Positions 1-64,000 of a stretch of 64,000 nt of DNA are shown piece after piece; position 1 is the stretch's first letter, and every line of letters begins with the position of its first letter. A program made the translations under genes and the position numbers. The notes under the pieces are model-generated. The model worked only from the letters and a program-made list of their open reading frames with translations. It made no database searches and was not told the origin of the DNA. Source of the stretch: Collinsella sp. 4_8_47FAA. Lineage in GTDB: Bacteria; Actinomycetota; Coriobacteriia; Coriobacteriales; Coriobacteriaceae. The stretch covers positions 1 through 64,000 of the forward strand of contig NZ_KN214134.1 in NCBI RefSeq assembly GCF_000763055.1, in the 5' to 3' direction.

Positions 1-45
1 AACTGGTGTGTCCATCCTCGCAGTATCCGGTTCTCAAGGTGCACG
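1..45 (-). other. rRNA-operon leader or spacer-like motif at window edge
   Basis: On the minus strand this edge reads CTTGAGAACCGGATACTG followed by CGAGGATGG. Motifs of the form TTGAGAACT...GCGAGCATC are typical of actinobacterial rrn leaders and of the spacer just before 23S rRNA, so an rRNA operon may run leftward out of the window. No rRNA gene is inside the window and no 16S 3' end lies to the right, which fits a leader better than a 16S-23S spacer. Inference only. Confidence 0.3.
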
Positions 46-350
46 CCCCGCGGCTGATCCGGTCCGACCGGGCCGCGCGGCAAGGAGATATATTGCCAGA
101 CCGGAGGGGCCCCGGGGGCGGGAATCGCGCACTCCATATTTTGTTCACAAATGAATAGGTCCCTCAGTCGCATCACTGAGGTTAAAACTGAAGCATTGGC
201 TTCTGATATTGGCGATGACCAGCTGTTTTATGTGTATTGAGACATCGGTCATCTCTGGAGCGCTACTTTACTCCAAAGGCATCAGTTATTTGTTTCCCAT
301 CGGTAAAAGGCGGGTTTTGTTCGCCAAGCGTTCTTATATATAGATAGATA
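46..350. other. intergenic stretch, no gene recognised
   Basis: No convincing reading frame with a ribosome binding site was found. A GC-rich block (about 50-130) is followed by a small hairpin, CCTCAGT-CGCATC-ACTGAGG at 162-181. If an rRNA operon starts to the left, its minus-strand promoters would lie here, but no clear -35/-10 pair was recognised. Confidence 0.4.
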
Positions 351-416
351 CGGGTTCGAACCCGTGCACCGGCAACAAAAAAGCGACCAACCGGAGTCGA
401 TCGCTTTCTTTTCTAT
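351..416 (-). repeat. outer tRNA-Lys tail unit (T-arm-like core plus terminator)
   Basis: Contains the palindromic T-arm-like core CGGGTTCGAACCCG followed by a hairpin resembling the terminator directly behind tRNA-Lys. The same order (T-arm-like core, then terminator hairpin, then tail) recurs at 528-614, so this is the outermost, incomplete repeat of the tRNA-Lys tail array. Confidence 0.55.
376..407 (-). terminator. intrinsic terminator, outer copy
   Basis: Stem AAAGCGA/TCGCTTT with a run of T residues on the minus strand. Its loop contains CAACCGGAGT, close to CAACCGAAGT in the terminator nearest tRNA-Lys, so the two look like diverged copies. Confidence 0.65.
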
Positions 417-539
417 GGTGGGCCGTCAGGGGTTCAGCCTGCTTCGCAGGCGGCCGCTGCGGCGCTTTCGCGCCTTGCGCGCTGCGCTGGCAAACGCTCA
501 CGCGTTTACTCAGCTCCGCGCCCCGACGGGTTCGAACCC
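417..539 (-). repeat. tRNA-Lys 3'-tail palindromic module
   Basis: Begins with GGTGGGCCGTCAGGGGTTC, identical to the complement of the last 19 positions of the tRNA-Lys gene region at 596-614, then breaks out of tRNA sequence into a row of small hairpins (GCCTGC-TTC-GCAGGC; GGCGC-TTTC-GCGCC; AAACGC-TCAC-GCGTTT) and ends in GGGTTCGAACCC. The interior matches the module beside tRNA-Gly (AAACGC hairpin and GGGTTCGA are 36 bases apart in both). No protein is supported. Confidence 0.65.
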
Positions 540-552
540 ATGAAAGGGCGAC

Positions 553-582
553 AAAAAAGACGGCCAACCGAAGTTGACCGTC
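553..582 (-). terminator. intrinsic terminator of tRNA-Lys
   Basis: Minus strand: stem GACGG...CCGTC with an inner CAAC/GTTG extension, followed by TTTTTT. It begins about 15 bases past the tRNA 3' end. Confidence 0.8.
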
Positions 583-597
583 TCAACAATCTTTGGG

Positions 598-670
598 TGG
601 GCCGTCAGGGGTTCGAACCCTGGACCTTGGGATTAAAAGTCCCCTGCTCTGCCAGCTGAGCTAACGGCCC
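598..670 (-). tRNA. tRNA-Lys (anticodon TTT)
   Basis: Minus strand forms a full cloverleaf: acceptor GGGCCGT/ACGGCCC, D-arm with AGCTCAGCTGGCAGAGC, anticodon loop CTTTTAA, and T-arm with GGTTCGAACC. The discriminator base is A. CCA is not fully encoded. The anticodon TTT reads AAA/AAG lysine codons. Confidence 0.95.
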
Positions 671-679
671 GCGGGTGGC

Positions 680-708
680 ATTGTACCACGGTCTGGGACT
701 ATTCCCAA
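680..708 (-). promoter_or_regulatory. promoter of tRNA-Lys
   Basis: Minus strand TTGGGA, 17 bases, TACAAT, ending about ten bases before the tRNA 5' end. The -35 element lies inside the last codons of the aminopeptidase gene, so the tRNA can be transcribed on its own. Confidence 0.5.
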
Positions 709-1979
709 CTCCATTGGCCGTTCTGGAAAATCACAACTTCACGTCCATCAGGCGTAATGCCCGTAATATCGATGTCGTCCGTGCCGATCATAAAATCGAC
801 GTGCGTGCTCGAGACGTTAACGCCATGCTCCAGGAGCTCCTCCTTGGACATGTCATACCCACCCTCGATGCATTCGGGGAAACCGACACCTAGCGCGAGA
901 TGGCAGCTAGCGTTCTCGTCATAGAGCGTGTCATAGAACAGAACGCCGCTTTCGCGGATCGGAGTGTTCTTGGAAATGAGCGCGACCTCGCCCAGATGAG
1001 CGGCACCTTCATCGGTGTCAATAATGCTCGCAAGCGTTGCCTTGCCCACGCGGGCGTCGTAGTCCACCACGCGGCCGCCCTCGAACTTAATCCAAAAATC
1101 TTCGACTTTATTGCCGTGGTGGATGAGCGGCATGGCCGAGTACACGATACCGTCGGCGCGCATGCGATCGGGCGAGGTGAAGACTTCCTCGGTGGGAATG
1201 TTGGGGAAGAAGGGGTGTCCATCGGGCGTCTTGCCCTTGCCGCCGGCCCACTCGTGACCCTTCGTCATGCCAATCGTCAGATCGGTTCCATTTGCCGCGG
1301 TGTAATGCAAGTAGTCGAAACGATTGTCGTTCAGGAAACGCAGGTTCTTTTCGAATGCGGCGTCATGGAGTTCCCAGTCGCTCTCCGGGTCCTGGCCATC
1401 GGCGCGCGCGGTGTGCAGAATCGCATTCCACAGTTTATAGATTGCAACCTCATCGGCGTCTCCTGGGAACACCTCGTGCGCCCAAGCCACGACCGGAGCG
1501 CCGGCGATGCACCACGGATTGATGTTGTAATCCAGTCCACGGCGGAAAACTTTGCACTGCGTATTCCTCGCCTTTGATGCCGCGGCCGGCTTGGCTGGAT
1601 CGATGCCCTTGAGGGCCGCAGGATCCGCACCTTCGATAAAGACAAAGCAGGCACCATCCTGGGCCAAGGAATCCAGCTGCATGCGCTTCCACTCGGGTGT
1701 CTGCTCAAAATAGCTTTTCTCGACATGCTCGTACGTGAGCCTCGTCACGGCATCATCGGCCCAAATGACCGTCACGTGGCCGGCGGCGGCAGCATAGGCC
1801 TCCGCGACCACCACGCGCGCAAACGGCGCGCACTCGACCGGAGACTGAACGACGACCTCCTGGCCGGGCTTGACGTTTACGCCCTTGCGGACGACCAGGC
1901 GCGCGTAGTTTTTAATCTTGGGCTCCAGGGCCTTCATGCCCTCCAGAGCCTCTTCGACCGTCAGGGCAGCTCGAATCAT
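699..1979 (-). CDS. M29-family aminopeptidase
   Basis: Cytoplasmic metallo-aminopeptidase of the thermophilic M29 family (PepS/AmpS/aminopeptidase T type), releasing N-terminal residues from peptides. The protein of 426 residues spans the family's usual length (about 410-420) and shows the conserved C-terminal segment in which metal-binding Glu, His, Tyr and Asp residues are spread: PTEEVFTSPDR, LIHHGN, ESGVLFYDTLYDENASCHLA and SSTHVDFMIG. The chosen ATG (MIRAAL) has GGAG six bases upstream; an upstream in-frame ATG (MEWHM) has no such site. It is monocistronic, reading toward tRNA-Lys with only 28 bases between. Family assignment is secure; substrate preference cannot be told from sequence. 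Confidence 0.9.
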   Translation of the reverse strand: MIRAALTVEEALEGMKALEPKIKNYARLVVRKGVNVKPGQEVVVQSPVECAPFARVVVAEAYAAAAGHVTVIWADDAVTRLTYEHVEKSYFEQTPEWKRMQLDSLAQDGACFVFIEGADPAALKGIDPAKPAAASKARNTQCKVFRRGLDYNINPWCIAGAPVVAWAHEVFPGDADEVAIYKLWNAILHTARADGQDPESDWELHDAAFEKNLRFLNDNRFDYLHYTAANGTDLTIGMTKGHEWAGGKGKTPDGHPFFPNIPTEEVFTSPDRMRADGIVYSAMPLIHHGNKVEDFWIKFEGGRVVDYDARVGKATLASIIDTDEGAAHLGEVALISKNTPIRESGVLFYDTLYDENASCHLALGVGFPECIEGGYDMSKEELLEHGVNVSSTHVDFMIGTDDIDITGITPDGREVVIFQNGQWSWE

Positions 1980-2007
1980 GTGCCACTCCATCTATCTATA
2001 GAACAGT

Positions 2008-2038
2008 AAAAAGGCGCGCCGCAAAAACGACGCGCCTT
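2008..2038 (-). terminator. intrinsic terminator after the purC operon
   Basis: Minus strand stem AAGGCGCG/CGCGCCTT followed by TTTTT, placed just past the stop of the small membrane protein gene. Confidence 0.8.
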
Positions 2039-2068
2039 ATATCTTAGCGATAAGTATGTATGCAAACG

Positions 2069-2644
2069 CTACTTCTTCTTGGAGTCCTTCTGGTCCTCCT
2101 CGGCAGCCGCGCGCTCAATAAGAGCGTTGAGCTTGTTCTCGGACATGCCCTCGGCCTGCGCGCGGTACATGTTGCGCAAGGGACGAATACGAGCGAAGTC
2201 GTAGATAAAGTCACCTAGGATGATGACATAGGACAAAACGATGCCGACCATCTGGACAGGGCTGGACACCATGCCAGCGGGAGCGAAGTACAGCGAGGCC
2301 CAAATTGCCACGACGAGCACCATGCCAATGGCGAGCACAATCCACCAGATGCGACGGCGCTTGGTGTAGTCCTCGTCCTGCTTGAGGAGGATATTCGACA
2401 CCGTATAGATGCGGTCCTCCTTGGCGCGCTGCTTGGCCTTGCGGGCGCGCTTCTCCTCTTTAGAGAGGCCCTCGAGGTTCTCGCCCTTCTCGAGCTCTTT
2501 GCGGCGTGCCTTAGACGAAGCCGGCACGACGCGAACGGAGCTCGCTGCTTGGCGGGCGGGCTTAGCAGATGCGGCAGACTTGCGCGCAACCCCGGTAACT
2601 TCGTGGGATTGCGTGCGCTTGTTCGTGGCGCTACGGGTACTCAC
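2069..2644 (-). CDS. small two-TM membrane protein, unknown function
   Basis: Function not recognised. The 191-residue product has a basic Ala/Lys/Arg-rich N-terminal half without regular domain character, a charged Lys/Glu coiled-coil-prone stretch around residues 48-78, then two hydrophobic segments at about 100-121 and 131-150, and a charged tail ending in SKKK. The start is a GTG directly after the purC stop (TAAGTG), which implies translational coupling with purC. The terminator downstream marks it as the last gene of the operon. The layout (cytoplasmic basic N-terminus, hairpin of two membrane helices) suggests an inner-membrane-anchored protein; nothing in the sequence ties it to purine synthesis beyond position. 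Confidence 0.75.
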   Translation of the reverse strand: MSTRSATNKRTQSHEVTGVARKSAASAKPARQAASSVRVVPASSKARRKELEKGENLEGLSKEEKRARKAKQRAKEDRIYTVSNILLKQDEDYTKRRRIWWIVLAIGMVLVVAIWASLYFAPAGMVSSPVQMVGIVLSYVIILGDFIYDFARIRPLRNMYRAQAEGMSENKLNALIERAAAEEDQKDSKKK

Positions 2645-3532
2645 TTATGCGTTCTCCTTCATGCTTGTGAACTGGGAGCCGGTGATGATCTGGAAGGCCT
2701 CGCGATAGCGCTCGGACGTGCCATCGATGACCTCGGCGGGCAGGTGCGGGGTCTCCCCCGTCATATCCCAGTTGGCCTTGAGCCAATTGCGGACGAATTG
2801 CTTGTCGTAGCTAGGCTGGATCTTGCCCTCCTCGTAGCTGGCAGCAGGCCAGAAACGGCTGGAGTCAGGCGTGAGGCACTCGTCGATCAGCGTGACCTTG
2901 CCATCAATAACACCAAACTCGAACTTGGTGTCGGCAATGATGATGCCACGGGTCGCGGCGTACTCGGCAGCGGCCTTGTAGATCTTGAGGGAAAGGTCAC
3001 GAATCTGCGTGGCGATGTCCTCGCCCACGATCTCGCAGCAACGCTCGAACGAGATGTTCTCGTCGTGGTCACCGATCTCGGCCTTCGTGGACGGCGTGAA
3101 CAACGGCTCGGGAAGCTTGGAAGCCTCGGTCAGGCCCTCAGGCAGCTGGATGCCGCAGACGGTGCCGTTCTCGTCGTAGGTCTTCTTGCCCGAACCGGTC
3201 AGATAGCCGCGGACGATGCACTCGATAGGAATCGTCTGGGCCTTCTTAACCAGCATGGCGCGGCCAGCGAGGTAGTCACGATACTCAGCAAACTCCTCGG
3301 GGAAATCCGCCGGGTCGATGGAAACGAGATGGTTGGGGACGATGTCGGCAAACTTATCGAACCAGAATGCCGAGATGCGATTGAGCACCTCTCCCTTAAA
3401 CGGAATCTCGTCGGGAAGAATGAAGTCGAACGCAGAAATGCGGTCGGTGGCGACCATCAGCAGGTTTTCACCGGCATCGTAAATATCACGAACCTTGCCA
3501 CGGGAATCCGGACGACGCTCCATCGTTGTCAC
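2645..3532 (-). CDS. purC: SAICAR synthetase (PurC)
   Basis: Phosphoribosylaminoimidazole-succinocarboxamide synthase, which joins CAIR and aspartate using ATP in purine synthesis. Diagnostic stretches are GKVRDIYD (ATP-binding N-terminus), ATDRISAFD, PIECIVRGYLTGSG, LIDECLTPDSSRFW and the KQFVRNWL C-terminal helix, all in the correct order; at 295 residues it is of the longer bacterial type. A GTG start is chosen because AAGGAG lies eight bases before it; a GTG three codons earlier overlaps that ribosome binding site. It follows the two-component genes but a terminator-like hairpin separates them. purB, purD, purA and purE lie elsewhere in the window, so purine genes here are dispersed. Confidence 0.95.
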   Translation of the reverse strand: MTTMERRPDSRGKVRDIYDAGENLLMVATDRISAFDFILPDEIPFKGEVLNRISAFWFDKFADIVPNHLVSIDPADFPEEFAEYRDYLAGRAMLVKKAQTIPIECIVRGYLTGSGKKTYDENGTVCGIQLPEGLTEASKLPEPLFTPSTKAEIGDHDENISFERCCEIVGEDIATQIRDLSLKIYKAAAEYAATRGIIIADTKFEFGVIDGKVTLIDECLTPDSSRFWPAASYEEGKIQPSYDKQFVRNWLKANWDMTGETPHLPAEVIDGTSERYREAFQIITGSQFTSMKENA

Positions 3533-3563
3533 GTGAGTCACTCCTTACCTAAATACGACAGAA

Positions 3564-3583
3564 ATGCGGGTTCTTTCCCGCAT
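3564..3583 (-). terminator. terminator-like hairpin between histidine kinase and purC
   Basis: Stem ATGCGGG/CCCGCAT with a six-base loop; on the minus strand it is followed by TTCTGT then TATTT, an imperfect T-rich tail. It probably ends the two-component transcript or attenuates purC. Confidence 0.55.
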
Positions 3584-3641
3584 GTTTTCGCAAACTCGGA
3601 GCGGCAGGGACGCGGCCCCTCCTTCACCGAATAGCGAAAAG

Positions 3642-5207
3642 CTAGTGTTCCATTGTAGTAGATGCCGCGTCTGCCGTGTGCTCGCGGGGCAGATGAATTG
3701 TAAAAGTCGTACCCTTTCCAAGCTCCGACTCCACGGATATGTAGCCATGGTGACGCTCGACAATCTGCTTGGTCACGGCGAGGCCGACGCCCAGGCCGCC
3801 AGCTTCGCGGGCGCGGCTGGCATCGGCGCGCCAAAACCGCCCGAAAATGCGCGACAGATCGTCCTTGGCAATACCGATGCCGGTATCAGAAACGGCAATG
3901 CTGACGTGCCTGCGGTCACTGAGCACCGACACCACGACCCAACCGCCCTCGGGGGTATAGCGCATGGCGTTGCTCATGAGGTTGATAACACATTGCGTGA
4001 TCATGTCGGGATCTGCCTCGACAACGTCATCGTGGCCCTGCGTCTCATCTGCAAAGCGCAAACGCAGGTCACGGTCGGCAAACAGGCGCTCCTGGCCATT
4101 CACAATCGATCGCACGAACGGAACCATGTCCACCGGTTCTAGATTGAGCGGAGCCGTGCTGTTTTCCATACGCGATAGGTCGAGCATCTGCTGCACCAGA
4201 CGAGCCAGGCGACGCGTCTCGGAAGCAACGGTCTCCAAATGCTCATCGTCGGTGGGATACACGCCATCCTGCATGGCCTCGACCGTTGCGAGCATGGCCA
4301 TAAGCGGCGTGCGAAGCTCGTGTGCAACGTCTGAGGTCAGGCGCTTCTCGTGTTTCATATCCTTCTCGAGCGAAGTGGCCATCTCATCGAAGGTCTCACC
4401 CAGCTGATCGATCTCGTCATCACCGCGCAGTCCCGTGCGAGCCGACAGGTCGCCGTCACGGATTTGCTTTGCGGTACTGGTGATGCGATGAATCGGCTTG
4501 GTGAGCATGCGCGACACGAGCGATCCGATAACGACCGAAATGCAGATTGCAACAACCGCGGCGAGGGCCATGGCGTTAAAGGTCTTCTCCCTAAACGCAG
4601 AGTCCGCCTTGGTGAGCAGAGCGTCGGAGCCGATGGCCCACAGCTTTACCTGTCCGACATGCTCGCCGGAAGACGTTACAATCTCGACGTTAGCAACGCT
4701 ATCGGAGTCGGTTGGAGCAGACGAGACCGGGCTATGCGATGCCCTCTTGCCGCTCGTGTCGTCGGTCGTAGCCTGGTTTTCGCGTACATCGGCGGTGGCG
4801 CTTGCCGAGGGCCAGGAATCGTCATAAACGATCACGCCCTTTTTATTGACGACCTGCATGCCCAGATCGTCGGAAACCAAACTCGACGTTGCGACCGTGC
4901 GCAGTTCTCCCGCGGTCCAAGAGCCGTTTTCCTCATATGAGGTCGCCAACTTCTCGGCAGCGGAATTTGCGATTTCGACGATATTGGAGCGTGTGTAATC
5001 CGAAAAGACCGTGCCCCACACAACAGAGACAACGCCCACCAGCACCAATACTGTCATGAGCGATGTCAGAGCAAAAGCAAGTGCCATGCGCGAGGGATAG
5101 CTCATCGTTGGCCGTGAATCGGAACGAGGCGTGTTCCAACTAGCCTTGGAACCCGCCTCGCTCTCCTGCTTGTGCTTTTGTCCGATTTCAAAGCGCGCAG
5201 GTGTCAT
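3642..5207 (-). CDS. sensor histidine kinase
   Basis: Membrane-bound kinase of a two-component pair. Residues about 41-67 and 212-233 are membrane helices bracketing an extracytoplasmic sensor region of some 140 residues with a Ser/Thr/Asp-rich middle. A HAMP linker (TKPIHRITSTAKQI...) leads to the H-box SDVAHELRTPL with phospho-acceptor His296, N-box LMSNAMRYTPEGG, G1 DTGIGI, F-box FGRFWR and G2 GGLGVGLAVTKQIV; all ATPase motifs are intact. It starts 11 bases after the response regulator stop, so the two are co-transcribed. The stimulus is unknown; the organisation is like PhoR/ResE/VicK-type EnvZ-class kinases. Confidence 0.93.
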   Translation of the reverse strand: MTPARFEIGQKHKQESEAGSKASWNTPRSDSRPTMSYPSRMALAFALTSLMTVLVLVGVVSVVWGTVFSDYTRSNIVEIANSAAEKLATSYEENGSWTAGELRTVATSSLVSDDLGMQVVNKKGVIVYDDSWPSASATADVRENQATTDDTSGKRASHSPVSSAPTDSDSVANVEIVTSSGEHVGQVKLWAIGSDALLTKADSAFREKTFNAMALAAVVAICISVVIGSLVSRMLTKPIHRITSTAKQIRDGDLSARTGLRGDDEIDQLGETFDEMATSLEKDMKHEKRLTSDVAHELRTPLMAMLATVEAMQDGVYPTDDEHLETVASETRRLARLVQQMLDLSRMENSTAPLNLEPVDMVPFVRSIVNGQERLFADRDLRLRFADETQGHDDVVEADPDMITQCVINLMSNAMRYTPEGGWVVVSVLSDRRHVSIAVSDTGIGIAKDDLSRIFGRFWRADASRAREAGGLGVGLAVTKQIVERHHGYISVESELGKGTTFTIHLPREHTADAASTTMEH

Positions 5208-5218
5208 ATGTGATTTCC

Positions 5219-5941
5219 CTATTTCTCGTCCGACTTATCGGTCTTGGCCGGAGCCTCGAAGCGATAGCCGACACCATGGACGGTGTAGAGCCACTTGGGC
5301 TTCTTGGGATCATCGCCCAGCTTGGCGCGAAGATTCTTCACGTGGCTATCGATGGTGCGCTCATAGCCCTCAAAGTCATACCCGAGCACTTTCTCGACCA
5401 GCTCCATGCGGTTATACACACGGCCGGGATGGCGGGCAAGCGTGGTGAGCAGCTTGAACTCGGAAGCCGTCAGATCGACTTCCTTGCCCTCGACCAAGAT
5501 CTTGTGGCCCGAGATATCGATGACCAGATCGCCGAAGTCGAGTACCTCGACGGCGGGCTCGTCGGCCTGATGGGCGCGGCGGAACAGAGCGCGAACGCGG
5601 GCGACGAGCTCGCGCGGCGAGAACGGCTTAATCAGATAGTCGTCGGCGCCGAGCTCAAGACCGATAATACGGTCCTCGATCTCGCCCTTAGCCGTCAGCA
5701 TGATGATGGGGACATCCGAGGTATCGCGAATGGTGCGGCAAACGCGCTCGCCGGGAATCTTGGGGAGCATAAGGTCGAGCACGACCAGGTCGAACTGATG
5801 CTTCTCGAACTCCTCGATCGCGGACTGGCCGTCGCCGACGCCCACAACCCAGTAGCCTTCGCGCTCGAGATAGGCAGCGACGGCGTCACGGATTGCCTTC
5901 TCATCCTCGACCAGCAGAATCTTTTTTGCATCTGAAGCCAT
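5219..5941 (-). CDS. OmpR/PhoB-family response regulator
   Basis: DNA-binding partner of the adjacent kinase. The receiver domain has acidic residues Glu12-Asp13, phospho-acceptor Asp56 in VVLDLMLP, and the conserved Lys of YLIKPFSPREL. The C-terminal half is an OmpR-type winged helix (LTASEFKLLTTLARHPGRVYNR; RTIDSHVKNLRAKLG; LYTVHGVGYRF). The ATG start (MASDAKK) is preceded by a purine-rich AGGGGGG; a TTG seven codons earlier lacks support. First gene of the pair, which is the usual order; probably self-activating, but no operator repeat could be assigned with confidence. Confidence 0.93.
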   Translation of the reverse strand: MASDAKKILLVEDEKAIRDAVAAYLEREGYWVVGVGDGQSAIEEFEKHQFDLVVLDLMLPKIPGERVCRTIRDTSDVPIIMLTAKGEIEDRIIGLELGADDYLIKPFSPRELVARVRALFRRAHQADEPAVEVLDFGDLVIDISGHKILVEGKEVDLTASEFKLLTTLARHPGRVYNRMELVEKVLGYDFEGYERTIDSHVKNLRAKLGDDPKKPKWLYTVHGVGYRFEAPAKTDKSDEK

Positions 5942-5996
5942 AACACGGCCCCCCTGTCTCAATTAGCTAAGAACAAGCCCATTTTAACGCACCTGA

Positions 5997-6035
5997 GCCC
6001 GCCGGATGCCGCTATGACGCGGCAGCTCGGCGGGC
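5997..6035. terminator. long hairpin between divergently used regions, terminator-like without T run
   Basis: Stem GCCCGCCG/CGGCGGGC enclosing a second stem TGCCGC/GCGGCA. It lies past the stop of the lipoprotein gene (minus strand) and ahead of the response regulator. Neither strand shows a U tract, so termination could be Rho-assisted or the hairpin may protect the 3' end. Confidence 0.45.
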
Positions 6036-6094
6036 GGTACTCACAATTACAACGCGTTTATTCCCCTGTTGGCGCCTTTTTAACCCCTCTAAGC

Positions 6095-7306
6095 TTAAAG
6101 AGAGAATAGACGTGCAGTGACCGTCTCTGGTATACCCTGGCTGTTGCGCACCGTGGCGTACGTAAGGAATGAGTCCGATTTTCCCGCCGTAGCTGGATAA
6201 TCGCCATACTCCAAAGCGCGGTCGGGCGACAGCAGCGAGCCATAGGTCTTGGCAGAGGTGTCGATCAGGAAATGCGACGCCTGTACCTTAACAAGGTATT
6301 TATTCTTCTTGCCAGCCGCACATGCGAGCGGCTCGCGGGACAGGAAGAGGTACGGCCCTCCCTCATTACCGATATATGTGCCCATATTGCCCAGGCTGCC
6401 CACGCCACTATAGGCCGCCTCGATAGAAAACACGAAGGTATCGCCCATATATACGGCCTCGAAAGGCGAGACTGACGAGGGAAGGACTAGCTGGGCACGT
6501 TTGGTGTTGTTGCCGTCGGTCAGATCGATTGCCGTTATGCCGTAGTAGACGCCCTCGTCGTTGCGGACACGCGGCGAGATGGTCAAAATGCCGTCGCTCG
6601 CGCGCGGGGCCGATGCAAAGCGGCCCGTCGATTTCCAAATTACCTCGGCCTTGGATTCATCAAGCGAGCGACGATAGCAAAACGAATCACTACTCGTTTT
6701 ATTGCCGCCTGCCGAAGGCATTTTATACCAGATGACTGATGCCCCGAACGCCGTAAACAGCGGCGGATCGTAGTCCTTGCCACCTCGATCGAGCTCAACC
6801 ACGTCGCCAGAGAGCGAAGCGCCCGACAGATTTTGAGCGTAGAGCTTCCACGATGAATTGGCAAAGTTCATCTCAACCCACGCGAATACGCCGTCGCCGG
6901 CACGGACATCGTAGAATGCATATCCCGTGCCCTCGATAGGATCCTCGATTAATGTGGTAAGCGAGCCATCGCCCAGGTTGAGCACACCGAGCGTGTTGGC
7001 GTGCAGTGCCGATGCGGGCGCCATCATTGCCGCGGCGTAATCGCCGTCGCAGTAGTACAGCAGCGTACCCAGAGGCAGCGTCCACGACGCCGCCGGCTCA
7101 AGATCGATGTCGACTGCCTCGTACTCATCCGTAATCGAGATGATTTTGGAATCATCCTTGATAACCTGCGGCTCGCCGGCGGCATCATCGCTGGTGCCCG
7201 TTTTTTTCGAGCATCCGGCAAGCACCGTGGCAGCGCCCGCGGCAGCCCCACCGAGTACAAAGCCGCGACGCGATATTCCGTTCTTGATGTGATCGGCGAT
7301 ACCCAT
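6095..7306 (-). CDS. Tat-exported lipoprotein, probable beta-propeller
   Basis: Surface lipoprotein of 403 residues. The N-terminus carries a twin-arginine signal (SRRGFVLGG, residues 12-20) and a lipobox LAGC with the acylated Cys32, followed by a short Ser/Asp-rich linker. The rest is rich in short beta-strands with repeating patterns such as GVFAWVEMN, GASVIWYKM, DGILTISPRV and DTFVFSIEA, which suggest a TolB/WD-like propeller; this is inference. No catalytic motif is visible. It is translationally coupled to the upstream TSCPD gene (TAATG overlap). Tat export implies folding or cofactor loading before secretion. Confidence 0.75.
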   Translation of the reverse strand: MGIADHIKNGISRRGFVLGGAAAGAATVLAGCSKKTGTSDDAAGEPQVIKDDSKIISITDEYEAVDIDLEPAASWTLPLGTLLYYCDGDYAAAMMAPASALHANTLGVLNLGDGSLTTLIEDPIEGTGYAFYDVRAGDGVFAWVEMNFANSSWKLYAQNLSGASLSGDVVELDRGGKDYDPPLFTAFGASVIWYKMPSAGGNKTSSDSFCYRRSLDESKAEVIWKSTGRFASAPRASDGILTISPRVRNDEGVYYGITAIDLTDGNNTKRAQLVLPSSVSPFEAVYMGDTFVFSIEAAYSGVGSLGNMGTYIGNEGGPYLFLSREPLACAAGKKNKYLVKVQASHFLIDTSAKTYGSLLSPDRALEYGDYPATAGKSDSFLTYATVRNSQGIPETVTARLFSL

Positions 7307-7569
7307 TAGGCGATCTCGGTGCGAGCGGCCTCGATAGCGCGTGTAAGCTGGTCGGCGCAGGAGGTCTTTTTCATACCGCAGGTATTACCGGCGAGAACCT
7401 CGATTACGCGATCGGCAGGAGCGCCCTCGACCAGCTTGGAGATAGCCTTGAGATTGCCGTCGCAGCCGCCGGTAAACTCAACGCCCATCACCTTGTTGCC
7501 GTCATCGGAAAGATCAAGGTGAATATTGCGAGCACACACGCCCTGAGGCTTGTAATCAAACGAAATCAT
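7306..7569 (-). CDS. TSCPD-domain protein (TIGR03905 type)
   Basis: An 87-residue protein matching the short TSCPD-domain family with four spaced cysteines (Cys12, Cys36, Cys64, Cys71). Characteristic stretches are VEFTGGCDGNLKAISKLVEG and AGNTCGMKKTSCADQL. TSCPD domains are also found at the C-terminus of some B12-dependent ribonucleotide reductases, where the cysteines probably handle redox or metal binding; the role of the free-standing form is not established. It overlaps the start of the Tat lipoprotein gene by one base. Family call is firm, function unknown. Confidence 0.85.
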   Translation of the reverse strand: MISFDYKPQGVCARNIHLDLSDDGNKVMGVEFTGGCDGNLKAISKLVEGAPADRVIEVLAGNTCGMKKTSCADQLTRAIEAARTEIA

Positions 7570-7633
7570 GCGATCCCCTCTCAGAATGTTATTCGAGACG
7601 ACTATTATCCCCGTCTTTCCCTAAATGCAACGA

Positions 7634-7671
7634 GGCGCTTTGCCGGCAACACACATTACCAGCAAAGCGCC
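7634..7671 (-). terminator. terminator-like hairpin after purB
   Basis: Stem GGCGCTTTGC/GCAAAGCGCC, ten perfect pairs around an 18-base loop. The minus-strand tail is only weakly T-rich. It separates purB from the TSCPD gene. Confidence 0.6.
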
Positions 7672-7697
7672 CTAAAAAGCTAACGTTATGCCCGAAC

Positions 7698-9044
7698 CTA
7701 CTCGAAGCTCAGCTGCTCCAGACGATCAAAGACCGTGTCGATACGGGTGAGGAAGTCCCACGGATCAAAGATCTCGTCGAGCTTCTCCTGACTGACGGTG
7801 CAGCGCGGGTCGGCCTCGAGACGCTCCTTAAAGGTGGGGCCGGAGACACAATCCTGTACCTCGTGCCAGGTTGCCATAGCGTTCTCCTGCACAATGGCGT
7901 ACGCGTCCTCGCGGGTGATGCCCGTGTCGACGAGGGCGAGCAGTACCTTGGAAGAGAAGATGAGGCCGCGGGTCTTATTGAGGTTGGCCATCATGCGGGC
8001 GGGATACAGTTGCAGGCCGTCGATAACGCGAATGAGGCACTGGAACATGTGGTCGAGGGCGATGAAGCTGTCGGCCTGGGCGACGCGCTCGGCAGAGGAG
8101 TGCGAAATGTCACGCTCGTGCCACAGGGCGACGTTGTCGAAGGCAACCTGCGCGTTGGCCTTCACGACGCGCGACAGGCCGCAGACCTTCTCCATGGTGA
8201 TGGGGTTGCGCTTGTGCGGCATGGCGGAGCTGCCCTTTTGACCCTTACGGAACGGTTCCTCGGCCTCGAGTGTATCGGTCTTCTGCAGATTGCGAACCTC
8301 GGTAGCGATGCGCTCACAGGTGGCCGCGGCGGTGGCGAGAACGCCGGCGAGGTAGGCGTGATGATCGCGGCTAATAACCTGCGTGGACAGCGGGTCGTGA
8401 ACCAGGCCCAGGTGCTCGCAGACATATTCCTCGACAAACGGCTCGATGGAGCTGTACGTGCCGACAGCGCCCGAGATGGCACCAAAGGCAACGTTCTTGC
8501 GGGCATCCTCAAGACGGTCCAGATCGCGCTTGAGCTCCCAGGCCCAAGAGCCAAACTTCATGCCAAAGGTCATCGGCTCGGCATGGATGCCATGAGTGCG
8601 GCCGGCGCAGAGCGTGTTGCGCTCCTCGAAGGCGCGACGCTTGCAAATCTCGCCGAGCTTCTTGACGTCCTCGATGATCAGGTCGCAGGCCTGGGTGAGC
8701 TGGTAGCACAGGGCCGTGTCGCCCAGATCCGAGCTGGTCATGCCATAGTGAACCCAGCGGCTGGGCTTGGGGTCGCCCTCGGGAACATCGGCATCGATGT
8801 ATTCCTTCATGTTGGTCAGGAAGGCAATGACGTCGTGGCGCGTGACTTCCTCGATCTCATCGACCTTCGCCTTCTCAAAGTTGGCATGGTCGCGGATCCA
8901 CTGGGCCTCGTCTTTGGAAATACCGATCTTGCCGAGCTCCGCCTGGGCCTCGCAGGCCAGAACCTCGATTTCCTGCCAAATGGCGTACTTGTTCTCGAGG
9001 GAGAAGATGTGTCCCATCTCCGGGCGGGTATAGCGATCGATCAT
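7698..9044 (-). CDS. purB: adenylosuccinate lyase (PurB)
   Basis: Cleaves SAICAR to AICAR and adenylosuccinate to AMP, releasing fumarate, in purine synthesis. The 448-residue product has the superfamily signature GSSAMPHKRNP (catalytic Ser loop at about 271-281), GRTHG with the catalytic His151, and HYGMTSSDLGDTA. The ATG (MIDRYTRPEMG) is preceded by AGGAG six bases upstream; a longer frame upstream has no ribosome binding site. Transcribed alone: a hairpin follows it and a repeat-filled intergenic region precedes it. Confidence 0.96.
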   Translation of the reverse strand: MIDRYTRPEMGHIFSLENKYAIWQEIEVLACEAQAELGKIGISKDEAQWIRDHANFEKAKVDEIEEVTRHDVIAFLTNMKEYIDADVPEGDPKPSRWVHYGMTSSDLGDTALCYQLTQACDLIIEDVKKLGEICKRRAFEERNTLCAGRTHGIHAEPMTFGMKFGSWAWELKRDLDRLEDARKNVAFGAISGAVGTYSSIEPFVEEYVCEHLGLVHDPLSTQVISRDHHAYLAGVLATAAATCERIATEVRNLQKTDTLEAEEPFRKGQKGSSAMPHKRNPITMEKVCGLSRVVKANAQVAFDNVALWHERDISHSSAERVAQADSFIALDHMFQCLIRVIDGLQLYPARMMANLNKTRGLIFSSKVLLALVDTGITREDAYAIVQENAMATWHEVQDCVSGPTFKERLEADPRCTVSQEKLDEIFDPWDFLTRIDTVFDRLEQLSFE

Positions 9045-9146
9045 AGCGGCTCCTTTTTGGTTATTGGCACGTTGGTCGTAACCCAACCATTGTACCGTGC
9101 GCAGGTGCAAGTATGGGCAGCAGGCATTAACCTAACATTTTGGAAT

Positions 9147-9277
9147 TGGAGCGAGCATGGGGACGTCCGCGCATTTGCTTCGCAAATACGCACCGGCTGC
9201 GGTCGGCAGACCCGGTCCGCGCACACGCACGGGCACAGCGGGTTGGACCCGACGTTCCCGAGGTCCCCCGTACTCGA
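9147..9277 (-). repeat. tRNA-Gly 3'-tail module A (degenerate)
   Basis: Begins with TGGAGCGAGCATGGGGAC, 15 of 18 positions matching the complement of the tRNA-Gly 3' end including CCA, then the hairpin ATTTGC-TTC-GCAAAT and ACGCACCGGCT shared with module B. Its right part is diverged and ends near a decayed T-arm-like GCGGGTTGGACCC. It looks like the older copy. Confidence 0.6.
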
Positions 9278-9422
9278 TGGAGCGGGCAACGGGACATCCG
9301 CGTATTTGCTTCGCAAATACGCACCGGCTTCAGGCGCCTGTCGGCGCCTTCGCCTGCTCGCTACAAACGCTTCGCGTTTGCTTAACGCTCGCACCCTGGC
9401 GGGTTCGAGTCCCGGCGCTTGG
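9278..9422 (-). repeat. tRNA-Gly 3'-tail module B
   Basis: Begins with TGGAGCGGGCAACGGGAC, identical over 18 bases to the complement of the tRNA-Gly 3' end at 9470-9487. It then runs through hairpins ATTTGC-TTC-GCAAAT (9304-9318), AGGCGCC-TGT-CGGCGCCT and AAACGC-TTC-GCGTTT (9365-9379) and closes with a T-arm-like GGGTTCGAGTCCC at 9401. The right half is homologous to the module beside tRNA-Lys. Confidence 0.65.
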
Positions 9423-9426
9423 TAGT

Positions 9427-9460
9427 AAAAAGCACGGCAACGTAACGCTGCCGTGCTTGT
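9427..9460 (-). terminator. intrinsic terminator of tRNA-Gly
   Basis: Minus strand stem AAGCACGGCA paired with TGCCGTGCTT, followed by TTTTACT, ten bases past the tRNA 3' end. Confidence 0.85.
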
Positions 9461-9469
9461 GCTTTTTAC

Positions 9470-9544
9470 TGGAGCGGGCAACGGGACTCGAACCCGCGAG
9501 TGTCAGCTTGGGAAGCTGATGCCTTACCACTTGGCGATGCCCGC
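9470..9544 (-). tRNA. tRNA-Gly (anticodon CCC)
   Basis: Acceptor GCGGGCA/TGCCCGC, anticodon stem TCAGC/GCTGA around loop TTCCCAA, T-arm GCGGGTTCGAGTCCCGT, discriminator T, and an encoded CCA. The anticodon CCC reads GGG. The last 18 bases are duplicated in two modules downstream. Confidence 0.95.
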
Positions 9545-9557
9545 TTGTGTGTTGGCT

Positions 9558-9587
9558 AGTATAACGCGGTTGTCTTGTTCGATACAA
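9558..9587 (-). promoter_or_regulatory. promoter of tRNA-Gly
   Basis: Minus strand TTGTAT, 18 bases, TATACT, placed about 13 bases before the tRNA 5' end. Confidence 0.65.
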
Positions 9588-9841
9588 GGGTGGCGATGCT
9601 TGTTTTAGCTGTGGAGATTCGTTTGAAAATCGCGTCAATTGTGGAGATGAGGACCTTTGACCTCCTGTTCTCCCTATCTTCTACCTGCGCTTTTGCTTGA
9701 TTGTTGTATTTGAGCTCAATTTGTCAGGAATTGGGCAAGCTTTTGGTCAGGCTCCGGTACTTACCCGCATGAACCTCGGGGGTAGCCTCATCCTACGCGT
9801 CGCAGCCTCCCCATGCGGCGCACGAGGGATAAGGAGCAGCC
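9588..9841 (+). other. upstream region of the adhesin gene
   Basis: No gene recognised. Between 9745 and 9795 GGCT...AGCC and CCGG/CCTCGG segments could fold into a leader hairpin ahead of the adhesin ribosome binding site (AAGGAG). It does not match any riboswitch class I know. Confidence 0.3.
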
Positions 9842-12800
9842 ATGTCCAACGCACCCACGCACTCTGTCCACAGCGCAATCGCAACAGGTCCGCTGCTCCT
9901 GCTCCTCTTCCTGCTTTTCGGCTGCCTGGCACCGAGAGCCGCATTTGCCGTCGATGGCTACGACCAACTCGGCTTCCGCACTATTAGCGATGATTGTGGG
10001 CCCTTCTTCATCGGCAAGTATGAAGCTCAAGACGCCTCGATTGCCTACTGCATGAACCAGGAGCGCCCCGGCCCCACCAAGCCGGGCGGCCCATGGCTCA
10101 ACTTTGATCAAGGCTGGGTGTGGCTCGACGACGAGTTTGCGGCAATCGTTTGTCACGGATATCCTACCGCCACGTCGTTTGGCGGTTACCATCTTTCACC
10201 CGATCGCGCCCGCGCCGCAACCCAGCTTGCCGTATGGATGCTCAACGGCACTACCCATGTCGACGGTACCTATTCCTACACGACCGCTCAGGGCAAAACC
10301 AAGAGCGGGCACTTTACCGCCGACAATGAAGTCGTGGCGGCTGCGCGGTGGCTCCACGACAACGCAAAATCAGGAAGCATCAAAGCCGCTCCGCACCGCG
10401 CGCGGCGCTATCTAGGAGCCGTATCGGGCGGCAGGAAACGTCAAGACATGCTCTATGTACTGCCGGCAGTCTCTGTTTCCTTCAAAAAACAGTCTGCAAA
10501 CGCCGCCATTACCAGCGGAAACAATACTTATCAGTTTGACGGGGCAACATTCGATATTTTTGAGAGCGCCAGCGGCGCGCATGTCGGCACCGTCCAGATG
10601 GACAGCAACGGTCGAGCGCAAGCAACACTTCTGCCCAACACGGCATACTACCTAGTTGAAACGAAGGCGCCGGCCGGCTATGTCCCCCGCCACGATCGTA
10701 TTGCCTTTACCACGGGGAATGACGGCGGGCGGGTCGCCATTGATGAACAGCCCGGCACCATCAACCTGCGTATCGTAAAACTCGATGCCGCGACGAATGC
10801 CGGCCACCAGGTGGGAGCTTCGCTCGCAGGAGCAGAGTTCACGTGTGTGTCGCAATCAACCCCTGGATGGGCACAAATCCTCACGACCGACGAAAGCGGT
10901 CGGGCCACCCTCGCCGATGTCCCCTTAGGAACCTTTACCATCTACGAATCAAAAGCCCCCGAGGGCTACCTGCCATCCAACGACAGCTGGACCTATACCG
11001 TTGGAGCCGACCAGCTCGGCGATTCAGGCGTGGTCGAGATCGAATCTCGCGTTTCCAATATCCCCATTGCGTTTAACCTTGAGATTTCCAAATTCAAGGA
11101 TTACGGCAATAGCGACCAATCCGGCCTGGAGCAGCCGGCGGGTGGTGTTGTCTTTGAGGTTGTCAGCAACAGCTCTCAGCAGGTTGTTGGCACACTGACC
11201 ACAAACATCTATGGCTTTGCCTCCACCGAAGATCAGCCCGAAGCATGGTTCGGCACAGGCAAGCGACCCTCCGGTGTCCACGGAGCCGTCCCATACGACC
11301 GTGCCGGCTACACGGTTCGTGAGGTTCCGGAAACCGTCCCCGAGGGTTTTAAACGTGCAGGGGAATGGACCGTCGGGGCAAATCAGATTTCCGACGGCGC
11401 CGAGCTTCAATATATCGTGGACAACCACGCTCTGTCGACGCATCTCCAGATTGTAAAACGCGATGCCCAAACAGGCGCTTCTGTTCCCCTAGCCGGATTC
11501 ACCTTCCAACTCCTCGACAGCAATCACGAACCTGTCTCACAAACTTGCTGGTATCCAGCACATAACGTAATGGACACCTTTACGACTGACGCGACCGGGA
11601 CCGTCACACTGCCAGAATCGCTCGTGCCGGGCACCTATTATGTACGCGAAACCTCGGCCAAAGAGCCCTATCTTGTCAGCGAAGAAATCGAGGTAAACAT
11701 ACCCGCCGACATGAACCTAACGCCCGTTGCAATCGCCTCGTATTATGACCGCGCCGCGACCGGAAATATCAGGATCGTTAAAACCGATGCCGTAGACGGC
11801 AGCAGCCTCGCGGGCGCCATCTTTGAGATCCGTGCCTCGGGTGATATCGTGCGCCCCGACGGTAGCATTGCCGCACTCGACGGTGAGACTGTCGCTACCG
11901 TCACGACGGATGAAACTGGAGAAGCACGCGCGGACAACCTCCCACTGGGATCTGGCACCGCACGCTACGAGGTTGTCGAGACTCAAGCGCCGGCAGGCTT
12001 CTTGCTCGATCAGACAACCCATATTGTCGACCTTACTTATGCCGACCAGAAAACACCCGTTGTAGAAGCACGGCTTAACGTATCCGACGATTACACCAAG
12101 GTTGATATCTCCAAGGTCGATGCAAGCGGTGAGCAGGAAGTAGAAGGCGCACGGCTCACCTTATATGGTCCCGATAAAACCGAAATAGACTCCTGGACCT
12201 CATCCGACAAGCCACACCGCGTCGAACATCTTGCACCCGGCACCTACTCGTTGCGCGAAATGATGTCTCCGCGGACCTATGACCTTGCCGAGGAGATAAC
12301 GTTTGAAATAAAGGATACGGGAGAAGTCCAATCCGTCGCGATGAAGGATGCGCCCATCGAGATCAAGGGGCAGGTCGACAAGCGTCAGGAACTTGTCCAA
12401 CCTATCGAAAAGGGCCTGTTGGCTAACGGCGATGGTAAAAACCGTGCCGCGATGCAAACCAATACGGATGGGCTTTTCTCCTATACCATCGACGCTCGAA
12501 ACAATTCAACTACCTGGGTTGATGAGTTTACAATTACCGATGATCTTGAGTGTGCCGAGGACGATACGGCGAGATTCGTCTCAATCGAAACCCCCGTCGC
12601 CATCGGCGACCTCAACGGTCTGTGCAACGTGTGGTATCGCACGACGCCGTTGGACTCGACAGACGTCGATGAGCCGGCAAACGCGACACTTGACGATGGG
12701 CACGAAAATCCTTGGCTTGAGTCCGACGAAGTAAAGGAAAGTCTGGGTGAGGATTGCCGCCTCGTCGATTACGACGGCTGGCACCTCTGGAAGGCGGATG

Positions 12801-13273
12801 TCTCGACCACGGAATCCACCACACTCGAGGCGAAAGAACTCGACCTTGCGTCCAATACCGTCGTAACGGGCATTCGCATTGAATACGGTGCGGTAGCCGC
12901 CGGCTTTACGACTCGAAGCGATGCGGATTCTTGGACCCGCGATGATCTCAAAGATGAGCACGACGACCTTGACGATGCCAAAGCAATCCTTGGCACAGAC
13001 GCTCGGGGCGCAATCGTGCACATGCAGGCGACGTCGGCTTATACGCCCCAAACCGCACTCACCAACAGCGCGCGCGTCGATCTTTGCCGCAATGGTGGCG
13101 GCGATAAACTTGAGTCACATGACGAGGACAGCGTTATTCAACGCTGTACCCTACCGCAGGACCTACCGGCAACAGGATCAGTTCCCATCGCCGCTTGCAT
13201 CACCGCGCTCCTGACCTCGGGTGCCGCAGCCCTATGGTTCGCTCGCCTTAGGTCGATCCCAAAGAAGCGCTAG
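9842..13273 (+). CDS. LPxTG surface adhesin with thioester and SpaA/CnaB-type domains
   Basis: Cell-wall-anchored adhesin of 1143 residues. Signal peptide 1-36 (cleavage likely after AAFA). The N-terminal domain carries the hallmark of a thioester domain: YCMNQ with Cys70, and TQLAVW with Gln128, the pair that forms an internal Cys-Gln bond able to attach covalently to host targets. About six SpaA/CnaB-type beta-sandwich repeats follow (roughly 220-860), each ending in an E-box such as YYLVETKAPAGY, TIYESKAPEGY, YYVRETSA or YEVVETQAPAGF, where the Glu promotes isopeptide bonds. A further unassigned region (870-1100) precedes the sortase signal LPATG at about 1108, a hydrophobic helix and a basic tail. 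AAGGAG lies five bases before the ATG. Runs against the local minus-strand trend; no sortase gene is nearby. Confidence 0.92.
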   Translation: MSNAPTHSVHSAIATGPLLLLLFLLFGCLAPRAAFAVDGYDQLGFRTISDDCGPFFIGKYEAQDASIAYCMNQERPGPTKPGGPWLNFDQGWVWLDDEFAAIVCHGYPTATSFGGYHLSPDRARAATQLAVWMLNGTTHVDGTYSYTTAQGKTKSGHFTADNEVVAAARWLHDNAKSGSIKAAPHRARRYLGAVSGGRKRQDMLYVLPAVSVSFKKQSANAAITSGNNTYQFDGATFDIFESASGAHVGTVQMDSNGRAQATLLPNTAYYLVETKAPAGYVPRHDRIAFTTGNDGGRVAIDEQPGTINLRIVKLDAATNAGHQVGASLAGAEFTCVSQSTPGWAQILTTDESGRATLADVPLGTFTIYESKAPEGYLPSNDSWTYTVGADQLGDSGVVEIESRVSNIPIAFNLEISKFKDYGNSDQSGLEQPAGGVVFEVVSNSSQQVVGTLTTNIYGFASTEDQPEAWFGTGKRPSGVHGAVPYDRAGYTVREVPETVPEGFKRAGEWTVGANQISDGAELQYIVDNHALSTHLQIVKRDAQTGASVPLAGFTFQLLDSNHEPVSQTCWYPAHNVMDTFTTDATGTVTLPESLVPGTYYVRETSAKEPYLVSEEIEVNIPADMNLTPVAIASYYDRAATGNIRIVKTDAVDGSSLAGAIFEIRASGDIVRPDGSIAALDGETVATVTTDETGEARADNLPLGSGTARYEVVETQAPAGFLLDQTTHIVDLTYADQKTPVVEARLNVSDDYTKVDISKVDASGEQEVEGARLTLYGPDKTEIDSWTSSDKPHRVEHLAPGTYSLREMMSPRTYDLAEEITFEIKDTGEVQSVAMKDAPIEIKGQVDKRQELVQPIEKGLLANGDGKNRAAMQTNTDGLFSYTIDARNNSTTWVDEFTITDDLECAEDDTARFVSIETPVAIGDLNGLCNVWYRTTPLDSTDVDEPANATLDDGHENPWLESDEVKESLGEDCRLVDYDGWHLWKADVSTTESTTLEAKELDLASNTVVTGIRIEYGAVAAGFTTRSDADSWTRDDLKDEHDDLDDAKAILGTDARGAIVHMQATSAYTPQTALTNSARVDLCRNGGGDKLESHDEDSVIQRCTLPQDLPATGSVPIAACITALLTSGAAALWFARLRSIPKKR

Positions 13274-13280
13274 CGCGATG

Positions 13281-13320
13281 AAAAAGCGGGCGAGCCAGTC
13301 CCCTGGCTCACCCGCTTTCA
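13281..13320. terminator. bidirectional terminator between convergent genes
   Basis: Stem AAAGCGGG-CGAGCCAG paired with CTGGCTCA-CCCGCTTT around TCCC, with A/T flanks on both sides. It serves the adhesin gene on the plus strand and the small membrane protein gene on the minus strand. Confidence 0.8.
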
Positions 13321-13339
13321 ATCATGTAAATCGCCGTAT

Positions 13340-13558
13340 CTACTCTGCAGACGAAGATCCACCATCAACGATTGCCTGCTCGGACTCAGGAATCCCATCG
13401 GCACCCGTGCTCTGTTCTTGCTCCACCTCTTCGCTGATTGCGGAGGCGGGGGTCGAACCCTTTGCACCCACGATGTAGGCAGCCCCAAATCCTAACGCAA
13501 TGGCAATCAAGGTCAAAATCACGTAGACAGGCCAATGGCGCTTAATATACGAAAACAC
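13340..13558 (-). CDS. small single-TM protein, unknown
   Basis: A 72-residue protein with one membrane helix (about residues 9-31, WPVYVILTLIAIALGFGAAY) after a short basic N-terminus, and an acidic Ser/Glu-rich tail likely facing outward. It lies 21 bases after the large M28-like gene in the same direction, so the two are probably one transcript, with the terminator downstream. No family recognised. The partnership with the large membrane protein is suggested only by position. Confidence 0.65.
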   Translation of the reverse strand: MFSYIKRHWPVYVILTLIAIALGFGAAYIVGAKGSTPASAISEEVEQEQSTGADGIPESEQAIVDGGSSSAE

Positions 13559-13579
13559 GTTGACTCCTTAGAGCTCCGT

Positions 13580-16500
13580 CTACGAACGGCGGATAACCTC
13601 GGTCACGACCTCGGATACCGTAGCAATGTTCGTCGGGTTGACATTGTGGGGCAGGTCGTCCTCGGTACGAGCGCAAGCCAGACGCGTGCCGTCCACGCCG
13701 GCGATAGTGAGGGCTCGGCGGCTCGCCTCGAGCGCGGCATAGGCATCGGTCTTGGCATAGGGCATCTCGAGCGCGCCACAATCGACATGGAACGACTTGC
13801 ACACCTTGCTGACCAGGTTCATGATGCGGCGATCGCCCTTGAGCAGCTGCTGTTCGCCCTCAACCGTCACCACCGAAAGCCTACCGGCGCCGACGGATTC
13901 AAGATTGATAAAGAATACGCCGCGGAGCTTATCGCGATGCGAAGCCAAGAAGGCCTTCATGCCGGCGCCATCACAATCCGAGGCGCCCGTTGCCACAAAC
14001 CAGATATCGTGACCGAGCAGCTCATCATCGCCCATAGAGGCGACAGCCGAGAGCATATCTTCGGAAGAAGCGCCGTCGGAAGACGTAGCGCCGCCCTTCC
14101 AGCCATCGTTATCGTCCTCGAAATTATCCCACGAACCGATGCCGCGACCGGACTTCTTGGCATCGTAATCGTCTTCGACGCCCAGCCAGTCACTCATGCT
14201 GTCCTGCTCGTTTTTCTTTTTACGACCGAACAGACCGCCCAGGCCGCGCTTACGAGACTTGGGTGCCGCCGGGGCGGGAGCTGAAATGGTCTCGATCGGC
14301 TGCGCGCCCGACGCGACGGGCATAGGAGGCGCAACGGGTGCCGATGTGGGTTCGGGACCTTGGGCGGTAGCAAAGGGGTCGTTGACCTGGGCAGAGGGAT
14401 CGGGGAGGTCGAACAGCGACGTGCGAGACGCAACGTTTGCCTGCTTCATAGACGGCAGCGACGGATCGGGGACCGAAGCCAGCGGAGACGAGGAAGGTGC
14501 AGGCGACGGTGCCGACGCCGGATCGGGAACATTCATCTGCGGACGCGGCGATGCCTGGGAGGAAATCTGGGCCATAAGGGAATCGACCGTTTCGTCCTGG
14601 GTGGGAGCAACATTGGCAACCGTGGCACCGGAACCACTCGGGGTCGGCATGGTGAAAATCTGCGTGGAGTAAGGCCTCGACTCATCCGTCTCGGGAGTCT
14701 CGGAAACCGCAGACACTTCCTCCTGCTCGACCTCGGTCGAATCATCTTGCTCGGCTACCGCGTACTGCTCTTCGTCAGAGTTGGCCTCGACGGGCTCGTC
14801 CTCAGCAGCATCCTGAATTTCGGCAGCATCAATGGGCTCGTCATCGTCTGCCACGTCGTCCTGCTCATCGGAAGCAGGAAGGGGCTCGGCAATCGCGGTG
14901 CCTTGCTTTTCAAACGTTATCGTGGAATCGAACTGCGCGGCATCAAACGACATGGTGCTATCGACGTGCTGCTGGGCCTCGAAAGACGTTGTAGCTTCGG
15001 CGGCGTCGACGGGCACGGACTGCATAGCCTCGTTCTGCTCGAACTCTTGCGCCGCGAGCTCACGTGCCGCCTCGGCTGCCTGCTGCTGAGCGATAGCCTC
15101 CTGCTCGGCAGCCTCGCGTGCGGCAGCGCGCTTCTCCTCGAAATCGTCGACAAATTTCTTGCCCTTTGCAAGCGCACCCTTAAAGAAGTTGGAAGCGCTG
15201 GCGCCAATCGACGAGAACGCCGATGCAATGTCGGCATGGGGCGTTGCCGCGGGAATCTCGGCCGAGAAATCAGTATCGCTCTCGTAAGACACGCGCCTCG
15301 GCTGTTCAACGTAATCGTCGTCAGACTCGTCCGCAACGTCTTGCGCCGGCGCGGCGGGAGCCAAAATGTCCAGTCCTGCCGCGGGATCGAACGCGGACAC
15401 TGCCTCGGGCTCGGCAACGGCAGCGGTAACCGCGGCAGACTCATCATCCACGGTGACAGCGGGCGCAGGCGCAGTCACGACGGGGGCAGGCTCGGGCTCA
15501 AACGTCGGCTCCTCGCCCTCCTCGTAATCGAGCGTGCAGGACTCGGGAAGCATTCCGAGCGCACGGATGGCATCCGAACCAAAGCGGATGTTGCCGGCGG
15601 CATTGCGATAGAGCTTGGGCTCGGGCTCGGCCGCGACAGGCTCCTCCACCGGCTCGGCAGCGGAAACCTCGTCATTGAACTCTTCAGCCTGGACAGCCTG
15701 ATTCTGATCCTCGGGCACGATGGCGCCAATCAGCGTCTCGTCGGCAGACGCACCCTCAAAGCCCTCGATCTGCTCGTCGAAAGCCTCACCCTGTTCGGGT
15801 TCGGTCCGAGTGTCGGGAGCAATCGGCTGACCGAACTCGTCCTCGGCGCAGGTAGGCTCTTCGTACTCGATGGTGTTACCGTAGTCGTTTTGCTGCTGGG
15901 CCGCGGCATACTCCGCCGCTGCACGCGCCATTTCCTCGGCACGACGCTTTTGCTCCCCAAAATAGGTATCGAACGGAACATCGTCGGGAAACTCGTTTTC
16001 ACCCTGGAAGGAAGCAACGTTGTCCATAACGCCGAGCATAGCGGCGACAGAAGACTTGTTGCACACCGCGCCGGACGTATAGGGAAGAATATGGCGGTTA
16101 GAGATGATGTTTGCCGCGTTGGCAAGTGCAACGAGGGAAGCGAGGATCGCGACAATCCACAGCAGAACCTTGAGCGCGCCGGGGAGCGGCAGGATACGCA
16201 GGATGGCAACGGCAGCGGGGGCAACCGTGGCAACGGGCAACAGCTTGGCGATGAGCGCACGATACGAAGCATAGGGCTCGCGGGCGAGCAGCTCAGCACG
16301 GGGAGAGTCGTAGTGTGCGACAACGACCACCGGGCGGTTACGCGGGGACGCGAGCGGGCCCGAGGCCTTGTGGTAGGCGATGACATTTTGGCTCACGCCC
16401 GTCTTGCCCAGACGCGAAACCACGGGGTGGCCCGTGCGCTCGAGCACGTAAAGAACGGCGCCGACAATAGCCAGCAAGGTGCCGACCAAGCCGATACCGG

Positions 16501-16726
16501 CGCCGATGCCCATCAGCAGGGCGCCGGCAAACGCAAGAATACCGGTAACGGCAAATGCCAATCTACTGGGCGCCGGGGCATTGAACTCCTGAACCTCGGG
16601 ATCAAAGCCGTGGTTGCGGAAGATCTGAGCGATATCCTCGGCAGCCAAGCGCTCTTCTTCGCTGCATGCCGGCGTAATGCCGGTGTTCTGCAGCAGGTGG
16701 TTAATATAGTTCTGGGTGTTCGCCAT
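13580..16726 (-). CDS. membrane protein with degenerate, split M28 peptidase fold and large acidic insert
   Basis: A 1048-residue protein. Residues 57-97 and about 160-208 form probable pairs of membrane helices. Between them VVVVAHYDSPRAE (His138, Asp140) matches the first metal motif of M28 aminopeptidases, and residues about 216-232 (TSGAVCNKSSVAAMLGV) align with the segment GADDNASGVAALLE, but the bridging Asp is absent. The fold then stops for some 650 residues of low-complexity Ala/Glu/Pro/Ser sequence and resumes at about 905 (DIWFVATGASD...FFINLESVG), where the usual Glu-Glu is replaced, and the final His position looks lost (CARTEDDLPHN). It is therefore probably not an active peptidase. 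The ATG (MANTQNY) has GGAG five bases upstream. Role unknown. Confidence 0.8.
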   Translation of the reverse strand: MANTQNYINHLLQNTGITPACSEEERLAAEDIAQIFRNHGFDPEVQEFNAPAPSRLAFAVTGILAFAGALLMGIGAGIGLVGTLLAIVGAVLYVLERTGHPVVSRLGKTGVSQNVIAYHKASGPLASPRNRPVVVVAHYDSPRAELLAREPYASYRALIAKLLPVATVAPAAVAILRILPLPGALKVLLWIVAILASLVALANAANIISNRHILPYTSGAVCNKSSVAAMLGVMDNVASFQGENEFPDDVPFDTYFGEQKRRAEEMARAAAEYAAAQQQNDYGNTIEYEEPTCAEDEFGQPIAPDTRTEPEQGEAFDEQIEGFEGASADETLIGAIVPEDQNQAVQAEEFNDEVSAAEPVEEPVAAEPEPKLYRNAAGNIRFGSDAIRALGMLPESCTLDYEEGEEPTFEPEPAPVVTAPAPAVTVDDESAAVTAAVAEPEAVSAFDPAAGLDILAPAAPAQDVADESDDDYVEQPRRVSYESDTDFSAEIPAATPHADIASAFSSIGASASNFFKGALAKGKKFVDDFEEKRAAAREAAEQEAIAQQQAAEAARELAAQEFEQNEAMQSVPVDAAEATTSFEAQQHVDSTMSFDAAQFDSTITFEKQGTAIAEPLPASDEQDDVADDDEPIDAAEIQDAAEDEPVEANSDEEQYAVAEQDDSTEVEQEEVSAVSETPETDESRPYSTQIFTMPTPSGSGATVANVAPTQDETVDSLMAQISSQASPRPQMNVPDPASAPSPAPSSSPLASVPDPSLPSMKQANVASRTSLFDLPDPSAQVNDPFATAQGPEPTSAPVAPPMPVASGAQPIETISAPAPAAPKSRKRGLGGLFGRKKKNEQDSMSDWLGVEDDYDAKKSGRGIGSWDNFEDDNDGWKGGATSSDGASSEDMLSAVASMGDDELLGHDIWFVATGASDCDGAGMKAFLASHRDKLRGVFFINLESVGAGRLSVVTVEGEQQLLKGDRRIMNLVSKVCKSFHVDCGALEMPYAKTDAYAALEASRRALTIAGVDGTRLACARTEDDLPHNVNPTNIATVSEVVTEVIRRS

Positions 16727-16924
16727 GTGCGCTCCACATCCATAATCCGACAAATAGGCCCAATGCATGCACATTAGAACCGTATATAGTCGAAAGTATA
16801 CCCCGAGCGAGCGCAAACGACCGAATTCGGGCCATCTTAACGCCCCGAGCGGACAAGGATATAGCCTAATCTCCATATCGGACTAAAATCATGGCAGCAA
16901 ACTACCTTCTCATGCGAGGATTCT

Positions 16925-17947
16925 ATGACGGCAAGCGACGCGACCGCGACAATTAAAAAGGGAAGTTCGGAGCCCGGTTTCGATAAAACGGCTCAGCGCA
17001 TCCTCAATCTTTTCTTTGTGCTCAACAGCTCCCCCGAACCGCTGACGACCGAGCAGATCGTCTTGGATTCTGACCTGGGATATGGCTCGGGCAGTATCGA
17101 CTCGGATAAGCGCAAGTTTCGGCGCGATCGTGACAAACTGCTCGAGCGTGGCATCTTAATCAAGGAGGTTCGCCCCGCCGGTGCGCAGGAGACCGAGGAA
17201 AGCTCGTGGACAATCGACCGCGAGCACACGTTTGCTGCAGGCGGCCTCATCACCGCAGACGACGCCGATATCCTACTCAACGCCATCGACCAGACGCTAG
17301 CGGCCGGCTCTTCCACCTTTGCCGCGCCGCTTGCCGATATTCGCTCCAAAATTGCCTACCTCACCGGCATGTCGGCGGTGGACGAAGTACCGATCCGCCG
17401 CTCTCCCACCGTCGATGCGGTATGGAGCGCCTTTGCCGAGCGATGCGCGCTGCGATTTTTATATCAGAACGGACGCGGCGAGCAGAAAGAACGTACCGTC
17501 TGTGTCTACGGCATGTTCGAACGCGAGGGCGTGGCGTACTTCTGCGGCCTCGACAATGTCACCGACGACATCAGGACATTCCGCTGCGACCGTATCGTTC
17601 GCGCATGGCGTCCTTCGAAGGCCTACGCCATCCCTGCGGACTTCAATCTCAACGACTATCTGTTCTTTGAATTCGATTTTGCCGACCGACCGCCCGTTGC
17701 AGCCACGTTCTCGTTCGCCCCTCAGACGCAGATCGATATGATCAACGGCCTCACGCGCGGGCGAGGTGAGTTCACACACACCGATGCGGGATGGATCTGG
17801 ACCGTTGACGTGCGCGACCTTGAAGCTGCCGCCTCATTTTGCATGGCCCACGCCATGGACGGCATGAGGCCCATGGCCCCCAAATCGCTCAAGCAGGCGT
17901 GGAACCACCTCATAGAAAGGACGGTGCACGAGCATGCCCGTGCGTAA
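16925..17947 (+). CDS. WYL-domain transcriptional regulator, first of pair
   Basis: A 340-residue regulator: an N-terminal helix-turn-helix (about residues 20-85, KTAQRILNLFFVLN...DKRKFRRDRDKLLERGI) followed by a WYL-type ligand-sensing domain (about 140-220, including FLYQNGRGEQKERTVCVYGMFEREGVAYFCGLD) and a C-terminal extension. WYL proteins respond to nucleic acid or small ligands and often control DNA damage or defence genes. It overlaps the next WYL gene by 14 bases, an arrangement like actinobacterial PafB-PafC, which act together in the mitomycin/quinolone damage response; orthology is inferred from architecture only. Divergent from the M28-like gene with about 200 bases between. Confidence 0.85.
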   Translation: MTASDATATIKKGSSEPGFDKTAQRILNLFFVLNSSPEPLTTEQIVLDSDLGYGSGSIDSDKRKFRRDRDKLLERGILIKEVRPAGAQETEESSWTIDREHTFAAGGLITADDADILLNAIDQTLAAGSSTFAAPLADIRSKIAYLTGMSAVDEVPIRRSPTVDAVWSAFAERCALRFLYQNGRGEQKERTVCVYGMFEREGVAYFCGLDNVTDDIRTFRCDRIVRAWRPSKAYAIPADFNLNDYLFFEFDFADRPPVAATFSFAPQTQIDMINGLTRGRGEFTHTDAGWIWTVDVRDLEAAASFCMAHAMDGMRPMAPKSLKQAWNHLIERTVHEHARA

Positions 17948-18851
17948 ACTCACCAGCGAGCAGAGACTCTCGCGCGCCATCGACATCATGGAGGCCCTCT
18001 ACGCCGCCGGCGATGGCGGCATGACACGAACCGAGATTTGCAGCCGCTTTGACATCACGGGGGCGTCGCTCGACGAGATTCTCGAGATCGTCTCGACGCT
18101 CGCGGACCGAGAATCGGGCGCGCGCATCATCTGCGAATGCCGCGGCGAGCGCGTGGCCCTCACTGGTGACGCCGGGCGCGTGCTACCGTTGCGCCTGAGT
18201 GCCGCCGAGGGCGCCGTGCTCAACCATGAACTTGAATCGTTGGGGATCGAGCCGCAGACGGCAGCTCGGATTCGACATGCCCTTCTACCCGAAGAGCTCG
18301 GCTATAACCAGCGCGTCTTTGACACCGTCAACCACGGGTCGCACTGGCAGCAGCTGAGCTGCGCCATTCAGGACGGTGTTCGCTGCCGCATCTCGTATCG
18401 CTCGATGGACGATGCGCGGCCACGCGAGCGTCTGGTCGACCCCTTGCGCATTACGGCAAACGGCGACCAAACATACCTGATTGCCTGGGACATCGCGATC
18501 GATGAGCAGCGCACCTATCGCATGGATAAAATCGAGGGACTCACCTTGACGGAAGACTCCGTCGTGCCTCACACACCGGGCGTCGCATCCCTCCACGATT
18601 CCCTTGCCCGGACGCAGCGTAGCGCAAAGCTCTTGATGCCATTCGATATGGCGGAGCATCTGGACTGGGCCGGCATCACCCTAATCGAGCGCAGCGGGGC
18701 AGACATGGCAACGGTAACCGTGCATTACGGCTCCGAGCGTTGGCTACTGAGCCAGGTAATCGCAGCGGTCGGAGCCATCCGCATCTTGGATGACCCCGCC
18801 CTGTCAAAGCGTCTGTGCGATATGGCAAAAACCCTCGTCTGTCCGCTTTAG
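17934..18851 (+). CDS. WYL-domain transcriptional regulator, second of pair
   Basis: A 305-residue regulator with an N-terminal winged helix (LTSEQRLSRAIDIMEALYAA...MTRTEICSRFDI) and a WYL domain (RCRISYRSMDDARPRERLVDPLRITANGDQTYLIAWD, then RTYRMDKIEGL), plus the WCX-like C-terminal extension. Its ATG lies inside the end of the first WYL gene, so translation is coupled and the products probably form a heterodimer. Its stop codon overlaps the stop of the convergent DinG-like gene by four bases, leaving no room for a terminator. Confidence 0.87.
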   Translation: MPVRKLTSEQRLSRAIDIMEALYAAGDGGMTRTEICSRFDITGASLDEILEIVSTLADRESGARIICECRGERVALTGDAGRVLPLRLSAAEGAVLNHELESLGIEPQTAARIRHALLPEELGYNQRVFDTVNHGSHWQQLSCAIQDGVRCRISYRSMDDARPRERLVDPLRITANGDQTYLIAWDIAIDEQRTYRMDKIEGLTLTEDSVVPHTPGVASLHDSLARTQRSAKLLMPFDMAEHLDWAGITLIERSGADMATVTVHYGSERWLLSQVIAAVGAIRILDDPALSKRLCDMAKTLVCPL

Positions 18852-21742
18852 CGCCGCCGCTCGTGACGTGCGCGCCACAGTTGCAGATAGTGACCGATCT
18901 GCGCCGATTCGATGCGCTGGTAGGAGCTCGTGGGCAGCGACGTTAAGAACTTCTTTCCGTAGCCCTTCGTCACCAGGCGCGGGTCGGCCAGAATCAGCAC
19001 GCCGCAATCGGTCGACGAGCGGATAAGGCGGCCGGCCGCCTGCTTAACCTCGAGCACCGCCTCGGGCAGCGAATAGCGCGCCCAAGCGCGGTCTTCGCGC
19101 AGGTTGCGCTCGCACGAGAGCGGGTCCGTGGGGCTCGAGAACGGCAGCTTGGGAATGATGACGCAACGCAGCGTCTCGCCGCTGGCGTCAAACCCCTCCC
19201 AGAAGGCCTTAAGCGCAAAAAGCGACGAGGTCGGCTCGTTGATAAACCGGTCGCGCAGGCGACGAGGAGATGAGTTGCGCTGCTGGCAGTCGAGCTCCAG
19301 ACCCGCACGGGCCATCTTGGGCTCAACGCGGGCGTACAGGTCTTCCATGTCGCGCCGATTGGTGAACAGTGTGAGCACCGATCCGCCCATGGCAAGATGG
19401 GCGTCGACCAGCACGCGCTCGAGCGCCGTAAGATAGCTCTCGCGATCGCGCGGATCGGGGATATCGCCCGCAACGACTACAGCCATGTTCGAATCGAAGT
19501 CGTAGCTCGAGTCCAAGTGCAGCGATGAGGATGTTGAAGCACCGATGCGATCGAGGCCGACCGCATGGTTAAAGTGTTCAAAGCTTTTGGCCACCGTCAT
19601 AGTCGCCGAGGCAAAGATAGCCGTGTGAACCTCGGGCAGCCACTCGGTTGCCAAGGCCTCGCCAATGTCGATGCGCTCTGCGGTCATCGACTCTCCGCCG
19701 GCACGCAGCCTGCGATTGACCTGCAGCGAATACACGTAGTGTTCATCGGTGCCATCAATGATGAGTTTGAGGTTCTCGACCAGCTCGTGCAGGCGACGCG
19801 AGATATCACCCAGGTCAACAACAACCTCGGGCTTGTCGGCGGCGACGGCTTGCACCAGCGCGTCGACGCTCTTGTCAGCCTGTTCCAATGCGTCGATGCC
19901 AGTGTAGGCCGACTGTAAGAAATCATGCCAGTCGTCAGATTCGCGCAGCTCGGGGCCAATCCATAGATTGGCATTGTCATAACCCCCACGCGCACGGCGG
20001 CCGAGCTCGCGAACGCCATCGAACACGTCGGCGATTGCCATGCTCGCGCGCGCAACCGTCGACGTCGCCTTGGCAGTAAGGCCCAGATAGAGCGTAGAGC
20101 CCTCGGAGGTTGCCAAATCACGGGAAACCTGGCTTAGCGCGCCGGTGCTCGAGCCACCCAGGCGCTCAAACAGAACGCGTGATTCGTCCGCCGACACCAC
20201 GCGCGCCCACTGGCGGCGCGCCTCGCGCTCGATGGAATGGGCCTCGTCGATTACCCAATGACGAATCGGAGGTAAAATCCTGCCCTCGGCCGCGACATTG
20301 CGGAACAGCAGGGAATGGTTGGTGACCACCACATCGGCATGCGCCGCACGACGGCGAGCGCCGTGGACCAAACATTTATCAGGGAAAAACGGGCAGAGGC
20401 GACGAGCACACTCGCGCGAGGCCGTCGTAAAGTCGGGACGGTTGACGCTGCGCCACCGAATGCCGAGCGAGTCGAGGTCGCCATCGGCTGATTGGCAGAC
20501 GTACGCCATAATGACCGCGACCGCCGTGAGCGTGTCCGCCGGATCGCGCTTGGTGGTAATCTCGACCTGGCCTCGGCTCATGCGCTCAAGCTTGCGCAGG
20601 CACGGATAGTGGTCATAGCCCTTGAGAGCGCAAAATGACAGACCACCGTCCAGTTGCTCGGCAAGTTTTGGCAGCTCATGGTACATGAGCTGGTCGGCAA
20701 GATTGTTCGATTTGGTCGCAATACCAACCGTGATGTTGTTACGGCGTGCTGCCTCGGCAAAAGGCACCAGATAGGCCATCGATTTGCCGACGCCCGTGCC
20801 CGCCTCAATTACGCGATGTGTGCCCGTGACCAGCGCATCGCGGACCTCGAGCGCCATCGCGATCTGCTCATCACGCGGCTCGTAAGTGGGATACATGCGA
20901 TTGACCAGGCCACCCGGCGCATAGTCTGCCTCAATCTCCTCACGACTCGGCATCTTGAGGACCGGCAGTTCGTCGGCGTCCACCCGATCGTCGGCGCGAT
21001 CGGCCTTGAGAACGTCAGCACGAGCGGCGCTGAGAGAGAAGATAGAACCAGGGTCCTGCCCCGCCAAGAATGAGAAGATAGGACGATAGGACCAAGGCAC
21101 ATCCGGATGCATGTCGGCTAGGCGCGCCATGAGGCCCTGGGGCAAGTCGGTGAGCGCCACGAGCAACACACGCCATACGCCACACAGGGCGTCGACGTCG
21201 GCATTGGCACGGTGTGATACCGAGTCACAGCCAAACAGATCGGCCATAAAAGACAGCTTGTGCGAGGCCAGGCGCGGAAGCGCGATGCGCGACAGCGCCA
21301 GCGAATCGATCCAGATATCGCTCACGTTGACGCCGCCTTTGACCGACTCGATAAACGAGCGATCGAACGTGGCGTTATGTGCGATCACCGGGCAACCACC
21401 GACAAAATCGGCGAGAGCGGCGACGGCCTCAGCGGCCGACGGGGCATCTGCCACATCGGCATTTGTAATGCTCGTGAGCTCGGTAATCTCGGCGGGAATT
21501 AGCTGCTTGGGATGCACGAAGGTATCGAAGCGGTCGACGATCTCGCGGCCCGAAAGACGGGCCGCCGAGATCTCGATCAGCTCGTTGTCCTGCACCGAAA
21601 GACCTGTGGTCTCGGTATCGAGGACAATCACATCTTCCTCGATAAGGCCGAAGGACTGCGTTTTGGCGCGTTCGGCAAGCGTGGCATAGGAGTCGATGAC
21701 AAACTGCGGCGTTCCTGACGAAACCGCGTCCTCGATTAGCAT
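18848..21742 (-). CDS. DnaQ-like exonuclease fused to DinG-family helicase
   Basis: A 964-residue fusion. Residues about 35-200 are a DEDD exonuclease: ExoI VLDTETTGL, ExoII HNATFDRSF, ExoIII HRANADVDAL. The rest is an XPD/DinG-type superfamily 2 helicase: Walker A EAGTGVGKS (313-321), candidate Fe-S cysteines 381, 445, 450 and 457, DEAH box WVIDEAH (about 496-502) and the C-terminal QAAGRLIRS motif. All key residues appear intact. Such fusions are known in Firmicutes and some Actinobacteria and are thought to act in repair of structured or damaged DNA. It starts inside the end of ddl (seven-base overlap). Confidence 0.92.
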   Translation of the reverse strand: MLIEDAVSSGTPQFVIDSYATLAERAKTQSFGLIEEDVIVLDTETTGLSVQDNELIEISAARLSGREIVDRFDTFVHPKQLIPAEITELTSITNADVADAPSAAEAVAALADFVGGCPVIAHNATFDRSFIESVKGGVNVSDIWIDSLALSRIALPRLASHKLSFMADLFGCDSVSHRANADVDALCGVWRVLLVALTDLPQGLMARLADMHPDVPWSYRPIFSFLAGQDPGSIFSLSAARADVLKADRADDRVDADELPVLKMPSREEIEADYAPGGLVNRMYPTYEPRDEQIAMALEVRDALVTGTHRVIEAGTGVGKSMAYLVPFAEAARRNNITVGIATKSNNLADQLMYHELPKLAEQLDGGLSFCALKGYDHYPCLRKLERMSRGQVEITTKRDPADTLTAVAVIMAYVCQSADGDLDSLGIRWRSVNRPDFTTASRECARRLCPFFPDKCLVHGARRRAAHADVVVTNHSLLFRNVAAEGRILPPIRHWVIDEAHSIEREARRQWARVVSADESRVLFERLGGSSTGALSQVSRDLATSEGSTLYLGLTAKATSTVARASMAIADVFDGVRELGRRARGGYDNANLWIGPELRESDDWHDFLQSAYTGIDALEQADKSVDALVQAVAADKPEVVVDLGDISRRLHELVENLKLIIDGTDEHYVYSLQVNRRLRAGGESMTAERIDIGEALATEWLPEVHTAIFASATMTVAKSFEHFNHAVGLDRIGASTSSSLHLDSSYDFDSNMAVVVAGDIPDPRDRESYLTALERVLVDAHLAMGGSVLTLFTNRRDMEDLYARVEPKMARAGLELDCQQRNSSPRRLRDRFINEPTSSLFALKAFWEGFDASGETLRCVIIPKLPFSSPTDPLSCERNLREDRAWARYSLPEAVLEVKQAAGRLIRSSTDCGVLILADPRLVTKGYGKKFLTSLPTSSYQRIESAQIGHYLQLWRARHERRR

Positions 21743-22701
21743 GCAATGCCCGCTCGACGAAGGCCCATACGGATCAGGCTGTCACAGACCTGCGGGAACG
21801 TCATGTCGTCTGTGTGGCGAATCTCATCCGGATACAGCGACGTATCGGTCATGCCGGGAATGGTGTTGGTCTCGAGGATGACGGGGCCGTCCTCGCTCAC
21901 GATAAAATCGCTGCGCGAGATGCCCAGGCAACCGAGGGCCTTGTGAGCAGCACAGGCAAGCTCCTGAGCGCGAGCGTAATTCTCGGGTGAAATCTGCGCC
22001 GGAATACGATGGATGTCCGTAGGGTCGACATACTTCACGTCCAGATCGTAGAACTCACAGTCCTCGGGCTTGCGAATCTCGACAATCGGCAGGGCGCGCA
22101 CGTCGTCCTCGCCGTACACGCCGACGGTGATCTCGGTACCCTCGATGCACTTCTCGACCAGCACTTTGTCGCCGTACTCAAACGCCTTGGCGATTGCCGC
22201 GGGCAGCTCGGAGGGCTCATGGACCAGGGAAATGCCATAGCTGGAACCGTTGACGGCCGGCTTCACAAAGCAGCGCTCGCCACAAACCTCGACGATATGA
22301 TCGATATCGACTTCATCGCCCACCTCGAGCGCAAGGCCGGGGGCAATGGGAATGCCCGCCTTGGCGTACAGGAGCTTAGAGACCTCCTTGTCGGCACCGC
22401 AGGCGCTGGCAAGCACGCCCGAAGCCGTGTAGGGGATACCCAGGGTCTCCATGGCGCCTTGCATGGCGCCATCCTCGCCGCCGGCACCGTGCATGGCGAT
22501 AAACGCCACGTCAAAGCCGCCGGTTGCCATGGTTACCATAAAGTCATCAGCGGCCGTATCGAGCAGCTCCACCGAGGTGTAGCCGGCTTCCTTCAGTGCC
22601 ACCACAACGTTCTTTCCCGAATTAAGCGAGATCTCGCGCTCAGCGGAATGACCGCCCGCCAAGACCGCTACGTGCATGTTCTCTAGGCTTTTACCCGGCA
22701 T
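21736..22701 (-). CDS. ddl: D-alanine--D-alanine ligase
   Basis: ATP-grasp enzyme that makes D-Ala-D-Ala for peptidoglycan precursors. The 321-residue sequence has N-terminal VLAGGHSAEREISL, the acceptor-loop region AMHGAGGEDGAMQGAMETLGIPYT split by a Gly, ATP-grasp FVKPAVNGSSYGISLV and VLVEKCIEGTEITVGV, and the Mg-binding ISRSDFIVSEDGPVILETNTIPGMT. The Tyr/Phe selectivity position in the SSYG segment is Tyr, as expected for D-Ala-D-Ala rather than D-Ala-D-lactate. An internal Met (MHVAVLAGG) could be the true start. It shares a transcript with the helicase gene that it overlaps. Confidence 0.93.
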   Translation of the reverse strand: MPGKSLENMHVAVLAGGHSAEREISLNSGKNVVVALKEAGYTSVELLDTAADDFMVTMATGGFDVAFIAMHGAGGEDGAMQGAMETLGIPYTASGVLASACGADKEVSKLLYAKAGIPIAPGLALEVGDEVDIDHIVEVCGERCFVKPAVNGSSYGISLVHEPSELPAAIAKAFEYGDKVLVEKCIEGTEITVGVYGEDDVRALPIVEIRKPEDCEFYDLDVKYVDPTDIHRIPAQISPENYARAQELACAAHKALGCLGISRSDFIVSEDGPVILETNTIPGMTDTSLYPDEIRHTDDMTFPQVCDSLIRMGLRRAGIAC

Positions 22702-22786
22702 GGGCAGACTCCTCCTCTATAATTTCTGCAGCTGATACCATATTGTAGCGATACCCTCTACGTTTCCCCAAAATCGAAAGGCTTCC

Positions 22787-23839
22787 ATGAATCCCAGGAC
22801 TAAATCTCAGGACATTCGCGACTTGAGCCAAAACGATATTCGCGAGCTCGTGGCCGAGCTTGGCCAGCCCGCCTTCCGCGCGAAGCAGCTCATCGAATGG
22901 GTCTTTGAGAAGAACGTTTGTTCGTTCGACGACATGACCAACCTTCCCAAGGCTTTCCGCGAGCAGCTTAAAGAGGCTTTTGCCTTTGATACGCCGACTG
23001 AACTCACCAAGCAGGTTTCCAAAGATGGCTCGCGCAAGTATCTGCTCGAGTACCACGACGGCATTTCCGTCGAAACTGTCGGTATGCCCCGTCGCAACAA
23101 GCTTTCCGTCTGCGTTTCCACCCAGGCAGGCTGCGGCATGGGCTGTGCCTTTTGCGCTACCGGTCTCAACGGCCTCAAGCGCTCTCTGACCGCTCAAGAG
23201 ATCGTCGACCAGGTACTTCATGTATCCAACGACTTTGGCGAGCGCGTCACGAGCGTTGTCTTCATGGGCCAGGGCGAGCCGTTTGCCAACTACGACGAGG
23301 TTCTCAAGGCGTTGCGAATCCTCAACGACCCCGATGGCATCGGTATCGGTGCTCGTCACCTCACCGTCTCTACCAGCGGCGTTATTCCCGGTATTCGCAA
23401 ATTTGCCGACATCCCCGAGCAGTTCACGCTTGCCGTTTCCCTGCATTCCGCCATCCAGTCGACACGCAATAAGCTAATGCCCGGTGTTAAGAAGTACACG
23501 CTACTTCGCCTTCACGAGGCGCTTCAACTCTACACCGAGAAGACTGGCCGCCGCCCGACCTATGAGTATGCCATGATCGAAGGCGTCAACGATACGAATC
23601 CCGAGATGCAGGCGCTCTGCGACTTCTGCGAGGGAACGTTGTGCCACGTTAACCTGATTCAGCTTAACGACATCGAGGGCAGCCCGCTCAAGCCGTCGCC
23701 GATTCATAAGGTTGAGGATCTTCAGCGTCGTCTTGAGTCCCGTGGCATCGAGACCACGATTCGTAACTCCCGTGGTAACGATATTGACGCCGCTTGCGGA
23801 CAGCTGAAGCAGCGCTTCAAAGTTCAGAAGAACGCATAG
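22787..23839 (+). CDS. rlmN: 23S rRNA (adenine2503-C2)-methyltransferase RlmN
   Basis: Radical-SAM enzyme that methylates A2503 of 23S rRNA (and tRNA A37 in some species). The CxxxCxxC iron-sulfur motif is at Cys116, Cys120 and Cys123 (CGMGCAFC), followed by FMGQGEP, HLTVSTSGV and AVSLHSA; the C-terminal NSRGNDIDAACGQL holds the Cys that carries the methyl intermediate. At 350 residues it is of normal length. It is transcribed alone on the plus strand with a terminator beyond it, against the local minus-strand trend. Its base composition is a little less GC-rich than that of its neighbours to the left. Confidence 0.95.
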   Translation: MNPRTKSQDIRDLSQNDIRELVAELGQPAFRAKQLIEWVFEKNVCSFDDMTNLPKAFREQLKEAFAFDTPTELTKQVSKDGSRKYLLEYHDGISVETVGMPRRNKLSVCVSTQAGCGMGCAFCATGLNGLKRSLTAQEIVDQVLHVSNDFGERVTSVVFMGQGEPFANYDEVLKALRILNDPDGIGIGARHLTVSTSGVIPGIRKFADIPEQFTLAVSLHSAIQSTRNKLMPGVKKYTLLRLHEALQLYTEKTGRRPTYEYAMIEGVNDTNPEMQALCDFCEGTLCHVNLIQLNDIEGSPLKPSPIHKVEDLQRRLESRGIETTIRNSRGNDIDAACGQLKQRFKVQKNA

Positions 23840-23857
23840 GGGAGTCGCACCCCAAAA

Positions 23858-23873
23858 CGTTTCATGTGAAACA
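23858..23873. promoter_or_regulatory. degenerate parS site
   Basis: CGTTTCATGTGAAACA matches the parS consensus TGTTTCACGTGAAACA at 14 of 16 positions. It lies between rlmN and its terminator, about 2.1 kb from the perfect parS cluster. Confidence 0.5.
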
Positions 23874-23877
23874 TCGA

Positions 23878-23919
23878 ACGGCCCCGGTTACAGGAGATGC
23901 AACCGGGGCCGTTTTATTT
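23878..23919 (+). terminator. intrinsic terminator of rlmN
   Basis: Stem ACGGCCCCGGTT paired with AACCGGGGCCGT around an 11-base loop, followed by TTTATTTATT. Confidence 0.85.
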
Positions 23920-23969
23920 ATTGACCTTAATTTTGAATCAGCTGCTACCTGTCCCATTTTTTACGGCCA

Positions 23970-24010
23970 AAATAAGGGGTCCTTGTCTCGTGAATCAGAC
24001 AAGGACCCCT
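23970..24010 (-). terminator. intrinsic terminator of the parAB operon
   Basis: Thirteen perfect pairs, GGGGTCCTTGTCT with AGACAAGGACCCC, around an eight-base loop; on the minus strand it is followed by TTATTTT. Confidence 0.85.
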
Positions 24011-24038
24011 CAAAATATGCTAAGTAATTGTTAGGTAC

Positions 24039-24293
24039 CTAATAGCCTACATTTTCCCATTGGTTACTAATCCAACCTTGATTAATCTTGGGATTCTTCG
24101 TTACCTGAGCCGTACGCATGGCAACATCTTCTGTCATAACATCCATTTTCTTCTTGGATGTATCGACAATATCTTGCGCACTACGAAGCAAACGACCTCG
24201 AAGTTCATCGTCTGTCGCGATCTTATAGCCAGCAAAGGCACCAGCCGCGACAGTCGTCGCCAATGCAATCGCAGTTAAAATCCTATTCCTCAT
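24039..24293 (-). CDS. small membrane-anchored protein downstream of parB
   Basis: An 84-residue protein with one N-terminal hydrophobic segment (ILTAIALATTVAAGAFAGYKIA) followed by a charged, probably helical region (residues about 25-60) rich in Asp, Arg and Lys. This resembles the general look of YtxH-like small membrane proteins, but the match is not strong enough to name it. The ATG (MRNRIL) overlaps the end of parB and is preceded by AAGGAGG six bases upstream, so it is a genuine third cistron of the parAB operon, just before the terminator. Confidence 0.75.
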   Translation of the reverse strand: MRNRILTAIALATTVAAGAFAGYKIATDDELRGRLLRSAQDIVDTSKKKMDVMTEDVAMRTAQVTKNPKINQGWISNQWENVGY

Positions 24294-25188
24294 CTTGGCC
24301 TCCTTGATCAAACTGAATCATTTCGCCAAGAATACGAGAGAGCTCTTCCTCGTCTTTAAACTCAATCTCAATCTTATTCTTTCCACGCGAGCTCTTAACA
24401 CGCACGTTGGTATTAAAAACCTGACGAAGCACGCGGGCAGCCTTTTTAAAAGACTGAGGCGTTGCAGGCCTCGGCGTCTTAGGTGTCTCTCCGGCAGAAA
24501 ACAACGGAGCAAGATTTTCTGTCGCTCTTACGGAAAGGCCCTCTGCAACAACCTTCTCTGCAAGTCGAATTCGAGCGTCCTCATAGGGAACTGCAAGAAT
24601 CGCACGTGCATGACCAGCAGTAAGTTTGCCCTCAAAAATCATCTGCTGAACAACTTCAGGGAGATCGAGAAGGCGCAGCGAGTTTGTAATTGCAGAGCGT
24701 GACTTGCTGACTGCCTTCGACAATGCCTCCTGGGTCATACCGCTGGCATCGATAAGCTGGCGATAGCCCTTAGCCTCTTCGACGGGATTCAGATCAGAAC
24801 GCTGAAGGTTTTCGATCAGAGCAAGAGCCAGCATCTCTTCATCATTAACATCTTTAATGATGACAGGCAGCTCCTCAAGACCAGCAAGCTTTGACGCTTG
24901 GTAACGACGCTCACCAGCGATGATCTCATAGCCGTTTCCATGCTTGCGAACCAAAAGCGGCTGCAAGACGCCATGTTCTTGGATTGATTCGCTCAACTCA
25001 CGAAGTTCAGTTTCGTTAAAGTGAATTCGCGGCTGATTAGGGTTGGGAACGATATCCTCAATAGGTAGTTTTGTTTCAGATGCGGCATTCGAAGCCGATG
25101 CAGCCGAACCACCGGTCTCATACTCGGCCTCTGAGACCAAAGCATTGAGTCCACGTCCCAATCCGCCACGTTTCTTTACACTAGGCAC
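24283..25188 (-). CDS. parB: chromosome partitioning protein ParB
   Basis: CTP-dependent DNA clamp that loads at parS and organises the origin region. The 301-residue protein has the ParA-interacting N-terminal start (RGGLGRGLNALV), the CTP-binding ParB/Srx-fold box with IVPNPNQPR and GERRYQASKLAGL, the helix-turn-helix DNA reader (MTQEALSKAVSKSRSAITNSLRLLDLP) and a C-terminal dimerisation region. The start overlaps parA by eight bases. Three perfect parS sites lie about 0.8 kb upstream of its start, before parA. Codon choice is visibly more AT-rich than in flanking genes. Confidence 0.96.
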   Translation of the reverse strand: MPSVKKRGGLGRGLNALVSEAEYETGGSAASASNAASETKLPIEDIVPNPNQPRIHFNETELRELSESIQEHGVLQPLLVRKHGNGYEIIAGERRYQASKLAGLEELPVIIKDVNDEEMLALALIENLQRSDLNPVEEAKGYRQLIDASGMTQEALSKAVSKSRSAITNSLRLLDLPEVVQQMIFEGKLTAGHARAILAVPYEDARIRLAEKVVAEGLSVRATENLAPLFSAGETPKTPRPATPQSFKKAARVLRQVFNTNVRVKSSRGKNKIEIEFKDEEELSRILGEMIQFDQGGQDEE

Positions 25189-25981
25189 GCTTGATCACCT
25201 CTTTTGCAAGGTTCATATATGCTTTTGCACCCTTATTTTGAGGTGCATAGGTAATTACCGGTTCCCCAAAAGACGGAGCTTCGGAGATTTTAACCGTACG
25301 GGGGATCAACGTCTTAAATGCCTTATCACCAAAGTACGATTGAACCTCCTCAACAACCTGATTCGATAGAGAAGTACGCGAGTCATACATGGTCATAAGC
25401 ACACCGTAGGTGTCTAAGCCCTTGTTCAGACGAGATTTGACCATCTTCATTGACTCAAGCAGCTTCGTAACGCCCTCGAGTGCGTAATACTCGCACTGGA
25501 TCGGAATCAAAACGCTGTCTGCTGCGGTCAAAGCGTTGATAGTAAGCAGGCCGAGCGAAGGAGGGCAGTCAATGAAAATAAAATCGAACTCGTCCTGAAT
25601 CGGCTCAAGCAAATCTTTGAGACGGGTTTCACGAGCAATTGCGCTTACGAGTTCAATTTCCGCGCCTGCAAGCTGAATTGTAGCCGGAATTACGAATACC
25701 TTTTTGCAATTTGTATCAAGAACAAGCGATTCTGCCGGCACATCATTCAGCAATGCATCATAGATGCAGTGATCAAGGTCTTCTTTTTCAATTCCGAATC
25801 CACTGGTGCTGTTTCCCTGCGGATCAAAATCAACAATCAGTGTCTTACGACCCTGCTCACCCAGTGCTGCTGCAAGGTTTACAGCCGTCGTTGACTTACC
25901 GACGCCGCCTTTTTGATTGATGATTGCAATGATACGCGTGTCTTTTGCGCTCTTAGAACGCTTAACGTCGCGAAATCCCAC
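25181..25981 (-). CDS. parA: chromosome partitioning ATPase ParA
   Basis: Deviant Walker-type ATPase (Soj/ParA) that binds the nucleoid and moves ParB-parS complexes. Residues 24-31 are KGGVGKST with the signature Lys, followed by VDFDPQGN (Walker A') and FIFIDCPPSLGLLT (Walker B). 266 residues, the usual chromosomal length without the N-terminal DNA-binding domain of plasmid ParAs; a basic N-terminus (MGFRDVKRSKSAK) precedes the fold. The start is GTG, preceded by AGGAGG. The parS array fills the gap between its start and rsmG. Confidence 0.96.
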   Translation of the reverse strand: MGFRDVKRSKSAKDTRIIAIINQKGGVGKSTTAVNLAAALGEQGRKTLIVDFDPQGNSTSGFGIEKEDLDHCIYDALLNDVPAESLVLDTNCKKVFVIPATIQLAGAEIELVSAIARETRLKDLLEPIQDEFDFIFIDCPPSLGLLTINALTAADSVLIPIQCEYYALEGVTKLLESMKMVKSRLNKGLDTYGVLMTMYDSRTSLSNQVVEEVQSYFGDKAFKTLIPRTVKISEAPSFGEPVITYAPQNKGAKAYMNLAKEVIKRA

Positions 25982-26020
25982 GGTCCCTCCTGGTGTGTAT
26001 TAAAGCTGTCAAACGGAGGA

Positions 26021-26036
26021 TGTTTCACGTGAAACA
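26021..26036. promoter_or_regulatory. parS site 1
   Basis: Perfect TGTTTCACGTGAAACA, the ParB recognition palindrome; 40 bases upstream of the parA start. Confidence 0.95.
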
Positions 26037-26059
26037 TTCCGAATCGATAGCAACTGCTA

Positions 26060-26075
26060 TGTTTCACGTGAAACA
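26060..26075. promoter_or_regulatory. parS site 2
   Basis: Perfect TGTTTCACGTGAAACA, exactly 39 bases from site 1. Confidence 0.95.
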
Positions 26076-26098
26076 CTGCAAGCTGTTAGTAACCATTA

Positions 26099-26114
26099 TG
26101 TTTCACGTGAAACA
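26099..26114. promoter_or_regulatory. parS site 3
   Basis: Perfect TGTTTCACGTGAAACA, exactly 39 bases from site 2 and one base past the rsmG stop codon. Confidence 0.95.
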
Positions 26115-26115
26115 T

Positions 26116-26853
26116 CTAGGCAAGCGGATTCTTCTTTGCCATGCCATTTGCACGAGGCAATGAAACGGATGCTGAATGACTCTTCTTAAGAACAATGAAC
26201 TCCCTGTGACCCAAGCCTTCAGGCAAATCAATTGCGTCATTCAGAAGCAAAGTGAAGCCGCAAATCTTAGCTGCTGACATGCCGGAAGCAAGCTCCTCAT
26301 CCGAAGGATTGCCCTTGGTGATAACAAATAGCCCTCCATCCTTCAGGTACGGAGCCGCATACTCAACAAGAATCGGTAGAGGGGCCAGTGCGCGGGCGGT
26401 TACAACGGAGAACTGCTTCTTATGGCTTCGAGCATATTCTTCAAGACGATCATGAACCGCATGAGCATGTTTCAATCCAAGAGCATGGACAAAGGAATTA
26501 ACCGCATCAACCTTCTTGCCAACAGAGTCAATATAAGTAGCTTTACGATGCGTGGTTATGGTTAATGGAATACCAGGGAAGCCCGCACCTGTTCCCATAT
26601 CGAGCAAAGCCCCCTCAGGAGCCTTATTGATATAGGGGAGCAAAACAAGTGAGTCGAGGATATGAAGTACGGCAGCATCTTCTACGTTAAGAATACGGGT
26701 GAGATTGGTTGTCTTATTTGTTTCTAGAACCAAATCCAAATGCTGGATACATTTCCTCAGCTCAATATCAGTTACGCTCAAGGAATATTCTTTGCAATAG
26801 GAAGTTAGGCGACTCAACATCTCGTCAGCCTGCTGATCGGTAAGTACAAACAA
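26116..26853 (-). CDS. rsmG: 16S rRNA (guanine527-N7)-methyltransferase RsmG
   Basis: SAM-dependent methyltransferase that modifies G527 in 16S rRNA; loss gives low-level streptomycin resistance in many bacteria. The Rossmann core is clear: LDMGTGAGFPGIPL (SAM loop), THRKATYIDSVGKK, and VVTARALAPLPILVEYAAPYL. TTG is chosen as start because AGGAG lies six bases before it (245-residue product); a longer frame begins 16 codons earlier at an ATG without a ribosome binding site. It sits between the khpB terminator and parA, as in many bacteria. Confidence 0.93.
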   Translation of the reverse strand: MFVLTDQQADEMLSRLTSYCKEYSLSVTDIELRKCIQHLDLVLETNKTTNLTRILNVEDAAVLHILDSLVLLPYINKAPEGALLDMGTGAGFPGIPLTITTHRKATYIDSVGKKVDAVNSFVHALGLKHAHAVHDRLEEYARSHKKQFSVVTARALAPLPILVEYAAPYLKDGGLFVITKGNPSDEELASGMSAAKICGFTLLLNDAIDLPEGLGHREFIVLKKSHSASVSLPRANGMAKKNPLA

Positions 26854-26899
26854 CAGAAGCTCCTTTCTGACAAAAATCAGCGTATCGAGAACTTTTGAC

Positions 26900-26929
26900 A
26901 AAAAAAGGGGACGTGGAAACCACGTCCCC
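26900..26929 (-). terminator. intrinsic terminator after khpB
   Basis: Stem GGGGACGTGG/CCACGTCCCC with a three-base loop; on the minus strand followed by TTTTTTT. It separates the rpmH-khpB transcript from rsmG-parAB. Confidence 0.9.
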
Positions 26930-26949
26930 CTAGCATAAGCTCGAGTAGA

Positions 26950-27519
26950 TTATCGAGCAACAATCACCACATGGCGATCAGGGTCAGAACCCTCAGAATG
27001 AGTATCGACTGCATCGTTGCCACGAAGTGCAATGTGAACCAGTCGGCGCTCGTAGGCATTCATGGGCGGAAGCGAAACACTCTTATGAGTGCGGATGGCA
27101 CGCTCGGCAGCAGACTGAGCCATGGAGGCGACCTTATCCTGACGGCGACTCTTGTATCCCTCGACGTCCACTACAACCGGATACCTAAAGCCAAGCTTGC
27201 GGCTCACCAGCAAAGAGAACATAACCTGAAGAGCATCAAGAGTGCGACCATGACGGCCAATGAGAACAGCAAGGTCGGGAGCCGTTACATCCAAAATCAG
27301 CTCACCCTCGTCGCCCTCATACTCATCGATAGGAGAGTTGGCGGCATCGAAGTGCGAAAGGATGGAACGCAGGATGGAAATCGCAACATCGGCAATGGTG
27401 TCGAGCTCCTCATCGGTCAGCTCTTCACCAGCCTTGTAGCGCTGTGCAATCTCGGGATAATCGCCCGCGACCTGCGGGGCAACCTCCTCAAGCATATCCT
27501 CGATGATCTCTTCAGACAT
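26950..27519 (-). CDS. khpB: KhpB/Jag RNA-binding protein
   Basis: RNA-binding protein of the Jag (SpoIIIJ-associated) family, which in Gram-positives works with KhpA on cell-envelope and division mRNAs. The 189-residue product has an acidic N-terminal region, a KH domain with the GxxG loop (VLIGRHGRTLDALQ) and a C-terminal R3H domain (ERRLVHIALRGNDAVDTHSEG). The N-terminal Jag domain typical of Bacillus forms is not evident, so this is the short KH-R3H form. ATG (MSEEII) preceded by GGAG. Follows yidC, the conserved order. Confidence 0.92.
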   Translation of the reverse strand: MSEEIIEDMLEEVAPQVAGDYPEIAQRYKAGEELTDEELDTIADVAISILRSILSHFDAANSPIDEYEGDEGELILDVTAPDLAVLIGRHGRTLDALQVMFSLLVSRKLGFRYPVVVDVEGYKSRRQDKVASMAQSAAERAIRTHKSVSLPPMNAYERRLVHIALRGNDAVDTHSEGSDPDRHVVIVAR

Positions 27520-27563
27520 AACGTACTCCAAAAGTTAGGTACCTAAATAAGATTGATATCCCA

Positions 27564-28334
27564 CTACTTCTTCTTGTGCGGGCGCGGCTTCTTCTCGCGA
27601 CGAGTGACCTCAACCTGCAGCGGAGCGTTCTTAAGACGCTCCTCCTCATCGGCCTTCGCCTTGTCGATGACCTTCTGCGTCACAAAAATCTGCTGGATAA
27701 CCTGCCAAGCAGACGAGACGTCGTAGTACAGCAGAACACCAACGGGAAGGCTCCAGCCCATCCAAAGCATCATGACCGTCATGACAACGGCCATCATACG
27801 CATGCTCTGAGCCTGCTGGCCGGTCTGGTTGCGCGACATATAGAGCTGCGGAATCAGGGTCAGGACGGCAAACAGGATCAGGCAAACCAGCGCAGGCAGT
27901 GCAACCATAAAGCCATCGGCAAAGGAAGCGCTCGGCGTGGTGGTCAGGTCGGGCAGGATGTTGAAGAACGAGAACGTGCCGTTGTTAAAGTACTGCGGCA
28001 GGTTGCGCAGCAATGTAAACAGGGCGAACAGGATAGGCATCTGAATCAGCAGCGGCAGACAGCCAGCCATGGGGTTGAACTTGTTCTCGCTGTAGAACTT
28101 CTGCATCTCCTCGGCCTGACGCTGGGGATCGTCGGCATAGCGCTCCTGGATCTCGAGCATCTTGGGCTGCAGCACCTGCATGCGAGCCGTCGACTTGGTC
28201 GACTTGAGCATAAGCGGCGTCAGCAGCAGACGGATGATGACCACCAGGATGATGATGGACAGGCCCCAGTCGACCGCAAAGGTCTGGATGAGCTTGAGCA
28301 GCTCGAAAAGGATGTTAACGATCCAATCCCACAT
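27564..28334 (-). CDS. yidC: membrane protein insertase YidC
   Basis: Inserts membrane proteins alone or with Sec. The 256-residue protein is the Gram-positive type without the large periplasmic domain. Membrane helices are visible at the N-terminus (about 17-40), at QMPILFALFTLL, around VALPALVCLILFAVLTLIP and at MMAVVMTVMMLWMGWSLPVGVLLYY. The conserved Arg of the hydrophilic groove is in IIRLLLTPLMLKS. The basic C-terminal tail ends RREKKPRPHKKK, which aids ribosome contact. No lipobox is seen at the N-terminus. Confidence 0.95.
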   Translation of the reverse strand: MWDWIVNILFELLKLIQTFAVDWGLSIIILVVIIRLLLTPLMLKSTKSTARMQVLQPKMLEIQERYADDPQRQAEEMQKFYSENKFNPMAGCLPLLIQMPILFALFTLLRNLPQYFNNGTFSFFNILPDLTTTPSASFADGFMVALPALVCLILFAVLTLIPQLYMSRNQTGQQAQSMRMMAVVMTVMMLWMGWSLPVGVLLYYDVSSAWQVIQQIFVTQKVIDKAKADEEERLKNAPLQVEVTRREKKPRPHKKK

Positions 28335-28363
28335 GTAAGTTTTCCTCCGATAGCGAGTGCCCG

Positions 28364-28588
28364 CTAGGGCACAGGGTCATAACCGCCGACGTGCAGGGGA
28401 TTGCAGCGAGCGATGCGCCTCACGGCAAGCCAGCAGCCTCTCAAAACACCGTGCTTCTCAATCGCCTGGATGGCGTATTGCGAGCACGTTGGGTAATAAA
28501 TGCAGGCGTCAGGCAATAAGGGCGAAATAACCTGTTGATATATGCGAATAGGAGCGATGGCAACACGTCGCAAAACGTGATTGCTCAT
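28364..28588 (-). CDS. yidD: membrane protein insertion efficiency factor YidD
   Basis: A 74-residue protein of the YidD (DUF37) family, with the hallmark CxYxPTCSxYAxxAIxxHG pattern ([19 protein letters not shown]) and the downstream [18 protein letters not shown]. It assists YidC in inserting some membrane proteins. Its ATG overlaps the rnpA stop by four bases (ATGA), and yidC follows after 29 bases: the canonical rpmH-rnpA-yidD-yidC order. Confidence 0.95.
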
Positions 28589-28923
28589 CGCTCCTCCCCG
28601 GCAACGCCGGCGCGCTTCATAAGCGAACGCAACGCCTTGTCCATCTCCTGCGGCGAGGAAACCCTCGTCTTGGGAGTTGCAAACAAGATGATGTCATAAC
28701 CCGCAACGGGAAATCCGCAGCTGCGGGCGGCCTCGCGCATCACACGCTTAGATCGGTTGCGCACGACGGCACAACCGAGTCGCTTAGCACCAACGAAGGC
28801 GACCCTTCCGGAGTCGCCTTCGCCAACCGATTCACATATGGTCATTCGAATCAGAGGGTGATTGAAACGACGCCCCTGACTGAACACATGCTCGAAATCT
28901 TGCCGAGACTTAATAGTCTTCAT
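28585..28923 (-). CDS. rnpA: ribonuclease P protein component
   Basis: Basic protein subunit of RNase P, which trims tRNA 5' ends together with the M1-type RNA (not in this window). At 112 residues it has typical length, with the N-terminal aromatic/cleft region ([18 protein letters not shown]) and the RNR-type signature [18 protein letters not shown]. It starts 20 bases after rpmH. Confidence 0.95.
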
Positions 28924-28943
28924 GCGAGATGTGTGTATCGCTG

Positions 28944-29078
28944 CTAGACAGTGAGACGCTTGCGGCCCTTGGCGCGACGACGGGCGAGCACGGCACGACC
29001 ACCCTTAGTGGCCATACGGGCACGGAAGCCATGGGTCTTGGCACGCTTACGCTTATTAGGCTGATACGTACGCTTCAT
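28944..29078 (-). CDS. rpmH: 50S ribosomal protein L34
   Basis: A 44-residue, highly basic protein with the invariant start [18 protein letters not shown] and the [11 protein letters not shown] end. ATG is preceded by AGGAGG-like sequence. An upstream frame extension is unsupported. First gene of the leftward rpmH-khpB transcript, divergent from the gene upstream of dnaA. Confidence 0.97.
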
Positions 29079-29106
29079 CTTAAGTTCCTCCTGCTGCATT
29101 TCGAGT

Positions 29107-29124
29107 GTCCGCGGGGACGCGGAC
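29107..29124 (-). other. leader hairpin of rpmH transcript
   Basis: GTCCGCG-GGGA-CGCGGAC, between the rpmH promoter and its ribosome binding site. Could influence rpmH translation; no known motif assigned. Confidence 0.4.
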
Positions 29125-29150
29125 GCAGATATAGACACGTGAGCTTGAAG

Positions 29151-29180
29151 ATTGTAGGGAAATCAATGTTCAAATGTCAA
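29151..29180 (-). promoter_or_regulatory. promoter of the rpmH operon
   Basis: Minus strand TTGACA, 18 bases, TACAAT: a near-consensus housekeeping promoter about 70 bases upstream of rpmH. Confidence 0.8.
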
Positions 29181-29274
29181 GAAATCAAAGGTAAAAGGTT
29201 GCGCAGTTCACACGGTTCCCCCATAAGCCAAGCTCGATTTAGCGGTGCATGGCAACTTTTCACGATATTTCATC

Positions 29275-29345
29275 GAGTTTTCAACAGGTCATGTTGGCAA
29301 TGTTGAGAACTTTTCGTCCGTTTTCCAAAGTTTTCAACAGGTTTT
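29275..29345. promoter_or_regulatory. cluster of DnaA-box-like sequences upstream of the dnaA locus
   Basis: GTTTTCAACAGGT occurs at 29277 and 29330, and the complement GTTCTCAACAT at 29301-29311. These differ from the DnaA box TTATCCACA at two positions but recur in the same form on the other side of dnaA (TGTTGAAAA at 32532). They lie in the divergent gap between rpmH and the dnaA-proximal genes, the usual place for origin elements. Confidence 0.45.
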
Positions 29346-29423
29346 GAAAGTTTGTCGAAAGATGAGAAACATTGCACGGTGAGCTACTATTTGTTCGAAA
29401 CCTTTTGGAAGATTGCGAGCGGC

Positions 29424-30776
29424 ATGTCTGACGACTTTTACACCATGGTCGATTCCGGAGACCCGGCACCCGACAACGAGCACATCACCGGCGTGCGCGA
29501 AGAGCGTGACGAAGGTGAACAGACGACAACGCAGGCGCCAAAAGCCATGTACGCCGCGCGCATCGCCGTCTATGACGACATGCTGTCGACACCGCGTGTG
29601 ATCGTCATCGATCCGCAAGATGTCCGCACGTATTTGGAAGAGACGACCAACACCGTCTACCAGTGCATGAAAGAACAAGGTGGCCATATCTCGCTCATGG
29701 TCATCCGCGAGATTGTCGAAAACTTTATCCACGCACACTTTGCAGAGCCCATCATCTCGATTCTGGACGGCGGAGACACCATCCGCTTTGCTGACCAAGG
29801 ACCCGGCATCGACGACAAGGAACGCGCTTTCGACTTTGGCGTTACCAGCGCAAACAGCAAGATGAAGCGCTATATCCGTGGAACCGGAGCAGGGTTTCCC
29901 ATGGTGCAGGAGTATTTGGAAAACGCCGGCGGTGCCGTATCCATCGAGGACAACATGGGCAACGGCACCGTGGTTACGGTAAGCCTGAACCCTAAACGCG
30001 TGCAGGAAATCGAGCGTGCCGGCGGACGCGGTGCTGCCGTGCGGCCCGAGACGGAGCAGCCCACATATCCCCTGCCGGGAGCTTTTGCGCAGCAGCCCAT
30101 GGCAACGCAGCAGATGCAGCCCCCCGTGGGGCAGATGCAGCAGCCCGGAATGCTTCCCACACAAGAGCCCCAGGCGGCATCTATGTCGATGACGCCAAAC
30201 ATGCCAGAGGCCATGCCGCTGGCAGATCAGGATGCAGCAGCAATGCAGCAGGCGACGGGGGCACCGGGTGGCCAGCAAATGGGCTATCAGCCGTACCAAC
30301 GGGGATATCCATATCAGCAGATGCCGCCACTGGGGTATGGCCAGCAGTTCCCGCAGCAGTACCAGCAGGGATATCAGCAGCCGTACCAGCAGATGCCGCA
30401 GCAGCAGTACAACCCCTGGGCCCAACAGATGCCTCTGCAGCCTTACCAACAGTGGCCTCAAAGTTTTCAACAGCAAATGCCGCCGATGCAGAGTTCTCAA
30501 CAACCAGCAGCTCAAATGATGTATCCTAATGCAGCAAATCAGTATGCGCAGCCACAACCGGACGTGTTCGTAAGCGATCGCGGCAACGCCGCGCTGGGCT
30601 ATCTGGCGCAAAATCAAGCGTGCGGTGCAACCGATCTGGCGAGGGCGTTTGGAAACTCGGCCCCCACTTGGTCACGCACGCTCAATGACTTGGCGCAGGC
30701 CGGCTTGGTCATCAAGCATGGCCAGAAATACCATCTGACCGAACTCGGCGCCGCTCGCGTGCGAGCTCAGAGCTAA
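29424..30776 (+). CDS. HATPase-fold protein with Gln/Pro-rich linker and winged-helix tail, upstream of dnaA
   Basis: Not a named family I recognise. About 450 residues in three parts. Residues 40-190 match a GHKL (histidine-kinase/anti-sigma) ATPase: N-box REIVENFIHAHF (95-106), G1 DQGPGI (124-129), G2 GTGAGF (153-158), closing with GTVVTVSL; no phospho-acceptor His domain is present. Residues 210-380 are low-complexity Gln/Pro/Met/Tyr-rich repeats. Residues 385-450 look like a winged helix (GNAALGYLAQNQACGATDLARAF...LAQAGLVIKHGQKYHLTELG). It precedes dnaA by 15 bases, so the two are likely one operon. A TTG 24 codons upstream is an alternative start; neither start has a strong ribosome binding site. 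A regulator of initiation or sporulation-like anti-sigma role is speculation. Confidence 0.75.
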   Translation: MSDDFYTMVDSGDPAPDNEHITGVREERDEGEQTTTQAPKAMYAARIAVYDDMLSTPRVIVIDPQDVRTYLEETTNTVYQCMKEQGGHISLMVIREIVENFIHAHFAEPIISILDGGDTIRFADQGPGIDDKERAFDFGVTSANSKMKRYIRGTGAGFPMVQEYLENAGGAVSIEDNMGNGTVVTVSLNPKRVQEIERAGGRGAAVRPETEQPTYPLPGAFAQQPMATQQMQPPVGQMQQPGMLPTQEPQAASMSMTPNMPEAMPLADQDAAAMQQATGAPGGQQMGYQPYQRGYPYQQMPPLGYGQQFPQQYQQGYQQPYQQMPQQQYNPWAQQMPLQPYQQWPQSFQQQMPPMQSSQQPAAQMMYPNAANQYAQPQPDVFVSDRGNAALGYLAQNQACGATDLARAFGNSAPTWSRTLNDLAQAGLVIKHGQKYHLTELGAARVRAQS

Positions 30777-30791
30777 AGAACGGGAGAGACA

Positions 30792-32516
30792 GTGGACGAG
30801 GAAGCAAGCATCATCCTGGGGGATGCCATCGCCTTTTGCCAGCGCGACGGCCAAGATGCACGCCTCATCAACATGCTGGGGCAATCGCGGGCCATAAGCC
30901 TGACCGAAGATACGCTCACGATCGAGGCCCCCTCGCGCTTTGCCATCGCGCAGCTCAAAAAGCATCAGCCGACTATTGAGGCCTATCTGGAAGAAATCGC
31001 CTTTGCACCGATCGCGCTCGACATCGTGGCACCGCAAGGCGCCGCAACGGAATCCGCTGCCGCGACGGCGCCCGCCACGGCTCCCGCCGCTTCCCCGGCG
31101 GCACCGACCTCCGCAGGCGACGTGCCGACAATCGAGCACCAGCACAGCGATGTTTCCCGTGAAACCATGGCACCGTTGCCGACCGCGGCGGCGACGTCAA
31201 CGAACGCACCCGTCACGCACATGCCTATCGCTCACGACGCAGCGGCGGGCGCGGATTCGGGCATTGCAATCAAGAACACGCTCTCGGCCGATGATTTTCG
31301 TCGCATGATGAACCAGATGAAGGGCGGAGCGCCGACTAAATCCACGCAAGCTGCGGCCCCCGCTTCACCCATACCGGCGCCGACCGTGCCGGCCGAGCAG
31401 AATACGGATGGAGCCCCGCTCGCCGCGAACTCAAAATTTACCTTTGAGAACTTTGTCTACGGCCCCGAAAACAGCCATGCCTATCGCTCGGCACTCAAGT
31501 TTGCCGCCCTCGCGGACGAGCGCGGCACATGCACATCACTGTTCATCTACGGCAAATCGGGCCTGGGCAAGACGCACCTGCTGCTTGCCATCAAAAACGA
31601 GCTCGCCGAGAAGTCGCCCGAGATCAAGGTCAAGTATGCCAACTCCCAGGCATATCTGGACGACCTGATGACCGAGTTCGACCGCCAAAAGAAGAGCAAC
31701 GCCCCCATCATGCAGGCGTACCACGGCGTGGACGTGCTCATCATCGATGACATCCAAAACATCATCGGCAAGCGCGCGAGCGTGGACTACTTTTTCCAGC
31801 TCATGGACGAGTTCATCCGCAACAACAAGAAGGTCGTCATCGCGGCAGACCGTGCCCCCAAGGACCTGAGCATGGACGAGCGTCTGACCAGCCGCTTCAA
31901 CGCCGGCATGCTCTGCCTGGTCGCAGAGCCCAGCTACGAGATGAAATACAAGATCTTGCAGCGCTATTACGAGAACACCATCGTCGCCGCTCCCGAGGCA
32001 GGCGACGACTCGCTGCTGGCGGCCTATGGGGGCGACGGCGGACACCTGACCGACGAGCACTTTAAACACATGGCCGAGGTCTCGGGCACCAACATCCGCG
32101 AACTCGAGAGCTTTTGCGAGCGCTGCGCCGGCGAGGCGGGCGACCGCGAGCGCGAGGGCGGGGAGCTCACCTTTGACGATATCGACGCCATCGCCAGCCA
32201 GTACTTCGACACATCGGCCAAAAAGATCAACGTCCAGACGGTTCAGTCCGTCATCGAAGAGCAGTACGGCGTGACGCACGAGGAGCTCATCGGCCCGCGT
32301 CGCAACGCCAATATCGCCAAAGCACGCCATATCGCTATCTACCTGGCCATCGAGATGTGCGAGATGACGACCACGGCGGTGGGCGCCGAATTTGGCAACC
32401 GCAACCACTCGACCGTCAGCACGAGCTACAAAAAGGTCCAGAAGATGATCCAGGAAGACCGTACCGTCACCGAAGACCTCAAATCGCTGCGCGATAAAAT
32501 TACACTGCGCTCGTAG
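30792..32516 (+). CDS. dnaA: chromosomal replication initiator DnaA
   Basis: Initiator ATPase that opens the origin. The 574-residue protein (GTG start) has the small helicase-interacting domain I (1-80), a long Ala/Pro/Thr-rich domain II (about 85-210), AAA+ domain III with Walker A GKSGLGKTH, Walker B VDVLIIDDIQ and sensor motifs, and DNA-binding domain IV with GPRRNANIAKARHIAIYLA and the signature GNRNHSTVS. Two features are unusual: domain II is long, and there is an extra charged insert near residues 400-460 (APEAGDDSLLAAYGGDGG and GEAGDREREGG). A near-perfect parS sequence lies inside the domain II coding region. Confidence 0.97.
   Translation: MDEEASIILGDAIAFCQRDGQDARLINMLGQSRAISLTEDTLTIEAPSRFAIAQLKKHQPTIEAYLEEIAFAPIALDIVAPQGAATESAAATAPATAPAASPAAPTSAGDVPTIEHQHSDVSRETMAPLPTAAATSTNAPVTHMPIAHDAAAGADSGIAIKNTLSADDFRRMMNQMKGGAPTKSTQAAAPASPIPAPTVPAEQNTDGAPLAANSKFTFENFVYGPENSHAYRSALKFAALADERGTCTSLFIYGKSGLGKTHLLLAIKNELAEKSPEIKVKYANSQAYLDDLMTEFDRQKKSNAPIMQAYHGVDVLIIDDIQNIIGKRASVDYFFQLMDEFIRNNKKVVIAADRAPKDLSMDERLTSRFNAGMLCLVAEPSYEMKYKILQRYYENTIVAAPEAGDDSLLAAYGGDGGHLTDEHFKHMAEVSGTNIRELESFCERCAGEAGDREREGGELTFDDIDAIASQYFDTSAKKINVQTVQSVIEEQYGVTHEELIGPRRNANIAKARHIAIYLAIEMCEMTTTAVGAEFGNRNHSTVSTSYKKVQKMIQEDRTVTEDLKSLRDKITLRS
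31151..31166. promoter_or_regulatory. degenerate parS site within dnaA
   Basis: TGTTTCCCGTGAAACC matches parS at 14 of 16 positions and encodes part of DVSRET in domain II, a segment free to drift. About 5 kb from the perfect parS cluster. Confidence 0.5.
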
Positions 32517-32754
32517 GGAAATAGAGACACCTGTTGAAAACTTGTCGAAACCATGGGCATAAGGTGTCTAAAACCCAACCCGCGGTGGTGAAAAGTTTTG
32601 CGCAGGTTTTGAACGTGGAAAACCACCCCCGTTGCACACAGGTTGCTGTCGATTCTCTTTCTGGGTCTGACCTGCGTCTTTGGGAGTAATCAACAGTTTC
32701 GTCAGTGCTATTACTATTATTAAGATATTTATATCTAAAGAAAGGTATTAAAAG
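32517..32754. promoter_or_regulatory. candidate oriC, dnaA-dnaN intergenic region
   Basis: Contains DnaA-box-like words TGTTGAAAA (32532), GGTGAAAAG, CGTGGAAAA and CAACAGTTT, and ends in an AT-rich run (about 32697-32745: TATTACTATTATTAAG, TATTTATATC) suited to unwinding. The dnaA-dnaN gap is the origin in many actinobacteria. The boxes are degenerate, so the call rests mainly on position, AT-rich tract and the local switch in gene orientation. Confidence 0.5.
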
Positions 32755-33858
32755 ATGAAGTTCACCGTCAGCCAGAGCTCGCTTACACAAGCCATCGGCG
32801 TCGTTATGAAGGGTGTCGCTTCGGCGTCCACCCTTCCCATCCTGTCGGGCGTGCTCGTCAAGGCGCAAGACGGCATCTTGGAATTCCAGACCTCTAACTA
32901 CACCATCTCGATCCGTCATCGCATCGCGGCGCATGTCGAAGAAGAGGGTGAGATGGTTATCCCCTGTAAGATGCTCTCCAATATCACCAAGACCCTCCCC
33001 GATGCCCCGGTCACCTTTGAGCTGTCCGAGCGCCAGGTGCTGATTGGTTGCGAGAAGAGCTCTTTCCGCCTGAACACGCTCGATGTCAATGACTTCCCCG
33101 AGTTTCCGGCCTATGCCATCGAGAGTGCCGTGGAGCTGCCGACCGATATCTTGTCCGAAATGGTCGGCCGCGTGTGGCGCGTCACCTCGACCGACAAGGC
33201 CCGCCCCATTCTGGGTGGCGTGCACATGAAGGTCGAGAACAACACCGTGCGCCTGGTGGCGACCGATTCCTTCCGCTTGGCCGTGTGCGATACGCAGGTC
33301 GAGACCTCGACTCTCGAGGGCTCCTTTGAACTCAACGTTCCGGCCGACGCCTTTAACGACGCGCTGAACATCATGGCCAGCCAGGCGACCATCATGATCG
33401 GGGCTACCGACACCCAGGTCGTCTTCGAGGCCGGCAACACCACCTACGTGTCGCGCCGTATCGATGGCATGTACCCCAACTACAAGCAGCTCATCCCCGA
33501 TTCGTGCGTGACGAGCGTCAAGATCGACGTCGCCGCCTTTAACGCCGCCCTCAAGCGCGTGGCCGTTATCGCGAGCGCCAACCCCGCCGTCAAGTTCGAG
33601 ATCGATGTCGAGAACGGGCAGATGGGCCTGTCCTCCATTTCCAATGACCAGGACCTTGCGCAGGAGACGATCGATGTCGAGGCCGAGGGCGAGTCGGGCA
33701 CCATCGCCTTCAACTACCACTACATCTTTGGCTGCCTCAATGCCCTGTCCAAGGAGAAGGAGATCACGCTGGAGCTCAAGAGCTACTCGCAGGCGGGCAT
33801 CTTCAAGTCCTACGACAAGATCAACTACCTGTACCTGGTTATGCCGGTCCGCATCTAG
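32755..33858 (+). CDS. dnaN: DNA polymerase III sliding clamp (beta subunit)
   Basis: Ring-shaped processivity clamp. 367 residues in three similar domains, with N-terminal MKFTVSQSSLTQAIGVVMKGVASASTLPIL, central RPILGGVHMKVENNTVRLVATDSFRLAV, and the C-terminal Y-M-PVR ending (YLYLVMPVRI) that forms the partner-binding pocket. AAAGG precedes the ATG. Start of the dnaN-recF-DUF721 run. Confidence 0.97.
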   Translation: MKFTVSQSSLTQAIGVVMKGVASASTLPILSGVLVKAQDGILEFQTSNYTISIRHRIAAHVEEEGEMVIPCKMLSNITKTLPDAPVTFELSERQVLIGCEKSSFRLNTLDVNDFPEFPAYAIESAVELPTDILSEMVGRVWRVTSTDKARPILGGVHMKVENNTVRLVATDSFRLAVCDTQVETSTLEGSFELNVPADAFNDALNIMASQATIMIGATDTQVVFEAGNTTYVSRRIDGMYPNYKQLIPDSCVTSVKIDVAAFNAALKRVAVIASANPAVKFEIDVENGQMGLSSISNDQDLAQETIDVEAEGESGTIAFNYHYIFGCLNALSKEKEITLELKSYSQAGIFKSYDKINYLYLVMPVRI

Positions 33859-33868
33859 CAACCGCCCT

Positions 33869-34975
33869 ATGACCATGTTCGCCCGCGATCTTTCCGTCGC
33901 GCACTACCGCAGCTTCGATAGTTATCGCCTTGCCCTGGACGAGGGCGTGACGATACTTGCGGGACCCAACGCGGCGGGAAAGACCAATCTCATAGAGGCG
34001 CTGCAGCTGCTGACGAGCGGCGCCTCGTTTAGGCATCCGACCGCAGCCGAGCTCGTCCATGATGGCGTGGGCTCGTGCAAGGTCGAGCTGAGGCTCGAGG
34101 GCGACGGCCGCGTGCTTGATATGAGATTGAGCGTGGAGGACGGTAAGCGCTCGTTTAGCCGCAACGGCAAGAGGTGCTCTGCCGCCGGTGTGCGCGGGGC
34201 TCTGCCGAGCGTGCTGTTTTGCCCCGACCATCTGGACATGGTTAAGCGAGGCGCCAGTGTGCGCCGCGCCGCCCTCGATGACTTTGGCATGCAGCTGAGC
34301 GCACGTTATGCCGATCTTGCGAGCACCTATGGACGCTGCGTGACCCAGCGTAACGCCCTGCTCAAGGAGACCTGGTGCTGTCGCGAGATGCTCGGCGCGT
34401 GGAACGATTCGATTGCCCGCGCGGGCTCGGCCCTGCTTGTGCACCGGTTGGCCCTGCTCGACCGGCTGGCGGGCCATGTGCACACTGCCTACGGGCAAGT
34501 GGCATCCGGTGAGGCTGCCAACGTGACCTATACGTCCACGCTGGGGGATTTGCCCCAGGTCGATGATCGCGAAGAGCTGAAGGGCTGGGCGTACGAGCGC
34601 ATGCTGGCTGCCCTTGATGAGCACGCCGACGAGGAAATTCGCCGCGGCGTGACGTTGGTGGGACCGCATCGCGATGAGATTGAGTTTACCGTGGCGGGTC
34701 GCTCCGCCCGTTCATTTGCCAGCCAAGGTCAGCAGCGAACGTTGGTTCTGGCCTGGAAGGTGGCGGAGGTGGCCGTGGCTCGCGATGTCCTGGGCACCGC
34801 CCCGTTGCTGCTTTTGGACGACGTGATGAGCGAACTCGACGGCGAACGCCGCGGTGCTTTTCTGCGGCTGATCGGCGATGATATCCAGACGGTCATAACC
34901 ACGACCAACCTGGGGTATTTTACCGATGACCTGCTTGATCGAGCCAAGGTGGTGAGCATGGGTGAGACGTGCTAA
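33869..34975 (+). CDS. recF: DNA replication and repair protein RecF
   Basis: SMC-like ATPase that guides RecA loading at gaps. 368 residues with Walker A GPNAAGKT (32-39), the RSFDSYRL start, signature-like SFASQGQQRTLVLAWKVAE, and Walker B PLLLLDDVMSELD. The ATG lies ten bases after dnaN. A longer open frame upstream overlaps dnaN in another frame and is not coding. The end overlaps the DUF721 gene by 14 bases. Confidence 0.96.
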   Translation: MTMFARDLSVAHYRSFDSYRLALDEGVTILAGPNAAGKTNLIEALQLLTSGASFRHPTAAELVHDGVGSCKVELRLEGDGRVLDMRLSVEDGKRSFSRNGKRCSAAGVRGALPSVLFCPDHLDMVKRGASVRRAALDDFGMQLSARYADLASTYGRCVTQRNALLKETWCCREMLGAWNDSIARAGSALLVHRLALLDRLAGHVHTAYGQVASGEAANVTYTSTLGDLPQVDDREELKGWAYERMLAALDEHADEEIRRGVTLVGPHRDEIEFTVAGRSARSFASQGQQRTLVLAWKVAEVAVARDVLGTAPLLLLDDVMSELDGERRGAFLRLIGDDIQTVITTTNLGYFTDDLLDRAKVVSMGETC

Positions 34976-35525
34976 TTACGAGCGCGAGAGCGAAACGGTT
35001 GCCTTCAGTGGATTTTTGAACGCAGAGCGTCAGCGCATCCTGGCGGCCGCGACACCTGAGCGCCGCGCGCAGATGGAGGCTGCCGAGGAGTCGCGCGCGG
35101 TCTATCGCGCGTGGAACGCGGTGTGCTCGGGCACGCGCGAGGGGCGGCATGTGACGGGCTTGCGCTACCTGCCCGAGTCCAATGAGCTGCTGGTATATCT
35201 CGATTCGCCCTCGTGGACGCAGGAAATGACGCTGTTGCGCGAGATCATCCGCGCGCGCATGGAGCGCGCCGGTGCGCATGTGGACGGCCTGGTGTTCAAA
35301 ACCACCGCGCCGGGTCACACGCCGCCCGCCGCCAAGCAGCGCCTGCGCCCGGCGACGACCGAGCGCCCGCCGGCCCCGCACGCCGACCTAAGTGAGGCCG
35401 AATGCACCGAGATTGAGCGCCAAGTGGCGCCCATCGAAGACCAAAAACTGCGCGAGGCCCTCGAGAATGCCATGAGAGCCAGTGCCGAGTGGGCCAAGGG
35501 CGTAGAAAGCAAAAAAGAGCCTTAA
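34962..35525 (+). CDS. DUF721 protein, probable DciA-type helicase loader
   Basis: A 187-residue protein of the DUF721 family, which contains DciA, the ancestral loader of the replicative helicase DnaB. The N-terminal domain shows the expected pattern (AVYRAWNAVCSGTREGRHVTGLRYLPESNELLVYLDSPSWTQEMTLLREIIRARM), followed by a Pro/Ala/Arg-rich linker and a helical charged tail. It overlaps recF (GTG start) and precedes gyrB, the standard actinobacterial position. Since dnaB is also in this window and no DnaC/DnaI loader is seen, a DciA role fits, but is inferred. Confidence 0.85.
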   Translation: MRRANYERESETVAFSGFLNAERQRILAAATPERRAQMEAAEESRAVYRAWNAVCSGTREGRHVTGLRYLPESNELLVYLDSPSWTQEMTLLREIIRARMERAGAHVDGLVFKTTAPGHTPPAAKQRLRPATTERPPAPHADLSEAECTEIERQVAPIEDQKLREALENAMRASAEWAKGVESKKEP

Positions 35526-35553
35526 ATCGCATCTGGTGGCCTTGTAGAGCCAA

Positions 35554-35581
35554 ATACCCTCGTTCCCGAGGGTATTTTTTT
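35554..35581 (+). terminator. intrinsic terminator after the DUF721 gene
   Basis: Perfect stem ATACCCTCG/CGAGGGTAT with loop TTCC followed by TTTTTTT. Separates dnaA-recF transcription from gyrBA. Confidence 0.92.
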
Positions 35582-35588
35582 ACGATAA

Positions 35589-37661
<2,073 letters not shown>

Positions 37662-37672
37662 GAGGAGGTAAC

Positions 37673-40414
37673 GTGGCAGACGATATCAACAACAACGAGG
37701 GTATGGGCGAGGCCGGCGATGCCGGTATGCCCGATGATCTGAAGCGCCTGCTTGCCCGTGCTGAGCAGGGCGAGGACGGCGATCCGGACGCCTATAACCC
37801 CGATGCCGATGATGATGAGGAAGAGGACGACGACGGTGAGCTCGAGGAGAGCTTTGGCGAAGTCGATCGTGGCGCCTCGGCCGGCGAGGACATCAACGGC
37901 GGCCAGCTCCAGATTTCGGAGTTCGGTCGCGAGATGAAGCAGTCGTTCATCGAGTATTCGATGTCGGTTATCACAGCGCGTGCCCTGCCGGACGTGCGCG
38001 ACGGCTTAAAGCCGGTACACCGCCGCATCCTGTACGCGATGAACGAGAGCGGCATCTACCCCAACCGCCCACACAAAAAGTCGGCCTGGACGGTCGGCGA
38101 AGTTATCGGTAAGTACCACCCGCACGGTGACTATGCGGTCTACGAGGCCATGGTCCGCCTGGCGCAGTGGTTCTCCATGCGCACGCCGCTCATCGACGGT
38201 CACGGCAACTTCGGCAACATCGATGGCGACGGCGCGGCGGCCATGCGTTACACCGAGAGCCGCCTGGCCAAGCCCGCCATGGAACTGCTGCGTGACTTGC
38301 AGAAGGATACCGTCGACTGGCAGCCCAACTACGACGAATCGCTCGCCGAGCCCGTGGCACTGCCTGCGCGCTTCCCCAACCTGCTGGTCAACGGCAGCCA
38401 GGGCATCGCCGTCGGCATGGCCACCAACATCGCCCCGCATAACCTCACCGAGGCGATCGAGGCCACCTGCTACCTGATCGACAACCCCGACGCCACCGCC
38501 GACGAGCTCATGCAGATCATGCCCGGTCCGGACTTCCCCACCGGCGCCATCATCATGGGCAGCGCCGGCATTAAGCAGAGCTACGAGACCGGCCGCGGCT
38601 CCATTACCGTGCGTGCCAAGGCACATGTGGAGTCCACCAAGACCGGCCGCAGCCGCCTGGTCTTTACCGAGATTCCCTACATGGTCAACAAGGGCACCCT
38701 GCAGGAGAAGATCGCCCAACTCGTCAACGACAAGCGCATTGAGGGCATCTCGGATATGCGCGATGAGTCCAACCAGAAGGGCATCCGTCTGGTCATCGAG
38801 CTCAAGAAGGGCGTCATTCCGCAGGTCGTGCTCAACAACCTGTATAAGTACACCTCGCTGCAGACGACCTTTGGCGCCAACAACCTGGCACTCGTCAACG
38901 GCGTTCCCAAATGCCTGAGCCTGCGCGAGATGCTGCAGCACTACATCGACCACCAGGTCGACGTCGTCACCCGCCGCACCCGCTTCGACCTTAAGAAGGC
39001 CCAGGCCCGCGCGCATATCCTCGAGGGCTACCTGATGGCCCTTGACCATATCGACGAGGTCATTAGCATCATCCGCTCCTCGCAGACCGACTCCGAGGCC
39101 AGCAGCCGACTGATCGAACGCTTTGGCTTTACGCCCGAGCAGACCACGGCCATCCTCGAGATGAAGCTGCGCCGCCTGACCGGCCTGGAGCGCGACAAGA
39201 TCCAAGAAGAGTTGGACGGCCTGCGCCGCGCCATCGCCTACTACGAGGACCTGCTGGCGCACGAGGAGAAGATCCTGGGCGTCATCAAGGAAGAGATGCG
39301 CGAGATCTCCAAGAAGTTCGGCGACAAGCGCCGCACCGAGATCAGCCAGGTTGAGAAGGACCTGGATGTCGAGGACCTCATCGCCGACGAGGATATGGTC
39401 GTGACCATCACCCACACCGGCTACGTTAAGCGTATCCCGGTGGCCGCCTACCGTGCCCAAAAGCGCGGTGGCAAGGGCGTGTCGGGCGTCAACCTCAAAG
39501 AGGACGACGTCATCGACGAGATGTTCATCGCGTCCACGCACGAGTACGTGCTGTTCTTCTCGAGCAAGGGCAAGGTCTATCGCCTGAAGGTGCACGAGCT
39601 GCCGGTGGGTACGCGCCAGGCGCGCGGTACCGCGATCGTCAACCTGCTGCCCTTCGAGGAGGGCGAGAAGATCGCGAGCGTCATCAGCTGCCGCGAGTTC
39701 CCAGCCGACGAGTACCTGATGTTTGCCACCAAGAGCGGCATGGTCAAGAAGACCGTGATGAGCGCATATGACCGCAGCCGTCGCGACGGCCTGATCGCTA
39801 TCAACCTGCGTGACGACGACGCGCTGCTGAACGTGCGCCGCGTGCGCGAGGGCGACAAGATTATCCTGGCCACCACCGCGGGCAAGGCGATCATGTTCTC
39901 CGAGGAGCAGGTGCGCGCCACCGGCCGCGATACCAGCGGCGTTCGCGGTATTGGTATGAAGGACGGCGTGAGCGTTCTGGGCATGGAAGTCACTAACGGC
40001 AACGGCGATCTGTTCGTCATCACCGAGCGCGGCTACGGCAAGCGCACGCCGGTCGCGGACTACCCGGAGCAGAATCGCGGCGGTCAGGGCGTCTACACCA
40101 TTCAAATGACCGAGCGTAAGGGTAACCTCGCGGCCATGAAGACGGTGGGCCCGCAGCACGAGCTGTTCATCGTGACGGAGGGCGCGACGGTCATTCGCGT
40201 CAAGACCGACGAGATCAGCCAGACCGGCCGCGCCACCCAGGGCGTCAAGATGATGACCGTCGACGACAACGACCGCATCTGCGCCGTGGCCCGCATGACG
40301 ACCGCCAAAGAGAAGCCCGAGGGCGAAGCCATAGAAAACGGCTCCGCCCCCGAAGAAACCCCTGTCGATCTAGGCGACGGCAACGACATGCCGGAAGATC
40401 TCCTTGACGAGTAA
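37673..40414 (+). CDS. gyrA: DNA gyrase subunit A
   Basis: Cleaving and DNA-wrapping subunit. 913 residues from a GTG with GAGGAGGT upstream. Residues 1-78 are an acidic extension (Asp/Glu runs near 45-62) absent in most GyrA. The winged-helix and tower follow with catalytic Tyr193 ([13 protein letters not shown]); the GyrA box QKRGGKG is at the start of the six-bladed C-terminal domain. In the quinolone-determining region the sequence is [11 protein letters not shown]: the position equal to E. coli Ser83 is Tyr154 and that equal to Asp87 is Glu158. Tyr at position 83 is a known resistance substitution in other species. The tail after 880 is acidic again. Confidence 0.97.
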
Positions 40415-40454
40415 GAGGCCCTAACTGTTAGAAAATATCAGACCCCATATATCG

Positions 40455-40487
40455 GCGGTCGGCGCACTGCGCGCCGACCGCTTTTTT
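40455..40487 (+). terminator. intrinsic terminator of gyrBA
   Basis: Perfect eleven-pair stem GCGGTCGGCGC/GCGCCGACCGC followed by TTTTTT. Confidence 0.92.
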
Positions 40488-40503
40488 GAAAATTGAACCC
40501 CGC

Positions 40504-40640
40504 GTCGGCCCCGGCTGCCCGACGGCATGCGAAGTCGATCGCGAGTTCCGCACGAGCCGGAGAGCACTTAATGTGCTCTCCGTGCGAGCAGGACTGTCCG
40601 AGCAGGCGACTTCGCATGCCGCCGGGCAGCCGGGGCCGAC
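40504..40640. repeat. long inverted-repeat element with internal hairpin
   Basis: Two 34-base arms (40504-40537 and 40607-40640) are complementary at 33 positions; the single mismatch becomes a G-U pair in a minus-strand transcript. The 69-base loop holds a second hairpin, CGGAGAGCAC-TTAAT-GTGCTCTCCG. It lies between the gyrA terminator and the tRNA-Ile promoter and carries the words GAGTTCCGC and GAGCCGGAG, similar to the loops of the hairpins at 63.4-63.75 kb. No reading frame or tail of T is present. Confidence 0.8.
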
Positions 40641-40667
40641 ACCCCTCAAAGATTTTCAAAAAAGTTG

Positions 40668-40697
40668 TTGACGCGCGCGTAACGACTCGTCTAATAT
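40668..40697 (+). promoter_or_regulatory. promoter of the tRNA Ile-Ala-Ile cluster
   Basis: TTGACG, 18 bases, TAATAT, with a GC-rich discriminator-like start (CGCGA) before the first tRNA; typical of stable RNA promoters. Confidence 0.75.
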
Positions 40698-40711
40698 ATC
40701 CCTTGCGCGAT

Positions 40712-40788
40712 GGACCTGTAGCTCAGTTGGTTAGAGCGTCCGGCTGATAACCGGGAGGTCACAAGTTCGAATCTTGTCAGGTCCACCA
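40712..40788 (+). tRNA. tRNA-Ile (anticodon GAT), copy 1
   Basis: Acceptor GGACCTG/CAGGTCC, anticodon loop CTGATAA, T-arm AAGTTCGAATCTT, discriminator A, encoded CCA. Identical over its whole length to copy 2. Confidence 0.96.
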
Positions 40789-40799
40789 CTTTCTTTCGC

Positions 40800-40844
40800 A
40801 ATAAACACCCCAGCGAGAGCCGAGTCGCCGCTGGGGTGTTTATT
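40800..40844 (+). terminator. terminator or processing hairpin between tRNAs
   Basis: Sixteen perfect pairs, AATAAACACCCCAGCG with CGCTGGGGTGTTTATT, around a 13-base loop. With the weak T-rich end it may terminate part of the transcripts after the first tRNA-Ile. Confidence 0.6.
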
Positions 40845-40855
40845 ACTGTCTCCGT

Positions 40856-40931
40856 GGGGGTTTAGCTCAGCTGGGAGAGCGCGGGCTTTGCAAGCCTGAG
40901 GTCAGGGGTTCGATCCCCCTAACCTCCACCA
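40856..40931 (+). tRNA. tRNA-Ala (anticodon TGC)
   Basis: Acceptor GGGGGTT/AACCTCC (one G-U pair), anticodon loop TTTGCAA, T-arm GGGGTTCGATCCCC, encoded CCA. Confidence 0.96.
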
Positions 40932-40935
40932 TGAT

Positions 40936-41012
40936 GGACCTGTAGCTCAGTTGGTTAGAGCGTCCGGCTGATAACCGGGAGGTCACAAGTTCGAATCTTG
41001 TCAGGTCCACCA
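40936..41012 (+). tRNA. tRNA-Ile (anticodon GAT), copy 2
   Basis: Same sequence as copy 1, four bases after tRNA-Ala, with encoded CCA. Followed by a strong terminator. Confidence 0.96.
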
Positions 41013-41026
41013 TCAAAACTGTGAAG

Positions 41027-41056
41027 AGCCCTGAGGCGTTGCCTCGGGGCTTTTTT
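41027..41056 (+). terminator. intrinsic terminator of the tRNA cluster
   Basis: Stem AGCCCTGAGGC/GCCTCGGGGCT followed by TTTTT. Confidence 0.9.
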
Positions 41057-41171
41057 CTTGTCTGCGATAAATCTCATTTTGGTTTTGTGTGCTGTGCGAA
41101 AGATTGGGTAGTATAGCTATTCAATGCGGCAACCCTGCCGCGTGTTAACCGCTACGTACCGGAGGTGTTCC

Positions 41172-41672
41172 ATGGTTCGTGTCGACATAGAGACCATCGT
41201 CATGGCCGCCGGTCCCGTGCCATCGCTTATCGTGCTTCGCGAGCGCTGCAGTAAATCGGACTCGCCCGCGCCGTTGCGTTCCCTTTCCATTCAGACTGGT
41301 TCGTTTGAGGCTGCTGCCATTAGCCGTGGCATCGATAGTGGCCGCGCCGAGCGCCCGATTACCCATGACCTGCTGCTCGATACTGTTAGCGCCCTGGGCG
41401 CCAAGCTCGAGCGCATCGAGATCGTTCGCGCCGAGCCGCCGGTGTTCTACGCGACGATCGTTGTGCTGGTCGATGGCGACGAGCGCAAGATCGACGCCCG
41501 CCCCAGTGATGCCATTGCCCTTGCCGTGCGCAGCAATGCTCCCATGTTTGTGGAGGATGACATCATGAATCGCTTGGGCACTGTTTCTACCCATGCCGAG
41601 GAAGTTGACGACGAGCAGGAGTTCGAGAAGTTCGACGAGTTCGTCCATACGCTCTCCCCCGATGATTTCTAA
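41172..41672 (+). CDS. bifunctional nuclease (BFN/DUF151) family protein
   Basis: A 166-residue protein of the DUF151 family, named after plant and mycobacterial proteins with DNase/RNase activity. The conserved core is present: LRSLSIQTGSFEAAAISRGI, RPITHDLLLDTVSALGAKLERIEI, FYATIVVLVDGDERKIDARPSDAIALAVRSNAPMFVED. The acidic tail (EEVDDEQEFEKFDE) is lineage-specific. ATG (MVRVDIET) is preceded by GGAGGT. Directly followed by a membrane protein gene (TAAATG). Family firm; nuclease activity not shown for most members. Confidence 0.9.
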   Translation: MVRVDIETIVMAAGPVPSLIVLRERCSKSDSPAPLRSLSIQTGSFEAAAISRGIDSGRAERPITHDLLLDTVSALGAKLERIEIVRAEPPVFYATIVVLVDGDERKIDARPSDAIALAVRSNAPMFVEDDIMNRLGTVSTHAEEVDDEQEFEKFDEFVHTLSPDDF

Positions 41673-42062
41673 ATGCGGGGCGGCCAGGTTGCGGAGCGTT
41701 CGCTGATGGCCGGCGGCATGTCTGCCGAGGCGGCGGCTATCGCGCGTGAAGCCCAGATGCGCTCGGAGGCATCCGAGGCGGCTCGCATTGCCTATGTGAC
41801 GCAGGCCCGCACGCTTCGTGAACGCCGCGGCTTGTTTATCAAGATGGTTGTCATCTCCGTCCTTGTCGCGGCAATCTGCTCGCGCCTTCGTGGTACAGTT
41901 GGTGCGCTTGGGTTTTCGATCTCTACGGGCCTGGTGATCTGGGGTGTGGTCGACGCGGTAATGCTGACTAGTCAGATCAAGGTGCTCGACAAGCGCGCGA
42001 TGGATATGATGCGCGCCCGCGACGCTGCCGCTAAGATCGCCGCCGAGGCACAGGAACTGTAA
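41673..42062 (+). CDS. small two-TM membrane protein, unknown
   Basis: A protein of up to 129 residues: an Ala/Glu/Arg-rich amphipathic N-terminus, two membrane helices (about 55-70 and 77-98: MVVISVLVAAICSRL, VGALGFSISTGLVIWGVVDAVML), and a charged helical tail. The first ATG abuts the stop of the nuclease-family gene (TAAATG) and could be used by coupling; an ATG 11 codons later has GGAG nine bases upstream and is an equally good start. No family recognised. Confidence 0.7.
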   Translation: MRGGQVAERSLMAGGMSAEAAAIAREAQMRSEASEAARIAYVTQARTLRERRGLFIKMVVISVLVAAICSRLRGTVGALGFSISTGLVIWGVVDAVMLTSQIKVLDKRAMDMMRARDAAAKIAAEAQEL

Positions 42063-42092
42063 CGACGCCGGACTCGATGGGAAGGTCTAAAG

Positions 42093-42542
42093 ATGGCACA
42101 GGATATGCAGGACGCCGGTAACGTCTCCGCCGAGCTCGACGCCATGGTGTGCGATCTGATCGGCGCCTTCTTGGACGACCTGGCCGCGGGCGAGAACCCG
42201 GGCGTGGTCGTGGCAATCGAGGACGCTGCTTCCAACCGATATCTGGCGGCGCTCGACGAGGACGGCGAAGAGGCGTGCCTGGAGGCGGCCACCAACTTTA
42301 TCTCCGAGCACAAGATGGGCCTTAAGGACGAGGGCCTGGGCCGCATCGCCCGTTACGCCATCGGCTACACCGGTTGTGTCGAGATCGATGGCGGCTACCA
42401 TGACGCCCTGCTCGTGAGCTTCTTCGAAACCACGCTCGAGAGCGGCTTTTCGGCATACGTACTGTACGAGGGTGTGGGCGCCGGCGATGGTTTTATGTGG
42501 AGCGACCCTGAACCTGCAGGTGAGGAAACCCCTCTAATCTAA
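42093..42542 (+). CDS. conserved-looking hypothetical protein
   Basis: A 149-residue acidic soluble protein without recognised domain. It has an Asp/Glu-rich helical N-terminus, a middle with ISEHKMGLKDEGLGRIARYAIGYTGCVEIDGGYHDALLVSFFE, and a Pro/Glu tail. Strong ribosome binding site (GAAGG) and codon bias like its neighbours support it as a real gene. It lies 30 bases after the two-TM gene and before typA. The pattern of alternating strands suggests a small alpha/beta fold; function unknown. Confidence 0.75.
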   Translation: MAQDMQDAGNVSAELDAMVCDLIGAFLDDLAAGENPGVVVAIEDAASNRYLAALDEDGEEACLEAATNFISEHKMGLKDEGLGRIARYAIGYTGCVEIDGGYHDALLVSFFETTLESGFSAYVLYEGVGAGDGFMWSDPEPAGEETPLI

Positions 42543-42659
42543 AATCGCTAAAATAAACGAGTTTTCGGTAAAAGGCTCAATATTCCCGCTGAGCGTTGTG
42601 TTGCTGGGCGGGTCGCATACGCGTGCCGGTTGTATATAGATAGAAGATAGGGGAACTAC

Positions 42660-44498
42660 ATGCGCGTAGACAATCTGAGGAACATCGCCATCATCGCTCA
42701 CGTCGACCACGGCAAGACGACGATGGTCGACAAGCTCCTGCGTGCCACGGACGCCTTCCGTGCCAACCAGCAGGTCGAGGACCGCGTCCTGGATTCTAAC
42801 GACCAGGAGCGCGAGCGCGGCATTACGATTCTCGCCAAGAACATCTCTATCGAGTACAAGGACGTTAAGATCAACGTCATCGACACTCCGGGCCACGCCG
42901 ACTTTGGCGGCGAGGTCGAGCGCGTGCTGCGTATGGCCGACGGCGCCCTGCTGCTGGTCGACGCCTTTGAGGGCCCCATGCCCCAGACCCGCTTCGTGCT
43001 GCGTCACGCTATCGACACCGGTCTCAAGATCATGATCGTCATCAACAAGATTGACCGTCCGGGTGCTAACCCCGAGAAGGCCTACAACGACTGCCTGGAC
43101 CTTATGGCCGACCTGGGCGCCACCGACGACCAGCTTGAGTTCGCCATGGAGCACGTGGTCTACGCCAGCGCTATGAATGGCTTTGCCCGCCTTGATCCCA
43201 ACGACGGCAACATGGACATGTATCCGCTGCTCGATATGATCATCGACGACATGCCCGCGCCCGAGGTTGACGAGAACGCCCCGCTGGCCATGCAGTGCGT
43301 GACCATCGACCACTCCAACTTCGTTGGTCGTATCGGCATCGGCCGCGTGTACTCCGGCACCATCCACCAGGGCGACCAGATCCTGGTTGTCAAGAACGAC
43401 GGCTCCAGCGCTACCGCCACCGTCAAGCAGCTCTTTACCTTCGACTACCTGGGCCGCACCGAGTGCCAGGAAGTCGGCGCCGGCGACATCGCCGCTGTCG
43501 TGGGCATCGACCGCACCGATATCGGCGATGTCTACACCGATCCCGAGAACCCCGTCGAGCTCGAGCCCATCGAGATCGACCCGCCGACCCTGTCCATCGT
43601 CTTCGAGGCTTCGACCTCCCCGCTCGTCGGCCGCGACGGCGACATCGTGGGCGCCCGTCAGCTCAAGGAGCGCCTGTTCAACGAGGCCGAGAACAACGTG
43701 ACCATGAAGATCGAGGAGCTCGAGGACAAGAGCGGCGTCGAGGTCTCGGGCCGCGGCATCCTGCACCTGTCCGTCCTGATGGAGTCCATGCGCCGCGAGG
43801 GCTTTGAGTTCCAGGTCGGCCGTCCCCGCGTCCTGTTTAAGAAGGACGAGAACGGCAACAAGATGGAGCCTGTCGAGCAGGCCGTCGTCGAGTGCCCGGA
43901 CGAGTACTCGGGCAAGGTCGTTGAGGTCTTCGGTACCTCCGGCGGCATCATGACGAGTATGGACACCTCGGGCATCGTGACGCACCTCGAGTTTAAGATC
44001 CCGACCCGCGGCATCATGGGTCTTAAGAACCGCATTATGAATGTCACCCACGGCGAGGGCGTGTTCTACCACACCTTCCTGGAGTATGGTCCCTACGCCG
44101 GCGAGATCGGCAACCGTCAGAACGGCGCCATGATCTCCATGACCACCGAGAAGGCCGTTGCCTACGCTCTGGGTACGCTGCAGGAGCGCGGCCAGCTGTT
44201 TGTTGAGCCGGGCACCGAGTGCTACGAGGGCATGATCGTGGGCGAGCGCAGCAAGGCTGGCGACATGGTCGTCAACATCGCCCGTACCAAGAACCTGGGC
44301 AACCAGCGTTCCTCGACCTCCGATATCTCCGTCCAGCTGGTGCCGCCCCGCACCTTCTCGCTGGAGGAGGCGCTGGAGTACATCGCCGACGACGAGCTGG
44401 TCGAGATCACTCCCAAGAACATCCGCCTACGCAAGCGTCTGCTCAACGCCACCGACCGCAAGAAGGCTGCCGTCCGCGCCGGCCAGGTCAACAAATAA
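42660..44498 (+). CDS. typA: translational GTPase TypA/BipA
   Basis: Ribosome-binding GTPase used in 50S assembly and stress or cold adaptation. 612 residues with G1 AHVDHGKTT, the switch region RGITI, G3 [13 protein letters not shown]4 NKIDR and G5 region YASAMNG; then EF-G-like domains and the TypA-specific C-terminal domain ending with [16 protein letters not shown]. Length matches the family. Monocistronic, with a strong terminator. Confidence 0.97.
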
Positions 44499-44525
44499 GC
44501 GCTGGGCTTTATAGCGTCTAACAAG

Positions 44526-44560
44526 AAAGGGCGTCGACCGCGATGGTCGGCGCCCTTTTT
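44526..44560 (+). terminator. intrinsic terminator of typA
   Basis: AAAGGGCG...CGCCCTTTTT with inner CGACC/GGTCG pairing around GCGA-T; ends in TTTTT. Confidence 0.88.
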
Positions 44561-44587
44561 GGTTCAGGGGGCAGGTTCGTTTGCGCC

Positions 44588-44616
44588 GCCACAAAGGTGC
44601 TTGGCATCTTTGTGGC
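44588..44616 (-). terminator. hairpin after the polymer-type membrane protein gene
   Basis: Perfect GCCACAAAG/CTTTGTGGC around an 11-base loop, ten bases past the stop on the minus strand; no T run on that strand. Confidence 0.5.
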
Positions 44617-44625
44617 AGTTAGCTG

Positions 44626-45771
44626 CTAAGCGGTGGGGAGTCCCGGCGTGTTAGTCGGCTGCTGCGGCTTGAGGCGGGCGTTGCGCCAGATGATCTGGAT
44701 GATGTAGCCGAGCATAAAGACAAAGGCCACACCGCTGATGAAGCCGCCTACGAGGGGAAGCCCTGTGAGGGCGCCTGCGGCGATGCCACCCACGGCTGCC
44801 ATGGCGTAGCGGTTTTGGCTGTGTCCGACCATGCGGGCGATCGCGCACCCCGCAAAGGCGTTCGACACCAATGCGATGCCGATAACGCCGCACATGAGGG
44901 CTCCGGCAAGCGATAGACCAGCGATGGAGATAATCAGCAGTAGGACGGCGGGGACGATAGCAATCGTGCCCAGAAGACCGCTCACCCACAGGGGCGTGGG
45001 GCGCTGGTGGAGCATGCTGGCGGCGCTGGCGGTCGCGCGCGGAAAGACGAGCTCGAGTAGCAGGGCGACAAAGCAGGTGGAAAGCGCCGCGGCGACGGTG
45101 CCGCCGATGACATCGTTAACGGTGGAAGTATCCTCGTTTTCGGTGCGGTCGATCTTGAGCGCGCCGACCTCGGCTCCCGCGGCGCGCTCGGGGTCCTCGG
45201 AGACGTGCGCGTTCACGGTGCCGGTGATGTGGGCGTTCTTGCCCAGGATGAGCTTGTCGGCCCAAACCTCGACATCGCCATCGACGGTGCCATCGATGGT
45301 TACCGTGTCGCCCGCAAGCGCTGCCGACCTGGCGGAGCCGCGCAGGGCAACCGTCTCGCCCATCGCATAGAAACAGTTGGCGGTGCTACCGGTGTTGAGC
45401 ACAACGTGCTGGCCGGCCACCGTGACGCTGCCATCAACCGTGGTCTTGGCGATGTCGATGGTGCGCGCCGCCAGGCGAATGGCGCCGCCTACGGTGCAGT
45501 CGCGAATCGATAGGCTCTCGCCCGCCGCGATAATATCGCGGCCGATGGAGGCATCGTCCAAGTTGAGGGCCTGGCCGGCCCAGTACAGGTCACCATCGAC
45601 GCCGGACGGATTGGCGTCATTGTCGGTCGCAAGTACATTGCCTGCGGTGTCCGTGCCGGCGAACGACGCCGTGGGAAGCACGGTGATCGCCAGCGCGATG
45701 AGCGCGAATAGGATGGTGATGCGGCCCCACGCTTTACGGCGCTGGCTCGACGGGAATTGATTGCAGGGCAT
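44626..45771 (-). CDS. secreted/membrane protein with bactofilin-like repeat region
   Basis: A 381-residue protein from ATG (MPCNQF) with AAGGA upstream. N-terminal signal or anchor helix (ITILFALIALAITVLPTASFA). Residues about 45-185 are repeats of short right-handed beta-helix type resembling polymer-forming cytoskeletal (bactofilin) proteins: DDASIGRDIIAAGESLSI, DCTVGGAIRLAARTIDI, TTVDGSVTVAGQHVVL, GTVDGDVEVWADKLILGKNAHITGTV. The second half holds four or five membrane helices (IGGTVAAALSTCFVALLLELVF onward). A fused extracytoplasmic beta-helix and membrane domain is seen in several Gram-positives; the function is not known. Transcribed alone. Confidence 0.75.
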   Translation of the reverse strand: MPCNQFPSSQRRKAWGRITILFALIALAITVLPTASFAGTDTAGNVLATDNDANPSGVDGDLYWAGQALNLDDASIGRDIIAAGESLSIRDCTVGGAIRLAARTIDIAKTTVDGSVTVAGQHVVLNTGSTANCFYAMGETVALRGSARSAALAGDTVTIDGTVDGDVEVWADKLILGKNAHITGTVNAHVSEDPERAAGAEVGALKIDRTENEDTSTVNDVIGGTVAAALSTCFVALLLELVFPRATASAASMLHQRPTPLWVSGLLGTIAIVPAVLLLIISIAGLSLAGALMCGVIGIALVSNAFAGCAIARMVGHSQNRYAMAAVGGIAAGALTGLPLVGGFISGVAFVFMLGYIIQIIWRNARLKPQQPTNTPGLPTA

Positions 45772-45877
45772 AGTGAATCCTTTGTTAGATACTCGGCATA
45801 TACCTAACAGGGTACCCAACGCGTGGGCGTTCTAAAAGAACCTCTCGGTTGCATTTCGAAGGGTCGTGCCGTGCTGT

Positions 45878-46567
45878 CTACTTTTTACGGTGCAAAAAGC
45901 GCGCGATATCTTCTTCGGTGGGGCTTTTGATGTCAAAGCGCAGCGAGAGCCAGCGCAGACCCATGGTCACGACAACGCATACGACCAGCGCGGCGACATT
46001 GCTCATGATGCCGCTCATAACGAGACACACATAGCTTGTCGATCCGGCGATGGCGGCGATGGCATAAAAGTTAGTACGTTGGAAAATGCCCGGAACCACG
46101 CCCATAAAGCCGTCGCGCAGCATGCCGCCGCCCACCGCGGTAAAAAAGCCCATCATGATGCACACCGCCGGCGCAAAGCCGTAGACCAGCGCCTTGTCTG
46201 CGCCGGTTGCCGCATAGATGCCGACCGAGATGATGTCGAGCAAGGGGATGAGTTTTTCGGGCTTGTCGACGATAGCCGGGAAGATATAGATGATGGCTGC
46301 CGTGGCAATGGAAAGCGGGAGCGCCATCGGCTGGTTGAGGATGTAGACGTTGCCTACCTGCAGCGTCATATCGCGTAAAAGACCGCCGCCCAGTCCGCAG
46401 ACCACGGCGAGCGCAACTGCACCCACCAGGTCGAGCTTATGCTCGCGCGCAACCAGCACGCCCGAGATCGATGCAGCGACAACAGCGAACATCTCGAGCC
46501 AAAACGGAATAGCGACCATGGCATCCGAGGCATGTGAGGTAATGGTTATGGCGGCGACGACGGGCAA
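45878..46567 (-). CDS. TRIC-family (UPF0126) cation channel protein
   Basis: Trimeric intracellular cation channel relative (YadS/YvgT type). Six to seven membrane helices in two homologous halves, with FWLEMFAVVAASISGVLVARE, CGLGGGLLRDMTLQVGNVYIL and the paired GFFTAVGGGMLRDGFMG motif, all diagnostic (Gly-Gly-Gly-x-x-Arg-Asp in each half). The start is uncertain: a TTG with AAAGGA seven bases upstream is used here; an ATG 16 codons later (MVAIPFW) is the alternative. The frame continues upstream through a palindromic repeat, but that part is not coding. Confidence 0.88.
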   Translation of the reverse strand: MPVVAAITITSHASDAMVAIPFWLEMFAVVAASISGVLVAREHKLDLVGAVALAVVCGLGGGLLRDMTLQVGNVYILNQPMALPLSIATAAIIYIFPAIVDKPEKLIPLLDIISVGIYAATGADKALVYGFAPAVCIMMGFFTAVGGGMLRDGFMGVVPGIFQRTNFYAIAAIAGSTSYVCLVMSGIMSNVAALVVCVVVTMGLRWLSLRFDIKSPTEEDIARFLHRKK

Positions 46568-46700
46568 GATGGGGTCCTTTGGGTTACGGATTTTGACAAT
46601 GCCCGTACATAGTACATGTTCGGCGCCGATTGCGACCCTATTGCTCGGCAAACGGTCGGGACTGGATGCGGGCGTGGCGTTGTTGGAATGCCGGGGGTCC

Positions 46701-46768
46701 AAAACGTGTACGTCAGCCTCCAAAAACGACATTTTTCGGCATCTTTGGAGGGTGACGTACGCGTTTGC
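46701..46768 (+). repeat. palindromic repeat, left copy
   Basis: An imperfect hairpin: AAACGTGTACGTCAG...CCTCCAAA pairs with TTTGGAGG...TGACGTACGCGTTT (about 21 of 23). The loop contains CGACATTTTTCGG. A second copy in inverted orientation lies at 47901-47969 beyond the nuclease-like gene. Confidence 0.8.
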
Positions 46769-46871
46769 ATATCATGCGCGGCATGCATGAGTCGATTTAC
46801 TCACATCCGGTATATTTCCCCACTTCAACGGACATAAGAGTTGGATACCGGCTCAGAGCGAGAGGCCCTCA

Positions 46872-47879
46872 ATGGATACCCCTGTTCTCATTTCGCATAA
46901 AACCGCATGGCTTGTCCATCATGCACCCCAGAATTTGGTTCAGTCTCTTGCGCGGCACGACTACCAGATAGGCGCACAAGGCATCTCCACCCAGCAACGT
47001 GTTGCGCGCATACGACAGGCTCTTACCGACTGCGGCATTCCGTCCGATATGCTTAAGACTATCGATATCGCGGTTGTATTCGAATTCGAGCGAATTCGTA
47101 CCAAAGGCGTCGTTTGTCACATTCTTGGACAAAATCTTCCCTACGAGCATATTAACGAGTTGACGCCCGGAATCTTCATCACCGACGAAGCCTTCACCTT
47201 TGTGCTCGCTGCCGAGTGGATGGATAGGATCGAATATCTCGAATATGGCTATGAAGTTTGCGGCGATTATCGCATGAGGCTCAATCCCGCCGACCCTTAT
47301 ACCGGGCAACCAGCCACTACCTCCAAGGATGAAATAACCAAATTGCTCGATCGGCACCCCGGCAAACCCGGTGCCACACGTGCACGGCTCGCGCTCAGGC
47401 ACATCTACGATCACTCGGCCTCGCCTATGGAGACCGCTTCGGCAATCGCCCTCTCGCTCCCAACAAGCGAAGGCGGCGTTGGTATCCGAGGTATCGAACT
47501 CAACAAACCGCTCGAGATCCCTCAACGTCTCTGGCATTGCACAAAAGCCCGAACACTCAAAATCGATGCCCTCATTACCTATAAGCGCAGGGAGCTCGGT
47601 ATCGAATATAAGGGCGGTTTTCACGATGAGCTCGAGCGCAAGGGAGCAGATGCGGAGCGAGAGGCCGTTCTCTCCCAAATGGGATATCGAATCGTTACGC
47701 TCACTTCGGCTCAGTTCGGCAGCCAGCTCGCCTTTCACCGCGCCATGAACAACATTCGCGAAGCACTCGGCATGCCTCGCTGTACCGACACCGGGTACCA
47801 GCGAGAGCAAAACGAACTACGCGAGGCGCTTATCCGCAACTGGAAGGGCATGCGAGACGAAGAGGCACCTTCCGAATAG
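46872..47879 (+). CDS. PD-(D/E)XK nuclease-like protein bracketed by palindromes
   Basis: A 335-residue protein. The N-terminal part (LISHKTAWLVHH...) resembles large coriobacterial families with AbiEi-like or regulator-type N-termini; this is a loose resemblance. The C-terminal part has a restriction-endonuclease-like core of the DUF559/Vsr type: LKIDALITY (Asp), LGIEYKGGFHD (Glu-x-Lys), then ERKGADAEREAVLSQMGYRIVTLTSAQF. These are the D...ExK arrangement and the downstream Arg/Asp-rich helix typical of such nucleases. Ribosome binding site GAGAGG precedes the ATG. The gene stands alone, on its own strand relative to neighbours, with inverted copies of a palindromic repeat about 100 and 20 bases from its ends. 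Target and function unknown. Confidence 0.75.
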   Translation: MDTPVLISHKTAWLVHHAPQNLVQSLARHDYQIGAQGISTQQRVARIRQALTDCGIPSDMLKTIDIAVVFEFERIRTKGVVCHILGQNLPYEHINELTPGIFITDEAFTFVLAAEWMDRIEYLEYGYEVCGDYRMRLNPADPYTGQPATTSKDEITKLLDRHPGKPGATRARLALRHIYDHSASPMETASAIALSLPTSEGGVGIRGIELNKPLEIPQRLWHCTKARTLKIDALITYKRRELGIEYKGGFHDELERKGADAEREAVLSQMGYRIVTLTSAQFGSQLAFHRAMNNIREALGMPRCTDTGYQREQNELREALIRNWKGMRDEEAPSE

Positions 47880-47900
47880 TGCCACTCCCGTGAACTCAAT

Positions 47901-47969
47901 CCAAACGTGTACGCCAGCCTTCAAAGATGTCGAAAAATGTCGGTTTTGGAGGGTGACGTACATGTTTGG
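47901..47969 (-). repeat. palindromic repeat, right copy (inverted)
   Basis: CCAAACGTGTACGCCAGCC...pairs with GGGTGACGTACATGTTTGG. The reverse complement loop CGACATTTTTCGACATC matches the left copy's CGACATTTTTCGGCATC at all but one position. Confidence 0.8.
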
Positions 47970-48001
47970 GGAAGCGTGGGATCGAGACGTATTTCGATAA
48001 C

Positions 48002-48024
48002 AAAAAAGCCCCATTGCTGGGGCT
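48002..48024 (-). terminator. intrinsic terminator of tRNA-Ser(CGA)
   Basis: Minus strand AGCCCC-AGCAAT-GGGGCT followed by TTTTT. Confidence 0.88.
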
Positions 48025-48036
48025 CATACCATCTAA

Positions 48037-48127
48037 TGGCGGAGGAGGAGGGATTCGAACCCTCGTGACCTTATACAGGCCAAACGGTTTTCGAGACCGC
48101 CGCATTCAACCACTCTGCCACCCCTCC
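48037..48127 (-). tRNA. tRNA-Ser (anticodon CGA)
   Basis: Type II tRNA with a long variable arm; acceptor GGAGGGG/CTCCTCC, anticodon loop with TCTCGAAAA, T-arm GAGGGTTCGAATCCCTC, discriminator G and encoded CCA. Reads TCG. Confidence 0.95.
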
Positions 48128-48136
48128 GCGTGGGGT

Positions 48137-48166
48137 AAAAACAAAGCAGGCTCGAAGGCCTGCTTT
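48137..48166 (-). terminator. terminator between the tRNA-Ser genes
   Basis: Minus strand stem AAAGCAGGC/GCCTGCTTT followed by GTTTTTA; ends the upstream tRNA-Ser(GGA) transcript. Confidence 0.82.
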
Positions 48167-48175
48167 GGAATTAAC

Positions 48176-48266
48176 TGGCGGAGAGTCAGGGATTTGAACC
48201 CTGGAGACGCTTTTGACGCCTACACGATTTCCAATCGTGCTCCTTCGGCCACTCGGACAACTCTCC
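48176..48266 (-). tRNA. tRNA-Ser (anticodon GGA)
   Basis: Type II tRNA; acceptor GGAGAGT/ACTCTCC, anticodon loop TTGGAAA, T-arm CAGGGTTCAAATCCCTG, discriminator G and encoded CCA. Reads TCC/TCT. Confidence 0.95.
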
Positions 48267-48282
48267 GTTAAATGCGAAAGTC

Positions 48283-48310
48283 AGTATACACGAGGAATCG
48301 CAAAGTGCAA
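48283..48310 (-). promoter_or_regulatory. promoter of tRNA-Ser(GGA)
   Basis: Minus strand TTGCAC, 16 bases, TATACT, about 17 bases before the tRNA. Confidence 0.6.
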
Positions 48311-48770
48311 ACAGAAAAGTTGGCATTTTTTAAAACGCTTGGCCGCGTTTGGCGTTGCAGTGGGGTTTGAGGTGCCAAAAAACGGCTTCCGACCAGTGTG
48401 GTTGATCAACTCAATTGTTCAAAAGGGGTATTCATAAGCGACTTGGCAATGAATATAAAAATCTTTGGGTGGTGCTGTGGGCCACTGGTATGCATTTTGC
48501 GACCACAGCCTTGTGCCCGTCGACCTGTGGCTTGGCTCAGCTTGTCTCCACGGCACCGTATCTTGTCCACAGATTCGTCAAGCTTTTGGTCAGCATTTGG
48601 TTGGAATGCGCATGAAACGTCGTGCGAGTATGGGTATATGTGGAGGTCATGAGGTTGTAGCTGCAAATTATTGCAGCCTAGGAGGTTGAAAGATATTATT
48701 ACCAAGTCTTTTCCTGCTTCAGGCGCACCTTCACGACCTGAAGCCACATTTGCCCAGAGGAGGTGACAAT
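48311..48770 (+). promoter_or_regulatory. long upstream region of rpsF with leader hairpins
   Basis: No gene recognised in about 460 bases. Just before rpsF there are two hairpins: CTGCAA-ATTA-TTGCAG (48661-48676) and CTTCAGG...CCTGAAG (48717-48743, 13-base loop), the latter ending 13 bases before the AGGAGGT ribosome binding site. Ribosomal proteins S6 and S18 autoregulate through a structured rpsF leader in many bacteria; these hairpins are placed for that role but I cannot match the known consensus. A short frame near 48615 (25 codons) has no evident support. Confidence 0.4.
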
Positions 48771-49064
48771 ATGAAGGCTTATGAACTGCTGTTCTTTGTT
48801 GACCCGTCGCTCGACCCCGAGACTCGTCTCGCTGTTATGAAGCGTATCGATACCACGATCGCTGAGGGCGCTGGCAAGGTCGACTCCGTTGACGAGTGGG
48901 GCAAGCGCAAGCTCGCCTACGAGATCAACGACCTCACCGATGGTGACTACACCCTCATCAACTTCCACGCAGATCCTACCCAGATCGCCGAGCTTGATCG
49001 CGTCCTGCGCATCACCGACGCTGTGGTCCGCCACATGATCGTCCGTCGCGACGACCAGGAGTAA
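48771..49064 (+). CDS. rpsF: 30S ribosomal protein S6
   Basis: A 97-residue protein with the S6 pattern MKAYELLFFVDPSLDPE, VDEWGKRKLAYEINDLTDGDYTLINFHADP and LRITDAVVRHMIVRRDD. ATG preceded by AGGAGGT. First gene of the rpsF-ssb-rpsR-rplI-dnaB cluster; in the ribosome it pairs with S18, encoded two genes later. Confidence 0.97.
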   Translation: MKAYELLFFVDPSLDPETRLAVMKRIDTTIAEGAGKVDSVDEWGKRKLAYEINDLTDGDYTLINFHADPTQIAELDRVLRITDAVVRHMIVRRDDQE

Positions 49065-49112
49065 GACTGTCGTTTTGGACTGGGCTTGTGCCCCAAGAGG
49101 AAGTAGTGAGTT

Positions 49113-49565
49113 ATGAGCATCAATCGAGTGAACATCACCGGTAACCTCACCCGCGATCCCGAGCTGCGCGCCACCGCCGGCGGAACCCAGGTTCTGTCCT
49201 TTGGCGTCGCCGTGAACGATCGTCGCCGCAACGCGCAGACTGGCGAGTGGGAGGACTATCCCAACTTTGTCGACTGCACCATGTTCGGCACCCGCGCCGA
49301 GGCCGTGAGCCGTTTCCTGGCAAAGGGAAACAAGGTCGCGATCGAGGGCAAGCTGCGCTACAGCTCTTGGGAGCGCGACGGCCAGCGCCGGAGCAAGCTT
49401 GAGGTCATCGTCGATGAGATCGAGTTTATGAGCTCCCGTGGTGGCCAGGGTGGCTACGATCAGGGCGGTTACGCCCCCGCAGCTCCCGCGCCCGCAGCAC
49501 GTCCTGCCGCACCGGTGGCTACGCCGCCCGCGGTCGACGTCTACGATGAGGACATCCCGTTCTAA
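49113..49565 (+). CDS. ssb: single-stranded DNA-binding protein
   Basis: A 150-residue SSB: OB-fold (1-105) with INRVNITGNLTRDPELR, DYPNFVDCTMFGTRAEAVSRFLAKGNKVAIEGKLRYSSWE, a Gly/Tyr/Pro/Ala-rich linker and the acidic tip DEDIPF that binds partner proteins. Placed between rpsF and rpsR as in most Gram-positives. Confidence 0.97.
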   Translation: MSINRVNITGNLTRDPELRATAGGTQVLSFGVAVNDRRRNAQTGEWEDYPNFVDCTMFGTRAEAVSRFLAKGNKVAIEGKLRYSSWERDGQRRSKLEVIVDEIEFMSSRGGQGGYDQGGYAPAAPAPAARPAAPVATPPAVDVYDEDIPF

Positions 49566-49637
49566 GGGTTGTTCACCTATTTTTGAGTGAGAGGCGGCTT
49601 CGGTTCGCCGAAGTTGCCAAACGAAAGGTATTTTGAC

Positions 49638-49904
49638 ATGGCTAATGATTTTTCTGCACGTCAGCCGCGTCGTAAGTACTGCCAGTTCTGCAAGGAGAAC
49701 ACTGAGTTCATCGACTATAAGGACACTCAGCTTCTCCGTAAGTACATGACCGACCGTGGCAAGATCAAGCCCCGTCGCGTCACTGGCGCTTGCACGCAGC
49801 ATCAGCATGACATCGCCAACGCCATCAAGCGCGCCCGCGAGATGGCTCTCCTGCCGTACACCGTCCCCGTGGTTTCCTCTCGTGGCAACCGCGACCGCGG
49901 CTAA
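49638..49904 (+). CDS. rpsR: 30S ribosomal protein S18
   Basis: An 88-residue basic protein with [40 protein letters not shown] and the typical [20 protein letters not shown]. CxxC (Cys-Gln-Phe-Cys) keeps the zinc-binding look of the C+ paralogue type. ATG (MANDFS) with GAAAGG upstream; an earlier in-frame ATG is unlikely. Confidence 0.96.
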
Positions 49905-49919
49905 GAAGGGAGACGCATC

Positions 49920-50459
49920 ATGAAGGTTATTCTTCTCGATGAGATCAAGGGCAAGGGCGGCGAGGGTGACGTCGTAGAGGTCGCTCAGGGTTACGCTGAG
50001 AACTTCCTGTTCCCCAAGAAGCTCGCTGTTGCCGCCACCAAGGGCAACCTCAAGCAGCTTGACGAGCGTCGCAACAACATCGCCAAGCGCGAGGCCGTCC
50101 GTCTGGCTACCGCCAACGAGACCAAGGCTGCCTTCGAGGGCAAGACGGTCACCGTTGACGTCAAGGTCGGCGACGAGGGCATCCTCTTTGGCTCCGTTAC
50201 CGCCGCTATGATCGCTGACGCCATCAAGGCTCAGCTCGGTATGGACATCGACCGCAAGCGCGTCGAGCTCGGTAAGCCCATCAAGGTTGCCGGCGCCCAC
50301 ACCGTTGCCATCTCGCTGTACCGCGAGATCAAGGCCGAGGTTGTCGTTCTCGTCGGCGTTACCGCCGAGGAGCTCGCTGCCGAGGCTGAGGTCGAGGAGG
50401 CCGCTGAGGTCGCCGAGGCCGAGACCGCCGAGGTCGAGACTGAGGCTGCTGCCGAGTAG
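49920..50459 (+). CDS. rplI: 50S ribosomal protein L9
   Basis: A 179-residue L9: N-terminal domain MKVILLDEIKGKGGEGDVVEVAQGYAENFLFPKKLA, a central helix and the C-terminal domain. About 30 residues of Ala/Glu repeats (EVEEAAEVAEAETAEVETEAAAE) are added at the end compared with the usual length near 150. Terminator follows. Confidence 0.96.
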   Translation: MKVILLDEIKGKGGEGDVVEVAQGYAENFLFPKKLAVAATKGNLKQLDERRNNIAKREAVRLATANETKAAFEGKTVTVDVKVGDEGILFGSVTAAMIADAIKAQLGMDIDRKRVELGKPIKVAGAHTVAISLYREIKAEVVVLVGVTAEELAAEAEVEEAAEVAEAETAEVETEAAAE

Positions 50460-50491
50460 CATTTGCTGCAACGCAACAATCTTGTTCTAAG

Positions 50492-50525
50492 AAGGGCGCT
50501 CTGGGAAACCAGGGCGCCCTTTTTG
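50492..50525 (+). terminator. intrinsic terminator after rplI
   Basis: AAGGGCGC...GCGCCCTT with inner TGG/CCA closing a GAAA loop, then TTTTT. Confidence 0.9.
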
Positions 50526-50684
50526 CTTTTTAGCGCGATGCGAGCGCCATAGAGGGCGTTGCGGTGAGGTCTATTCGTGGGACCGTTCATCCGTTTGGTT
50601 CGGTGATGATTGGTCGCGCGCGGCGCGTTTTGGGACCGTGGCTGATACTATGGATGCTCGCAAGCGATATGAATGAGGATGCTC

Positions 50685-52076
50685 ATGGCATATGACGATA
50701 GGGAGACCGGGCTGACGGTTGAGGACCGCGGCTCAAAGTTGGGTCTTCCCCAAAACCAAGATGCAGAGGCCAATGTACTGGCCGCTATGCTGCTATCGCC
50801 CGAGGTGGTCGAAGAGGCCCAGGTCGAGCTGCAGCCCGATGACTTCTACCGGCCCATTCATAAGACCATCTATACCGCGATGGTCGATATGTACAACAGC
50901 CGCATTCCCATCGACTCCATCTCGCTGATCGATTACCTGCGAAGCATCAATAAGCTCGATGCCGTGGGCGGCGAAGCGTACATTTTGGAGTTGATGGGTC
51001 AGACCCTGTCGCTCGTCAACTGGCAGCATCATGCCGCCATCGTTCGCCGCGATTCGATGCTGCGTGAGCTGATCGGCGCCACCAACGAGATCAACGCGCT
51101 GGCATATAACGCCCCCACCGACACCAAAGAGGTTGTCGAGCTGGCCGAGAGCAAGCTGCTCAAGGTTACGGCGCGCGAGGTCAAGTCGAGCTACAAGACG
51201 TTGACCGAGTTTATGGTCGAAGCCTATAACGAGGCCGAGGAAGTGTGCCAGGCCGGTGGTCAGGCGGCGGGCGTGCCCACGGGCTTTCCGTCACTCGACC
51301 GTATGCTCATGGGCTTCCGCGAGGGCCAGCTCATCATTATCGGCGCCCGCCCTGCTGTGGGTAAGACGTCGTTCGCCCTGAATCTGGCGCTCAACGCTGC
51401 CGCTGCCGGTTATACCGTCGGCTTCTTCTCGCTGGAGATGTCGGGCAAGGAAATTGCCCAGCGTCTGATTTGTGCCTACGCCATGATCTCGATCAGTGAC
51501 TTCCGCATGGGCCGCATTAGCCCCGAGCAGTGGGCCAATATCAACGAGGCCACGCAGACCTTGTCCAAGCTCGATATTCTGATTGACGATACGCCCGGCA
51601 CCACAGTGACCGAGATTCGCGCCAAGAGCCGCCGTATGCTCCATAACAAGGAGAAGGCAATCATCATCTTGGACTACCTGCAGCTGGTGAGTCCTCCGCC
51701 GGGACGCCGCTCCGAGAGCCGTACCGTCGAGGTCTCGGAGATGTCGCGTGGTTTGAAGATCATGGCCAAGGAGCTCAAGATCCCGCTCATCGCGCTGTCA
51801 CAGCTCTCACGTCAGGTCGAATCCCGTACCGGCAAGCGCCCACAGCTTTCCGACCTTCGTGAATCGGGCTCCATCGAACAGGACGCCGATATCGTTATGT
51901 TCTTGGACCGCTCCGCCGACGAGGCCGAAGCCTCGCGCGACGATCGACCCGACGAGGGCGTTACGCGTATCGTCGTGGCCAAGAACCGTTCGGGCCCGAT
52001 CGGCGACGTCGACCTGATGTTCCTGCCGGCATCCACCAAGTTCTATGAGCTTGATGGGGCACATGCCGAGGAGTAG
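50685..52076 (+). CDS. dnaB: replicative DNA helicase DnaB
   Basis: Hexameric helicase of the replication fork. 463 residues from ATG (MAYDDRE) with GAGGA upstream. N-terminal domain (LPQNQDAEANVLAAMLLSPE), linker, then RecA-like motor with Walker A GARPAVGKTS, Walker B IIILDYLQL, and the conserved SQLSRQVESR and KNRSGPIGD (arginine-finger region). No intein is present. Its putative loader, the DUF721 protein, is also in this window. Confidence 0.97.
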   Translation: MAYDDRETGLTVEDRGSKLGLPQNQDAEANVLAAMLLSPEVVEEAQVELQPDDFYRPIHKTIYTAMVDMYNSRIPIDSISLIDYLRSINKLDAVGGEAYILELMGQTLSLVNWQHHAAIVRRDSMLRELIGATNEINALAYNAPTDTKEVVELAESKLLKVTAREVKSSYKTLTEFMVEAYNEAEEVCQAGGQAAGVPTGFPSLDRMLMGFREGQLIIIGARPAVGKTSFALNLALNAAAAGYTVGFFSLEMSGKEIAQRLICAYAMISISDFRMGRISPEQWANINEATQTLSKLDILIDDTPGTTVTEIRAKSRRMLHNKEKAIIILDYLQLVSPPPGRRSESRTVEVSEMSRGLKIMAKELKIPLIALSQLSRQVESRTGKRPQLSDLRESGSIEQDADIVMFLDRSADEAEASRDDRPDEGVTRIVVAKNRSGPIGDVDLMFLPASTKFYELDGAHAEE

Positions 52077-52160
52077 GACAGGCGCCCGTTGCACGGGTAT
52101 ACTGGGAATGTTTTGTGCTTCTGCGTGCCGGCGTGGCGCGTAGACAGTCCATGAATGTAA

Positions 52161-53456
<1,296 letters not shown>

Positions 53457-53478
53457 TCGGGACTATTTGGTTATTGCG

Positions 53479-53520
53479 ATATACCCCTTTGCAGCCCGGA
53501 CGGGCGGCCGAGGGGTATAT
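53479..53520 (+). terminator. terminator or attenuator between purA and purD
   Basis: ATATACCCCT/AGGGGTATAT with an inner GCCCG/CGGGC stem; the 3' end reads TTTG only. Ends about 55 bases before purD, so it may reduce rather than stop read-through. Confidence 0.6.
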
Positions 53521-53574
53521 TTGCTTGCAAAGGGCTCGCGCGGAGCGGGCCGTTCATCCATAGAGGAGGCACCC

Positions 53575-54879
53575 TTGAAGGCGGACACTCAAACCATCGA
53601 CATCCTGTTGTTGGGCAGCGGCGGCCGTGAGCATGCTTTGGCAGCTAAGCTCGCAGCATCACCGCGCGCCGGCAAGCTCTACATCGCGCCGGGTAACGGC
53701 GGCACCGCGAGCTGCGGCGAGAACGTTGTTCTCGACGACTGCGATCCTGCGGCCGTGGCGGCGTTTGCGCAGAGCCACGGATGCGGACTCGTGGTGATTG
53801 GCCCCGAGGCTCCGCTCGTGGCGGGCGTGGCCGACGCCGTGCGCGCGGCGGGTATTCCCTGCTTTGGCCCGGGTGCCGAGGGTGCCCAGATGGAGGGCTC
53901 CAAGCTGTTCTCCAAGCAGCTCATGGAGCGTGCGGGCATTCCGACGGCAGCCTATGGTTCGTTTACCGACGAGGCTTCGGCTCTCGCCTACGTGCGTGAG
54001 CAGGGCGCCCCGCTGGTCGTGAAGGCCGACGGCCTTGCCGCCGGCAAGGGCGTTATCGTGGCGACCGAACTTGAGCAGGCCGAGGAGGCCGTGCGCGAGT
54101 GCTTTGGCGGCACCTTTGGCGATGCCGGCAACACCGTGGTCATCGAGGAGATGCTGACCGGCCCCGAGTGCTCGCTGCTGGCCTTTACCGACGGCAAGAC
54201 CGTGCGCCCCATGGCCACTTCGCAGGACCACAAGCGTGCGCTCGAGGGCGACAAGGGTCCCAACACCGGCGGCATGGGCGTCTACAGCCCGGTGCCCATC
54301 GTGACCGATGAGGAGCACGCCACCATGGTGAAGGTCATGGAGCAGACCGTGGCCGAGCTCGCTGCTGAGGGTATCGACTACCGCGGCTGCCTGTACGGCG
54401 GCTTTATGCTCACGCCTGCCGGCCCCAAGGTGCTGGAGTTCAATGCCCGCTTTGGCGACCCCGAGACGCAGGTCGTGCTGCCGCGCCTTAAGAACGACCT
54501 GGTCGAGGTCATGCTGGCTTGTGCCAACTGCGAGCTCGATCAGATTGAACTCGACTGGCGTGACGAGTGGGCCGTTGCCGTTGTCCTGACGAGTGCGGGC
54601 TACCCCGGCAGCTACGAGAAGGGCAAGGTCATCACCGGCATCGCCGACGCCGAGGCCATGGAGAACGTGACCGTGTACCATGCCGGCACCGCCGTGGTGG
54701 ACGGTCAGCTCGTGACCAACGGCGGCCGTGTGCTTGCCGTGACCGCTCTGGGTGACACGTTCGAGAACGCTCGCAACCTTGCCTACGAGGCCTGCGAGAA
54801 GATTGATTTTGAGGGCAAGACCCTGCGTCATGACATCGGCCTGCGCGCGCTGCGTGGCCGCGACGCCTGGGATGCCTAA
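53575..54879 (+). CDS. purD: phosphoribosylamine--glycine ligase
   Basis: GAR synthetase, ATP-grasp enzyme of purine synthesis. 434 residues from a TTG start that is preceded by GAGGAGG five bases upstream (first residues [21 protein letters not shown]). Contains [45 protein letters not shown] and [13 protein letters not shown], all expected. A longer frame reaching into purA is not supported. NUDIX gene follows after 21 bases, probably in the same transcript. Confidence 0.96.
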
Positions 54880-54900
54880 AGTCCGAGAGGGATGAGACGG

Positions 54901-55596
54901 ATGGACGAGAAGAACGAAGAGCTCGTGGACGCGCAGATCGTCGAGGAGGACAGCCGCGTGTATGGGCACGCCGAGGGCGAGTCTGGCGGCGAGGTCGCTG
55001 ACGAGCCGGTGCTGGTGCTGGGCGATGACGACCCGCACGATGCCGAGCTGCACGAGAAGATTCTTTCGGAGGAGTGCGCCTGGAAGGGCAAGATCCTCGA
55101 CGTCCATCGTCTTGAGGTTGAGCTGCCCAACGGTCACCGCAGCGCCCGCGATATCGTTCGCCATCCGGGTGCGGCGGCCGTTGTGGCACTGACCGAGAGC
55201 GGCAAGATCGTACTGGTGCGTCAGTACCGCACCGCCATCGACCGCGTGACGGTCGAGATTCCCGCCGGCAAGCTCGACCCGGGCGAGGACCCGCTCGATT
55301 GCGCCAAGCGCGAACTGCATGAGGAGACGGGCTTTAGGGCTGGTCGTATTCGCTTTTTGACGTCGATTGTCACGTCCTGCGGTTTTTGCGATGAGATCAT
55401 CCACATCTACTTGGCTACCAAGCTCGAGTTTGATGCGCCCAACCCCGATGATGACGAGTTTGTCAACGTGGACCTGGTGCCGCTGCACGAGCTAATCGAT
55501 GCCGTGCTCGACGGCAAGATCGAAGACGCCAAGACCGTTGTAGGCGCGCTTGCCTGCGACAGCATCGCGCACCGCCTTGGGGGCACGGAGCTTTAA
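54901..55596 (+). CDS. NUDIX hydrolase, probable ADP-ribose pyrophosphatase
   Basis: A 231-residue protein with an intact Nudix box GKLDPGEDPLDCAKRELHEETGF and the ADP-ribose pyrophosphatase pattern upstream (VVALTESGKIVLVRQYRTAIDRVTVEIPAG). It has an acidic N-terminal extension of some 55 residues not usual in the family. Hydrolyses ADP-ribose or related dinucleotides (inferred). ATG chosen because GAGAGGG lies nine bases upstream; the ATG three codons earlier overlaps it. Confidence 0.9.
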   Translation: MDEKNEELVDAQIVEEDSRVYGHAEGESGGEVADEPVLVLGDDDPHDAELHEKILSEECAWKGKILDVHRLEVELPNGHRSARDIVRHPGAAAVVALTESGKIVLVRQYRTAIDRVTVEIPAGKLDPGEDPLDCAKRELHEETGFRAGRIRFLTSIVTSCGFCDEIIHIYLATKLEFDAPNPDDDEFVNVDLVPLHELIDAVLDGKIEDAKTVVGALACDSIAHRLGGTEL

Positions 55597-55608
55597 CGAG
55601 TGGGGATA

Positions 55609-55647
55609 GCCCTGGGACAAGTACTACTGATTGCTTTGTCCCAGGGC
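55609..55647 (+). terminator. intrinsic terminator-like hairpin after the NUDIX gene
   Basis: GCCCTGGGACAA paired with TTGTCCCAGGGC around a 15-base loop; tail TTACG is not a clean T run. Confidence 0.7.
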
Positions 55648-55678
55648 CTTACGTTGCTGATATTTCTTTGAGGATCAC

Positions 55679-57451
55679 ATGCTGAAGAGGTTTCTTTCGT
55701 ACTACAAGCGCCAGATGGGGCTTTTTGTTGCTGATACTGTTTGTGCTCTGGTGCTTGCCGCCATTGACCTGGCGTTCCCCATTATCCTGCGCAATTTGAC
55801 CGGTGGACTGTTTACTCAGGGTCAGACTGCCATTATGCAGGCGCTCGGTATGATCGCGGTGGGCTTGGTGCTGATGTATGCCGTCCGCTGCGCCTGCCGC
55901 TATTTTGTGAGCTATTGGGGTCACGTGATGGGCGCGCGTATGGAGTCCAAAATGCGCGAGGACCTGTTCGACCAGTATGAGCGCTTTAGCTTTGCGTACT
56001 TCGACCGCAACAGCTCGGGCGACATGATGAGCCGCGTGGTCAACGACCTGTTCGATATCTGCGAGGCGGCGCATCACGTGCCCGAGTGGATCATCATCTG
56101 CGGCATCGAAATCATCGGCTCGTTTGTGATCCTCTTTACCATCGCCCCGGTGCTGGCGCTTGCCATGGCTGTGGTGACGGCAGCGTTTGCGGTCATCATG
56201 TTTTGGCAGAACATGCGCATGCGCGAGGTCTTTAGCGACAACCGCAAAAAGATCAGCGGCATCAATGCGCAGCTGCAGGATTCGCTGGCGGGCATACGCG
56301 TGGTCAAGAGTTTTGCCAATGAGGAGACCGAACGCTTCAAGTTCCGCGCCTCCAACAATCGCTATCTTTCGTCCAAGGAGAACATGTATCACGCCATGGG
56401 CGTCTATACCGCGACGTATGGCCTGCTCTCGGGTGTGCTCTATGTGATCGTAGTGCTGCTGGGCGGATGGCTGGTCGCCCAGGGACAGCTACAGGCGGTC
56501 GATATGGCGACCTTCGCACTCTATATTTCGCTGTTCTGCACGCCGCTCGAGACGCTCGTCAATTCGGCCGAAACGTATCAGAAGGCCATCGCCGGCTTTA
56601 AACGTATGGACGAGGTGCTCTCGACCGCGCCGGATATCCAGGACAAGCCGGGCGCTACGGATCTGCAGGTGACTGCCGGCGCCGTGGAGTATCACGACGT
56701 GTGCTTTAACTACGAGGATGTCGAGCTGGGCGAGGGCTATGCCGACGAGCGTCCCGTTATCGACCATATGAATCTGTCCATCAAGCCCGGGCAGACCATC
56801 GCGCTGGTTGGCCCTTCGGGCGGTGGCAAGTCCACGACCTGTTCGCTGCTGCCGCGCTTTTATGACGTGGCTGCCGGATCCATTAGCATCGACGGCCAGG
56901 ACGTGCGCGATGTGACGCAGCAGAGCCTGCGCCGCGCCATCGGCCTGGTGCAGCAGGATGTCTATCTATTTGACGGTACGATTGGCGAGAACATCGCCTA
57001 CGGCAAGCCGGGCGCCACGGCAGAAGAGATCGCCGAAGCCGCCCGTCGCGCCAACATCGATGCCTTTATCGAGTCGCTTCCGCAGGGCTACGACACCGTG
57101 GTGGGCGAGCGCGGCAGCCGTCTTTCGGGCGGACAGAAGCAGCGCGTTGCCATCGCGCGCGTGTTTCTCAAGAACCCCAAGATCCTGATTTTGGACGAGG
57201 CGACGAGTGCTTTGGATAACGAGAGCGAGGAGGCGGTGCAGGAGTCACTCGAAGAGCTGGCACGCGGCCGCACCACGATTATCATCGCCCACCGTCTTTC
57301 GACCATTAAGCATGCCGATGAGATTGCGACCGTTGAGCATGGTCGCGTTGTGGAGCGTGGCACGCACGAGGAGCTTCTCGCCCGTGGCGGCACCTATGCC
57401 CGTTACTATCGAATGCAGTTCGAAGGTGCGCGTGCGCACGAGCTCGACTGA
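55679..57451 (+). CDS. ABC transporter, fused membrane and ATPase domains (exporter type)
   Basis: A 590-residue half-transporter of the MsbA/LmrA/BmrA class. Six membrane helices in residues about 15-310 (for example FVADTVCALVLAAIDLAFPIIL, AIMQALGMIAVGLVLMYAV, YVIVVLLGGWLVAQGQ), then the ATPase: Walker A GPSGGGKST (about 379-387), Q-loop GLVQQDVYLF, signature LSGGQKQRVAIARVF, Walker B ILILDEATSALD and switch His in IIIAHRLST. Works as a homodimer, or as one half of a heterodimer, though no partner half gene is adjacent. Substrate unknown. GAGGA precedes the ATG; the next gene starts 19 bases downstream. Confidence 0.92.
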   Translation: MLKRFLSYYKRQMGLFVADTVCALVLAAIDLAFPIILRNLTGGLFTQGQTAIMQALGMIAVGLVLMYAVRCACRYFVSYWGHVMGARMESKMREDLFDQYERFSFAYFDRNSSGDMMSRVVNDLFDICEAAHHVPEWIIICGIEIIGSFVILFTIAPVLALAMAVVTAAFAVIMFWQNMRMREVFSDNRKKISGINAQLQDSLAGIRVVKSFANEETERFKFRASNNRYLSSKENMYHAMGVYTATYGLLSGVLYVIVVLLGGWLVAQGQLQAVDMATFALYISLFCTPLETLVNSAETYQKAIAGFKRMDEVLSTAPDIQDKPGATDLQVTAGAVEYHDVCFNYEDVELGEGYADERPVIDHMNLSIKPGQTIALVGPSGGGKSTTCSLLPRFYDVAAGSISIDGQDVRDVTQQSLRRAIGLVQQDVYLFDGTIGENIAYGKPGATAEEIAEAARRANIDAFIESLPQGYDTVVGERGSRLSGGQKQRVAIARVFLKNPKILILDEATSALDNESEEAVQESLEELARGRTTIIIAHRLSTIKHADEIATVEHGRVVERGTHEELLARGGTYARYYRMQFEGARAHELD

Positions 57452-57470
57452 TTGATGTGACAGGAAGTTT

Positions 57471-58433
57471 ATGGCTGACAAGAACCCTTTGACTCCGGAA
57501 GAAGTGACGGAGTTATTCTCCGAAATCGATGCATCCGGCGTCTTGGATCCCACGCTCGCCAAAAAGCGTACCGAGCGCATGCGTGAGAAGGAGGCTGCGG
57601 CCAAGCGCGGTGACAAAGCGGCGCTAGCGCAGCTGCGCAGCGAGGACCGCGCGAGCCAGGCAAAACATATCGACCCGCTGTCCGAGGACGATCCTTCGGG
57701 CTCGCAGGTGAGCCATACCATTACGAAGACCGCGATGGCCGTGGTCATCGGTATTTTGGTGCTGATCGTGGGCATGCAGATCGGCTACGGCGTGATGCGT
57801 CGTCTGAACACCGCCAACCTGTCCGAGAGCGTTTCGGTCGATACCGTTTCGACCGCGCTCAAGGGTGGACTTGAATGGGGCAACGGCTTTACGCAGTTCC
57901 CGCTCGACTTTACCGTCGATGAAGCCGATGAACGCACGGGCACGGTCGAGGTGACGGTGTTGGACACATCGTCTGCCAACGAGCTCGAGCTGCTGTCCAA
58001 CGGGCAGATTCAGGCCGCGGCGCTTGCGACCAACGCGTTGCTCAACGATAAGATCGACCGCGTGGTGTATAACGTTCACGCCTATATCGACGAGGATAGC
58101 AACATTCAGCACGATTCCTTCTTTGGCATGTTCCCCGCGCGCGGCCACCAGAGCGCCATTTTGACGTTCGTGTGGACCAAGAGCTCATCCAACGCCACGA
58201 GTATCGACTGGAAGATGCGCATCGTGAGTATGGATGACACCATCGCCGAGCGCATTCAGAAGCAGGTGAACTCGGTGTCGTCGTTAATTGAAGACCCGGT
58301 GGTGAGCCAGACCAAGATTGACGAGGAAAAGGCCGAGCGTGACCTGGAGCATCGTCTGCATGGCCGCGAGATTTTCCGCGGCGGCAAGCCCGATCGCACA
58401 CCGTCCGAACTGCTGGAGCAGGACAAGAAATAA
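57471..58433 (+). CDS. single-TM protein of unknown function
   Basis: A 320-residue protein: soluble charged N-terminus (1-85, rich in Glu, Arg, Ala), one membrane helix (about 86-110, TAMAVVIGILVLIVGMQIGYGV), then an outside domain of 200 residues with alternating strands (RTGTVEVTVLDTSSANELELLSNGQIQAAALATNALLNDKIDRVVYNVHAYIDED, AILTFVWTKS). No family recognised. It follows the ABC exporter by 19 bases, so the two are probably co-transcribed; it could be an accessory factor of the transporter, which is only inferred from position. Confidence 0.75.
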   Translation: MADKNPLTPEEVTELFSEIDASGVLDPTLAKKRTERMREKEAAAKRGDKAALAQLRSEDRASQAKHIDPLSEDDPSGSQVSHTITKTAMAVVIGILVLIVGMQIGYGVMRRLNTANLSESVSVDTVSTALKGGLEWGNGFTQFPLDFTVDEADERTGTVEVTVLDTSSANELELLSNGQIQAAALATNALLNDKIDRVVYNVHAYIDEDSNIQHDSFFGMFPARGHQSAILTFVWTKSSSNATSIDWKMRIVSMDDTIAERIQKQVNSVSSLIEDPVVSQTKIDEEKAERDLEHRLHGREIFRGGKPDRTPSELLEQDKK

Positions 58434-58442
58434 TAAGACGCC

Positions 58443-58483
58443 ATCATCCCACGTGAGCCACAAGCCCGCGCGGGATGATTTTT
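58443..58483 (+). terminator. intrinsic terminator
   Basis: ATCATCCC/GGGATGAT with a 21-base loop, followed by TTTTTC, after the single-TM protein gene. Confidence 0.75.
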
Positions 58484-58607
58484 CTGGGACGGGGATTAAA
58501 AAATCATTATGCATAGAAAGTCATAATTATCATTTCGTAAACATTTCGATGAAATTAACGCCATGAGGCATGCTTGCGGTTACAATACCGCGAGGCCTAA
58601 CTACACA

Positions 58608-58640
58608 CCTTTAAGCCGGTCCTGTGAGACCGGGAAGGAG
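58608..58640 (+). promoter_or_regulatory. PyrR-type RNA hairpin covering the carA ribosome binding site
   Basis: CCTT pairs with AAGG, followed inside by a bulge TAAG and an upper stem CCGGTC/GACCGG closing loop CTGTGA. This matches the PyrR-binding loop known from Bacillus and mycobacteria (TTTAA...GTCC.GAGAGGCT..AAGG type). The pairing strand AAGG is the start of the AAGGAG ribosome binding site of carA, so PyrR with UMP/UTP bound would be expected to block translation directly, as reported for mycobacterial pyr. No pyrR gene is in the window. Confidence 0.75.
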
Positions 58641-58644
58641 AATT

Positions 58645-60090
58645 ATGGCGAACAACCATACCGCGGGCGCTGCCGCCCGCACCTTCGCGCCCAGCGAGCT
58701 TTGCCAGCGTATGCTGGCCAAAACCAGCAAGGGCACCTGCGGTCCCTGCATCCTGTATCTTGAGGATGGGACCATTTTTTATGGACGTGCATGCGGCGCC
58801 GAGGGCACCGCGACCGGCGAAGTCTGCTTCAACACCTCGCTCGAGGGCTACTTTGAGGTCATGACCGACCCGAGTTATGCCGGCCAAATCGTAACCATGA
58901 CCTATCCGCAGATCGGCAACTACGGTATCGACGAGACCGACGTCCAGTCGGCCTTCCCCGGCGACGCCGTGCGCCCTGCGAGCGCTCCGGCTATGCGCGG
59001 CATGATCGTTCGCGACATGTGCGCCACGCCTTCTAGCTGGCGCTCGGCCGTCAGCGTGTCGGAGTACCTGCGCGCTCACGGCATCGTCGCTATCGAGGGC
59101 GTCGACACCCGCGCTCTGGTACGCCACCTGCGCGACAATGGTTCCAAGATGGGCATTATCTCGACCGAGATCTTCGACGTCGACGAGCTTGCCGAGCGTC
59201 TGGCCGCAGCGCCCACGCTGGTAGGCGAGAACCTGGTCAAGACCGTAAGTTGCCCCGCGCCTCATGAGTTTGTGGCTGCCGACCTGCCTGCCACGCATGA
59301 CTTTGCGCTTTCGGCTGCCGCTCCTGCCCGTCACAAAGTGGTCGCCTACGACTGCGGTGTGAAGCGCGGCATTCTGGAGGGGCTGGTCCGCGCCGGCTGC
59401 GACCTTACCGTCGTGCCGTGGGACACGCCTGCCCAGCAGGTGCTCGACATGAATCCCGACGGCGTCTTTTTGTCCAATGGCCCCGGCGACCCCGACGCCG
59501 TGGTGGAGACCTACGAGCAGGTGCAGCAGCTGATCGGCAAGGTGCCGGTCTTTGGTATTTGTCTTGGTCACCAGATGATCAGCCTGGCCTGCGGCGCCCA
59601 GATGGAAAAGCTTAAGTTCGGTCACCGCGGTGGCAACCAGCCGGTTATGAATCTGGTCAGTCGCCGCGTGGAGATCACCGCGCAAAACCACGGCTTCGGC
59701 CTGCTGTTCCCCAGCTTGGGCAAGCTTGTCCCCGAGCTTTCCGGCGGCGAGACCGAGCATGCGGCCGATGGAGATCTGCGCGTCTGGGTGCGCCGCGGAA
59801 TCGCGCCGGTCGTGATGAACGAGCGCTTTGGCCGCATTCGCCTGACGCATGTGAACCTCAACGACGGCACCGCCGAGGGTATCCAGCTGCTCGACGCCCC
59901 GTGCTTCTCGGTCCAGTACCACCCCGAGGCCTCGCCCGGCCCCACCGATGCCCACTATCTCTTTACCGCCTTTACGCGACTCATGGACGGCGAGGAGAAC
60001 TACCTGGACATCGACACCGCGAAGGACCGCCTTGCCGGCTGGAATTTCGCCGAGTCCGAGACCGCCGCGACCGAAACCGAGGAGAACTAA
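58645..60090 (+). CDS. carA: carbamoyl-phosphate synthase small subunit
   Basis: Glutamine amidotransferase subunit. 481 residues, long for CarA (usually 350-390): a short extra N-terminus, an insert between the catalytic stretch QNHGF and the THVNLNDGT motif (about 40 residues, [20 protein letters not shown]...), and an extended tail. Catalytic Cys in FGICLGHQ and the His-Glu pair in YHPEASPGP are intact. ATG preceded by AAGGAG inside a PyrR-type hairpin. carB starts one base after its stop. Confidence 0.95.
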
Positions 60091-60091
60091 C

Positions 60092-63406
<3,315 letters not shown>

Positions 63407-63417
63407 TTGACCTGGCC

Positions 63418-63508
63418 GGCCGGGGCGGGAGGGGCCGAGATTTCCCCCTTTCGCTCCGGCTGCAAGCAGAGTCGCTCAGGAGGAAACTCGGCCCCTCCCG
63501 CCCCGGCC
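63418..63508 (-). repeat. long inverted-repeat element, copy 2 of the conserved-loop family
   Basis: Arms 63418-63445 and 63482-63508 are complementary over 27 pairs with one bulged A. The 36-base loop, read on the minus strand, contains GAGCGACTCTGC-TT-GCAGCCGGAGCGA, which can fold into a tiny CTGC/GCAG hairpin. The same loop word is found at 63697-63724 inside unrelated arms. Confidence 0.8.
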
Positions 63509-63581
63509 TGCGGTGACTTGGCTGCACCGTGTGCTGCCGAAGGGGCTTTGCGCGATGACTAGGGCTGAATAAAAAGTGAGT

Positions 63582-63617
63582 GTGGGATCCGCCGTTCGTT
63601 CGAACGGCGGATCCCAC
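63582..63617. repeat. perfect 17-bp inverted repeat
   Basis: GTGGGATCCGCCGTTCG, TT, CGAACGGCGGATCCCAC. Followed by ACGTTAATATTT, so on the plus strand it may act as a terminator for carB, although its loop of two bases is unusual. Confidence 0.7.
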
Positions 63618-63666
63618 GTTAATATTTCAGCCAACGTACGTCATGGCAATCCCCGGTAGGTCGCAG

Positions 63667-63754
63667 GGCGCTTCGCGGGCGGGCCAGGCTTTATCTGAAC
63701 GACTTTGCGAAGCAACCGGAGTGAAGATAAAGCCTGGCCCGCCCGCGAAGCGCC
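63667..63754 (+). repeat. long inverted-repeat element, copy 3 of the conserved-loop family
   Basis: Arms 63667-63696 and 63725-63754 are exact complements over 30 bases. The 28-base loop is GAACGACTTTGC-GAA-GCAACCGGAGTGA, matching copy 2 at 21 of 25 fixed positions with every difference a transition. The arms differ from those of copy 2. Confidence 0.85.
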
Positions 63755-63783
63755 ACAAAGACCGCAGGGACGGGAGCAGCTAT

Positions 63784-63798
63784 ACTACTCTCAGTAGT
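63784..63798. promoter_or_regulatory. possible operator upstream of purE
   Basis: Inverted repeat ACTACT-CTC-AGTAGT with a -10-like TATACT overlapping its left arm, about 50 bases before the purE ribosome binding site. Promoter and operator assignment are tentative. Confidence 0.35.
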
Positions 63799-63849
63799 TA
63801 AGGGTCGCGGATTGGCCGCGTCACCGCTCTCAACAGGAGGTCTTTGTTT

Positions 63850-64000
63850 ATGGCAGATCAAAAGCCGGTTGTCGGGATCATCATGGGTTCCAAGTCCGAT
63901 CTGGGCGTTATGGAAGGCTGCACCGCCGAGCTCGAGGCGCTGGGCGTGCCCTATGAGCTTGTCATTGCGAGCGCACACCGCACACCGGCGAAGGTCCACG
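63850..64000 (+). CDS. purE: N5-carboxyaminoimidazole ribonucleotide mutase, 5' part
   Basis: First 50 codons of purE, cut by the window end. The beginning KPVVGIIMGSKSDLGVMEG and VPYELVIASAHRTP are diagnostic of the class I PurE fold (SKSD loop and the HRTP motif). It converts N5-CAIR to CAIR in purine synthesis. AGGAGG lies nine bases before the ATG. Confidence 0.95.
   Translation, partial: MADQKPVVGIIMGSKSDLGVMEGCTAELEALGVPYELVIASAHRTPAKVH

Follow-up and report, generated by a model that had tools for sequence, protein, structure and literature searches.

A nuclease-like gene between inverted palindromes at a variable chromosomal site in Collinsella, and its relatives across Coriobacteriales

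The nuclease gene and its flanking palindromes

The DNA analysed here (the window) is the 64 kb at the start of contig C1 in a 2.28 Mb genome, whose nearest named relatives are Collinsella aerofaciens strains. As a first-pass annotation had proposed, a nuclease-like gene stands in it between two inverted copies of the same palindrome (Table 1). The two copies are 86% complementary to each other as inverted copies and lie 1128 nt apart. They are indeed palindromic, but each measures 72 nt and not the 68 first given, and both are imperfect quasi-palindromes, with arms of 23-24 bp and a loop of about 19 nt. As single strands, both palindromes folded far better than shuffled sequence (z-scores from -4.8 to -8.0), and 4 half-site matches were found in the window against 0 in 100 shuffles. 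The neighbouring tRNA-Ser genes were also confirmed, as was the lack of a transposase in the unit, in a search of its ORFs and with Pfam. No toxin partner adjoins the nuclease gene, its neighbours being a glycine transporter gene and the tRNAs.

Table 1 Features of the palindrome-nuclease-palindrome unit and its surroundings (window coordinates)
Feature	Position	Strand	Remarks
Glycine-transporter-family gene	45878..46600	-	approximate start; outside unit; conserved neighbour used as anchor
Whole unit: palindrome, nuclease gene, palindrome	46699..47970	+	replaced in relatives by solo palindrome, scar or inverted copy
Left palindrome	46699..46770	.	core TGTACGTCAGCCTCCAAA / inverted copy
Nuclease gene	46872..47879	+	335 aa, ATG start; AbiEi C-terminal-domain-like 1-180; Vsr/EDxHD-like nuclease (MTES_1575/DUF559) 184-301
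Right palindrome	47899..47970	.	inverted relative to left copy
tRNA-Ser(CGA)	48037..48127	-	outside unit; conserved neighbour
tRNA-Ser(GGA)	48176..48266	-	outside unit

The Pfam search of the 335-aa protein returned MTES_1575 (E=6.5e-5) and DUF559 (E=0.06), both under the curated cut-offs; the same nuclease models matched 13-14 of 17 members of the nuclease family, and no match to Y1_Tnp (PF01797) was obtained for the protein. In the AlphaFold model (pLDDT 89), the best structural match of residues 184-301 was the catalytic domain of the EDxHD homing endonuclease I-Bth0305I (3r3p; VIA Z 9.7, 95 residues, 2.6 A), followed by NGO0050 (Z 9.1) and TnsA (Z 7.3), and residues E187, D232, E245, H251 and D260 are among the invariant ones. 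The gene had initially been taken for a D...ExK nuclease; the nuclease assignment is upheld by the sub-threshold Pfam matches and the I-Bth0305I resemblance, but the catalytic core, with these invariant residues, is better described as Vsr/EDxHD-like. Folded alone, residues 1-180 matched the C-terminal domain of the AbiEi antitoxin (6y8q; Z 8.2, 122 residues, 3.6 A, at the low end of significance) and, as a second match, Rv2827c (Z 5.6). This alignment covers AbiEi residues 64-195 only, and the winged helix, which is the DNA reader in AbiEi, falls outside the aligned range. The gene is under purifying selection, since dN/dS between divergent orthologues was about 0.1. A role as a defence gene, also put forward initially, found no support, and membership of a known defence family was rejected, the protein having no PADLOC match and no PHROGs match. 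Carriage by phages or plasmids was rejected as well: no relative of the protein was found in viral contigs or phage records and only distant ones in plasmid records, and the palindrome was not found in viral contigs.

Two other features of the window were recorded. Positions 26019-26116 contain three TGTTTCACGTGAAACA repeats, a parS-like sequence of chromosome partitioning, which suggests a position near the replication origin. At 63667-63754 there is an unrelated inverted repeat of 88 nt, whose 29-bp arms match perfectly around a loop of 30 nt; it could be a solo module belonging to another family.

Alternative states of the site and other sites of the palindrome

An orthologue of the nuclease gene was found in 9 genomes of the genus, always at this one site and with both palindromes in all 9, at a spacing of 1201-1203 bp. 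Twenty relatives were readable at the site (G026 was unreadable there and was left out of the count): 6 carried the unit, 3 an inverted unit, 4 a solo palindrome and 7 a short scar, in a comparison that rests on assembled genomes, where contig breaks may hide copies. The gene, present in 9 of the 20, is thus not fixed at the site; fixation in all relatives was one of the two outcomes that the first-pass annotation had named as refuting its reading, and it did not occur. In the three genomes with the inverted unit (G007, G059 and G004) the flanks are unchanged, and the units are more diverged (83-84% identity) than the flanks (92-98%); G007 is assembled in few contigs, which argues against an assembly flip as the source of the inversion. 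The solo palindromes of G011, G062, G028 and G061 lie at exactly the nuclease site. Sister genomes differed in state (G007/G060, G010/G059 and G002/G030) on a tree built from the neighbouring 2 kb, which is local, comes from a group that recombines and is not a species tree. The scar has the form GGTTCC-ATGTTTGG and is read as a deletion rather than as the original target, because one arm end is retained. No target-site duplication was found, because no relative was seen with a clean pre-palindrome site. The locus had been regarded as a possible minimal mobile unit, and it does behave as a unit with its own ends, with both palindromes in every genome that has the gene and three inversions between unchanged flanks. 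In the sense of a transposon, the claim is unsupported, because the orthologue occupies a single site in all 9 genomes and no case of its transposition to a new site was observed. In the scar genomes, a 25-bp inverted copy of the tRNA-Ser end was noted beside the tRNA gene (L060-L062, in the intergenic region to the left of tRNA-Ser), which may be left over from another element.

Three kinds of observation go beyond the first-pass annotation: solo palindromes, other cargo between copies of the same palindrome, and paralogues with palindromes of their own. The search for further copies, which that annotation had recommended, showed the palindrome to be rare: it is present in 17 of the 58 genomes searched, nearly all from one group of the genus, at few sites in each. 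The other refuting outcome named there, palindromes widespread without a link to the gene, therefore did not occur either. Besides the nuclease site, three further sites (B, C and D) are occupied, two of them with other cargo between paired copies in some species, and palindromes persist in genomes without the nuclease orthologue. Site C (G000:C2:598278) has one palindrome in 17 genomes. There, G061 has a 1185-aa ABC transporter bracketed by two palindromes and G018 has the ABC transporter with one palindrome left; no close copy of the transporter was found elsewhere in the group. At site B, two palindromes bracket a toxin-antitoxin-like module with a ribbon-helix-helix-like gene, accompanied in some genomes by toxin-like and 428-aa genes, and a single palindrome is found in G006 and G062. 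Site D had a solo palindrome in every genome where it was read. Thus, at 3 of the 4 sites, both a palindrome and a palindrome-cargo-palindrome state were found.

The site B cargo in G007 and G017 (L071, L069) consists of a protein of 428-493 aa of unknown function, a 100-aa toxin-like gene and the ribbon-helix-helix-like gene, of which other genomes keep only parts. In G000 (L044, 6642-8145), a partly masked insertion sequence seems to have inserted into the right-hand palindrome of site B and to have split it; REP palindromes are known as targets of insertion sequences (PMC1525189).

Across 68 distinct copies of the palindrome, 1179 of 1292 core-arm cells were paired, against a mean of 1107 and a maximum of 1131 in shuffles, and several arm positions showed two-sided changes. 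This test was taken as supporting evidence only, because related copies are not independent. Arm mismatches showed no clear G-T bias on either strand (23 G-T against 37 A-C on the loop-oriented strand), and the symmetry fits DNA-level selection or templated repair better than an RNA hairpin.

The nuclease family across Coriobacteriales

Members of the nuclease family were found in 94 of 120 genomes of the order and in 49 of 66 genera, and a single genome can have as many as 13 of them. Divergent paralogues (35-41% aa identity) have palindromes of their own on both sides, unrelated in sequence, such as AAACCATCACAACATTCGA and AAACCCGCGCACAAACGTCAACTTTTT. When the 400 bp upstream of each member were compared with the 400 bp downstream, a significant left-right repeat was obtained for 42 of 81 members. 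Once the members had been clustered at 60% identity, 20 of 49 cluster representatives had such a repeat. The corresponding figure was 4 of 190 among control genes (Fisher p about 3e-12 against the 20 of 49), these controls being neighbouring genes from the fetched loci and the window and not a random genome sample. The repeats at family members are mostly inverted-repeat modules of lineage-specific sequence. About half of the sampled members have no detected repeat on both sides, some of them having a one-sided module, which could reflect decay or failure of the rule. We placed our reliance on this left-right test because, in a comparison of hairpin counts between family flanks and neighbouring genes, many control loci had been fetched for their palindromes; that comparison was dropped.

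Modules from other families of the order are longer, of about 120-190 bp with terminal inverted repeats of about 25-30 bp. In one distant genus (genome G095) they measure 119-121 bp and end in 28-bp terminal inverted repeats; about ten or more dispersed sites carry them, and the nuclease stands between two of these. A paralogous nuclease (L196, G000:C1:494000-513000) has its own palindrome family at 1843-1887, 3085-3129, 7189-7233 and 17352-17396; besides the two brackets there are solo copies 4 kb and 14 kb away, and a similar spacing was seen in several relatives. The motif CCWGG occurred inside 18 of 40 modules against 5.3 expected (maximum 12 in 500 shuffles), often within a conserved asymmetric box, GAAANCCWGGTSG, in several genera (L125, L120, L132, L134, L142, L126 and other module loci). 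In E. coli, CCWGG is the sequence context of Dcm/Vsr, an agreement that may be no more than coincidence.

A proposed nuclease-palindrome system and its relation to known ones

On balance, we favour the reading that the gene belongs to a large Coriobacteriales family, combining an AbiEi-like domain with a Vsr/EDxHD nuclease, which works with a cognate inverted-repeat module. Most likely, the protein would bind the paired arms of its own palindrome and nick or cut it, perhaps when it is extruded as a hairpin or cruciform; repair by the host, or recombination from copy to copy, would then insert, remove or flip the DNA between two palindromes, with the nuclease as the presumed cause of the rearrangements. 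In this way a gene between two palindromes, whether the nuclease or a passenger, could enter a one-palindrome site, be lost leaving one palindrome, or invert. The reading builds on the architecture of the unit, its recurrence with different palindromes, the alternative site states, the passengers and the arm symmetry. The EDxHD homing endonuclease I-Bth0305I dimerises on a target of exceptional length, nearly 60 bp (PMC3943268), AbiEi-type antitoxins bind pairs of 23-bp inverted repeats that lie upstream of the antitoxin gene itself (PMC7319586), and the palindrome arms measure 23-24 bp, for which reasons a protein that both binds and cuts is favoured. Binding, cutting and the causal role of the nuclease are inferred, and several observations count against the reading: the orthologue was found at one site only, palindromes persist where the gene is absent, the AbiEi winged helix is missing from the model, and about half of the sampled members have no two-sided repeat. 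Moreover, recombination between repeats needs no dedicated nuclease.

An unlikely alternative is that the palindromes are operators and boundaries only, the AbiEi-like protein being an autoregulator whose nuclease acts elsewhere, for example in defence, and the rearrangements a passive by-product. The AbiEi-like fold of the N-terminal part and the DNA sites of AbiEi-type antitoxins (PMC7319586) are in its favour, as is the finding that, in several orthologue groups, one palindrome precedes the start codon by about 100 bp. However, a second copy lies downstream of the gene, other copies are solo or surround other cargo, the modules are dispersed at about ten or more sites in another genus, and a toxin partner is not adjacent.

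It also seems quite improbable that some other enzyme, such as a RAYT, spread the palindromes as ordinary REP/MITE-type repeats, with the nuclease, the toxin-antitoxin-like module and the transporter as passengers swapped by homologous recombination in the manner of the Neisseria minimal mobile elements. IS200/RAYT-type Y1 transposases do exist in these Collinsella genomes, palindromes occur without the nuclease gene, and cargo varies at conserved sites. Nevertheless, a RAYT origin was rejected: next to the retrieved Y1 genes no palindrome of this family was recognised, except for one half-site with 4 mismatches (L277), and G095 had no Y1_Tnp match even though the module is dispersed there. 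In addition, the sequence of the palindrome changes with the lineage of the nuclease, and bracketing is much more frequent than among control genes. Genomic REPs are abundant, usually at over 100 copies, and the copy number of the palindromes is low for a REP. Finally, that the palindromes are RNA hairpins (terminators or structured RNA) around the gene is very hard to sustain and was rejected, for in spite of their strong folding as RNA no terminator was called at either palindrome, loop-strand mismatches are not clearly skewed to G-U, and solo copies lie at other sites, away from the nuclease gene.

The variable state of the unit, and the different palindromes that many distant relatives of the nuclease have, suggest an undescribed family of palindrome-recognising nucleases shaping the genomes of gut bacteria of the Collinsella aerofaciens group. 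More tentatively, Coriobacteriales might have a new and widespread class of mobile DNA that depends on a nuclease: an AbiEi-fused Vsr-fold nuclease would recognise lineage-specific inverted-repeat modules and drive insertion, excision and inversion of any DNA between two of them, unrelated cargo included; this would be a REPtron or cassette system on an unrelated enzyme. A search of open-access papers, the sole literature covered, returned no description of a nuclease-between-palindromes arrangement, which is no proof of novelty. If the proposal is true, an enzyme family unrelated to HUH transposases would have independently reached the lifestyle of a gene flanked by palindromes of its own, there would be an explanation for a large family with many gene copies whose annotation goes no further than DUF559 or hypothetical, and a mechanism would be at hand by which bacteria abundant in the human gut swap genes from one fixed site to another. 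With one 335-aa protein, one 72-bp palindrome, and natural full, solo, inverted and scar alleles, the system is small and clean, and it is open to test-tube and E. coli tests.

Among known systems, the RAYT/REP units (REPtrons) share with the present one a gene flanked by two inverted palindromic repeats, the lineage specificity of these repeats, solo repeats elsewhere and symmetry maintained via two-sided changes, all of them RAYT features (PMC2817692). In contrast, the nuclease described here is of the Vsr/EDxHD type and not a Y1 (HUH) transposase, its palindromes measure 55-190 bp and occupy a handful of sites per Collinsella genome, and other cargo is found between paired copies. With I-Bth0305I the protein shares the nuclease domain fold and invariant acidic and His residues, and the target of that enzyme, of nearly 60 bp, is comparable to the palindrome of about 65 bp. 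Unlike the targets of EDxHD homing endonucleases, which are split by insertion, both flanking palindromes are intact and a solo palindrome occurs as a gene-free state; there is no intron or intein, an AbiEi-like domain takes the place of NUMODs, and the family is chromosomal and multi-copy, not of phage. The likeness to AbiEi and Rv2827c type IV antitoxins lies in the AbiEi C-terminal domain and in the binding of inverted repeats by those proteins, whereas here the winged-helix part is missing in the model, a nuclease domain is fused and no AbiEii (DUF1814) toxin adjoins. Integron-type cassettes, with a hairpin recombination site and IntI, were compared by layout alone (palindrome, gene, palindrome; both orientations). 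The Neisseria minimal mobile elements carry variable cargo between conserved neighbours, as is the case here, beside tRNA genes; the cargo described here differs in having defined palindromic ends, common to several sites, between which it inverts.
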